From Cyanobacteria bacterium GSL.Bin1 (GTDB lineage: Bacteria; Cyanobacteriota; Cyanobacteriia; Cyanobacteriales; Rubidibacteraceae), in assembly GCA_009909085.1 (NCBI GenBank), contig JAAANX010000017.1, forward strand, positions 1 to 39,524: a DNA stretch of 39,524 bases, read 5' to 3'. A program made the translations under genes and the position numbers. The notes beneath the pieces were generated by a model, which saw only the letters and a list, made by a program, of their open reading frames with translations, had not been told where the DNA came from and made no database searches. Every line of letters starts with the position of its first letter. Positions within the stretch are counted from its first letter, which is position 1. Of the stretch, positions 1-39,524 are shown piece after piece.

Positions 1-396
1 GATATCTTTGATGCCAGAGATCTTTCCGAAGTTGTGTTTCGCAGTATGCGCGACTTAATGACGACAGAAGCAGCGGATCGTGTTTTTGAAGAACTCAAAG
101 GAGAAAAGGCGGCAACCAGTGATGATCAATCTTTGCAAGATGATATCTCTGGTCTATGGAAAGATACAAACCCCATTGTTGCTTTTTTAAGCCGTCTGCG
201 CCCGGTTTTAAATATTGATGATGAAACGTTTTTATTCCGGATTCGCCAAGAAGGTGGACTACAACGAGGCATTGAACCGGAAGTAGCGATTAACGCGGTT
301 TTTTCGGCAACAAAAGATGAGTTATCCCAAGAACGAATTCAAGAAATTACTGAAGCATTACCGGGAAAAATTCGCCAGCTTTGGGAACAAGCATAA
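1..396 (+). CDS. DUF2267 domain protein, 3' part
   Basis: The reading frame is already open at the first base, so this is the C-terminal 131 residues of a gene that starts outside the window. The sequence has the look of cyanobacterial DUF2267 proteins: a conserved stretch DIFDARDLSEVVF, then LWKDTNPIVAFLSRLRP, and an ending of the form ELSQERIQEITEALPGKI followed by LWEQA. The part seen is mostly helical and soluble, with no signal peptide or membrane segment. The family has no established function, and the part upstream of the window is unknown. The GTG at position 34 is an internal codon, not a start. Family assignment is by remembered sequence pattern. Confidence 0.7.
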   Translation, partial: DIFDARDLSEVVFRSMRDLMTTEAADRVFEELKGEKAATSDDQSLQDDISGLWKDTNPIVAFLSRLRPVLNIDDETFLFRIRQEGGLQRGIEPEVAINAVFSATKDELSQERIQEITEALPGKIRQLWEQA

Positions 397-698
397 TTAA
401 CTGTTCAGAACAATTATCATTGGTTTAGAAATTAAGAGAGAGGGAGTCGTGAGTACATTTGATTTTCTCTCTCTTTCGTGATTTATCTAGATTTACTCCT
501 GTAGAGTCCATGATTGATTGTCATCATTGGCGATTGAATTCATTCCTGAATCACAAAACATAGCTAAGCTAGCTGATTCTCTAATACTTCAGCAAAGTCA
601 AAAGTACCAATTGAAAAATAGAAAGGGATTGAACGATCGCGCGAAACGATGCTCTAAAATATGAAAATGCTGAAATCATCGAAGATAAGTCGCAGATC
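397..698. other. Intergenic region before leuS with a hairpin
   Basis: No gene is seen here. A 9-bp hairpin (AAGAGAGAG at 434-442 with CTCTCTCTT at 467-475, 24-nt loop) may end the DUF2267 transcript, but it has no clear T tract. A TAAAAT hexamer at 655-660 could be the -10 element of leuS. The best upstream match, TTGAAC at 629-634, is 20 bases away, which is too far for a confident -35. Confidence 0.35.
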
Positions 699-3263
699 AT
701 GGCAAGTGCATCCCGATATAATCCCGCCGACATCGAAACGAAATGGCAACAATACTGGTTAGAAAGTGACGCTGATCAAACGCCGGAAGACCCCAACCAA
801 CCGAAATTCTATGTGCTTTCCATGTTTCCTTATCCCTCGGGAAGCCTCCATATGGGTCACGTTCGGGTTTATACAATTACCGATGTGATAGCAAGATGGC
901 GAAGGATGCAAGGGTATCGGGTTTTGCATCCCATGGGCTGGGATGCCTTTGGTTTACCCGCAGAAAATGCAGCCATTGACCGTGGCGTTCATCCCGCCCA
1001 ATGGACGAATCAAAATATTCAGCAGATGAAACAACAACTCCAGCAATTGGGCTTATCCCTCGACTGGAGTCGGGAAGTGGCAACTTGTTCTCCCGACTAC
1101 TATAAATGGACGCAATGGATTTTTCTCCAGTTTTTCCAAGCCGGACTTGCCTATCAAAAAGAGTCCGCTGTAAATTGGGACCCCATTGACCAAACGGTTC
1201 TTGCGAATGAACAAGTGGATGGCGAAGGACGGTCGTGGCGCAGTGGTGCGAAAGTCGAACGGAAACTGCTCAAACAGTGGTTCCTGAAAATTACTGCTTA
1301 TGCTGAAGAACTGCTTAACGATTTAGAAAAACTGTCTGGCTGGCCCGATCGCGTTAAACTCATGCAAGAAAATTGGATCGGCAAATCTGTTGGGGCATAT
1401 CTCGAATTTCCTGTCGTTGAGAGAGAAGATAAAATCGGGGTCTTCACCACCCGCCCTGATACGATTTATGGGGTCACTTATGTGGTTCTTGCACCGGAAC
1501 ATCCTCTCACCCCGCAAGTGACGACAGCAGACCAAAAAGACGCGGTAGAAGCTTTTATTCAAGAAGTTAGTAGCGAAAGCGAACTGGAACGCACTGCCGA
1601 AGATAAACCGAAACGCGGTATTCCCACGGGTGGAAAAGCAATTAATCCTTTTACTGGTGAAGAAATTCCAATCTTAATCGCTGATTATGTCCTCTATGAA
1701 TATGGAACCGGTGCTGTCATGGGTGTTCCTGCCCACGATGCCCGCGATTTTCAGTTTGCCACCCAGAATCAACTGCCGATCAAACAGGTGATTGTTCCAG
1801 AAGGCGAAGACGCCAGTGAGACATTAGAAAATGCCTATACCGAAGCGGGAACGATGATCAATTCTGGTCAGTTTGATCGCCTAAATTCTGTTGAAGGAAA
1901 ACAAGCTATCATCGACTATGCCGAACAACAAGGCTGGGGGAAAGCGAGAATTCAATATCGCTTGCGTGATTGGTTAATTTCCCGTCAACGCTATTGGGGC
2001 GCACCGATTCCCATTATCCATTGTCCCAGTTGTGGGGCAGTTCCCGTTCCCGATGAAGATTTACCGGTTGAACTCCCAGAAAATGTCGAATTTACTGGAC
2101 GTGGCGGATCTCCTCTCACGCAACTGGAAAGCTGGTTAAATGTCCCTTGTCCTTCTTGTGGGGAACCGGCAAAACGCGAAACCGATACCATGGACACCTT
2201 CATTGACTCCTCGTGGTATTTTCTCCGCTACACTGATGCCAACAATAGCGAGGAAGCCTTTAACAAAGAAAAAGTCAATGACTGGATGCCCGTGGATCAA
2301 TATGTAGGAGGGATTGAACACGCCATCCTGCACTTATTATACTCTCGTTTCTTTACGAAAGTTTTGCGAGACAGAGGACTCTTAAACTGTGATGAACCCT
2401 TCCAACGGTTACTTACTCAGGGCATGGTCCAGGCAATTACCTACAAAAACCCTAAAACTGGCAAATATATCCCACTCCAACAGGTTAATGCAGAGGATCC
2501 GAAAGACCCCAATACGGGTGATGAGCTTTCTGTATTCTACGAGAAGATGTCGAAGTCGAAATATAACGGCGTAGATCCCTTGGAAGTTTTGGATAAATAT
2601 GGCGCGGATACGGCGCGGATGTTTATCCTCTTCAAAGCCCCACCCGAAAAAGATTTGGAATGGGATAGTGCCGATGTCGAAGGACAATTTCGCTTCCTCA
2701 ATAAAGTCTGGCGCTTGGTAATGGAGTTTGTCGATCGCGCTTCCGAAATCCAACCCAAAAATAACGGCGATCTCTCGAAAGAGGAAAAAGACTTACGCCG
2801 TGCGATTCATACCGCCATCAAATCGATTTCTGAAGACTTAGAAGGAGATTATCAGTTTAATACTGCAGTTTCCGAATTGATGAAGCTTAATAATGCGCTG
2901 AATGAAGCAAAATGCCAGGATTCTCCCATTTATAAAGAAGGAATTGAAGCCTTAGTAAAATTACTTGCCCCCTTTGCTCCCCATCTTACAGAAGAACTCT
3001 GGCACGCTTTAGGAAATCAAGAGTCCGTTCATCATCAACCCTGGTTAGAAGCGGATCCCGACGCCTTAACGGTTGATGAGATTAATCTCGTGATTCAAAT
3101 TAAAGGCAAAACCCGCGGCACCATTCCCGTACCGGCTAATGCCAGTCGGGAACAATTGGAAACCTATGCCCGAGAGTCCGATGCAGCCCAGCGGTATCTG
3201 GAAGGAAAAGAGGTGAAAAAAGTGATTGTCGTTCCGGGTAAATTAGTTAATTTTGTGGTTTAA
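699..3263 (+). CDS. leuS: Leucyl-tRNA synthetase
   Basis: Class I aminoacyl-tRNA synthetase that charges tRNA-Leu with leucine in the cytoplasm. At 854 residues it has normal bacterial LeuS length. The HIGH-type motif is HMGH at residues 51-54 after YPSGSL. The CP1 editing domain carries TTRPDTIYG and the [12 protein letters not shown] segment, including the conserved Asp region used to hydrolyse mischarged tRNA. A zinc-binding insertion has paired CPSCG motifs. The catalytic loop KMSKS is at residues 616-620. The anticodon-binding helices and the C-terminal domain are both present. The ATG start is supported by the conserved beginning ([15 protein letters not shown]). A hairpin just after the stop may end the transcript. 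Confidence 0.98.
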
Positions 3264-3279
3264 AGCGTTGAACTATTGC

Positions 3280-3309
3280 TGATGGGAGGAATAACCACTC
3301 CTTCCATCA
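3280..3309 (+). terminator. Hairpin after leuS
   Basis: A 10-bp stem (TGATGGGAGG with CCTTCCATCA, one G-U pair) has a 10-nt loop and lies 16 bases after the leuS stop codon. It is followed by AAAACCTTTT rather than a true T tract, so termination is plausible but not certain. Confidence 0.4.
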
Positions 3310-3389
3310 AAACCTTTTCCGGATTCGCATCAAAATGACTGGAATAGCTTGCCTATAATTAAAGGTAAAAGCAGGAAGTTCTAGGAAAA

Positions 3390-3977
3390 ATGTCTCAACT
3401 CACGCTCAATTTAGACTCAGTCATTGAATTAAGTCGGGAGCAATTTTATCAAATTTGTCAGGATAATCCGGACTTAAAATTAGAACGGACTGCAACTGGA
3501 AATTTAGTGATTATGTCGCCAACTGGTGGAGAAACAGGACGTAAAAATGCCAGTTTAATTGTACAAGTTGGGCTATGGAACGAACAAACACAATTAGGAG
3601 AAGTTTTTGATTCTTCCACCGGGTTTAGTCTTCCCAATGGGGCTGACCGTTCCCCTGATGTGGCATGGCTTGAAAAGTCGCGCTGGGAAGCTTTATCGCC
3701 ACAACAAAAAGAGAAATTTATTCCCCTTTGTCCTGATTTCGTGATTGAACTGCTATCTCCAACAGACAATTTAAAGCACGTGCAAGCCAAAATGCAAGAA
3801 TACGTAGCAAATGGCTGTCAGCTTGGTTGGTTAATTAATCAAAAACAGAAAACAGTTGAAGTTTATCGTCCGAGGAAAGAAACAGAAATTCTGAATGCAC
3901 CCGCTTCCCTATCCGGAGAAAATGTTTTACCAAATTTCACTTTAAATTTAAGGAAAGTTTGGTCTTCGTTTCATTAG
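3390..3977 (+). CDS. Uma2 family endonuclease-like protein (DUF820)
   Basis: 195-residue member of the Uma2/DUF820 family, which has a PD-(D/E)XK nuclease fold and is strongly expanded in cyanobacteria. The family pattern is visible: VIMSPTGGETGRKNASLI, then SPDVAW (Asp90), PDFVIELLSPTD (Glu120) and the helix KMQEYVANG with Lys134. This gives the expected D...E...K active-site set. The last third, LGWLINQKQKTVEVYRP, is also typical. The length is that of a complete family member, and the ATG start gives the usual N-terminus. Its biological role is unknown in the family. It sits alone between leuS and a toxin-antitoxin pair, so it is likely part of the accessory content of this patch. Confidence 0.88.
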   Translation: MSQLTLNLDSVIELSREQFYQICQDNPDLKLERTATGNLVIMSPTGGETGRKNASLIVQVGLWNEQTQLGEVFDSSTGFSLPNGADRSPDVAWLEKSRWEALSPQQKEKFIPLCPDFVIELLSPTDNLKHVQAKMQEYVANGCQLGWLINQKQKTVEVYRPRKETEILNAPASLSGENVLPNFTLNLRKVWSSFH

Positions 3978-4030
3978 AAATCGTTTATAAAATACTAAAA
4001 ATTAATGAGGTAATAACTGATCGCTGTTAA

Positions 4031-4052
4031 ACTGTAGTCTATAAGCTACAGT
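4031..4052 (+). promoter_or_regulatory. Inverted repeat over the toxin gene start: possible operator/promoter
   Basis: ACTGTAG at 4031-4037 and CTACAGT at 4046-4052 form a perfect 7-bp inverted repeat separated by 8 bases. The spacer contains TATAAG (4040-4045), which resembles a -10 element. A dyad over the promoter of a toxin-antitoxin operon is where the antitoxin usually binds to repress its own operon. That reading is inference. No good -35 element was found. Confidence 0.4.
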
Positions 4053-4395
4053 GAATTATGGAAACCCAAAAAAAACTATTCTTACCTATGTCAAAGCCAA
4101 CGGCAGCGCACCTTTTAACGATTGGTTAGAAAACCTCAAAAATAGAAAAGCCCGTGCCATAGTTCGGACGAGAATTAACCGCCTTCGATTGGGTAACTTG
4201 GGTGATTGTAAATCTGTAGGAGAGGGAGTAAGCGAACTGAGAATCAAGTTTGGTGCTGGCTATCGAGTTTATTTTGGACAAGAAGGAAATACTATCATCA
4301 TTTTGTTATCTGGTGGTGATAAAAATAGTCAGGATCAAAATATCAAAAAAGCCAAGCAATATTGGCAAGATTACAAGAGGCGTAGCAATGACTAG
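4051..4395 (+). CDS. RelE/HigB-like addiction module toxin
   Basis: Putative ribosome-dependent mRNA interferase of the RelE/ParE superfamily (Gp49-like, COG3657 'killer protein' type). The diagnostic stretches are SAPFNDWLENLKNRKA, then RTRINRLRLGNLGDCKSVG, LRIKFGAGYRVYFGQ and LLSGGDKNSQDQNIKKAK. The start is the problem. In this frame the first possible codon is GTG at 4051, with no Shine-Dalgarno sequence. The ATG at 4058 is in another frame, reads M-E-T-Q-K-K and hits a stop at 4127. A run of eight A residues (4068-4075) lies between them. A -1 slip there, or one more A, would join M-E-T-Q-K-K directly to TILTYVKANG, which is close to the usual N-terminus of this family as I recall it. 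The stop codon overlaps the start of the antitoxin gene. Confidence 0.85.
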   Translation: MNYGNPKKTILTYVKANGSAPFNDWLENLKNRKARAIVRTRINRLRLGNLGDCKSVGEGVSELRIKFGAGYRVYFGQEGNTIIILLSGGDKNSQDQNIKKAKQYWQDYKRRSND

Positions 4396-4681
4396 AACTA
4401 GAAGTTATAAAGACGATTTATTAAAAGCTTTAACCAACCCCATTGAAGCCAGAGAATATCTCAATGCAGCTTTAGAAGACGAAAACCCAGAAGTTTTTTT
4501 ACTGGCACTCAGAGATGTAGTAGAAGCTAACAGCACCATGAGCGAACTAGAACAAGCTACTAACCGCAATCGCGAGAGTTTATCCAAAACCCTCTCCGAA
4601 AAAGGCAATCCTCAACTCAATAATATTCGCAGTATTCTCAGTAATTTAGGTTTTAAATTAACTGTAGATACTAAAAATTAG
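4388..4681 (+). CDS. HigA-like addiction module antitoxin
   Basis: 97-residue partner of the preceding toxin. It resembles the COG3636 'addiction module antidote' family, an XRE-type helix-turn-helix protein. Visible features are DLLKALTNPIEAREYLNAAL, typical of the family start, and a helix-turn-helix near residues 50-75 (ELEQATNRNRESLSKTLSEK, then NPQLNNIRSILSNLG). The ATG at 4388 overlaps the last eight bases of the toxin gene and has AAGAGG about seven bases upstream, which supports it over the much longer in-frame extension inside the toxin gene. Such antitoxins bind and neutralise the toxin and repress the operon. Toxin-first order is normal for this family. Confidence 0.88.
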   Translation: MTRTRSYKDDLLKALTNPIEAREYLNAALEDENPEVFLLALRDVVEANSTMSELEQATNRNRESLSKTLSEKGNPQLNNIRSILSNLGFKLTVDTKN

Positions 4682-4859
4682 GGAGGAGAAAACATATTAC
4701 AGTTGCTAAAACCCATCGTCGAAATAGTTCGACAATAATGCAATAGTTGCTATTCTTTCCTTGGTAGTCCTGCATAGGAATGGTCAATGGAAGCTGGAAA
4801 TCCCGCAATGCTGTTACCAATATCATTACAATGCACTACTACCAGAATTATGAGGAACT

Positions 4860-5183
4860 GGCTCTTCTAGAGTAAGTATGGCAAATTAGCAACAAAAGCT
4901 CCAATGTAACAGCACTCTTCTTCTAAAATTATCGAAAATTTTATCGGCTCTCCTAGACTAGATATACTAATTTATACATTGATAGCAGCTCAATCCCTAG
5001 TCAATTCAGGGGATGCAATGAAACAAAAATCAAATTTTAGAAAAATTTGATTTTTACAATTCCGTAAAGCTTACCATGCAAGCTTTTTGGGCGTTATTTG
5101 CTATTATTTTTCCATAACCACCCTAGGAGAGCCATTTTATCCTCCGATTCTTATTAAATTGTCATAGCTAATCTAGAAGAGCC
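4860..5183. repeat. Outer 12-bp inverted repeat enclosing the MITE
   Basis: GGCTCTTCTAGA at 4860-4871 is the exact reverse complement of TCTAGAAGAGCC at 5172-5183. The arms differ by one base over 11 positions from the terminal repeats of the inner 188-bp element. No matching target duplication was seen outside the arms. This could be an older related element into which the inner one inserted. Removing the inner element and one target copy would leave about 128 bp. The rest of the 558-bp gap between the antitoxin and the ABC operon shows no gene. Confidence 0.5.
4938..5141. mobile_element. 188-bp MITE with terminal inverted repeats and 8-bp target duplication
   Basis: The element spans 4946-5133. 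Its ends are GGCTCTCCTAG (4946-4956) and the exact reverse complement CTAGGAGAGCC (5123-5133). It is flanked directly by the perfect 8-bp repeat ATTTTATC (4938-4945 and 5134-5141). At its exact centre is a 14-bp perfect hairpin with a 3-nt loop (5025-5038 with 5042-5055). It has no transposase reading frame, so it is non-autonomous. Ends beginning GGCTCT and an AT-rich 8-bp duplication are typical of the ISL3 family, so an ISL3-type transposase is the likely mover. The family assignment is from memory and is less sure than the structure itself. Confidence 0.82.
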
Positions 5184-5239
5184 ATGATTTGTTGGGTACT
5201 GACGTTTTACTTTTGAGTATTTTGATTCTGTTATTTGTG

Positions 5240-6313
5240 TTAAAAAAATAAACGATTTCCTCTCTCCACATCAAACCAATGTAGAGAGTGTTTGGGAAGG
5301 GCAAGCTCTACTTCCTCTCGATCCCAAGTTTGATCAATCGGAATCAGACTCCGTAACTGTTTTTCTCCTGCCCCTTCGACTTCTACCGTTAAGAGTTGTT
5401 CTTTCCCCAAATCTTCCACCAAAATGACTTTCCCTTTGACGATGTGTTGATCGCCATCGGTGGCAAGGCGGACATCTTCCGGGCGAATGCCAAGGATAAT
5501 TTGCGAAGGAATTTCAGTTAAACCAGGGAGGGTAATCCCAAAATTTCCGAACATCGCTTGTTGTCCTTTACAGTTGAGAGTAATCAGGTTCATTTGCGGA
5601 CTCCCCATAAAGCCAGCAACAAAGCTATTGGCGGGATAATTATAAATTTGATAGGGGGTATCCAATTGTTGCAATACACCATCATAGAGGAGGGCAATGC
5701 GAGTGGAAAGGGTCATTGCCTCAGTTTGGTCGTGCGTTACGTAAACCACTGGCTTATTCTGGGACTTAAAAATTTGTTTGAGTTCTGCACGAACTTGTTC
5801 CCGCAACAATGCATCCAAGTTACTCAGCGGTTCATCCAGTAAAAACACTTCCGGTTCGCGCACCAAAGCCCGTGCTACTGCAACCCGCTGCCGTTGTCCG
5901 CCTGAAAGCTGACCGGGTTTACGTTCTAGTAACGATTCCTCTAAATCTAACTTTTGGACAACTTGATTAATCCGTTGTTCAATTTCACTGGTTGGAGTTT
6001 TACGAATTTTAAGGGGAGAGGCAATATTTTCCGCTACCGTCATGTGGGGGTATAGGGCGTAACTTTGAAACACCATTGCCACATTTCTTTCACCAGGCGG
6101 AACACTATTAACAGTATTGCCATTAATCACAATTTGCCCTTTGGTTGGTTCTTCTAAACCCGCGATTAAGCGTAAGGTGGTTGATTTACCACAGCCCGAG
6201 GGACCAACAAAGGTAAGAAATTCCCCATCATCTACATCAACGGATAATTCTTTAATGGGAACAGTTTTGGAATTGTATTCTTTACGGAGGTTTTGCAGTT
6301 GTAGTTTTGCCAT
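5240..6313 (-). CDS. ABC importer ATPase, MalK/UgpC type
   Basis: ATP-hydrolysing subunit of a CUT1-type sugar or polyol importer. Motifs are Walker A GPSGCGKST at 37-45, Q-loop in VFQSYALYPHM, signature LSGGQ at 136-140, Walker B VFLLDEP with Asp160-Glu161, and the switch His194 in THDQTEA. After about residue 235 comes the C-terminal OB-type (TOBE/MOBE) regulatory domain, containing ILGIRPEDVRLA. The total of 357 residues is normal for MalK/UgpC. It is the last gene of a four-gene minus-strand operon, 66 bases after the second permease. In cyanobacteria close relatives include GgtA (glucosylglycerol, sucrose and trehalose uptake). The actual substrate here is not shown by the sequence. Confidence 0.93.
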   Translation of the reverse strand: MAKLQLQNLRKEYNSKTVPIKELSVDVDDGEFLTFVGPSGCGKSTTLRLIAGLEEPTKGQIVINGNTVNSVPPGERNVAMVFQSYALYPHMTVAENIASPLKIRKTPTSEIEQRINQVVQKLDLEESLLERKPGQLSGGQRQRVAVARALVREPEVFLLDEPLSNLDALLREQVRAELKQIFKSQNKPVVYVTHDQTEAMTLSTRIALLYDGVLQQLDTPYQIYNYPANSFVAGFMGSPQMNLITLNCKGQQAMFGNFGITLPGLTEIPSQIILGIRPEDVRLATDGDQHIVKGKVILVEDLGKEQLLTVEVEGAGEKQLRSLIPIDQTWDREEVELALPKHSLHWFDVERGNRLFF

Positions 6314-6379
6314 TATTGTTTGTTCCTTATTATTGCCTTAAACGATGAACTAATTATTAATTTTTAATTGGTAATTGGT

Positions 6380-7270
6380 TTACCCCTTGACAGCACCAGC
6401 AGTGAGTCCTTGGACAATGCGACGTTGGAAGAATAAAACGAGGAGAACCAGGGGAAGCGTACCCGCAACCGTTGCCGCGGCAATGGGACCATAAGGAATT
6501 TCAAAAATGGATGATCCGCCAATTTGAGCTGTTGCCACGGGGATTGTTTTCATACTTTCTTCCGTGACAAAGGTTAAGGCAAAGATAAATTCATTCCAAG
6601 CAAAAATAAAGGCAAGAATTCCCGTTGTCACTAAAGCAGGAACGGTCATGGGTAAGACAATTCGCACTAACATTTGGACCGTATTATAGCCATCGACTTT
6701 TGCTGAATCTTCTAAGTCTTTCGGCAATTGTTGGAAAAACGTTCTTAAAACGAGAATAGTTAAGGGTAAGTTCTTGCCGGCATAGGGAATAATTAAAGCA
6801 AGATAGTTATTGCCTAAATTGAGCGCTTTGACCACTTCAAATAAGCCTAAAAACAGTAAAACATAGGGGAAAAGCGTCACAATCAGTACGATCGCGACTA
6901 AAACTTTCTCGCCGGGAATCCGTAGTCTCGCCAAAGCATAAGCCGCGGGGGCACCAGTGACTAACGCGATTAAAGTCGCCGTTGCCGCAACAAATAAACT
7001 ATTAAAAATATAGAGGAGAAAGGGACGACGACTGAATAAATTCATGTAGTGATCAAAGGTCAGTTGATCCAGACGGGGTAAATAAACATTGGGAACTGTG
7101 GCAATCGCCTCGTTAATTTTGAAAGAGGTTAAGACTTGCCATAAGGCAGGGGCAAGACAGAAAACGGCAACAAAAATAATGCCGACAACAAGGGCGATCT
7201 TGCGGTTGGGAAGTTTGGGTTTGGGCGAGGTAGCGGTCGTCGTTGCTGTCTGTTTTTGCGCGATCGTCAT
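6380..7270 (-). CDS. ABC importer permease, MalG/GgtD type
   Basis: Second membrane subunit of the same CUT1 importer, 296 residues. After a short Thr/Lys-rich N-terminal tail it has about six hydrophobic segments, beginning with IALVVGIIFVAVFCLAPALW. The cytoplasmic EAA-type loop that docks on the ATPase is DSAKVDGYNTVQMLVRIVLP. The ending ALTFVTEESMKTIPVA, then the last transmembrane helix and VQGLTAGAVKG, is characteristic of the MalG side of the pair. The gene follows the first permease with a 3-bp gap, so the two are almost certainly co-translated. Confidence 0.93.
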   Translation of the reverse strand: MTIAQKQTATTTATSPKPKLPNRKIALVVGIIFVAVFCLAPALWQVLTSFKINEAIATVPNVYLPRLDQLTFDHYMNLFSRRPFLLYIFNSLFVAATATLIALVTGAPAAYALARLRIPGEKVLVAIVLIVTLFPYVLLFLGLFEVVKALNLGNNYLALIIPYAGKNLPLTILVLRTFFQQLPKDLEDSAKVDGYNTVQMLVRIVLPMTVPALVTTGILAFIFAWNEFIFALTFVTEESMKTIPVATAQIGGSSIFEIPYGPIAAATVAGTLPLVLLVLFFQRRIVQGLTAGAVKG

Positions 7271-7273
7271 GTT

Positions 7274-8182
7274 TTATTGTTCTCCTGTGACATTCACATC
7301 CGTTTTAGACAAAATGAATGCTGCAATTGCAACAGCAATAATTAAAATCAAAAACGTAATGACAATTAAGGCTGCACCGTAACCAAAGTCTAAATAGCGC
7401 ATGACGGTGTCATAAATATACAAAGAAACCGTTTCTGTGGAACCCGCCGGTCCGCCGCCAGTCATCACGGTCACTAACTCGAAAATGCCAAAAGCTTGAG
7501 CGAAGCGAAATAATAAGGCAATAATCATCTGTGGAGCGATTAAGGGTAGCGTAATAGTGAAAAAGTTCTGTACTGGATTGGCCCCATCTAGAGAATGGGC
7601 TTCGTATAAGTCTTGGGGAATTGCTTGTAACCCCGCTAAAAGAATTACGGCAATAAATGGGGTGGTTTTCCAAACATCGGCCAGAATCAGAGCAAACATG
7701 GCACGAGTGGGATCCCCCAGCCAGGTAATGCCAGAATCAATCACACCAACACCTCTGAGAAGGTCATTGACCACACCATATTGGTCGTTAAAAATCCATG
7801 CCCAGGCTAAGCCCATCACTGCCGTGGGTAACGCCCAAGGTAAGATACCAACCGTTCTCAAAATACCGCGACCGCGAAATTTTTGGTCGAGAACGAGGGC
7901 AACAGCAATGCCTAAGAGTAACTCTAACAGCAGAGAGAAAAAGGTAAAAATAGTCGTATTGCCGATACTATTCCAAAACCGACCATCCCCGAACATCCGA
8001 GCATAGTTTTCTAACCCCGTAAAAATGGGTTCGAGTTGAGTGCCTAAGTTTTCGGTAAATAAACTCAACCAGAAGGCGCGTCCAATGGGATAGGCAAAGA
8101 CTAAAATCAGGATAATTAAGGCGGGTAAAGAGAGTAACCAACCGGTGAGTTGGTCTCGCTGTCGAATAGAATTCAGTTTCAT
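7274..8182 (-). CDS. ABC importer permease, MalF/GgtC type
   Basis: First membrane subunit of the CUT1 importer, 302 residues with six predicted membrane helices, the first being LLSLPALIILILVFAYPIG. The EAA loop is EAHSLDGANPVQNFFTITLP. Other family-typical stretches are LPWALPTAVMGLAWAWIFN and VMTGGGPAGSTETVSLYIYD. It begins 7 bp after the binding-protein gene and ends 3 bp before the next permease. The tight spacing supports one transcript for the whole importer. The ATG start directly precedes a normal short cytoplasmic N-terminus. Confidence 0.93.
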   Translation of the reverse strand: MKLNSIRQRDQLTGWLLSLPALIILILVFAYPIGRAFWLSLFTENLGTQLEPIFTGLENYARMFGDGRFWNSIGNTTIFTFFSLLLELLLGIAVALVLDQKFRGRGILRTVGILPWALPTAVMGLAWAWIFNDQYGVVNDLLRGVGVIDSGITWLGDPTRAMFALILADVWKTTPFIAVILLAGLQAIPQDLYEAHSLDGANPVQNFFTITLPLIAPQMIIALLFRFAQAFGIFELVTVMTGGGPAGSTETVSLYIYDTVMRYLDFGYGAALIVITFLILIIAVAIAAFILSKTDVNVTGEQ

Positions 8183-8189
8183 ACTTGTC

Positions 8190-9500
8190 TTACTGAGAAC
8201 GCTTCAATAGGGTACGGGTTTCTCTCGCTGCTGCATTCATCGCCGCTTCTGCAGACATGGTTCCAGAAATGGCAGCACTGAGATAGCGTTGTAGAATATC
8301 GGAGGCTTGGGAATATTGCGCGATCGGGGGACGTAAAACCGCGTTTTCAATGACATTTAAGAGTTCCGGTAAATAAGTATATTTTTCCACTAATTCAGGA
8401 TCATCAAAGAGGTCTCGCCGACTGGGAACATATCCCGTTTGTAGCGCATATTTTTTCTGGGTTTCCGCGCGACTGAAATATTCCACGACTCGCCAGGCAG
8501 CATCTGGATGATCGGTACTTTGAGCAATTCCCATTCCCCATCCTCCTTGACAGGCACCACTCTTACTACCAGCGGCGTGTGGCATCGGTTTAATGGTAAA
8601 TTGCCCTGCAATCTCTGATTCTGAGGCTAAACCATAAACATAGGGCCAGTTTCTTAAAAATGCAGTCTCACCGTTTTGGAATAAGCGTCGCGTGGGTTCC
8701 TCGCTATAAGTGGTAACACCAGGAGGGGAAACCCCTTCTTCAATGGTGTTTCGCAGAAAGTTTACGGCTTCTATGGCTTTGGGTTGGTCTAAGCCTACTT
8801 CGAGGGTATCGGGGTTAACCCAAAATGCATCAAATCCTTCTAGGATTTCCACAAACATTGCAGATAGCCCTTCATACTGTTTCCCTTGCCAGGTATAGCC
8901 CCACGACGTGTAATCTTGTTCTTGTAGCGCTTTAGAAATTTCTATTAATTCTGCAAATGTATCTGGTGGTTCATAACCCGCTTCTTGAAGCCAATCCGTG
9001 CGATAGTACAACATCCCAGCATCTGAACGAAAGGGCATCCGATAAAGTCCATCTTCATATCTGCCGCCGTTCACATCGCCGTCTAAAAACTCATCTAATT
9101 CTTCTTGAGACACGCGATTGGATAAATCTTTTAACCACCCGGCTGCTGCAAACTTGGGCGTCCAGACAATATCCATATAAACCAAATCATAAGGAGAATC
9201 TCCCAGTAAAAAAGCGGACGTATAAAGGTCTTCAACTTGGTTAGTATCATTGGGCGCTTCAACCACTTCGAGCCGAATATCAGGATTTTCTTCGTTAAAG
9301 TCTTCGACAATGGGTTCTAATTGTGCTGCTTCTAAGGCTTGAATCAGTACTTTCACGTTTGTCGGTTGTTGACTTTTCACGACCGTGACGAGCAACGGAA
9401 TCGAAATGACGGTTGCTAGAAAAATGATCAAAGGTTGGAGTTTTTTTCGATTTTGAATGAATCGAAAGAATGATTTTAAGTAGTTTTTGATTGGGAACAT
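8190..9500 (-). CDS. ABC importer substrate-binding protein (family 1, sugar/osmolyte)
   Basis: 436-residue extracytoplasmic binding protein and first gene of the importer operon. A basic N-terminus (KSFFRFIQNRKK) precedes one hydrophobic segment at about residues 23-42 (LIIFLATVISIPLLVTVV). There is no lipobox cysteine, so it is probably held by an uncleaved anchor or released by signal peptidase I. The body matches trehalose/maltose-type family 1 binding proteins: EDFNEENPDIRLEVVEAP, then SPYDLVYMDIVWTPKFAAAGWL, PFRSDAGMLYYRTDWL, GETAFLRNWPYVYGLA and GGWGMGIAQSTDHPDAAW. Together with the adjacent permeases and ATPase it would import a sugar, disaccharide or compatible solute. Resemblance to GgtB is likely, but the substrate is inference. 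Confidence 0.9.
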   Translation of the reverse strand: MFPIKNYLKSFFRFIQNRKKLQPLIIFLATVISIPLLVTVVKSQQPTNVKVLIQALEAAQLEPIVEDFNEENPDIRLEVVEAPNDTNQVEDLYTSAFLLGDSPYDLVYMDIVWTPKFAAAGWLKDLSNRVSQEELDEFLDGDVNGGRYEDGLYRMPFRSDAGMLYYRTDWLQEAGYEPPDTFAELIEISKALQEQDYTSWGYTWQGKQYEGLSAMFVEILEGFDAFWVNPDTLEVGLDQPKAIEAVNFLRNTIEEGVSPPGVTTYSEEPTRRLFQNGETAFLRNWPYVYGLASESEIAGQFTIKPMPHAAGSKSGACQGGWGMGIAQSTDHPDAAWRVVEYFSRAETQKKYALQTGYVPSRRDLFDDPELVEKYTYLPELLNVIENAVLRPPIAQYSQASDILQRYLSAAISGTMSAEAAMNAAARETRTLLKRSQ

Positions 9501-9837
9501 AATCTATTAGTGAAAAAACATTTGCTAACGCTAGTAATAAATGCTTATCCCACTAAATAAAATCGCTTTGCCCATGTATTTTAGAGCAAACTATTGGCAG
9601 AAATCACATTAATTTTAAGAAAAGTCACAATTATGGAACTTTTTCTCAAAATCTACCTTAAGCCAGGCGACAAATCAAAAAATATTCTTTTACGATACGG
9701 GACTACTCAAAATAAAAACTAGAGTTGATTGTAGAATTCTCTCACGTTCCAAAAATACGCTTTGTCTACGTTCTCTTGAGACATCTTTACGTTATTGAGT
9801 AACATCCAAAAGTTAGGAAGAACAAATAACTTAATGA
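9501..9837. other. Upstream region of the importer operon
   Basis: No gene is seen. This AT-rich stretch must hold the promoter of the minus-strand ABC operon. TAAAAT-like hexamers are present on that strand, but none has a convincing -35 partner at normal spacing. No strong terminator was recognised. Confidence 0.3.
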
Positions 9838-9852
9838 CTAATGACTAATGAC
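9832..9852. repeat. Three tandem heptamers TAATGAC
   Basis: Three perfect head-to-tail copies of a 7-bp unit cross the stop codon of the following minus-strand gene and encode its last residues (L-V-I-S-H). The same heptamer, read on the other strand as TCATTAG, recurs at 15830-15857. It resembles the short tandemly repeated repetitive heptamers described in cyanobacterial genomes. Confidence 0.75.
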
Positions 9853-10662
9853 TAAATCCCGAATCGGCTTTTCAATTAAACATTGCCAATGACAAGTGTA
9901 GAGATTCGGTTTTTGCACCCCCACACTAGCCAGAGCGGGAGCAGCGGGAAAGGGCCAAACGCGATCAAAAATCAAGGTATCGTCTTGAAAGCCAAATTGA
10001 AGTAAATAGACGCCGGGTTGAGCAGAAAGGGCATGAAGAAGTTGATAGCCAACGTGATATAAAGATTGGCGCTTATCATCAGGAAAATCAATCGGTTGTT
10101 GGAAAGAGTTAGGCAGTTGTGTTTCTCCAATCACTTCGCCATACAGGGGCCCCTTGGCGGTAAAAACAATCGGTAGCCAATAGCTGCCATGCCAAATTTT
10201 TCTAAACTTATTTCCCGTTCGTAAGTTTAAGTTTTCTTCTACCCATTTACGAGTTCCTTTAATATCGCGGCAGGTTTGGAATAATTTTGCTCTGGGAAAC
10301 TTAAATTGAGGCGGCAGTTCAATGGTTAAAGGGCAACAAATCCAATCGGGGTCGTTGGGATCATACCAATTCACTTGATGGAGAAGTTGATGCGCCGCAA
10401 TCATTTTGACCACGGCTGGGCGGTTAGTGTAGGCAAGGGGCTGTGTGCGGAATTCATTTCCGTCCTCACTAAAGCTCCGGCCTGAAAGCCCTGCACCGGA
10501 CTTTAAGTCCGGTGTAGCGCTGACTACTGTTTCTTCTGTAGTTTCACTAACAATCGCATCTTTTAAGGCGGCTGCCATCCGCTGGGTAGCTGGAGAAGTC
10601 GAAAGGACGGTCCCTTGGTTGGACACCTGTTGAGCGTTAATAATAATTAGAACTTTATACAT
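9838..10662 (-). CDS. Hypothetical protein with in-frame palindromic insertion
   Basis: 274-residue soluble protein of unknown function. I do not recognise a domain. The ATG at 10662 (MYKVLIIINAQQV) is preferred over the upstream TTG because it begins directly with a beta-strand-like core. Residues around 45-75 are low-complexity and encoded by a palindromic DNA segment (TPDLKSGAGLSGRS, then FSEDGNEF) that looks inserted. The rest appears globular, with conserved-looking WYDPNDPDWICCPLTIELP, then WHGSYWLPIVFTAKGPLYGEV, and VYLLQFGFQDDTLIFDRVWP. The C-terminus runs into a heptamer repeat, so the last few residues may not be original. Its neighbours (ABC importer, coiled-coil gene) do not suggest a role. 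Confidence 0.65.
   Translation of the reverse strand: MYKVLIIINAQQVSNQGTVLSTSPATQRMAAALKDAIVSETTEETVVSATPDLKSGAGLSGRSFSEDGNEFRTQPLAYTNRPAVVKMIAAHQLLHQVNWYDPNDPDWICCPLTIELPPQFKFPRAKLFQTCRDIKGTRKWVEENLNLRTGNKFRKIWHGSYWLPIVFTAKGPLYGEVIGETQLPNSFQQPIDFPDDKRQSLYHVGYQLLHALSAQPGVYLLQFGFQDDTLIFDRVWPFPAAPALASVGVQKPNLYTCHWQCLIEKPIRDLVISH
10450..10520. repeat. Palindromic element inside a coding sequence
   Basis: The centre is ACCGGACTTTAAGTCCGGT at 10495-10513, a 9-bp perfect inverted repeat around one base. Next to it lies a GC-rich stretch with further short inverted segments (GGCCTGAAAGCC). The segment keeps the reading frame of the minus-strand gene and encodes a Gly/Ser-rich loop. It differs in composition from the flanking gene, which suggests insertion of a small mobile palindrome. 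The outer limits are approximate. Confidence 0.5.
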
Positions 10663-10799
10663 TCCCGTGACGTGATTAGACAATTAGTGAGAATATGAGA
10701 AATCAGAAATAAACCCCAATTCATTTTCGACGCGTTTTGATTGCCAATACTGCGGCGACTGTGAGGGTCGAATTGAGTTGCAAATACCACGCTTAACCA

Positions 10800-11333
10800 C
10801 TAGGACGATTGGTCGGTTTGTTGGATGTTGGGCAAGTCAATCTCGTGATCATGAGACGGACGATTTCTGACGGTTAAGCGATAAGTCAAAGTTTGAACTT
10901 GGGCTTGAAGCTGCTGATTTTCTCGTTGGAGTTGTTCAACTTTTTCTTTGACGGGTTTCATACGCTGGGAAAATTTTTGACGATAGAGCTCTGGTAAATC
11001 TTGTAACATTTTTTCCAATGTTTGATTTTTGTCCATCAAAGTCTTGATTTTACTTTGTAGGTGATAAATTTCTTGATCACGGGTAGAAATTTGCTTTTGA
11101 TAAAATTGGACTTGTTCCTCAATCTCAGCAATTTGACTGTGTAAGTGTTCAAGTTGGGATTGATCAGATTCTGTATTAGATGGGAGAGAAGTCGCGTTTG
11201 AGTAGTCTTTTACCAACCGAAATAATTCGTGGGATAATTGATCGACAAGTTGATCCCGTAGTTGCAGTTCCCCTTGGAGGTGGGCAATTTCGGCTTGGAG
11301 AGTTTCGAGATGGGAAGGTTCGGCCTGACTCAC
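10800..11333 (-). CDS. Coiled-coil protein of unknown function
   Basis: 177-residue, largely alpha-helical protein. Long heptad patterns run from about residue 8 to 40 (LETLQAEIAHLQGELQLRD), 60 to 115 and 125 to 155 (EKVEQLQRENQQLQAQVQTL), separated by a short Ser/Asn-rich linker. There is no signal peptide or membrane segment. The start is GTG, the only reasonable one in frame. I do not recognise a named family. A structural or partner-binding role is all that the sequence supports. It is divergent from the LapA-like gene that follows. Confidence 0.7.
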   Translation of the reverse strand: MSQAEPSHLETLQAEIAHLQGELQLRDQLVDQLSHELFRLVKDYSNATSLPSNTESDQSQLEHLHSQIAEIEEQVQFYQKQISTRDQEIYHLQSKIKTLMDKNQTLEKMLQDLPELYRQKFSQRMKPVKEKVEQLQRENQQLQAQVQTLTYRLTVRNRPSHDHEIDLPNIQQTDQSS

Positions 11334-11449
11334 GATTCTAGATTTAGGAGCTTGATTTTCAACAAAGTTGAGGTACAGATAACAGATAAAGACTTGTCAA
11401 TTAATTTAGCATTTAGTCGAGAAACTTGAATAATCTTAGGTTCAGAAGA

Positions 11450-11686
11450 ATGCAAAGACTGGGAACGATATTTGCTTTTTTGTTAATTGCCGCCGGCATG
11501 GTATTAATGGCGGTGATCTCTATTCAGAATATTACCGCGATTTCTCTACAATTTTTATTCTTTCGCTCTATAGAAATTCCCTTTGGGGTTCTTTTAGCAT
11601 TTAGTTTCAGTTTTGGCTTAATTTTAGGTGCAATTGCCCCTTTGATCCAGCCAATTTTAAGCGGGGTTAGGCATCGTCGGGGATAG
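11450..11686 (+). CDS. LapA-like (DUF1049) small membrane protein
   Basis: 78-residue protein with two transmembrane helices (residues about 4-22, IFAFLLIAAGMVLMAVISI, and about 42-65, FGVLLAFSFSFGLILGAIAP) joined by the short NITAISLQFLFFRSIEIP loop. This is the DUF1049/LapA layout. The family was named from lipopolysaccharide assembly protein A of proteobacteria, and its role in cyanobacteria is not settled. The ATG at 11450 is chosen. A TTG start 24 bases upstream is also in frame, but it adds only a basic tail (NNLRFRR). The gene lies 104 bases before petP on the same strand. Confidence 0.75.
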   Translation: MQRLGTIFAFLLIAAGMVLMAVISIQNITAISLQFLFFRSIEIPFGVLLAFSFSFGLILGAIAPLIQPILSGVRHRRG

Positions 11687-11790
11687 GATTAACGGTTGGC
11701 AGAGGATGGGAAAAATTCTCGGCCACAAGAGAATGCAGTGAAATTTCGATATACTGTGGAATGAAAATTTGATTGGGAGAAAGAAACTTT

Positions 11791-12000
11791 ATGGAAATTG
11801 GACAAAAGGTAAAAGTGTTTCGGCTGCGCGATCGCGTCTCTAATGACATCGTGGACAAGCTGGGCAAAGTCGGCACCGTTCAAGAGTTTAAGATGACTGA
11901 TGGCAGCGGAGTGGGGGCTGTCGTTACCTTCGATGATAATTCCAGCAGTTGGTTTTTTGAAGATGAACTCAAACCGATTGAGCAAGCCGTAACGAGCTAA
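11791..12000 (+). CDS. petP: Cytochrome b6f complex subunit PetP (DUF2862)
   Basis: 69-residue soluble protein with an SH3-like fold that binds the cytoplasmic side of the cytochrome b6f complex in cyanobacteria and red algae and affects linear electron flow. The family pattern is complete: MEIGQKVKVFRLRDRVS, then KLGKVGTVQEFKMTDGSGVG and VVTFDDNSSSWFFEDELKP. The ATG at 11791 is preferred over an upstream in-frame codon because it gives the standard N-terminus and has GGGAGA about ten bases upstream. The following gene, a Get3d-type ATPase, starts 6 bp after the stop codon, suggesting co-expression. Confidence 0.9.
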   Translation: MEIGQKVKVFRLRDRVSNDIVDKLGKVGTVQEFKMTDGSGVGAVVTFDDNSSSWFFEDELKPIEQAVTS

Positions 12001-12006
12001 TTACAG

Positions 12007-13107
12007 ATGATTTTAACTTTTCTCGGAAAGGGTGGTAGCGGTCGCAGCGCGATCGCGATCGCTGCCGCTCACCAACTTTCTCAAGAGGGGAAACGAGTGT
12101 TATTAACCACTCAAGACCCGACAACGGAGTTATTTTTAGAGACTCCTCTGAGCAGTGAACCCACAAGTATCTCAGGTCAGTTTTGGGCCGTTAATCTTGG
12201 GGCAACCGTTCTCTTAGAAAAAAGCTGGGAAGAAGTCAAGGCAGTAGAAGCCCAGTATCTTCGGTCTCCCTTACTCAAAGAGGTTTATGGGCAAGAACTT
12301 GCTGTTCTCCCGGGTATGGAACAAGCCCTCGCCCTCAACGCCCTGCGGGAATATTACGAAAGTGGACAATATGATGTCATCATTTTCGATGGTGCTGGCG
12401 ATTTAAGTACCTTGCGCATGTTTGCCATTCCAGAACACCTAAGTTGGTACATCCGCCGTTTTCGTGACCTCTTTCTGGATTCTGATCTTGGGAAAGCCAT
12501 CTCTCCTTTTATTCAGCCACTGAGTAGTGCCATTTTGAATGTCACTTGGACGGCAGAAGATTTAACTGATAATTCCACTGCTAATCAAGCCAATCAAATC
12601 CTGGAACGGGGGAAAAATGCGCTGAGTGAAAGGAAGGTTGCCGGATATCTGGTAACCGCCGATAATCCTTATGCCCTTAAAAGTGCCAAATTTCTCTGGG
12701 GAAGTGCCCAACAAAGCGGGCTAATTATTGCCGGTGTCTTACTCAATCAGGAGACCACAGTGAGAGAGGTGGTACAGGGAGAATTTTCTCCTTTACCTAT
12801 AACCCCTTTACCGTCCATTCAACCGGGAGAATGGGAGACTCTGGGGAACGCTCTTCCCGATTTACTGGGGAATGTTGCTCAAGCCCCTCCTACCGTTGAA
12901 ATTGATCGAAGTGAACGGACAGTCAAAGTCTTTTTGCCTGGGTTCGGCAAAAAACAAATTAAACTAACCCAACCGCAAACTCAACAGGAAATTACGATTG
13001 ATGCGGGCGATCAGCGCCGAAATATCCAACTCCCGCCGCCTTTAAAGGGACAGCCGGTCAAAGGAGCAAAATTTTTGGATGACGGTCATCTCTTAGTTTC
13101 CTTTTAA
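12007..13107 (+). CDS. get3d: Get3d-type ArsA/Get3 ATPase with C-terminal alpha-crystallin domain
   Basis: 366-residue SIMIBI-class P-loop ATPase. The N-terminal domain has a deviant Walker A, GKGGSGRS at residues 7-14, where the usual second lysine is Arg13. VLLTTQDPT follows, then the switch-type stretch YDVIIFDGAGDLSTLRMF. From about residue 298 to the end (EIDRSERTVKVFLPGFGKKQ through FLDDGHLLVSF) it has an alpha-crystallin-like beta domain. That combination defines Get3d, the form found in cyanobacteria and plastids. Get3 proteins bind hydrophobic clients such as tail-anchored membrane proteins. The client of Get3d is not established. The gene lies 6 bp after petP, hinting at a link with thylakoid membrane proteins. 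Confidence 0.85.
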   Translation: MILTFLGKGGSGRSAIAIAAAHQLSQEGKRVLLTTQDPTTELFLETPLSSEPTSISGQFWAVNLGATVLLEKSWEEVKAVEAQYLRSPLLKEVYGQELAVLPGMEQALALNALREYYESGQYDVIIFDGAGDLSTLRMFAIPEHLSWYIRRFRDLFLDSDLGKAISPFIQPLSSAILNVTWTAEDLTDNSTANQANQILERGKNALSERKVAGYLVTADNPYALKSAKFLWGSAQQSGLIIAGVLLNQETTVREVVQGEFSPLPITPLPSIQPGEWETLGNALPDLLGNVAQAPPTVEIDRSERTVKVFLPGFGKKQIKLTQPQTQQEITIDAGDQRRNIQLPPPLKGQPVKGAKFLDDGHLLVSF

Positions 13108-13125
13108 CCCCATTTGCCAAAGCTT

Positions 13126-13151
13126 TCTAGTTCCCTGTTTAGGGAACTAGA
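13126..13151 (+). terminator. Hairpin after get3d
   Basis: CTAGTTCCCT at 13127-13136 pairs perfectly with AGGGAACTAG at 13141-13150 around a 4-nt loop, 19 bases after the get3d stop. There is no T tract, so it may be an RNA processing or stability hairpin rather than an intrinsic terminator. Confidence 0.5.
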
Positions 13152-13279
13152 CCGGAGTAGTTAGGGGAAATCAGTCAAAATATTAAGGAATGTTACAAAA
13201 ATACCATCATTCTGTCTTAACAGCTTGACGGTAGAAAAAATTATCGCTAAAGTAGCTAGTAATACCCGGGTAAATAGAA

Positions 13280-13648
13280 ATGAAAAGTATGTCAGATAAG
13301 CAAAAAGTTACGCTTTATCTTCCACCGGATGTTCACCGTAACCTTAAAATTAAAGCTGCCACGGGTGGCGAATCAATGTCAGGTTTAGTGGAGCAAGCGG
13401 TGCTCTTTTACCTCAATCACTCCGAAGTGGTTGCAGAATTAGAACAGCAAGAGTACGGTCAAACCTACCGGCTTTATGAGTGTCCTCAATGTGAGAGCGC
13501 GCTCATTATGCAAGAAGGAGAACTTGCTCCTCTTCAGACGCAACCATCGGTTCAAACGGAAGAGATTGCAACTGAACAAGTTAATCAACAGGTCAAAACT
13601 GCTGACCCCGATCATTCGCAAGATCAGGAACAACTGGTTCCCTGCTAG
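13280..13648 (+). CDS. Ribbon-helix-helix protein with CxxC knuckle
   Basis: 122-residue protein. Residues about 7-50 (QKVTLYLPPDVHRNLKIKAA through SGLVEQAVLFYLN) match the Arc/CopG ribbon-helix-helix fold used for DNA binding as a dimer. Cys68 and Cys71 in YECPQCESALIMQEG form one CxxC pair, perhaps sharing a metal between subunits. The last 40 residues are acidic, Gln-rich and probably disordered. The start may be the ATG at 13280 or the one at 13289; neither has a strong Shine-Dalgarno sequence. It lies 69 bp before ycf46. In Synechocystis the ycf46-like slr0374 belongs to a light- and stress-responsive gene cluster, so a regulator next to it is suggestive but not proven. Confidence 0.7.
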   Translation: MKSMSDKQKVTLYLPPDVHRNLKIKAATGGESMSGLVEQAVLFYLNHSEVVAELEQQEYGQTYRLYECPQCESALIMQEGELAPLQTQPSVQTEEIATEQVNQQVKTADPDHSQDQEQLVPC

Positions 13649-13717
13649 GTAAACCCTAACCGAGATGGCGAACTGCTCATTAAGGGAAGGACTGCATCAA
13701 CGATAAGGTGAAAAGCC

Positions 13718-15226
13718 ATGCGCGAAGAGCTCAGTGTATTAATTCAAGCTCAATATCCTCTAATCTACCTCGTTACTCCCGAGGAGGAGCGGGCTGAGCA
13801 AGCAATTTCAGATATTGCTGAACAAGCAAAATCGCGGTCAGTCTACGTGTGGACAGTGACCCACGGGATTGCCGAATATGGAAAATCGCAGCAGACTCCT
13901 CAGCGCAATACAGTTTCTCCAGAAGCAGCAATTGAATGGGTGGTTCGGCAGAAGGAAGCAGGGATCTATATATTTAAAGACTTACACCCGTTTATTGATT
14001 CTCCAGCAACAACCCGTTGGCTGCGAGACGCGATCGCGAGCTTCAAAGGCACAGATAAAATTATCGTTGTGATGTCGCCTGTACAACAGGTTCCCATTGA
14101 GTTAGAAAAGGAAGTTGTTGTCCTTGACTACCCTCTACCCGATTTGGCGGAATTAGATCAGGTGTTGACCAAGCAGTTGGAGCGAACCAAGCAAGGTCGC
14201 CTCGATAATACGGTTCGCGAAAAATTATTGCGGGCTACTCTTGGTCTCACTCGTGACGAAGCGGAGAAAGTTTACCGTAAGGTCTATGTGACAGCCCAGC
14301 GCTTTAGTGAATCAGAAGTAGATGTGGTGCTTTCGGAGAAAAAGCAACTGATCCGCCGGAACGGTATTCTCGAGTTTTTAGAGGAAGATGAGACCTTAGA
14401 CAATATTGGTGGCTTGGAAGAACTCAAGCGTTGGTTAAGATTACGCTCGGAAGCTTTTACCAAAAAGGCAAGAGATTATGGCCTGCCGCAACCTAAAGGA
14501 ATGCTAATCCTTGGTGTACCCGGTTGTGGTAAATCATTGACCGCAAAAACAACCTCTCGCCTTTGGGGACTGCCCCTCTTGCGTCTAGATATGGGTCGTA
14601 TTTATGACGGCTCAACCGTTGGTCGCTCAGAAGCAAATCTCCGTAATGCTCTAAAAACTGCAGAATCCATCTCCCCAGCCATTCTGTTTATTGATGAATT
14701 AGACAAAGCCTTCTCTGGCAGTGCCGGTTCATCTGACTCTGATGGCGGAACATCTAGCCGTATCTTTGGGTCTTTCCTAACGTGGATGCAGGAAAAAGAG
14801 TCGCCTGTGTTTGTCATGGCAACAGCCAACCGGGTTGAGCGCTTGCCAGGAGAGTTTCTACGGAAAGGACGGTTTGATGAAATCTTTTTCGTTGATTTAC
14901 CGAATACCCAAGAGCGAAGCGACATCTTCCGCATTCACCTCCAAAAACGACGTTCCGACATTTCTCGCTTCGATTTGGAACAGTTAGCCAATTTATCTGA
15001 AGGATTTTCCGGGGCAGAAATTGAGCAAGCACTAGTCGCTGCAATGTATGATGCTTTTGCTCAAGAGCGGGAATTCACGCAGCTTGATATTATTGCTGCA
15101 TTGAAATCAACGCTTCCCTTGTCCCGAACGATGACAGAGCAGGTCAATGCACTACGAGAATGGGCGCATCAACGCGCCAGACCTGCATCATCCTCCGTCG
15201 CCGAGTATCAGCGACTGGAGTTTTAA
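13718..15226 (+). CDS. ycf46: AAA-family ATPase Ycf46
   Basis: 502-residue AAA+ ATPase conserved in cyanobacteria and algal plastids as Ycf46. The N-terminal 200 residues (REELSVLIQAQYPLIYLVTP onward) form the family-specific domain. The AAA module follows: Walker A GVPGCGKS at 266-273, Walker B ILFIDELD with Asp326-Glu327, sensor-1 VMATANRVERLP, arginine-finger region EFLRKGRFDEIFFVDLP, and the lid GFSGAEIEQALVAAMYDAF. The length is normal. Its function is not firmly established; reports connect it to stress and CO2 or light acclimation. The RHH gene precedes it and ycf35 follows on the same strand. Confidence 0.93.
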   Translation: MREELSVLIQAQYPLIYLVTPEEERAEQAISDIAEQAKSRSVYVWTVTHGIAEYGKSQQTPQRNTVSPEAAIEWVVRQKEAGIYIFKDLHPFIDSPATTRWLRDAIASFKGTDKIIVVMSPVQQVPIELEKEVVVLDYPLPDLAELDQVLTKQLERTKQGRLDNTVREKLLRATLGLTRDEAEKVYRKVYVTAQRFSESEVDVVLSEKKQLIRRNGILEFLEEDETLDNIGGLEELKRWLRLRSEAFTKKARDYGLPQPKGMLILGVPGCGKSLTAKTTSRLWGLPLLRLDMGRIYDGSTVGRSEANLRNALKTAESISPAILFIDELDKAFSGSAGSSDSDGGTSSRIFGSFLTWMQEKESPVFVMATANRVERLPGEFLRKGRFDEIFFVDLPNTQERSDIFRIHLQKRRSDISRFDLEQLANLSEGFSGAEIEQALVAAMYDAFAQEREFTQLDIIAALKSTLPLSRTMTEQVNALREWAHQRARPASSSVAEYQRLEF

Positions 15227-15230
15227 CAGG

Positions 15231-15278
15231 CTTTCTCTCCTGGAGCCAACAGGAGGAAAGGCTAGCAACTTCGCTAGC
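15231..15278 (+). promoter_or_regulatory. Two adjacent hairpins between ycf46 and ycf35
   Basis: A long imperfect stem (CTTTCTCTCCTG at 15231-15242 with CAGGAGGAAAG at 15250-15260, one bulge) is followed at once by GCTAGC-N6-GCTAGC (15261-15278). They start 5 bases after the ycf46 stop and lack a T tract. They could end, attenuate or stabilise the ycf46 mRNA, or form the 5' leader of ycf35. Confidence 0.45.
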
Positions 15279-15378
15279 AGTTCAAAAGCTAAGATCGTAA
15301 ACTATCTTAACATAGTTCGATCACGTATGTCAAAATCAGTTAACGTTTATTTCTCAATCCATTTAGGAGGAAATCACA

Positions 15379-15729
15379 ATGTCCCATTTTAGCACTCTCC
15401 GCACCAAGATCAGCAACGCAGAAATTCTCAAAGCATCTTTAAGCGACCTCGGCTTAACGGTTAAAGCCAATGCTGACGTTCGTGGCTACAACGGTCAACG
15501 TCTTCGCGCTGACATTGTCGCGCAACTAGAAGGCGAATATGATCTAGGTTGGTCTGAAAACAGCGATGGCACTTATGATCTCATTGCTGACCTCTGGGGT
15601 GTTGCTAAAAAGCATAACCAAACTGAGTTAATTAACTCCATTAACCAAAAATATGCAGTTAATAAAACCCTCGCAGAAGCGAAGCAACGTGGTCTTGAAA
15701 ATGCCAATGTTAAGTTAGTCGTTCAGTAG
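15379..15729 (+). CDS. ycf35: Ycf35 / DUF1257 protein
   Basis: 116-residue soluble protein of the DUF1257 family, found in cyanobacteria and as Ycf35 in some plastids. The family signature is seen from the start: MSHFSTLRTKISNAEILKAS, then LGLTVKANADVRGYNGQRL and the central YDLGWSENSDGTYDLIADLWG. The C-terminal half (LINSINQKYAVNKTLAEA) is helical. A strong AGGAGG lies about 10 bases before the ATG. Function is unknown. It is followed by a clear intrinsic terminator, and its own leader contains hairpins, so it can be regulated separately from ycf46. Confidence 0.9.
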   Translation: MSHFSTLRTKISNAEILKASLSDLGLTVKANADVRGYNGQRLRADIVAQLEGEYDLGWSENSDGTYDLIADLWGVAKKHNQTELINSINQKYAVNKTLAEAKQRGLENANVKLVVQ

Positions 15730-15794
15730 AAGTATCCTAACTCGGTATCGGCGTTTTCTAAAAACGTCTTTACTGCGCGTTCCCAAGCTGCAAC

Positions 15795-15823
15795 GGGTTA
15801 ACCATTTCGGTTGACCCTTTTTT
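15795..15823 (+). terminator. Intrinsic terminator after ycf35
   Basis: GGGTTAACC (15795-15803) pairs with GGTTGACCC (15809-15817), with one G-U pair and a 5-nt loop, followed directly by six T residues. This is the best rho-independent terminator in the window and it closes the ycf35 transcript. Confidence 0.88.
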
Positions 15824-15829
15824 AATTGA

Positions 15830-15857
15830 TCATTAGTTGTTAGTCATTCGTCATTAG
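15830..15857. repeat. Four imperfect heptamers of the TCATTAG type
   Basis: Units TCATTAG, TTGTTAG, TCATTCG and TCATTAG lie head to tail and end on the first base of the cobK start codon. TCATTAG is the reverse complement of the unit (CTAATGA phase) at 9832-9852. Confidence 0.65.
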
Positions 15858-16615
15858 TGATTTGGTTGATTGGTGGGACAAGTGAAAGCACAATGATTGC
15901 GGAGCAGTTGATTGCACATGCCTATCGTTGTCTGGTGAGTGTAACGACAGAGGCAGCGATCGCGCTGTATCCTCAATCTGATCGAATTACGGTGAAAGTT
16001 GGGGCTTTGTCCCCAGAGGCAATGAGAGAATTGATTCAACACTATGGGATCACAAAAATCATCGACGCTTCACATCCTTATGCAGTTGCCGTTTCCCAAA
16101 ACGCGATCGCGTTAGCCGCTCAATTCAATCTTCCCTATTTACGCTACGAACGCCCGATCTTATCTTTAGAAAACAAATCTCACACTCGGATTGTAGATTG
16201 TCTAGAAACGCTCATTAATGGTAACTATCTGTACCAACAGCGGGTGTTACTAACCGTTGGCTATAAAGCCCTCCCTCTTTTTCAATCGTGGCATCAAAAG
16301 GCCCAACTCTTTGCTCGTATTCTACCGACGGTGACTTCTTTGGAACAAGCTTTAGCAGCAGGGTTTACTCATAAACAACTGATTGCCCTTCGTCCCCCGG
16401 TCAGTTATGACCTAGAAAAAGCCCTATGTCAACAGTGGGACATTTCCTTAATCGTTACGAAAGCTTCGGGACGTGCGGGTGGAGAAGCTACCAAACAAGT
16501 AGTTGCTCAAGCCCTCAATATTCCCTTAATTATTATTGACCGACCTCACCTTGCTTATCCCAAGAAAACCAGTACACTAGAAGACGTCGTCCACTTTTGT
16601 CAGGAATATGGCTGA
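15857..16615 (+). CDS. cobK: Precorrin-6A reductase CobK/CbiJ
   Basis: 252-residue NAD(P)H-dependent reductase of the corrin ring in cobalamin (pseudo-B12) synthesis. The N-terminal nucleotide-binding start is WLIGGTSES. The middle contains KIIDASHPYAVAVSQNA, which is diagnostic (DASHPYA). The C-terminal half has VLLTVGYKALPLF, then the family-typical TKASGRAGGEATK and LIIIDRP. The start is GTG at 15857, forced by the position of the conserved WLIGGT motif and an upstream heptamer repeat. The stop overlaps the DUF2470 gene by 8 bases, so the two are co-translated. No other cobalamin genes are in the window. Confidence 0.92.
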   Translation: MIWLIGGTSESTMIAEQLIAHAYRCLVSVTTEAAIALYPQSDRITVKVGALSPEAMRELIQHYGITKIIDASHPYAVAVSQNAIALAAQFNLPYLRYERPILSLENKSHTRIVDCLETLINGNYLYQQRVLLTVGYKALPLFQSWHQKAQLFARILPTVTSLEQALAAGFTHKQLIALRPPVSYDLEKALCQQWDISLIVTKASGRAGGEATKQVVAQALNIPLIIIDRPHLAYPKKTSTLEDVVHFCQEYG

Positions 16616-16886
16616 TCCCTTAACTCCTCAAATCAGCGATCGAATTTGTCAACACATGAATGAAGATCACCGTGATGCAGTCCTACTTTATGCCCAAACA
16701 TTTGGCAAGATGCCTGAAGCGGAATCAGCAATTTTAAATTCGGTAGACACTGCTGGCATGGATTTATCCGCCACGGTTGGCGAAAGTTCCGTTCCAATCA
16801 GGATTCTTTTTGATCATCCCCTACAAGATTCAGAAGATGCTCACTATACCCTCATTGCAATGGTGAAACAAGCGAAACAAAGCTAG
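16608..16886 (+). CDS. DUF2470 domain protein
   Basis: 92-residue protein matching DUF2470, the domain found at the C-terminus of HugZ-type haem-utilising proteins and free-standing in cyanobacteria. The conserved beginning is ICQHMNEDHRDAVLLYAQTFG. VDTAGMDLSATVG follows, then IRILFDHPLQDSEDAHYTLIAM. The histidines in HMNEDH are the conserved feature and could take part in tetrapyrrole or metal binding. The family role is not established. It starts inside the last codons of cobK, so a function near tetrapyrrole metabolism is a reasonable guess. Confidence 0.88.
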   Translation: MADPLTPQISDRICQHMNEDHRDAVLLYAQTFGKMPEAESAILNSVDTAGMDLSATVGESSVPIRILFDHPLQDSEDAHYTLIAMVKQAKQS

Positions 16887-17083
16887 TGCAAGCTGCCAAA
16901 AATGAGTAACCAGCATTTTTCCTTTTGTCAAATCCCTTAAACTTCCACATAAATGGCTTAGCAAAAGTGCAGTTGAAGTAATCAATGGAATGTACAATTA
17001 ATATCGAGCTTTTTAGCTGGTGGAAGTACAACATGAGAATGATACAAGTACAGTAACTGCTCACTGCTTGCTAATGACAGTCT

Positions 17084-18055
17084 ATGATCGAAGTTAAAAA
17101 TCTGAGTAAGTTTTTTGGGACTACCGCTGCAATCAAGGATGTTACGTTCTCCGTGCGAGAAGGTGAAATTTTAGGCTTTTTGGGTCCTAATGGCGCAGGA
17201 AAAACTACAACTATGCGCATTTTAGCGGGCTATATCCCGGCAAGCAGTGGCACTGCAAAAGTAGGGGAATACGAAGTCCATCGCGATTCCCTTGCTGTTC
17301 GGAAACGGATTGGCTATTTACCTGAACGTCCACCGTTGTACTTGGATATGACGGTGAAGGGGTTTTTAGAGTTTGTTACACAAATTAAAGGCGTTCCCCG
17401 TCGCCATCGCGCCAGGCAAGTGAAAAGTGCCATTGAACGGTGTTTTCTCGAAGAGAAAAGCAATACCCTCATTCGTAAACTCTCCAAAGGATACCGGCAA
17501 CGAGTGGGAATTGCCCAAGCCATTGTTCATGATCCGCCAGTGATTATTCTCGATGAACCGACCATTGGACTGGATCCCCGGCAGATGATTGAGGTGCGAA
17601 ACTTGATTAAAAGTCTGGCGGGTGACCATACCATTATTCTTTCAACGCATATCCTGTCCGAAGTCAACATGATCAGCGATCGCGTGAGCATCATTGCTAA
17701 TGGTGTACTTGTCACAACAAATACTCCTGAGCATCTCATGACAGAGTTAGCAAAGGGAGGAGGGTATACCCTCACTGTTGCTGGCAATACCGAATTGGTT
17801 CAAGGGACCCTAAACGCTTTGCCCGAGGTTTCTTCTGTTCAAATTGCTCAATCAGAAAATCAAGAACGATCTCAAATTCAAGTGACTTGTCTACCTCATA
17901 CCGAACCGGGCGATAAAATTGCCACAGTTGTTGTTAATTCCGGATTGCATCTTTACGAAATGCAACGAGATAAACCTACCCTAGAAGATGTTTTCCTAGA
18001 ATTAACGGCTCAAGATCAACCGGCTACAACAACCCACTCAAAAGCCAAGACTTAA
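17084..18055 (+). CDS. ABC-2 type exporter ATPase, GldA-like
   Basis: 323-residue ATP-binding subunit of an ABC-2 exporter. Motifs are Walker A GPNGAGKTT at 34-42, the Q-loop region RIGYLPERPPLY (ERPPLY is common in GldA/NatA-type ATPases), signature LSKGY at 133-137, Walker B VIILDEP with Asp157-Glu158, and the switch His in STHILSEV. After residue 215 a small C-terminal domain ends in QRDKPTLEDVFLELT, typical of the family. The permease gene begins one base after its stop codon. In Bacteroidetes GldA works with GldF and GldG in gliding; the cyanobacterial pair exports an unknown substrate. Confidence 0.92.
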   Translation: MIEVKNLSKFFGTTAAIKDVTFSVREGEILGFLGPNGAGKTTTMRILAGYIPASSGTAKVGEYEVHRDSLAVRKRIGYLPERPPLYLDMTVKGFLEFVTQIKGVPRRHRARQVKSAIERCFLEEKSNTLIRKLSKGYRQRVGIAQAIVHDPPVIILDEPTIGLDPRQMIEVRNLIKSLAGDHTIILSTHILSEVNMISDRVSIIANGVLVTTNTPEHLMTELAKGGGYTLTVAGNTELVQGTLNALPEVSSVQIAQSENQERSQIQVTCLPHTEPGDKIATVVVNSGLHLYEMQRDKPTLEDVFLELTAQDQPATTTHSKAKT

Positions 18056-18056
18056 G

Positions 18057-18854
18057 ATGATTCTTCTCAATAACCTCCTTGCCATTTTTCGTCGAGAGTT
18101 AAGCAGTTATTTTACCTCTCCTCTCGCCTATTTGATTACTGCGGTCTTTTGGTTGATCTCTGGGTTCTTTTTTGTTTCAATCTTGCTCGGACCGGAAGGT
18201 ATTATCCAACAAGTGACCCAACGAGAAGAATTGGGAATTCCCGCCCCTCCTATTGATGTAGCCTATCAATTTCTCACCTACTACTTCAGTTTTTTAGGGT
18301 CATTAGTTCTGTTTATTCTCCCCGCCCTTTCGATGGGATTATACACTGAAGAGCGAAAGCGCGGTACTCTCGAACTGATTGCGACTTCTCCCATCACCAA
18401 TTGGATTGTTGCCCTGGGAAAACTTTTGGGCGTTTTAGCTTTTTTTATTGTGATGATCATCCCTTTGTTAGGCTATGAAATTTATATCTTTAGTGCAGCC
18501 AGTCCCTCTGTTCCCCCAGCTGTTCCGTTACTCGCTCACGGAGCATTAATTTTATTAGCAGCCTCGATTCTGTCTTTAGGAATGTTTATCTCTTCTTTAA
18601 CTGACAATACCGTTTTTGCTGCAATTATTACCTTTGCTGTCGTCTTATTCTTATGGGTAACTGACTTGATTGCCAATCGGGTTAGTGGACCATTGGGAGA
18701 CGCCTTAGAACATATCTCTCTAATTTCTAATTATGAAACTTTAGTACAAGGCCTGTTAGATACGAGTAGTCTCGTTGTTTTTGCCAGCTACATTGTCTTA
18801 GGGCTATTTCTTACTGCTCAGTCAATTGCCGTCTTCCGTGGTGACAACTCATAA
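18057..18854 (+). CDS. ABC-2 type exporter permease, GldF-like
   Basis: 265-residue integral membrane protein with about six hydrophobic helices. The N-terminus is FRRELSSYFTSPLAYLITAVF, typical of ABC-2 permeases. The cytoplasmic motif ALSMGLYTEERKRGTLELIATSPI is the hallmark that contacts the ATPase. A large outer loop follows the first helix (PEGIIQQVTQREELG). It starts one base after the ATPase gene, so the two form an operon. In many cyanobacteria a GldG-like gene follows. Here the next gene, 208 bases away, is an unrelated MFS transporter, so a third partner, if needed, lies elsewhere. Confidence 0.92.
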   Translation: MILLNNLLAIFRRELSSYFTSPLAYLITAVFWLISGFFFVSILLGPEGIIQQVTQREELGIPAPPIDVAYQFLTYYFSFLGSLVLFILPALSMGLYTEERKRGTLELIATSPITNWIVALGKLLGVLAFFIVMIIPLLGYEIYIFSAASPSVPPAVPLLAHGALILLAASILSLGMFISSLTDNTVFAAIITFAVVLFLWVTDLIANRVSGPLGDALEHISLISNYETLVQGLLDTSSLVVFASYIVLGLFLTAQSIAVFRGDNS

Positions 18855-18873
18855 GTTGGCACAACAAAATGGT

Positions 18874-18897
18874 TCTGTAATCTCTTGAATTTACAGA
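18874..18897 (+). terminator. Weak hairpin after the ABC-2 operon
   Basis: TCTGTAA (18874-18880) pairs with TTACAGA (18891-18897) around a 10-nt loop, 20 bases after the permease stop. An AT-rich but not T-only tail follows. It could be a weak terminator. Confidence 0.35.
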
Positions 18898-19062
18898 GCT
18901 ATTTAATAATTTTAACAATCCCTTACTTCTGTCAATGAAATTTAAGGTTAGATTCGAAAAAAACTTATCGTTTGCCTTCCTTAAAAGCGAGACAGTAAAG
19001 GCATAGAGATCCTAGAATGTGTGGAGACTTAACATTCCATAACAATTTAAGGATTTTGTTCT

Positions 19063-20421
19063 ATGACCGCCGCTGAGCTAGATCCCCCAACTCAACTTTC
19101 ATCAGAGGTAACTCTTGAAGAACAACTTACGACGTCTACTTATGATCAGGATACGATAAGAGACATCGAAGATGAGAAGGAGCTTAACGAAATTTTACAA
19201 ATGGCTCCTGATCCAATCGTCAAAAGCTTGCGAGTGAAATTACAAATTGGTTTTGCCTTTCTCACGTTTATTCTCATTGGCGCCAACGATGCTGTCATCG
19301 GTATTCTACTCCCCCGTTGGGGCAGTTACTATCATGTGGATAAAACCACACTCAGCTGTGCTTTTCTCGCGGGTTCAGTTGGTTATCTCATTGCTGCTTT
19401 AAACAGTAGCTTTCTCTCCCGAAAGTTAGGTAATGTCAAATTTCTCTTACTGGGAAAAATCAGTTTTCTCGGTGGAATATTAATTTTTTGCTTGCAGCCG
19501 CCCCTTTATATTTTGCTTGGTGTGCCTTTGCTACTCGGCTTTGGAGCAGCCATTCTCGAAGCAGCTTTAAATGCTCATTTAGCAAAGTTTCCTAATAAAA
19601 CGGCTCTCCTCAACTATCTTCATGCATTCTATGGTGTAGGTGCCTTACTGAGTCCTTTTATCGCCTCTCAACTTTTAGCAGCTGAATTCAGTTGGAATGT
19701 TATCTATTTAGGGTTTGCTGCCATTAGTATTTCTCTGTTAATGAGTATTCGGGGAATTTTTACCCAAGCAGATCAGGGAAAAATTGAAACTCAAACCAAT
19801 GCTGATCATACTCCCTCAGAAAGCCCGCTAAAATATCGGTTTGTCTGGTTATTTGCTTTCTTTTTACTCTTCTATGCTGGTACAGAAATCAGTTTAGGTC
19901 ATTGGAGTTACAGTTTTCTCACTGAGTATCGCCATGAAAATAGTGAGTTAGCCGGTTGGCTGGTGAGTGGTTATTGGTTAGGGCTAACTGTCGGGCGAGT
20001 TGCCATTGCACCACTGGCGCATAAGTTAGGTAGTAAATGTATCATCAATACCTGTTTGATTGGTGTAGTCTGTGGACTATTGATCTTTAATTTAATCACC
20101 TTGAGCCTGACCAGTGGCTTTGGTTTATTACTAACTGGATTTTGCCTCGGTCCCATTTTACCGACCGGCTTTGCCTTTCTCTCTGGTATGGTTCCTGCTC
20201 ATCTGCTCATGGGATCCATTAGCTTTATTGCGAGTTTGAGCAGTTTAGGAAAAGCACTTTTCCCTTGGCTTGCTGGAAACGTTGCCGAAGGTTTAGGACT
20301 CGAAATGTTTCTACCTTATGTCATTATCTTAGCAGTAGCGATGGTTGCTTGCTGGGTTGTGGTTCTTACTCGATCTCAGACGCAAACTACAGTTCAAGCT
20401 GCGACCCACTCGGTTCATTAA
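19063..20421 (+). CDS. Major facilitator superfamily transporter
   Basis: 452-residue secondary transporter with about twelve predicted transmembrane helices in two halves, separated near residues 225-255 by a hydrophilic loop (FTQADQGKIETQTNADHTPS). The first 60 residues are an acidic cytoplasmic extension (TLEEQLTTS, DIEDEKELNEIL). Motifs such as LIGANDAVIGILLPRWGSYY and GSVGYLIAALNSS, then FYGVGALLSPFIA and SGYWLGLTVGRVAIAPLA, resemble the fucose-permease-like MFS branch. The substrate cannot be read from the sequence. The gene stands alone and is followed by a strong hairpin. Confidence 0.88.
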   Translation: MTAAELDPPTQLSSEVTLEEQLTTSTYDQDTIRDIEDEKELNEILQMAPDPIVKSLRVKLQIGFAFLTFILIGANDAVIGILLPRWGSYYHVDKTTLSCAFLAGSVGYLIAALNSSFLSRKLGNVKFLLLGKISFLGGILIFCLQPPLYILLGVPLLLGFGAAILEAALNAHLAKFPNKTALLNYLHAFYGVGALLSPFIASQLLAAEFSWNVIYLGFAAISISLLMSIRGIFTQADQGKIETQTNADHTPSESPLKYRFVWLFAFFLLFYAGTEISLGHWSYSFLTEYRHENSELAGWLVSGYWLGLTVGRVAIAPLAHKLGSKCIINTCLIGVVCGLLIFNLITLSLTSGFGLLLTGFCLGPILPTGFAFLSGMVPAHLLMGSISFIASLSSLGKALFPWLAGNVAEGLGLEMFLPYVIILAVAMVACWVVVLTRSQTQTTVQAATHSVH

Positions 20422-20438
20422 ATCATGTTTATCTCCAA

Positions 20439-20479
20439 AGCAAAAATCACCTTTTCACTCGGTGAAGGGGATTTTTGCT
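20439..20479. terminator. Long hairpin between convergent genes
   Basis: AGCAAAAATCACCTTTTCAC (20439-20458) pairs with GTGAAGGGGATTTTTGCT (20462-20479) with small bulges and a 3-nt loop. It starts 17 bases after the MFS stop, with T-rich sequence on the plus-strand 3' side. It lies between the MFS gene and the convergent minus-strand gene, and could serve the MFS transcript. Confidence 0.7.
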
Positions 20480-20605
20480 TCTTTACAGCGTTTTTTAGCA
20501 ATACCATATCAATTGATGAATCGGCTGGGTTACACAGTTCTTAACCCAACCGAGAAGATTATTCAGACGAACAAAGACTGACCTTCAATCATGAAGCAGG
20601 AATCT

Positions 20606-21637
20606 TTACTTCGTCATTGCTTCAATCTCTTGTGCCATCTGGGTTACTTCTTCTGCACTAAAGACAGGTTGAGAGGGTGGCATAATCGTTGGCCAAGCCG
20701 CAGAAATCTCTCCCACCATCGTTGATAATTTTGCGTATCCTTCTGGATTCATTTGCACCATTTCTTCAGCGCTGTTGTAAAGTAACTCTCGCGCTGTGGC
20801 AACAAAGCCTCTCCCATCTTGATACTCAGGAATATCGGTAAATGTTTCTCCTTGCAAGGCAATTTTATACTCTGCCGCTGCCGTAGAAATAAGTGTCGAA
20901 ATCACTTGTCCTAAAAACTCGGGTGACTGACGCTCACTAGTCGGAACAACATTTTCCGCTTCAGTAAGGACTCCCATTGTTTCTTCATAAGCTTGTTTAA
21001 TTTCTGTTTCTGAAGCACCACTGGCTGCTAGTTCACTGAGGCGGGTGAGAGCTTCATCAACGGGGCGATAAAGTCCTTTTTCTTCTAGACTCGGAGAAAG
21101 GGAACTTAAAATTTCCTCGGCTGGATGGTCAAGGTGAGTTTGTGCCATTTCTCCTTCACCGCGCATATACAACTCAAGTCCAGCGATTAGATGACCTTTC
21201 ATTAAGCGAATATTCGTCATATAGTCGGCATTGGTGCCAACTTCACCACCTTCCCCGCCTCCACTGGCTTCGCCGCCTTCACTAGCTTCACCACCTTCAC
21301 TAGCTTCGCCGCCTTCACTAGCTTCGCCGCCTTCACTAGCTTCGCCGCCTTCACTAGCTTCGCCGCCTTCACTGGCTTCACCGCCTTCACCGCCTTCACC
21401 GCCTTCGCCACCTTCACCGCCTTCGCCACCTTCACCGCCTTCACCACCGTAAGGATCATAGGGGGTAAAGCCTTCGCCACCTTCACTTTCTTCACTATTC
21501 TGAGCAATAAATTGGGTCATTTCTTCAGTCGAGGAAGAAGAAACTGCTTCTGTAGCATGACCCGGCGCAGTGACAGCACAAGTTCCCGCTAAAACATAGG
21601 CCCCAATACCAACCCAGAGTTTAATTTTTTGGTTCAT
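20606..21637 (-). CDS. Exported Gly-Gly-Glu repeat protein
   Basis: 343-residue secreted protein of unknown function. A signal peptide (KIKLWVGIGAYVLAGTCAVT) probably ends at about Ala28. A short linker follows, then a low-complexity region at residues about 63-132: eight GGE triplets and seven EAS units within GGEASE hexapeptides. The last 210 residues look helical and globular. They contain the His-bearing stretch LMKGHLIAGLELYMRGEGEM and then TQTHLDHPAEEI-like sequence (AQTHLDHPAEEIL), which could bind a metal or haem. I do not recognise a named domain. A strong AAGGAGATATA sequence precedes the ATG. It is divergent from ruvC across 153 bp. The anionic repeat should be flexible in the periplasm. 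Confidence 0.8.
   Translation of the reverse strand: MNQKIKLWVGIGAYVLAGTCAVTAPGHATEAVSSSSTEEMTQFIAQNSEESEGGEGFTPYDPYGGEGGEGGEGGEGGEGGEGGEGGEASEGGEASEGGEASEGGEASEGGEASEGGEASEGGEASGGGEGGEVGTNADYMTNIRLMKGHLIAGLELYMRGEGEMAQTHLDHPAEEILSSLSPSLEEKGLYRPVDEALTRLSELAASGASETEIKQAYEETMGVLTEAENVVPTSERQSPEFLGQVISTLISTAAAEYKIALQGETFTDIPEYQDGRGFVATARELLYNSAEEMVQMNPEGYAKLSTMVGEISAAWPTIMPPSQPVFSAEEVTQMAQEIEAMTK
21240..21449 (-). repeat. Tandem 9-bp and 18-bp repeats coding GGE and GGEASE units
   Basis: On the gene strand, 9-bp GGE units change into 18-bp units coding GGEASE. Neighbouring copies are nearly identical in DNA, with synonymous changes only, which shows recent slippage or unequal crossing-over. Copy number is expected to vary among strains. 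Confidence 0.85.
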
Positions 21638-21790
21638 TATTATATCTCCTTAATTAAGAATAGTTTTCAAAAAGTTGATTGCTGAAAAATTATCGCATTT
21701 TAACTTTGCTTTGGCAAATTTATTGCATATCTTTCTCAAAGAACGAGAGGGCCACAAAAGGAAGCGGAATTAGAGAATTAGAATCAAGTT

Positions 21791-22324
21791 ATGACTTCAT
21801 TAACAATTCTCGGACTTGATCCAGGGCTAGCAACTTTGGGGTTTGGTTGCTTTAAAGCTGCAAAAATGACAACATCAGTGGTCACAGGAAGTAAGAAACT
21901 TAGGGACAATTATTGTTACAGTGATCACTCAGTGCAACTCGTTGACTTTGGTGTAATTGAAACTCCTGCTAAGCAAGCTTTGGAAAAGCGATTAGCAACC
22001 ATTTATGAAGACTTACAGAGTGTGATTGCTGAATTCAAACCGGATCTGGTTGCCATTGAAAAGTTATTTTTCTACCGGATGGGAAACACCATTGCTGTTG
22101 CCCAAGCCAGAGGTGTCATTTTATTGGTCATTGGACAAAATGAGATTCCCTATTTGGAATATAGTCCCCCGGAAATCAAACAAACGCTCACTGGCTACGG
22201 CAAAGCAGACAAACAAGAAGTGCAAACTGCCATTACTCGCGAATTCAATCTCTCTTCTCCGCCTCAACCGGATGATGCAGCAGATGCCTTAGCGGTTGCT
22301 CTCACTGCTTGGTATCATTATTAG
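21791..22324 (+). CDS. ruvC: Holliday junction resolvase RuvC
   Basis: 177-residue endonuclease that resolves Holliday junctions with RuvA and RuvB. The four acidic active-site residues are present: Asp10 in ILGLDPGLATLGFG, Glu90 in LVAIEKLFF, and Asp162 and Asp165 in PDDAADALAVALTAW. The DNA-binding segment FFYRMGNTIAVAQARGV is also typical. Between residues 21 and 48 (FKAAKMTTSVVTGSKKLRDN and onward) there is a hydrophilic insertion longer than in E. coli RuvC; cyanobacterial RuvC proteins often vary here. The enzyme should still be active. It is divergent from the repeat-protein gene. Confidence 0.95.
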   Translation: MTSLTILGLDPGLATLGFGCFKAAKMTTSVVTGSKKLRDNYCYSDHSVQLVDFGVIETPAKQALEKRLATIYEDLQSVIAEFKPDLVAIEKLFFYRMGNTIAVAQARGVILLVIGQNEIPYLEYSPPEIKQTLTGYGKADKQEVQTAITREFNLSSPPQPDDAADALAVALTAWYHY

Positions 22325-22381
22325 GAATTCAATTTCTAATTCTAGAAAGGATCACATCACATGGATTATGAAAATAAGCAG

Positions 22382-22711
22382 TTAGTTATTAATAAATGTT
22401 GAGATCAGTTGAATTTTTGCTGAAAATCCTCCTCGTTCTTCTCGTCGTTTTCTCTGCTGGGAAAGAATTGTTGCCTTATCAATTTCTGTTACAGCAATCA
22501 GCGCATCGATAACTTCGTATAAATCAGCGAGTTCTTGCACTAATTCTTCGGGAGAAGCGGTTGCTGCTTCTGTTGCTTCTTCAATGAGTTTTTGACGTAG
22601 CGCTTTTTGATATTCGTGATCAGAGAGAATTGTTGTTTCACACTGATTGCCTGAGTTTTTAATAATTTCAGGAATTTGATCGCGCACCAGTTTATAATAT
22701 TGTTTTTCCAT
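22382..22711 (-). CDS. MazG-like nucleotide pyrophosphohydrolase
   Basis: 109-residue all-alpha NTP pyrophosphohydrolase-like protein (COG4997 type, related to MazG and HisE). The opening KLVRDQIPEIIKNSG is characteristic of this subgroup. The metal-binding pattern is EEATEAA (EExxE-type) followed by ELADLYEVIDAL (ExxD). Such enzymes remove non-canonical nucleotides. The substrate is not known here. Its ATG overlaps the stop codon of the upstream CPXCG gene by one base, so translation is coupled. Confidence 0.85.
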   Translation of the reverse strand: MEKQYYKLVRDQIPEIIKNSGNQCETTILSDHEYQKALRQKLIEEATEAATASPEELVQELADLYEVIDALIAVTEIDKATILSQQRKRREERGGFSAKIQLISTFINN

Positions 22712-22899
22712 TAACTTTCGCAGTCACTTTGTATATCCACCTCTAAGGTAGTTTCATCAACACTGATATAGAGAACATTGGGATTGCAGCAAACTTGACA
22801 ATCTTCAACATAACTTTGTTGGCTGCCAGCACTAATATCAATAAATGTCGGATTGGTTTCGCCACAAAAGGCACAAATAAATTCAGCACTATTTTCCAT
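22711..22899 (-). CDS. CPXCG-type cysteine-rich small protein
   Basis: 62-residue protein with two Cys pairs, CAFCGE near the N-terminus and CQVCCNP in the middle, matching the small 'CPXCG motif-containing' family. It probably binds one zinc ion like a rubredoxin-type knuckle. The acidic C-terminal strand (VDETTLEVDIQSD) is typical. Function is unknown in the family. The gene overlaps the MazG-like gene by one base, forming a two-gene operon. Confidence 0.85.
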   Translation of the reverse strand: MENSAEFICAFCGETNPTFIDISAGSQQSYVEDCQVCCNPNVLYISVDETTLEVDIQSDCES

Positions 22900-23118
22900 G
22901 ATAGATTTTTGATCAGATTTAAGATAGATTAATAGTTAGACTCAACTAACTGAAAGTGAGTGGTATCTCTATCTTTTGAGAGAAATATAACGAAAAGTCA
23001 CTAAATTTTAGCAGCTGACCGAACAGACAAATACGGCTTTTACACCAAAGTTAAATCTTTCTATTCTTAACATTTTGTTACGCTATAAGTAATTGCATGA
23101 GAAAGCAAGGAATCAACA

Positions 23119-24240
23119 ATGAATAATAATATCCGTGTCGGTAATCTATTTGGAATTCCCTTTTATGTCAACCCTTCTTGGTTTCTAGTGCTAACGCTAG
23201 TTACCTGGGTTTATGGCAGCCAATTACAAAACTTTCCCCAGCTAGCAGGGATTGCACCTTGGTTATTGGGATTAGCAGCAGCGCTACTCCTTTTTTCTTC
23301 AGTTTTAGCGCACGAATTAGGACATAGCTTCGTTGCGATTCAACAAGGCATTAAGGTTAATTCGATTACGCTGTTTATTTTTGGCGGATTGGCCAGTTTA
23401 GAAGAAGAGTCTAAAAGTCCGGGAGACGCCTTCCTCGTCGCGATCGCGGGACCGGTTGTCAGCCTTATCTTATTTGGTGTATTCACATTTGTTAACCTTT
23501 CCGTTCCTCTCTCTGAACCGTTAACAGCAGTGGTCGGATTACTCGCTACGGTTAATCTCATCCTTGCCCTATTTAACATGATTCCAGGCTTACCGCTTGA
23601 TGGGGGTAACGTCTTGAAATCAATTGTTTGGAAAATCACCGGCAATCAATATCGCGGTATTTTTATCGCTAGCATCGTCGGTCAGTTTCTTGGCTGGATT
23701 GCGATTATTTTAGGTGTCTTTTCTGTCTTTGGAATCACAGAATTTGGTAGCATCTGGACAGCATTAATTGGCTTTTTCTTACTACAAAATGCGGGTCGTT
23801 CTGCCCAATCAGCAACCCTGCAAGATAAGCTAAGTCGATTCACCGCTGAGGAAGCAGTGAGTCAAAATAGCCCAGTTGTTTCTGCTGATTTAACTTTACG
23901 CGAGTTTGTGAATGAATATGTTATTGGCAAAGGCGAATGGCGTAAATTTCTCGTTACCGATGAAGAAGGAAAATTAATTGGTCAACTCAACGTTGATGAC
24001 CTAAAAATTATTTCTACTTCGGAATGGAATCAACGAACCGTTCGCGAGTTAGCAAAATCTCAGGACGTTGATTCAGTGAAGCCGAAACAATCATTGTTAG
24101 AAGTCGTGATGATGTTTGAAAAGAACAAGCAAAATGAAGTTGCAGTCATCGGCGACAATGGCGTTGTCTTTGGATTAATCGAAAAGTCTGGAATTGCTAA
24201 ATTTCTAGAAGAACGTCAAGAAGACCTAAAAGCGGCTTAG
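23119..24240 (+). CDS. Site-2 protease (M50 family) with CBS domains
   Basis: 373-residue intramembrane zinc metalloprotease. The N-terminal half has several transmembrane helices with the HELGH motif at residues 65-69 and the third zinc ligand Asp161 in GLPLDGGNV. The C-terminal half (from about residue 235) contains paired CBS modules, including GQLNVDDLKII and VFGLIEKSGIA, which usually sense adenine nucleotides. This M50-CBS layout matches the Rip3-like cyanobacterial S2P subgroup. Such proteases cut membrane-bound regulators, often anti-sigma factors, in stress responses. No obvious client is encoded nearby. A hairpin follows the gene. Confidence 0.93.
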   Translation: MNNNIRVGNLFGIPFYVNPSWFLVLTLVTWVYGSQLQNFPQLAGIAPWLLGLAAALLLFSSVLAHELGHSFVAIQQGIKVNSITLFIFGGLASLEEESKSPGDAFLVAIAGPVVSLILFGVFTFVNLSVPLSEPLTAVVGLLATVNLILALFNMIPGLPLDGGNVLKSIVWKITGNQYRGIFIASIVGQFLGWIAIILGVFSVFGITEFGSIWTALIGFFLLQNAGRSAQSATLQDKLSRFTAEEAVSQNSPVVSADLTLREFVNEYVIGKGEWRKFLVTDEEGKLIGQLNVDDLKIISTSEWNQRTVRELAKSQDVDSVKPKQSLLEVVMMFEKNKQNEVAVIGDNGVVFGLIEKSGIAKFLEERQEDLKAA

Positions 24241-24276
24241 CATGAGTGTGCTCTTATGATGCTATAGTGATTGATT

Positions 24277-24309
24277 TAAGTTGGGCTCTGTCTGTATGAA
24301 CCCAACTTA
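24277..24309 (+). terminator. Hairpin after the site-2 protease gene
   Basis: TAAGTTGGG (24277-24285) pairs perfectly with CCCAACTTA (24301-24309) around a 15-nt loop, 36 bases after the stop. The 3' side is only moderately T-rich. Confidence 0.5.
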
Positions 24310-24428
24310 TTTGCTGGAGCTGTTCTTTGACACTTCCATAATAGTTTTAGGAATAACGAGATATCACTATGAAGATCCGCTTCGATCCAAACAAACATCA
24401 GGGTGCTAAAGCCAAAGCAGATGAGCAA

Positions 24429-24509
24429 TCCGATCGCGCGAGCAGTGAGGGGATGATCGCCGGTAATCATTGCTGGACGAATTCCCGCTTGCCGACATTG
24501 AGCAACTGC
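24429..24509 (-). pseudogene. Remnant of a P-type cation-transporting ATPase
   Basis: Read on the minus strand this stretch encodes [20 protein letters not shown] and continues LTARAIG. That is the unmistakable hinge motif (TGDxxxTA) of the P domain of P2-type ATPases. Before it there is only the stop codon of the aldo/keto reductase, which lies in the same frame six bases upstream. After it the similarity ends ([13 protein letters not shown]). Only about 27 residues of a protein of roughly 900 remain, so it is a relic of a lost or displaced gene. The sequence motif is seen directly; the deletion history is inference. Confidence 0.8.
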
Positions 24510-24515
24510 CGTTTT

Positions 24516-25601
24516 TTATTGATAAACACTAAAACCAGACGCGATCGCGCTCTCGCCATCAACAACTGCATGATACATCTCCAACTCAATAAAGTTGTGA
24601 GGAAACGGCATTGCAAAAGCACTGGCTTGATTTAAGCGTTCCAGTTGCTCGGAATCGAGAGTAAAATCTAATGCTCCTAAATTATCTTCTAAGTGGGAAA
24701 GTTTCCGCACCCCAATAATCGGAAGCGGTTGACTGGGTTGTTGCAAAAGCCAGTTTAATGCCACTTGACTCGGCGAACGACCGATATCATTCGCAATGCT
24801 TTTCACCACATCTGCAATTTGCAAACTCCGTTCATTAAGTTGGCCAACGGCTTGGGTTAAACCTTTTCGTTCTGAACCGTCTTTCGCAGTACTTGGACTC
24901 TCTAAATCCTCACGAGTATATTTTCCCGATAAAATTCCCCCTGCTAAGGGCGACCAAGCCAAGGGAACAATATTATGCTGCCAAGCCATCGGTAACAAAT
25001 CAGCTTCTGAAGTCCGTTCTACGAGATTGTAATGCACCTGAATCGCAGAAACAGCCGTCCATCCTCTCAGTTGCGCGATCGCGTTTCCCTCGGAAACCAC
25101 CCAAGCCGGGGTATCGGAAAGTCCAATCTGTAAAATTTTGCCCTGACGGACTAAATCATCCAAAGCGCGCATCACTTCTTCAATTGGGCTGCGGTAGTCC
25201 CAAGCATGAAGCCAATACAAATCAATGTAGTCTGTATTCAGTCGTTGCAGGCTATCTTCGATCGCTCGGATTAAACTGCGACGATGATTCCCGCCGGCAT
25301 TAGGATTGGTGGGATCAGTGTTGAGGGAATATTTTGTCGCTAAAACAACGCGATCACGCCGTCCTTGCAGTAATTCTCCTAAAAAACGCTCACTGCTGCC
25401 ATTGGTATAAACATTTGCCGTATCAATGAAATTGCCACCGCGATCGGCATACAAATCAAGGATTCGACGACATTCTTCTAAATCGGTTCCCCATCCCCAA
25501 TCGGTACCAAATGTCATCGTACCCAAGCACATTGGCGACACTCGCAATCCTGAGTTTCCCAGCAAGCGATAGTGATTGAGTTGCGTTAAGGGCTGGTTCA
25601 T
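24516..25601 (-). CDS. Aldo/keto reductase
   Basis: 361-residue NADPH-dependent oxidoreductase with a TIM-barrel fold. The catalytic tetrad is visible as Asp60 and Tyr65 (FIDTANVY), Lys90 (LATKYS) and His132 (LYWLHAWD). The cofactor-binding C-terminus has PLAWSPLAGGILSGKY and IIGVRKLSHLEDNLGAL. It resembles the YajO/Tas-like group that reduces varied aldehydes and ketones; the physiological substrate is unknown. It is transcribed away from a LysR regulator across 99 bp, the usual arrangement when the regulator controls the divergent gene. Its stop codon is followed at once by an in-frame P-type ATPase relic. Confidence 0.93.
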   Translation of the reverse strand: MNQPLTQLNHYRLLGNSGLRVSPMCLGTMTFGTDWGWGTDLEECRRILDLYADRGGNFIDTANVYTNGSSERFLGELLQGRRDRVVLATKYSLNTDPTNPNAGGNHRRSLIRAIEDSLQRLNTDYIDLYWLHAWDYRSPIEEVMRALDDLVRQGKILQIGLSDTPAWVVSEGNAIAQLRGWTAVSAIQVHYNLVERTSEADLLPMAWQHNIVPLAWSPLAGGILSGKYTREDLESPSTAKDGSERKGLTQAVGQLNERSLQIADVVKSIANDIGRSPSQVALNWLLQQPSQPLPIIGVRKLSHLEDNLGALDFTLDSEQLERLNQASAFAMPFPHNFIELEMYHAVVDGESAIASGFSVYQ

Positions 25602-25657
25602 TGCCGATCCCTCCTGATTGTCTGAACATGGATTGTTCTGAGTATAGCGAGAGTCGG

Positions 25658-25683
25658 TTTATAATTCAAATCAATAGTATAAA
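25658..25683. promoter_or_regulatory. Candidate LysR operator between divergent genes
   Basis: TTTATA (25658-25663) and TATAAA (25678-25683) form an inverted repeat with 14 bases between, centred in the 99-bp divergent promoter. LysR regulators bind T-N11-A type dyads in such positions. The match is AT-rich and could arise by chance. Confidence 0.3.
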
Positions 25684-25700
25684 TAGAGTTTATTTATTCA

Positions 25701-26603
25701 ATGAATTTACGAACATTTGACCTGAATCTCTTGGTGGTACTTCAGGCTCTGCTCATCGAGCGAAGTGTTTCAAAAACTGCCGAGCGATTAAATCTCAGCC
25801 AACCCGCAACCAGTGCTGCCCTGAACCGTCTCCGAACAGCCTTGGATGATCCGATTTTAGTAAGAGAGGGGTTACGAATGGTACCAACGCCCCGCGCTGA
25901 GGAGTTAGTAGAGCCGATTCAAGCCATTCTCGCCGAAATTGAACAGACCATTGCCACGCCAACATCTTTCGATCCCAGTACAGCCCAGCGCACCTTTCGC
26001 ATTGCCACGAACGATTATGGGTCATTTGTTTTAATTCCTCATTTCATGAAACGTTTACACGCGATCGCGCCTCAGGTTGATATTGAAATTTTAGAGATCG
26101 GTCACCCACCAGAAACCTTCTTGCAAGAAGCCAAAATTGATCTAGCCTTAGCCGATGCTTGGACGCTGAGAGAGTGTCAATGTACAGAGACCCTTTTCCC
26201 AGAAACCTTTACTTGTCTAGTACGAGAAAACCATCCCCGCATTCAAAGCGAACTGACGCTCGAACACTATCTTCAAGAAAATCATGCACTGCTTTCCAGT
26301 CGCGGGCGTGTCACAGGTAATGTCGATCTTGCCTTAACCCCACACCGCTTAGAACGCCATGTTCAGATTACCTTGCCTCACATTTTGGCGATTCCAGCAG
26401 TAGTTGCATCCACCGAGTTAGTGGTCACCTTGGCAACAAGAGTCGCGACTCGTCTTGCCTCGGACTATGCTCTTAAAACCTTTCCGCCGCCAGTCTTTTT
26501 AGACTCCTTTAATATTGCAATAGCTTGGCAAAAACGGATGAATGCTGACCCGGCTCTACAATGGTTGCGCCGTGAATTCATCGCAATTGGAAACTTTGTT
26601 TAA
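25701..26603 (+). CDS. LysR family transcriptional regulator
   Basis: 300-residue regulator. The N-terminal winged helix-turn-helix is LNLLVVLQALLIERSVSKTA, followed by ERLNLSQPATSAALNRLRTA and DDPILVREG. The effector domain follows a linker helix and starts near residue 92 (RTFRIATNDYGSFVLIPHFM), with the typical DLALADAW and TCLVRENHP segments. Effector and targets are unknown, but the divergent aldo/keto reductase is the obvious candidate target. The ATG start gives the standard LysR N-terminus. Confidence 0.93.
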   Translation: MNLRTFDLNLLVVLQALLIERSVSKTAERLNLSQPATSAALNRLRTALDDPILVREGLRMVPTPRAEELVEPIQAILAEIEQTIATPTSFDPSTAQRTFRIATNDYGSFVLIPHFMKRLHAIAPQVDIEILEIGHPPETFLQEAKIDLALADAWTLRECQCTETLFPETFTCLVRENHPRIQSELTLEHYLQENHALLSSRGRVTGNVDLALTPHRLERHVQITLPHILAIPAVVASTELVVTLATRVATRLASDYALKTFPPPVFLDSFNIAIAWQKRMNADPALQWLRREFIAIGNFV

Positions 26604-26784
26604 GTAAGAACTTAGATTTTTCCCTTCACTGACTGGCGATTTCACAGCCCAATTTCTTATTGAGATCCTAATGATTACGAAAATATTGTGACGATTATAG
26701 AAATTCTGCTTGTCAGTGCTTGTTGTATAATAACTTTACTGATTCAGTATCGTTCTTGAGTTGCCAAGTTTGTGGGAACTTCCC

Positions 26785-26819
26785 TCAAAGCGTCCCATCA
26801 GTTGAGAGGCTTTGATTTT
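26785..26819 (+). terminator. Hairpin with T run in the LysR-mnmD gap
   Basis: TCAAAGC (26785-26791) pairs with GCTTTGA (26809-26815), 17-nt loop, followed by TTTT. It lies 181 bases after the LysR stop, in a 299-bp gap between convergent genes. A TATAAT at 26726-26731 on the same strand means it could instead end a short RNA of about 80 nt. Otherwise the gap shows nothing. Confidence 0.35.
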
Positions 26820-26902
26820 CGCGATCACAGAAGTCTTCTCACTTGAAACGATGTTTTTCAAATAAGGCAAGTTTAACCGTTCATGTAACAAAGGAGATGT
26901 GT

Positions 26903-27799
26903 TTAATTTTGCGGATCTTGATACCCGGTTTTAGGAGAAGCAGCAAGTTGATTGCGCCATCGTTTACGCCATTGACTCGTTGCTTCTAAAGTACTCGTCA
27001 GTTGTTCTTTTTGACGACGCTTCAGGATCGTCTCAGTTGAAGCATCTAAATTAGGATCACGGTAGGGAATTGCAGCCCGTGTCTGTTGATGTTCTAGATC
27101 GAGTTGCGATAAAGGGGATAAGTCCTTAGAGTTCCAACTCGCAACCGTAGAACGACGATTCATGCCCATTGTTGAAGTGTAAGAGAGTCCTGCTAAATTC
27201 AAAGCAGTTCGCATTGCTGCTGCACAAGAATAAGTGGCAAGGCGTCCTGAAACATCTAGACATTGAGCCACTAAAGCTAGAAATTCTACCGTCCAAAGTT
27301 GCGGACAATGTGGGGGGGAAAATGGATCTAGAAAAATGGCATCTGCAACAAAACCCTCTTGAATTACCACTTGAATGGTGTTTCTTGCATCTCCAATTAG
27401 CAACTTAGCTTTGATCTTAGAGCGATCTAGAAACTGTTGTTGGGCTAAGATGGCTAGCAACTTTGGAATCGGAGATGACCAAAGATTTAACAATCTATGT
27501 TCGCTTGCCGCCTGAGCAACTTGCCAATCGGATTCCAGACCAATAATTTCCAAATGACAATCAGGATTAACTTGCCAAATCGTTTGGATTGCAGCAGCAG
27601 TGTTATAGCCTAACCCATAACAAATATCAAGAATTTTGAGATGAGATTGTTGTTGCGCTTTTTCGGCCAAATGACAGGGCGTGATAAATTTTTCTTGGGC
27701 TTCTTCTTTTGCGCCCCGTAACGAATGGAAAGTTTCCTCAAATTCAGGAGATAAGAACGTGTAAGAACCATCAGAGGTCTGTTGAGGAGTAAAACTCAT
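26903..27799 (-). CDS. mnmD: tRNA (mnm5s2U34)-methyltransferase, MnmD/MnmC-like
   Basis: 298-residue SAM-dependent methyltransferase of the DUF752 family, the stand-alone version of the methyltransferase half of MnmC, which completes mnm5(s2)U at the tRNA wobble position. Conserved stretches are GSYTFLSPEFEETFHSLRGA (substrate side), the SAM loop ILDICYGLGYNTAAA, IGLESD at the end of the second strand, and the family hallmark AIFLDPFSPPHCPQLW. The RRSTVASW region near the C-terminus fits as well. The last 60 residues are basic and may contact tRNA. The start overlaps the stop of the histidine kinase gene by 4 bases (ATGA), so it is the third gene of that operon. The FAD oxidase half of MnmC is absent. 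Confidence 0.85.
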   Translation of the reverse strand: MSFTPQQTSDGSYTFLSPEFEETFHSLRGAKEEAQEKFITPCHLAEKAQQQSHLKILDICYGLGYNTAAAIQTIWQVNPDCHLEIIGLESDWQVAQAASEHRLLNLWSSPIPKLLAILAQQQFLDRSKIKAKLLIGDARNTIQVVIQEGFVADAIFLDPFSPPHCPQLWTVEFLALVAQCLDVSGRLATYSCAAAMRTALNLAGLSYTSTMGMNRRSTVASWNSKDLSPLSQLDLEHQQTRAAIPYRDPNLDASTETILKRRQKEQLTSTLEATSQWRKRWRNQLAASPKTGYQDPQN

Positions 27800-29085
27800 T
27801 TTTTAGAAAAGACAGACTGAGTTATGGGCAAGTAAACAGTAAAGCAACTGCCTTGACCGGGGTTAGAAGTCAATGTGATTTTACCACCATGTTGTTGTGC
27901 AATAGCGCGGGCAATGGGAAGACCCAAGCCCGTACCCTGTTTGCGTTGTGACCGCGAGGGGTCAGCCCGCCAAAATCGCTCGAAAACTAATGCTTGTGCT
28001 TCTGGCGCAATCCCTACTCCGGTATCAAGGAAACTCACTTGGCAAAGACGATGAGTACGAGTCAGGCAAATCGTCACTGAGCCACCTTCTGGAGTATATT
28101 GTAGGGAATTTCGTAGTAAATTAGCAAATAAACGATGCAACTGATCGCTATCTCCGACCACAACTGCATCTTCATGTATTTTGCACTCAAGTGTGATCCC
28201 TTCTGCTTCTGCCATCGGTTCAAATAGTTCTACTAAATCTTGTAGCATTTCTTCGATGTCAATCGGTCGCCAAGAATGAATGGGAGGGGTTTGGGTCGCG
28301 TCAGAACGAGCAAGAAACAGTAAATTTTCAATGAGGCGACTCATTTGCTCGGTTGCACTAGCAATTGCCGTTATTTTCCTAATATCTTTACTATGAATAC
28401 GCTCAGGGTGATTTTGCATTACCTCCACAGAGCTTTTAATTGCAGCTAAAGGGCTTCTGAGTTCGTGAGACGCATCAGCAGTAAATTGCCGGAGTTGCTT
28501 GAGATTTTTTTCAAGGGGAGCAAGCGCTTTGCGGGTTAACCAAATTCCCCCAACCGCGGCAAATCCGACTGCCACTGTACCCCCAGTAATCAACCCCCAA
28601 AGCAGTTGTTGTTGAGAAGCTTGTAATTCTTCGGTCGATTGAGAGGCGCGAATATACCCTTCTAAACTAGGCTGGTCAGAAGTCGGGCGATCGCGAAAGA
28701 CTGAAATTGTATAGGAACGGATATTATGGGGAGAAGATTCAATTTTTTGCGTTTGTGTTCCCGTTTTAGGAAGGGCATCAACAGTCAATTGTCCGCGAGT
28801 TGCGAGTAAACGTCCTTGAGGATCAAACCACTCTAGACTTTGGTGATCGCGATTAAAAATATCTCGCCAAGGGACTTCATCAACACTATTGAGATACTCA
28901 CTTCCTCTTTGCTGCACTTTTGTATGAAACGGAGTAGCCGCTTGTGCCAGAGTCAGTAATTTTTTATCCAGTTGCCGGTAGAAGCTATGACTGACCAATA
29001 TATAAGTTCCACTCCCAAAAAGAGCAAGAATGGCGCTAATTACTCCCAGATAAGAAAGTAATAATCGCCAGTGCAGATCACTCAC
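27796..29085 (-). CDS. Sensor histidine kinase
   Basis: Membrane-bound kinase of a two-component system, 429 residues from the GTG chosen here. Two membrane helices (LLLSYLGVISAILALFGSGT and LLWGLITGGTVAVGFAAVGG) enclose a periplasmic sensor domain of about 120 residues. A HisKA domain follows, with phospho-acceptor His207 in DASHELRSPLAAIK. The ATPase domain has N-box NLLRNSLQYTPEGG, G1 DTGVGI, F-box FERFWRADPSRSQRKQGTGL and GLPIARAIAQQHGG. An ATG further upstream (29148 or 29136) would add about 20 residues and overlap the regulator gene; the GTG at 29085, 19 bases after it, fits the usual N-terminus better. The layout resembles RppB/NrsS-type cyanobacterial kinases, but the signal is unknown. 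Confidence 0.9.
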   Translation of the reverse strand: MSDLHWRLLLSYLGVISAILALFGSGTYILVSHSFYRQLDKKLLTLAQAATPFHTKVQQRGSEYLNSVDEVPWRDIFNRDHQSLEWFDPQGRLLATRGQLTVDALPKTGTQTQKIESSPHNIRSYTISVFRDRPTSDQPSLEGYIRASQSTEELQASQQQLLWGLITGGTVAVGFAAVGGIWLTRKALAPLEKNLKQLRQFTADASHELRSPLAAIKSSVEVMQNHPERIHSKDIRKITAIASATEQMSRLIENLLFLARSDATQTPPIHSWRPIDIEEMLQDLVELFEPMAEAEGITLECKIHEDAVVVGDSDQLHRLFANLLRNSLQYTPEGGSVTICLTRTHRLCQVSFLDTGVGIAPEAQALVFERFWRADPSRSQRKQGTGLGLPIARAIAQQHGGKITLTSNPGQGSCFTVYLPITQSVFSKK

Positions 29086-29104
29086 TGGTGAGCGAGGCGG
29101 AAAC

Positions 29105-29779
29105 TTACATTTCTTTAAGACGATATCCCAAACCATAAACGGTCTCAATGAAATCAGGCGGTGCTCCTGCTAATTTTAGCTTTTGTCGTAATCCCTTAAT
29201 GTGGGCTCGCACAGTATGTTCTTCGGGACAACTTTCAAATGCCCAGAGATGATCTAAAATTTGAGTCCGACTAAAAACACGACGGCCACTACGCAAAAAC
29301 ATCTCCAGCAGACGATACTCCTTTGGACTCAAGGATAAATGAGATTCTTCATAAGTAACTTCACAAGAATTTGGATCTAGTTTCAGGGGTCCCCAAGTTA
29401 AAGCAGGTGAAAAATTAGTTTGATGGCGACGTAGGAGAGCACGAGTTCTAGCTGCTAACTCTTGGAGCTCAAACGGTTTAACAAGGTAGTCATCTGCCCC
29501 AGCATCAAGCCCAACGACTTTATCGGTTGTAGTGTCCCGAGCCGTTAACATCAAAATTGGAGTGGTATTCTCCTGAGAACGCAAACGCTGACAGATGGTA
29601 ATCCCATCTAATTGCGGAAGCATAATATCTAGCAAAATTAGATCGTAATGAAATGTGCTGGCAAGTTCAAAACCGGTTAGACCATTGTCTGCAACTTCCA
29701 CGGCATAGTTTTGATCGCTGAGATCTTCGGCAACGGCTTCACTGAGGCGTTCATCATCTTCAACAATTAAAATTTTCAT
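29105..29779 (-). CDS. OmpR-type response regulator
   Basis: 224-residue DNA-binding response regulator. The receiver domain has Asp8-Asp9, phospho-acceptor Asp51 in DLILLDIMLP, Thr79 and Lys101 (DDYLVKPFE). The C-terminal winged helix (residues about 130-222) shows LSPKEYRLLEMFLRSGRRVF and then VRAHIKGLRQKL with the ending ETVYGLGYRL, typical of the OmpR/PhoB subfamily. The gene is first in a regulator-kinase-mnmD operon. The 238 bases between it and the repeat-protein gene downstream in the window hold its promoter. Possible target genes are not visible. Confidence 0.95.
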   Translation of the reverse strand: MKILIVEDDERLSEAVAEDLSDQNYAVEVADNGLTGFELASTFHYDLILLDIMLPQLDGITICQRLRSQENTTPILMLTARDTTTDKVVGLDAGADDYLVKPFELQELAARTRALLRRHQTNFSPALTWGPLKLDPNSCEVTYEESHLSLSPKEYRLLEMFLRSGRRVFSRTQILDHLWAFESCPEEHTVRAHIKGLRQKLKLAGAPPDFIETVYGLGYRLKEM

Positions 29780-30017
29780 GGTATTTCCTAATCCCTGTTG
29801 TTCCTTGAGAACGAGTGAGTAGAAAATATTATCTTCTATTCTTCAATGCAAATAAAGGAAGTCTTGCAACTCTTGAAGTCCATCAAAGTAGTTTTAATGT
29901 TCTTCATCAAGTTGCAAGCTCATAAACATCTAAGTCTTTTATGGTGTGAGCTGATCAAAAGGGGAATTCATTGATTAGAGGTTATGAATTCCCCACTAGA
30001 ACCATTGATTCAGAGAA

Positions 30018-30647
30018 TTATTGGAGTGCTTCCTCTGGTTGTTTTCCTTCTTCTGTCTCTTCAGAGGGTTCCTCATTCACAGGTACGAATCCTCCCGTTG
30101 TGCCAGGTTGTTCTTCCTCTGCAACCTCTTCTTCCGGAGTGGTTTCATCTTCAGCAGTCACATCCTCTGCCGGAGTGGTTTCATCTTCAGCAGTCACATC
30201 CTCTGCCGGAGTGGTTTCATCTTCAGCAGTCACATCCTCTGCCGGAGTAGTTTCATCTTCAGCCGTCATATCTTCGGCCGGAGTAGTTTCATCTTCAGCC
30301 GTCATATCCTCTGCCGGAGTGGTTTCATCTTCAGCCGTCATATCTTCGGCCGGAGTGGTTTCATCTTCAGCCGTCATATCTTCGGCCGGAGTGGTTTCAT
30401 CTTCAGCCGTCATATCCTCGGCCGACTCCATTTCAGCGCCGGTATCCGTTTCTGAATAGGGAGCAGTTTCTTCTTCCGTTGGCGCTTCCCCAGTCATTTC
30501 AGATGTACTTTCTGCACCAGAATCTTCAGTCATTGTTTCTGATGCCACTTGGGGAGAAGTCGTTTCTCCTTCTTGCGCCTCAGCTCTATAAGTAGATAAA
30601 GGGAAAATTGAGGTTGCTAGTAATAAAGCGATTAGTTGAGCTTTCAT
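30018..30647 (-). CDS. Exported acidic repeat protein (12-residue repeat)
   Basis: 209-residue, very acidic secreted protein. The signal peptide MKAQLIALLLATSIFPLS probably ends at AEA (24) before Gln25; there is no lipobox. Residues 76-171 are eight tandem copies of AED(M/V)TAEDETTP. The flanks are also low-complexity and rich in Glu, Thr and Ser. No fold or enzyme motif is visible, so it is likely an extended anionic chain in the periplasm or outside the cell. CAAGGAGAA precedes the ATG. The signal-peptide DNA is almost the same as that of the neighbouring gene at 30824-31474, so the two are paralogues at least in their 5' ends. Function unknown. Confidence 0.78.
   Translation of the reverse strand: MKAQLIALLLATSIFPLSTYRAEAQEGETTSPQVASETMTEDSGAESTSEMTGEAPTEEETAPYSETDTGAEMESAEDMTAEDETTPAEDMTAEDETTPAEDMTAEDETTPAEDMTAEDETTPAEDMTAEDETTPAEDVTAEDETTPAEDVTAEDETTPAEDVTAEDETTPEEEVAEEEQPGTTGGFVPVNEEPSEETEEGKQPEEALQ
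30135..30422 (-). repeat. Eight tandem 36-bp repeats
   Basis: The 36-bp unit codes AED(M/V)TAEDETTP. Three copies at the C-terminal side share the Val variant and five share Met, which shows block-wise amplification. DNA differences between copies are few. The array stays in frame, so copy-number changes would alter protein length without breaking the gene. Confidence 0.9.
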
Positions 30648-30823
30648 AAGTTTCTCCTTGAATTCTAGTTGGGTACGGTTTGTGTGATTATTCTAAGAAC
30701 GATGAGTTTTAAGACTCACTGACCCTTTTTGGCTGAAGTGTTTCTCTTCTGCTCAAGCAAAAGATTGGTTGGATTAATTAACAAGAGGGAATGAGTTCCC
30801 CTCATTAAGATTCTGGATTGATC

Positions 30824-31474
30824 CTATTGAGCAGTAGAATCTTCAGGAGCCTTCTTGAAGCCTGTGTCTTCACTTAACTCATCAGTAGCTTCTCCAGAAA
30901 CTTCAGATTCGCCTTCTGTACTGAAGTCAAATTCATCTTCTGTCGACATTTGAGTAGATGAGTCTTCAGGAGTTTCCTCGATACTTTTTTCTCCACCTAA
31001 CTCATCAGTAGCTCCTCCAGTCATACCAGAGTCGCCTTCAGGAGCCATCCCTGAATCTTCCGGCATTGATTCTCCAGTCATACCAGAGTCGCCTTCAGGA
31101 GCCATACTGGAATCTTCCGGCATCGACTCTTCAGTCATTCCTGAATCTTCCGGCATCGATTCTCCAGTCATCCCGGACTCGTCTTCAGGAGCCATACTGG
31201 AATCTTCCGGCATCGACTCTTCAGTCATTCCTGAATCTTCCGGCATCGATTCTTCAGTCATTCCTGAATCTTCCGGCATCGATTCTTCAGTCATCCCTGA
31301 ATCTTCCGGCATCGACTCTTCAGTCATCCCTGAATCTTCCGGCATCGACTCTTCAGTTGTAGGTGATTCTTCTACGGTTGAATCAGGAGATTCAGTATCA
31401 CCACCACCACCAGCACAAGCTGATAAAGGGAAAATTGAAGTTGCTAGTAATAAAGCAATCAGTTGAGTTCTCAT
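30824..31474 (-). CDS. Acidic repeat lipoprotein (11-residue repeat)
   Basis: 216-residue predicted lipoprotein. The signal peptide MRTQLIALLLATSIFPLSAC ends with the lipobox LSAC, so Cys20 should be lipid-modified. A Gly run follows. Residues 40-153 carry eight copies of ESMPEDS in a unit of about 11 residues (MTEESMPEDSG), some interrupted by MAPE(G/D)-type spacers. The C-terminal 60 residues are acidic without a recognisable domain. The leader and signal-peptide DNA closely match the next gene in the same direction, while the repeat unit is different. It is likely an anionic surface or periplasmic protein of unknown function. Confidence 0.78.
   Translation of the reverse strand: MRTQLIALLLATSIFPLSACAGGGGDTESPDSTVEESPTTEESMPEDSGMTEESMPEDSGMTEESMPEDSGMTEESMPEDSGMTEESMPEDSSMAPEDESGMTGESMPEDSGMTEESMPEDSSMAPEGDSGMTGESMPEDSGMAPEGDSGMTGGATDELGGEKSIEETPEDSSTQMSTEDEFDFSTEGESEVSGEATDELSEDTGFKKAPEDSTAQ
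31016..31357 (-). repeat. Tandem 33-bp repeats with spacers
   Basis: Eight ESMPEDS-coding units, most spaced 33 bp apart, with three MAPE-type spacer blocks that are themselves duplicated. The higher-order pattern suggests duplication of larger blocks on top of single-unit slippage. Confidence 0.85.
31422..31474 (-). repeat. Duplicated signal-peptide segment (partner at 30595-30647)
   Basis: The first 53 bases of the two repeat-protein genes differ at only five positions, and similarity extends through the Shine-Dalgarno region (CAAGGAGAA). It stops sharply after the Phe-Pro-Leu-Ser codons. This marks a duplicated export leader joined to unrelated repeat arrays. Confidence 0.85.
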
Positions 31475-31546
31475 AACTGTTCTCCTTGAAATTTAGTTCA
31501 ATTAGTTAATAGGTCAATTAATTGGGGATTATTAAACGTAAGCAGC

Positions 31547-32062
31547 TTAATTTTCCAAATAATTTTTGACTTGCTGCTGAAGTTCTGGATCTTGTCGCAC
31601 TGCAATCCAAATTTCCTGAAACCGTTCTATCTGTAAACCTTCATCAGTAATGGCTGCTTCAATGTCTGCTTGTGCATCTTGTTCAATTTGCTCGATTTGA
31701 GCATCAGCTTGCTGAAACTGTTCTTGCTTCTCTTCACTGACATTAGATGCTTCTGAATCGCTACTCTCAGGCTGCTGTTGTTGTCGCAGCAATTCATTAT
31801 ATTCTTTGATCGTTAGTCCTTGTTCCTCGATCGCTTCTACCATTTTCTGGCGAGATTCATCTTGGATTGTTTGGACCACTTTAAAGGCACTCGCAAAGCT
31901 TTGAATTTCTTCATCATTTACTTCGATAGAAGTGTTTTGCTCAGGAGTAACAGTAGGATTATTTTGTTCTGCTGGAGTTTGTTGTTGTGCTAGGGTTGCA
32001 GTTTGACCTGCCAGCAAGAAAACAGATGCTGTTGCTCCTGCCAGGATAGAAAGGTACTTCAT
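31547..32062 (-). CDS. DUF4168 exported protein
   Basis: 171-residue secreted protein of the DUF4168 family. The signal peptide (KYLSILAGATASVFLLAG) probably ends at TLA before the Gln run. A Gln/Pro/Asn-rich linker follows, then the helical DUF4168 domain in two similar halves: FASAFKVVQTIQDESRQKM with EEQGLTIKEYNELL, and FQQADAQIEQIEQDAQAD with DEGLQIERFQEIWIAVRQDP. The ATG at 32062 has GGAG seven bases upstream and is preferred over the TTG at 32074. The family is frequent in cyanobacteria, and its function is unknown. It lies 72 bp upstream of the lipoprotein gene on the same strand and may share a transcript. Confidence 0.85.
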   Translation of the reverse strand: MKYLSILAGATASVFLLAGQTATLAQQQTPAEQNNPTVTPEQNTSIEVNDEEIQSFASAFKVVQTIQDESRQKMVEAIEEQGLTIKEYNELLRQQQQPESSDSEASNVSEEKQEQFQQADAQIEQIEQDAQADIEAAITDEGLQIERFQEIWIAVRQDPELQQQVKNYLEN

Positions 32063-32307
32063 CGGATACTCCAATAATCTGTGCTAAGGGCAAAAGTTTC
32101 AAAGCAAGGCTTTTTAACCTTTACCTAACCATTTACCTTAAACAACGAATGTGAAGAATTTGAGAAGGCAACAATAATCGACGAAGAGAAAACCAATGAA
32201 AGTAACGCCAACTGACCTGAGACCATTTTTCTGTGTTGATTTTTTTCAGAGCTGTCTGATTAACAATTGATCAGTGTTTATAAGCAGCAATGGCTTGCTT
32301 GAGTTGT

Positions 32308-32323
32308 ATTGATTTAAATCAAT
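32308..32323. promoter_or_regulatory. 16-bp perfect palindrome, FNR/CRP-like
   Basis: ATTGATTTAAATCAAT is a perfect palindrome whose core equals the E. coli FNR consensus TTGAT-N4-ATCAA. It is 246 bases upstream of the DUF4168 start codon. Cyanobacterial CRP-family proteins such as NtcA and SyCRP1 prefer other half-sites, so binding is only a possibility. Confidence 0.35.
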
Positions 32324-32368
32324 TCTAATAAAAAATATATTGCAATTAATTTTTAATAAAAAACAATA

Positions 32369-32611
32369 TTAATACTGCATTTGAATTACAATTGTGCGGT
32401 TTTTAGTGGCGGTAGGGTATACCGACACTATCTTTTTGGCTACATTAACATCTCTGTCGTGGCTAGTCCCACAGTTGGCACATTTCTACTCTCTGGTAGG
32501 TCGAGTTTTCTTCCTTTGAACCCATAACAAGAAGATTTTTGGGAAATTGGCAGCCATCGGTTAATCACTGGAAATTCACGACCATATTTCTCTGCTTTAC
32601 CTTCACACTTA
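32369..32611 (-). pseudogene. Degraded TnpB (IS200/IS605-type) C-terminal remnant
   Basis: On the minus strand the sequence first reads KCEGKAEKYGREFPVINRWL and continues SCYGFKGRKLDLPESR. In the next frame it reads KCANCGTSHDRDVNVAKKI. This is the C-terminal zinc-finger and RuvC-III region of TnpB (CGTxHDRDxNAA). One frameshift separates the two parts, the first Cys pair is damaged, and there is no upstream catalytic part: the next gene, on the same strand, ends 22 bases before the remnant. It is a non-functional fossil. The rest of the 32063-32633 gap holds the palindrome described above and AT-rich DNA without a gene. Confidence 0.85.
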
Positions 32612-32633
32612 GGAGTTCAAGAATTGGTATGTA

Positions 32634-33662
32634 TTAACTTTCATCAAGAAGAAACAGAGAAGATTGATATCTTTCATACATTTCAATACCGGGGACTTTT
32701 TCACGAAACGTTTTGGGTATTTTATACAATTTGGAAGGATACTCATCACGCAGTGTCGCCAGGTGCTCATAAGGTTCCTTCCATTCTTTAAGGTGATATA
32801 ATAATCGTTTAAACTGAGAGTATGAATCTTTATGTTTTTCCATTAAAGCAATGTAGCGAATAATTTTTGTGTAGGTATCAGGATTATTTTTTTGACTTGT
32901 AATACCAATAATTGTTCCCAATTTTTCAAAGATACTATAGTTTAGTTTAATCTCTATAAAAATTTGTTTAGAGTGATGTAATTCCTTTTTGCTAAACGTT
33001 AATACTAAGTCAGATATCTTCTGTAAAATAGAAAAGTCAGCTAATTGATATCGCTTAAAAAGATAGAGTAATCGTAAGGCTAATCTGTGTCCAGAAGATA
33101 AGTTTTGTAATTCTTGTGAATAAGCTCGAATCGCTTGCGCCCCCTCTTCTGTTTTGAGCTTCTGTACTGTACTTTCAGCTAAGTTTTCCACAGCTTGACC
33201 AAACTCTTCACTTATTGTTTTTTGTTCAAGTGATTCAAGTAATTTAAATATTTCTTGATAAAAATTCTGCTGACTATAACTCCGATATTGGAATTCAGTT
33301 GACTCTACTTTTAAAAAACTATCTTTTGCTTCCAAGGCAGCTTGCAGCATTTCACTCTTTTCTTTTAATCCGTGATATTCTCCGGAGTTTTGGTTAAGAG
33401 CAGCACGAATTTTCAACAGTAAAATAAATTCCGGGTGGCCAAATTTGTCATCATATAATCCTTCGATTAAGGGAGTAATTTTTTGTAGCTTTGCTAAAGC
33501 GCGATCATGAAGAAAAATACTACTTTCAGGAATTGTTTCTCGAATAAAAACACTGGTTAATCGTTCCCACATACTCTGATTTCCCCAAAGTGGACGATTC
33601 CACCAAGGTTTCTGGAAAGTAGAATTAATTTGAGTAACGTCTCCACTATTTGATTTCATCAT
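32634..33662 (-). CDS. Hypothetical helical protein
   Basis: 342-residue protein that I do not recognise. It is predicted to be almost entirely helical and soluble, with Lys/Glu-rich amphipathic segments such as EEFGQAVENLAESTVQKLKT and LRLLYLFKRYQLADFSILQK. No signal peptide, membrane helix or catalytic motif is visible. The N-terminus is Trp-rich (KPWWNRPLWGNQSMWERL), which could be a membrane- or partner-binding element. Base composition is more AT-rich than that of its neighbours, and it lies between a TnpB fossil and 590 bp of gene-free AT-rich DNA, so horizontal acquisition is plausible. Confidence 0.7.
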   Translation of the reverse strand: MMKSNSGDVTQINSTFQKPWWNRPLWGNQSMWERLTSVFIRETIPESSIFLHDRALAKLQKITPLIEGLYDDKFGHPEFILLLKIRAALNQNSGEYHGLKEKSEMLQAALEAKDSFLKVESTEFQYRSYSQQNFYQEIFKLLESLEQKTISEEFGQAVENLAESTVQKLKTEEGAQAIRAYSQELQNLSSGHRLALRLLYLFKRYQLADFSILQKISDLVLTFSKKELHHSKQIFIEIKLNYSIFEKLGTIIGITSQKNNPDTYTKIIRYIALMEKHKDSYSQFKRLLYHLKEWKEPYEHLATLRDEYPSKLYKIPKTFREKVPGIEMYERYQSSLFLLDES

Positions 33663-34252
33663 TCTTCCTCTAAATATTGACTCTGATTAAAAATACCTTT
33701 TCTTCTCAGGAAATAAACAATACTAAATCATACTTAGCAATGGTTGATCAATTATCATAAATTCCCTGAAAACTGTAAGCTTGGAATCGTTATAGTAAGA
33801 GTTCAATTAACAATACTTAAAGTAGCATAAGTTAGTTAACTAATTTAGAAAAAACTTATAATTATTTGGCTCGGTCAGGAAAGAAGTTAATCCTAACCCG
33901 GGTGAATTGAGCTAATATTTTATAAATTCCATAATTGAAAAAGTAAGCGATTATAATTTTCTAGCTAGAAATACTGAATTTGCTAAATTCCTTAGCAGCT
34001 AGTTAATAATAAACTATTGTTTCGGAAATTATATAATATTATTTTTACTTGTGTCAAAAAAATAAAGAATGACACCAATCGTGATAGTAAGTATTAAGTT
34101 TTTTTTCAAGTCCAAATCCCTGGTTGACTGACAAAACACTTATAACTAGTACTATAGCGGGGTTCTATTGTCTGTCAATCAGGACCAAATCCTTGCGGCT
34201 TAAGGATTAAGACGACTCATTATTTAGGAAAGCACTCCCTCAGCTAACACAA
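33663..34252. other. 590-bp AT-rich gene-free region
   Basis: No convincing gene is present. Visible structures are the 12-bp palindrome TTAGTTAACTAA near 33834, a GTGTCA-N13-TGACAC inverted repeat at 34051-34075, the miniature inverted-repeat candidate at 34112-34192, and the hairpin AATCCTT/AAGGATT at 34188-34208. The promoter of the minus-strand 342-residue gene must lie in the left part. Confidence 0.5.
34112..34192. mobile_element. Candidate 65-bp miniature inverted-repeat element
   Basis: CCTGGTTGACTGACAA (34119-34134) pairs with TTGTCTGTCAATCAGG (34168-34183), with one mismatch and one G-U pair. The structure is bracketed by the 8-bp direct repeat CCAAATCC (34112-34119 and 34185-34192), which would be a target duplication; it overlaps the left arm by one base. 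There is no coding capacity. It may be a solo pair of IS ends or a very small MITE. Confidence 0.45.
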
Positions 34253-34543
34253 TCATCGAATTGAAGAGCTGATTGCGCGTTTTAATTCTTCTTGATTTAA
34301 ATCAGTAATAATAAATACTTCTTGTACACTTTTGCCGTGGCGAGCAATTACCTTATATCCGCCTCGGATTGGTACTGATACTCTTAGTTTGAGCTGCTGA
34401 CAATTGCTGCGAGCGCGACTAATCACACCAGGAGTCACTGTATGAATCCCCTGGTGAGTAATTAGCCTTTCTAAAATTGGAATTAATCCCTCAATGTGGG
34501 TGGAGTGATTCCAAACTAATCGTCCTTGCGAAGAATCCCCCAT
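34253..34543 (-). CDS. DUF2103 protein
   Basis: 96-residue protein of the DUF2103 family, annotated in databases as a predicted metal-binding protein and common in cyanobacteria. The family pattern is visible: LVWNHSTHIEGLIPILERL, then GIHTVTPGVISRAR, LKLRVSVPIRGGYKVIARHG and VQEVFIITDL. The paired His in NHSTH may bind a metal. The gene begins one base after the clpS stop codon, so it is co-transcribed with clpS. No function is established. Confidence 0.85.
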   Translation of the reverse strand: MGDSSQGRLVWNHSTHIEGLIPILERLITHQGIHTVTPGVISRARSNCQQLKLRVSVPIRGGYKVIARHGKSVQEVFIITDLNQEELKRAISSSIR

Positions 34544-34544
34544 G

Positions 34545-34847
34545 TTATGCTTTCTCCAAAGGAGCCATCGTTAAACCTTCTCGTCGAAGTTGTTGGTGAT
34601 AAAGTTCTGCTGCTTCTTGAGGACCCACCCAAACAATTGCTTGTCCTTCGTTATGAACTTGTTCAGTTAAACTCCAAGCGCGATCGCTGGTCATGCCTGG
34701 AATATACTTCATTAAGCAGTTAGCAACGTGCTGAAAAGTATTCACATCATCATTAAGAACAATCACCTTGTAATTAGGATATCCGGTACGAACAGTTTCT
34801 TTGTTTTTTTCAGGAGCTTGAATTGGGGAAGCTGTTGCTTGTATCAT
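34545..34847 (-). CDS. clpS: Clp protease adaptor ClpS
   Basis: 100-residue adaptor that delivers N-degron substrates to ClpC/ClpP in the cytoplasm. The core motif YKVIVLNDDVNTFQHVANCL contains the Asn-Asp-Asp substrate-pocket residues. MTSDRAWSLTEQVHNEGQAI follows, then VGPQEAAELYHQQLRREGLT. The ATG at 34847 gives normal ClpS length; a longer in-frame extension to 34910 (KIRKNCQYHRGE) has no family support. It forms an operon with the DUF2103 gene and is divergent from petC. Confidence 0.93.
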   Translation of the reverse strand: MIQATASPIQAPEKNKETVRTGYPNYKVIVLNDDVNTFQHVANCLMKYIPGMTSDRAWSLTEQVHNEGQAIVWVGPQEAAELYHQQLRREGLTMAPLEKA

Positions 34848-35229
34848 TGCCTTCTTTTGCCAGTAAAAAACTTCTCCCCTATGATATTGACAGTTTTTCC
34901 TAATCTTCAATACAACTAAGGGACCTTGGATTTATCCGAGTTTTTAACTAGGCTAAGTCCTTATTTTCAGATACATTTAATACTATTGGTTTTACAGTAT
35001 CACATTTTTAAGTCAGCTCACAATTCATTATCTTGTTATGGCATTTGAATGTGATCGGGGTAATGCGGTGATATTTTTTGTTAGATTGTATTGCTAGAGG
35101 TAGTTTACAATATTTAAGGCTGTGTTGCGAACGTTAACGTAGCACTCAGGAATCGTTCGACCTTGGTCTGAGAGAACTACTCGATAAAAAAGGATTAATC
35201 TTAAGTCTGGGAGAGAGAAACACCAAACA
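34848..35229. other. Divergent promoter region clpS / petC
   Basis: No gene is seen in 382 bases. A perfect 10-bp palindrome, ACGTTAACGT, lies at 35131-35140, about 90 bases before petC. TACAAT at 35106-35111 on the plus strand is a possible -10 element of petC, without a clear -35. GGGAGAGAG about 14 bases before the petC ATG may act as a ribosome binding site. Confidence 0.4.
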
Positions 35230-35769
35230 ATGACAATTTCACAACAGCAAGAAGCCCCCAGTATGGGGCGGCGACAATTCATGAATCTGTTAACCTTCGG
35301 TACGATTACCGGAGTTGCTCTCGGCGCACTCTATCCAGTAGTTCGCTACTTTATTCCCCCTTCTGCTGGTGGTGCCGGCGCTGGTACAACCGCTAAAGAC
35401 GAATTAGGTAACGATATTATTGCAAGCGAATTTTTGGAGAAGCATCCTGCTGGCGATCGCGCTTTGGCACAAGGATTAAAAGGCGATCCTACTTACGTTA
35501 TTGTTACGGAAGATGAAGAAATCGCCAGCTACGGTTTAAACGCGGTCTGTACTCACTTAGGCTGTGTGGTTCCTTGGAACGCGAGCGAAGGGAAATTTAT
35601 TTGTCCTTGCCACGGCTCACAATACAATGCTGAAGGAAAAGTCGTTCGCGGTCCGGCACCCTTGTCTTTAGCGCTCGTTAATTCTGATCTTAATGAAGAC
35701 GGTAAAATCGTATTCACGCCTTGGGAAGAAACGGATTTCCGCACGAACCAAGAACCCTGGTGGACTTAA
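35230..35769 (+). CDS. petC: Rieske iron-sulfur subunit of cytochrome b6f
   Basis: 179-residue PetC. One N-terminal membrane anchor ([20 protein letters not shown]) follows a twin-arginine-like GRRQF. The soluble lumenal domain binds the 2Fe-2S cluster through CTHLGC (107-112) and CPCHGS (125-130), using Cys107, His109, Cys125 and His128. The Gly-rich hinge SAGGAGAGT, which lets the domain swing between cytochromes b6 and f, is present. The ending [16 protein letters not shown] is typical of cyanobacteria. petA follows 53 bp downstream in the conserved petCA operon. Confidence 0.98.
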
Positions 35770-35822
35770 ATCTTCCCTTTTTCATTAAAAAGCAACCGAG
35801 TCGAGTATAAAAAAAGAAACCA

Positions 35823-36809
35823 ATGAATAACTCTTTTTGGCAAGCGTTTACCCAGAAAACGAAGGGTTTTCTCACCTCGCTACTTTGTATCGTTTTTGCC
35901 ACCCTAACTGTTTTTTTCGCCAGTGATGCTTTGTTTCCGCAAAGTGCTGCGGCTTACCCATTCTGGGCACAAGAAACGGCTCCAGAAAATCCTCGTGATG
36001 CCACGGGTCGTATTGTTTGCGCCAACTGTCACCTCGCCGAGAAAGAAGCAGAAGTGGAACTTCCTCTTTCTGTTGCCCCTGACAGCGTCTTTGAAGCGGT
36101 GGTTCATATTCCCTATGACACCGATACCCAACAAGTTTTAGGGGATGGTTCCAAGGGAGACCTCAATGTCGGTGCTGTTTTAATGCTTCCAGAAGGCTTT
36201 CAAATTGCGCCGCCCGAACGGATGACTGAGGAAATGAAGGAAAAAGTGGGAGATGTCTTCTTCCAGCCTTACCGAGAAGGGTTAGAAAATGTTGTCTTGG
36301 TCGGTCCCTTACCCGGAAACGAATATCAAGAAATCACCTTCCCGGTTTTATCTCCGGATCCCAATGGCAATAGTGATGTTTATTTTGGTAAATATCCCAT
36401 TTATTTAGGAGCAAACCGGGGTCGCGGACAAGTTTATCCGGCTGGCAATAAAAGTAATAACACCGTTTATAATGCCAGCAAAGGCGGAACCATCACTGCC
36501 ATTGAAGATAGTGGCTTTGGCTACAACGTCACTATTCAGGTGAGTGAAGAAGAAAGTGTGATGGAAACCATTCCTCCGGGTCCTGAATTGATTGTTTCCG
36601 AAGGAGATCAAATCGAGAAAGGACAGGCTTTAACGACTGATCCAAACGTTGGCGGTTTTGGCCAGGAAGATAGTGAAATCGTTTTACAAAGTCCTGCCCG
36701 GATTAAAGGTTTAATGGCATTTATTGCTGCGATTATGCTGGCACAAGTCCTGCTGGTTCTGAAGAAGAAACAGGTGGAAAGAGTCCAAGCGGTAGAAATG
36801 AATTTCTAA
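35823..36809 (+). CDS. petA: Cytochrome f
   Basis: 328-residue PetA, the lumenal c-type haem subunit of cytochrome b6f that reduces plastocyanin or cytochrome c6. The signal peptide ends at SAAA, so the mature protein starts at Tyr45, whose amino group is the unusual axial haem ligand. The haem site is CANCH at 66-70. The large and small lumenal domains follow ([33 protein letters not shown]), then one C-terminal membrane helix ([18 protein letters not shown]) and the stromal tail [15 protein letters not shown]. It is the second gene of the petCA operon and is followed by a terminator hairpin. Confidence 0.98.
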
Positions 36810-36836
36810 GGTTTTCCTGAATTAGTGAACCGAATG

Positions 36837-36863
36837 AGGCAGGCTTTACGCCTGTCTTTATTA
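36837..36863 (+). terminator. Terminator of the petCA operon
   Basis: AGGCAGGC (36837-36844) pairs with GCCTGTCT (36850-36857), one G-U pair and a 5-nt loop, and is followed by TTATTATT. It lies 27 bases after petA. Confidence 0.75.
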
Positions 36864-36911
36864 TTGGCGTTATGCTCCCTTGCTCTCTCTAGCGAGAAAC
36901 TGTCCTTTTCC

Positions 36912-37991
36912 TCATCTCAAACTCACGTTAAACATCATCGCTTTTACTTGTTCTGCCGTTGCCGGCGCGAGTAACACCCCATTACGGTAATGTCCTGTAG
37001 CAACAATCACATTTTCGTATCCCTCTAAATATTCAATCACGGGCGCAGCTTGTCCTTCGGGTCGCGGTCGCTTACCCGACCACGTTTCCAAAATTTCTCC
37101 GGCGGCTAAAGCCGGACAAAATGCCACTGCTTGTTCCCATACCTTGTCTAGGGGAGTATTTACGGGTTGATCGGGAAATTCCACGGTTGCACCGACCCAA
37201 TACTCCTGGTTTCCCAAGGGAATGAGATGAACATCATCTCCTGTCACCACTGAGGATAAGGTCAAACTGCTGGGGAGGCGAACGCGCATTGCTTGCCCGA
37301 AAACCGGTTTTAATGTTACCGGTTGTTGGAGTTCCCGGGTGAGGGGAAATGACCCTAACCCAGCTGCAATAATCAGGGTATCTGCTTCGTAATTGCCCCG
37401 ATTGGTCTGGACCGTGTAATCCTGGGAACCGTTTGCAGTTTGACTGACAGAAACCCCGGTTGCTTCTACCCCCCAATGACAATTCACGCCATTTTGCTGA
37501 CAAGCTTTGAGCAGGGTCTGGGTTAACGGTCGGGGATGAACTTGCAAATCTTGAGGGGAATAAACTGCTCCCACAAGCCCCGTGGTATTCAAATCCGGGC
37601 AAGTTGTTTGCAGTTGTTCAACCTCCCAAAGTTCTAATTGCCAGCCTTGGGAATGCCGTAAATTTGCTAGTTCCCGCCATTGTTCCATCTCCTCTTGGGA
37701 AAAGCAAAGATTAATCAAGCCTTGGCGATGAGGAATTGTCTCCCCGGTTTGTTGAGTCAATTCTTGTAATAACTGGGGATACCGACGCATACTCGCTTCT
37801 CGCAGTTGCCACGCTCGTCCCTTTGTTTTTTGGCTACTAATCCCGATTAAAATGCCCAGTGCTGCTCCAGTTGAAGCTTGCGCCGGTTCATCTCGATCAA
37901 TCATTGTCACTGCAAACTGATCGGTTTGGCTGAGTTCGTAGGCGATGGTTGCGCCAACAATCCCACCGCCAATAATTAAGACCCGCTTCAT
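36912..37991 (-). CDS. thiO: FAD-dependent oxidase, glycine oxidase ThiO-like
   Basis: 359-residue D-amino-acid-oxidase-fold flavoprotein. The FAD-binding start is VLIIGGGIVGATIAYEL. Residues near 205 read DTLIIAAGLGS, and the C-terminus YENVIVATGHYRNGVLLAPA is the ThiO hallmark. ThiO oxidises glycine to the imine used for the thiazole ring of thiamine. In several cyanobacteria ThiO is fused to the thiazole synthase ThiG; here the protein ends after the oxidase domain, so ThiG must be encoded elsewhere. The start overlaps the psbQ stop by 4 bases, a curious link between a thiamine gene and a photosystem II gene. Other DAO-family oxidases remain possible. Confidence 0.85.
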   Translation of the reverse strand: MKRVLIIGGGIVGATIAYELSQTDQFAVTMIDRDEPAQASTGAALGILIGISSQKTKGRAWQLREASMRRYPQLLQELTQQTGETIPHRQGLINLCFSQEEMEQWRELANLRHSQGWQLELWEVEQLQTTCPDLNTTGLVGAVYSPQDLQVHPRPLTQTLLKACQQNGVNCHWGVEATGVSVSQTANGSQDYTVQTNRGNYEADTLIIAAGLGSFPLTRELQQPVTLKPVFGQAMRVRLPSSLTLSSVVTGDDVHLIPLGNQEYWVGATVEFPDQPVNTPLDKVWEQAVAFCPALAAGEILETWSGKRPRPEGQAAPVIEYLEGYENVIVATGHYRNGVLLAPATAEQVKAMMFNVSLR

Positions 37992-38452
37992 GTTGTTTCA
38001 CCCGACTCCGCTTCCGGCAGCAGGTTAAGGTATTGATCAAAATCATTTAGCGCCTGATCATAGTTTTGTAACGCTCGCGAATAGGCTTCTTTTTGGACAG
38101 CTAAATCAACTTCTTCCAAGTCTTGAAATAACTTTTTCGCATAGTTCCGGGCGGGTTCTTGATCTTGAGCAAGGAGATTACGAGTTACGTAAGTCATTTC
38201 GCGACGCAGCCCTCCTAGCGGTCCATGGAGTAAGCTAGACGCATCAGACCATCTTTCTTGCTTCAGAAGCGATTCAAGTTCAGTGAGCCGCTTGCGGGCT
38301 TGTTTGACTGGGGTTGCAGCACGCTCAATTTGTTCAATTTGTTCGCTGCTATAGGTTGGGGGAGGTGTATTGTTATTGGCACCGCCACAACTCACCAGAA
38401 TGACTGCGACAACAGCTAGTAATAGCGATAAAATAGCTCGTTTGTTTAGCAT
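37988..38452 (-). CDS. psbQ: Photosystem II lipoprotein PsbQ (CyanoQ)
   Basis: 154-residue lumenal lipoprotein that stabilises the oxygen-evolving side of photosystem II. The signal peptide ends in the lipobox LVSC, with Cys22 as lipid site. The mature part is a four-helix bundle. The CyanoQ pattern is seen in LLKQERWSDASSLLHGPLGG followed by LRREMTYVTRNLLAQDQEPA and the last helix NYDQALNDFDQYLNLLP. The length matches Synechocystis PsbQ. It is the upstream member of an overlapping pair with the thiO-like gene. Confidence 0.9.
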   Translation of the reverse strand: MLNKRAILSLLLAVVAVILVSCGGANNNTPPPTYSSEQIEQIERAATPVKQARKRLTELESLLKQERWSDASSLLHGPLGGLRREMTYVTRNLLAQDQEPARNYAKKLFQDLEEVDLAVQKEAYSRALQNYDQALNDFDQYLNLLPEAESGETT

Positions 38453-38530
38453 GATTGTTAAATCTTTAATAAATTGTTTTTGTTTTCTTGATTATCAGGA
38501 TACCAAGTTGCGGGTCTTGTCCTGAAGTGT

Positions 38531-39382
38531 CTAAACGATTTGTTGACGAAGAAAAGTCAGTAAAATCGGGCTGATTTCCTCTGACCAATGTTCTTGAGGA
38601 TAATGCTTGGCTTCTTCTAATTTGGCGAGACGAACGTTTTTATTTTCCTGCGCGATCGCGCCTGGGACATCAGCAGATAACCACGGATCGTTCATCCCCC
38701 AGATAATTTGGGTGGGTTTTTCCCAAGTGCTCCATCCCGCTTCAATTTCTGCCATGGCTTTGGGCAAATTTAAGTTTTTGATGGTCGCGACAAGAGAACG
38801 CCCCGCTTGCGAGTTTTGCAGAAACGGTTTTCGATAAATCCCTAAATTTTCCTCTGAGATCACATAACCGCTACCCTTTTCTAAGGTGCGATCCACTAGT
38901 AACGGGTCTTGAGTTAACATCTCTCCCATTAAGGGAAATGCCCATTGCCGCATCAGCCAAGGCAAGCGCACCGAAGCAGCGAGGGGAGTGTTGAGGATGA
39001 CCAAACGCTCAATTTGTTCGGGATGACGAAAGGCATATTGCAAGCCCACAGAGCCGACAAAGCCTTGTACCACCAAATGAAATCGAGATAAATCTAAAGC
39101 GCTCAAGAATTCTCCCAGCGCCGTGATTAAAGCAGACGGTTGGTAGGAAAATTCTCGTGGTGAGGGTTTTGCCGATGAGCCTTCTCCTAACCAGTCCGGT
39201 GCATACGCCGTCAGTCCCGCCTCTGCAATATCCTCCAAAAGCACTCGCCAACAATAGCTATGAGCAAGAAGGCCATGTAAGAAGACAATCGGAGTGTCTT
39301 GGGTTTCATTTCTGGGAATGGCTCGGCGGTAGAACCATTGTTGATTATTAATGTTAAGGGTTTGTGTTTCGATCTGAGTCAT
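38531..39382 (-). CDS. Alpha/beta-hydrolase-fold protein lacking the usual nucleophile
   Basis: 283-residue soluble protein with the alpha/beta hydrolase fold. The oxyanion-hole region is VFLHGLLAHSYCW (His36-Gly37), followed by APDWLGEGSSAKP. The nucleophile elbow should read like VxSxGG or VxDWGG, but here it is VVQGFVGSVGLQYAF, with Gly107 where Ser or Asp is expected. The acid Asp232 (GMNDPWL) and the histidine His260 (AKHYPQEHW) remain. It may bind a ligand without hydrolysing it, or use another residue. The ATG at 39382 is chosen. A longer frame reaching 39514 would translate the hairpins of a mobile element and is not credible. Confidence 0.85.
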   Translation of the reverse strand: MTQIETQTLNINNQQWFYRRAIPRNETQDTPIVFLHGLLAHSYCWRVLLEDIAEAGLTAYAPDWLGEGSSAKPSPREFSYQPSALITALGEFLSALDLSRFHLVVQGFVGSVGLQYAFRHPEQIERLVILNTPLAASVRLPWLMRQWAFPLMGEMLTQDPLLVDRTLEKGSGYVISEENLGIYRKPFLQNSQAGRSLVATIKNLNLPKAMAEIEAGWSTWEKPTQIIWGMNDPWLSADVPGAIAQENKNVRLAKLEEAKHYPQEHWSEEISPILLTFLRQQIV

Positions 39383-39419
39383 TGCTTTTAGAAGGTAACT
39401 TTCTTCAACAAAAGATCCG

Positions 39420-39524
39420 TGGGACTCCCCCACCTCGGAACAGGTGGGGGAGGAAAGCGGGTGAGTCGATACCGCTCGATGCGGTTGAGACTCACATTTT
39501 CTTAGGCTACACATAAGCCATTCG
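39420..39524 (-). mobile_element. Right end of an IS200/IS605-type TnpB element, omega-RNA-like
   Basis: Read on the minus strand the window edge begins with a short open end (R-M-A-Y-V-stop) that could be the last codons of a tnpB gene lying outside. A two-tier hairpin follows (GTGAGTC 39461-39467 with GACTCAC 39489-39495, inner ACCGC with GCGGT), then a perfect 11-bp stem with a 6-nt loop (39425-39435 with 39442-39452; CTCCCCCACCT arm). A GC-rich terminal hairpin just after tnpB is the mark of IS200/IS605 right ends, and the 3' part of the omega (guide) RNA is made from this region. The element itself is cut off by the window. Confidence 0.6.

Follow-up and report, generated by a model that had tools for sequence, protein, structure and literature searches.

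Tandem exported acidic repeat proteins with a conserved leader in a cyanobacterial genus

Conserved leaders joined to differing mature parts are known from the Erp (OspE/F-related) lipoproteins of Lyme Borrelia, for which the accessible part of one account (PMC10016077) describes conserved leader polypeptides in front of differing mature regions, as in the two tandem genes, A and B, reported here. According to the same excerpt, the first mature residues of the Erp proteins are conserved too. The Erp proteins are prophage-borne surface lipoproteins of a spirochaete, whereas the present genes lie on cyanobacterial chromosomal contigs and encode acidic repeats; the likeness drawn here is one of pattern only.

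A second comparison is offered by the halophiles that rely on compatible solutes. Their periplasmic proteins stand out as acidic in the available portion of PMC3817357, and the corresponding portion of PMC9006882 reports the same periplasmic acidity and also argues for acidic cytosolic proteins. In these organisms, as here, the acidic enrichment faces the outside salt. However, as portrayed in those portions, the halophile proteins are ordinary proteins with a shifted composition, whereas the bodies of A and B are repeat polyanions with net charges of -32 and -27 per 100 residues, respectively.

Two further systems are cyanobacterial neighbours of the genes. Proteins of the DUF4168 family (PF13767) are encoded next to them and, in one relative (genome G002), are fused to a leader-repeat protein. 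The regulator-kinase gene order of the RppA/RppB two-component system recurs at the locus, but the regulator scores under the RppA cut-off. A salt transcriptome of Halothece PCC 7418 (PMC9374696) treats two-component genes in salt-acclimated cells; the words rppA, lipoprotein, periplasm and acidic do not occur in its main text. The literature searched held no paper with the word DUF4168, and no paper on the acidic-leader family was among the matches listed.

Architecture of the two genes

The window, i.e. the whole stretch of 39,524 nt analysed, is contig C17 of a 4.82-Mb genome in 210 contigs (the halophilic Cyanobacteria bacterium GSL.Bin1; G000). It was compared with genomes taken one per species, among which G000 to G005 form the genus set (n = 6) and G006 represents a sister genus. 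The following features are discussed:

27796..29148, minus strand: RppB-like sensor histidine kinase, its ORF overlapping rppA; kinase assignment and name by reading
29105..29779, minus strand: RppA-like response regulator; NCBIfam RppA (NF041734) at 221.9 bits, under the cut-off of 250 bits
29961..29994, minus strand: inverted repeat ggggaattcat/atgaattcccc 3′ of A, then TTTT; possible terminator, found by eye, with a loop exceeding the limit of the hairpin scan
30018..30647, minus strand: gene A, exported acidic repeat protein of 209 aa (ORF); mature part 37% D+E, net charge -68
30123..30410, minus strand: array of A, eight 12-aa units, TAEDETTPAEDM/V, the eighth divergent; tandem-repeat and motif reading
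30595..30647, minus strand: shared leader of A, 53 nt, 48/53 identical to that of B
30652..30670, minus strand: shared ribosome-binding block 5′ of A, 17/19 identical to that before B
30785..30803, minus strand: terminator-like hairpin 3′ of B, from the scan; weak, with five such sites in the region against a shuffle mean of 2.2 (sd 1.7)
30824..31474, minus strand: gene B, acidic repeat lipoprotein of 216 aa with lipobox LSAC (ORF); mature part 32% D+E, net charge -60
31034..31345, minus strand: array of B, 11-aa units MPEDSGMTEES and longer variants; tandem-repeat and motif reading
31422..31474, minus strand: shared leader of B, 53 nt, 48/53 identical to that of A
31480..31498, minus strand: shared ribosome-binding block 5′ of B, 17/19 identical to that before A
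31547..32062, minus strand: exported DUF4168 protein of 171 aa; PF13767 at 70.1 bits, cut-off 25.8

Comparison of the first 53 coding bases of A and B revealed mismatches only at positions 5, 7, 15, 18 and 36, compared to a best match of 29/53 among 200,000 random 53-mer pairs of the window. Within the first 17 codons, 15 of 17 residues are identical, with three synonymous and two nonsynonymous changes. A preliminary description of this DNA had reported the shared leader with its five differences, together with repeat units of 36 and 33 bp that differ in sequence, and both observations hold: the tandem array of A consists of 8.2 copies of 36 bp (30130-30424), and that of B of 7.8 copies of 33 bp (31110-31357) with a higher order of 90 bp.

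The same description stated that the two genes diverge completely after the leader. This is right for the bodies, which match each other at shuffle level (71 of 300 shuffles reach the score), but on the 5′ side the likeness also spans the 19-nt ribosome-binding block, which starts about 24 nt before the ATG (1 of 300 mononucleotide shuffles reaches the score). The similarity extends from about 24 nt before the start codon to roughly codon 18, and the flanks past the block are not clearly homologous in the same shuffle comparison (3′ side, 10/300). The body of B resembles that of the single gene at the corresponding locus of G001 (0/300 shuffles reach the score); for the body of A, the score against the G001 body is at shuffle level (90/300), and the first residues past the leader (QEGE) look like those of the G001 protein by eye. 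Tests on the array units used motifs picked after inspection, and for A they are contradicted by the body-versus-shuffle comparison. Searches with A and B gave zero matches in Pfam at E ≤ 1, PF13767 included, and three matches in NCBIfam, each far under its cut-off.

The leaders also differ at their ends, which the preliminary description had read correctly as LSAC in B and LSTYRAEA in A. That of B closes with FPLSAC and contains a lipobox, as in substrates of signal peptidase II. By contrast, A reads FPLSTYRAEA followed by QEG, lacks a lipobox, and its mature part is free of Cys; the small residues that it has at -3 and -1 (Ala-x-Ala, in AEA before QEG) conform by eye to a signal peptidase I site. 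With the lipobox Cys missing and an Ala-x-Ala site present, signal peptidase I probably cleaves A and so sets it free. The codons at the lipobox are GCT TGT in B and in the G001 gene, compared to ACT TAT in A. Since a Cys closes the leader in 10 of the 11 members of the family described below, always after Ala and with A as the sole exception, its absence in A looks derived and the lipoprotein form ancestral. A strict lipobox, L-x-[AGS]-C with Leu at -3, is found in six of the 11; four have Ala, Thr or Gly at that position.

A family defined by its leader, and its loci

A profile built from six leaders, all of the window's genus and including those of A and B, was searched against 148 genomes of the order that were drawn evenly from a larger group (six of the genus and 142 others). 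It returned 10 matches at E ≤ 3e-6, all in five of the six genus genomes, and no comparable score in the 142 genomes outside the genus, where the best E was 5.9e-4. These 10, i.e. A, B (both among the profile's own six rows) and eight relatives, combine the profile match with an acidic mature region. An eleventh member (L039:4129-4293) was added by position and composition, giving three members in G000, two in G001, three in G002, one in G003, two in G005 and none in G004; two weak matches within the genus (G003 C104 and G000 C66, E about 0.01) are uncounted. The search for further leader copies that the preliminary description had proposed was therefore fruitful in the genus as well as in the own genome, where 15 sites matched the DNA of the A leader at E ≤ 10 and three of them at E ≤ 5.5e-9, the third copy (C194:4081) encoding a 60-aa lipoprotein that adjoins sdhB. 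At the DNA level, a degenerate leader pattern occurs at seven places in four of nine family genomes, and the reversed pattern at none.

All 11 members share an extreme composition, with 30-48% D+E, zero to four K+R, no His, and no Cys outside the leader end. They are 50-241 aa long with mature parts of 30-221 aa, the largest including a DUF4168 domain. A repeats TAEDETTPAEDM and B repeats MPEDSGMTEES; the unit spans 19 residues in G001 and reads EPDDGMG/EPDDGFG in G002. Copy number, length and repeat unit all vary across species. Pfam search of the six non-fused relatives found no domain at E ≤ 0.01.

Candidates beyond the genus were mostly set aside. Of the 142 outside genomes, 40 gave weak matches to the leader profile, 46 in all, at E from 5.9e-4 to 0.1; the 15 that were inspected (L058-L072) have 0-20% D+E and were rejected. 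One of these 15, L063 (G037), encodes a lipoprotein that begins with acidic residues and continues into a long body of ordinary composition. A search of 60 relatives with the body of B matched three outside-genus genomes: the G044 match (E 1.4e-6), a repeat frame, has 5% D+E and the G030 match is an inner stretch of a long protein, both being discarded as body relatives of B. In the third, G026, which belongs to another genus, a 98-aa frame (L015) looks like an acidic lipoprotein whose repeats are EEGAEDAGNT and whose leader is unrelated. Because G026 has such a protein, other genera too have acidic repeat lipoproteins, and it is the leader that sets the genus family apart. Lowering the threshold to D+E ≥ 16% brought up no additional acidic lipoprotein across 30 DUF4168 loci and five G004 loci. 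The family is modest and real; its kind is known, and the family itself is undescribed as far as the Pfam, NCBIfam and literature searches reach.

The gene order in the window is clpS - 96-aa gene - 342-aa gene - DUF4168 - B - A - rppA-like - rppB-like - MnmC-like, where the names clpS, rppB and MnmC, like sdhB and rpsB elsewhere, were read off translations, and the listings passed an overlap filter by which some short genes at these loci may be missed. RppA is the best NCBIfam match of the regulator, which falls short of membership and is called RppA-like only; the MnmC-like neighbour matches PF05430. The order in G001 is clpS - 96-aa - 342-aa - DUF4168 - one family gene - rppA - rppB. In G002 (L039:3584-6940), the locus has grown: rppAB is preceded by three DUF4168 segments and by three family genes for acidic lipoproteins, and the last family gene is a fusion of the leader, EPEDD repeats and a DUF4168 domain (68 bits, above the gathering score). 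Between the fused domain and its two stand-alone neighbours, identity is 83% (113 aa) and 58% (127 aa); with the DUF4168 protein of the window it is 51% (130 aa).

The remaining genus members vary further. G005 has one family gene directly after DUF4168 and another adjoining the MnmC-like gene. G003 has the order clpS - 96-aa - DUF4168 - MnmC-like, with neither a family gene nor rppAB; its family gene lies near rpsB instead. G004 retains clpS and the 96-aa gene (L119, L122), with no DUF4168, family or rppAB match in the surrounding 8 kb, and the best match to the window's DUF4168 protein, elsewhere in the genome, is 36% identical. Altogether, rppA-rppB adjoin family genes in G000, G001 and G002; G003 and G005 (a genome 85% complete) hold the family with no RppA match at E ≤ 1e-60.

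DUF4168 itself was found in 60 of 60 relatives searched, a much wider distribution than that of the acidic family. An AlphaFold2 model of DUF4168, made from six sequences, has a mean pLDDT of 74.4 and places helices within 50-170. Foldseek against the PDB gave no match at E ≤ 0.001, and a second structure comparison reached at best a Z of 5.3 with an RMSD of 8.4 Å, as is common for helical models. Sequence comparison with solved structures gave three weak matches, the best (0.0025) on a chimera. No conclusion on function is based on these comparisons.

In the sister genus, G006 encodes a 129-aa lipoprotein (L112:1980-2369) with GSMEESPGGGMTESPG repeats (GSMEESPGG units), 19% D+E in its body and one basic residue. 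It stands, along with a PF01471 repeat protein, between the DUF4168 gene and an RppB-like kinase. Its leader is different, and the leader profile gave no G006 match at E ≤ 0.1. The body resembles those of the G001 protein (0/300 shuffles) and one G005 protein (1/300), with no resemblance to A (203/300) or B (137/300). Since this lipoprotein lies beside DUF4168 and the kinase under another leader, the arrangement may predate the genus even if the leader does not. The PF01471 repeat protein (L112:1236-1790) is an exported protein with 13-aa SEPGMNPGTGTGT repeats. The two L112 genes are possible older relatives of the window genes. A PF01471 protein is likewise encoded upstream of rppAB in G008.

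Two other repeat genes were observed. In G004, L121:1192-3057 encodes a 621-aa protein with a long Asp array of DDDDDYLENEM type and no Pfam match at E ≤ 0.01. It follows an RppAB-like pair whose regulator is 53% identical to that of the window, so that regulators of this type have an acidic repeat gene as neighbour for a second time. Within the window, 20606-21637 (minus strand) has a leader-like start, of a different leader, and an 18-bp array of 11.3 copies encoding EGGEAS repeats; the product carries a net charge of -14 per 100 aa and has no Pfam match.

Origin of the pair

Family genes occupy two orthologous places in G000 and G001, namely between DUF4168 and rppA and beside sdhB; the sdhB-side copy is common to both genomes and divergent from sdhB in each. 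These fixed positions in two species, together with the lack of a comparable score outside the genus, lend no support to a leader that is mobile beyond its loci; the preliminary description had spoken of a mobile or duplicated leader. Its broader notion of a modular family, in which one conserved leader precedes anionic bodies of varied sequence, is borne out by the 11 members in five of six genomes, by the apparent duplication and by the G002 fusion.

The 3′ flank of A, which also lies upstream of rppA, shows homology with the flank of the single G001 gene (0/300 shuffles), which makes A the holder of the place next to rppA. The leaders of A and the G001 gene share 15 of 17 residues despite five synonymous codon changes, at an evolutionary distance where 138 of 223 rppA third positions are identical between the two genomes; on these few sites, the leader is probably held at the protein level. 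Among the first seven units of A, five sites vary, and four of these are synonymous where 21% would be expected, the units not being independent; all eight units have eight variable sites, five of them synonymous third positions.

The simplest account would be a duplication, followed by replacement or rewriting of the body of A and loss of its Cys. We infer that A and B arose as tandem paralogues in a family whose members are small and exported and have highly acidic bodies of low complexity, the ancestor being a lipoprotein processed by signal peptidase II with Cys at the mature N-terminus, a form that B would retain. In A, this Cys would have been lost and an Ala-x-Ala site used instead by signal peptidase I. 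Selection would keep the leader, while slippage and unequal exchange would rewrite or replace the body, whose sole demands might be to stay acidic and nearly devoid of basic residues. As the body of A is no closer to those of B or G001 than chance, the derivation of its repeats by turnover of a single ancestral body is conjectural.

Alternatively, the leader with its ribosome-binding site could be an exchangeable cassette, pasted by recombination onto different acidic arrays along the lines of the preliminary description, a course of events that we consider unlikely. It would explain why the A/B similarity is confined to the stretch from about 24 nt upstream through codon 18, why the body of A matches B or G001 only at shuffle level, and how modules came to be joined in the G002 fusion. 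However, the leaders of A and B are each closest to the same-locus G001 gene (43/51 nt), and the C194 leader is near its sdhB-side orthologue (43/51), compared to 35-37/51 between loci. The exceptions in the leader table are C194 against G003 and the G001 sdhB copy against G005, both 44/51. In addition, A sits in the ancestral place beside rppA, with its G001-like start (by eye).

A possible role as envelope polyanions

Building on an origin by duplication, with the signal peptide conserved and the body turned over or replaced, we tentatively propose, as the best of the readings considered but at slightly less than even odds, that the family provides envelope polyanions, perhaps serving as a hydration or cation buffer. 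The products would be unfolded polyanions in the periplasm or on one face of a membrane, where they would retain water and hard cations (Na, Mg, Ca) at high salinity; they may act jointly with the DUF4168 protein, perhaps under the RppAB-like system. The charges of A and B lie far outside those of the 12 other window proteins, exported ones included, which span +2.5 to -14 per 100 aa; general halophilic acidity is therefore no explanation for them. Surface charge or hard-cation binding would fit the composition and the habitat, whereas phage avoidance, also suggested in the preliminary description, is unsupported. By contrast, metal binding in the form of transition-metal chelation, a role within the scope of the preliminary description, is disfavoured by a composition with no His and with Cys only at the leader end. 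The two-component neighbour suggests, by linkage, control by an envelope or ionic signal.

A bolder version of this proposal, to which we give little credence at present, sees diversifying envelope polyanions in which a constant leader carries changing acidic arrays and at times DUF4168, and in which anchored and free forms, separated by loss of the lipobox, would let a halophile tune the fixed and the soluble negative charge of its periplasm under an RppAB-like sensor.

More doubtful is a specific binding of calcium or magnesium, for example to steer carbonate precipitation or stabilize surface polymers. The carboxylate-rich bodies, free of His and of Cys past the leader, the EPDDG units in G002 and the Asp-repeat protein after the RppAB-like pair in G004 are all compatible with it, but neither A and B (E ≤ 1) nor the six non-fused relatives (E ≤ 0.01) have any Pfam domain.

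Less probable again, the proteins might be accessory to the adjacent sensor kinase and report the envelope or salt state, much as CpxP is an accessory protein to CpxA. The rppA-rppB adjacency in G000, G001 and G002 points this way, as do the repeat lipoprotein and PF01471 protein between DUF4168 and the RppB-like kinase in G006 and the PF01471 protein upstream of rppAB in G008. However, the family occurs with no RppA match in G003 and in the incomplete G005, some copies lie at other loci, and the DUF4168 model has no significant PDB match. Finally, bodies that are nearly unconstrained low-complexity filler drifting by slippage would agree with the freely variable lengths (50-241 aa) and repeat units, but this is improbable for a family in which 11 of 11 members remain 30-48% acidic with zero to four basic residues, and the synonymous excess between the A units gives a further hint against it.

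If the envelope polyanion proposal is true, the family would be a concrete and testable set of genes for a little-studied question, namely how a periplasm copes with molar salt around a salt-excluding cytoplasm. B with its lipobox and A with none would form a natural pair in which to study the contribution of lipid anchoring to a protein that is acidic and unfolded. Moreover, the fusion and the linkage would provide a first functional lead for the cyanobacterial DUF4168 family.
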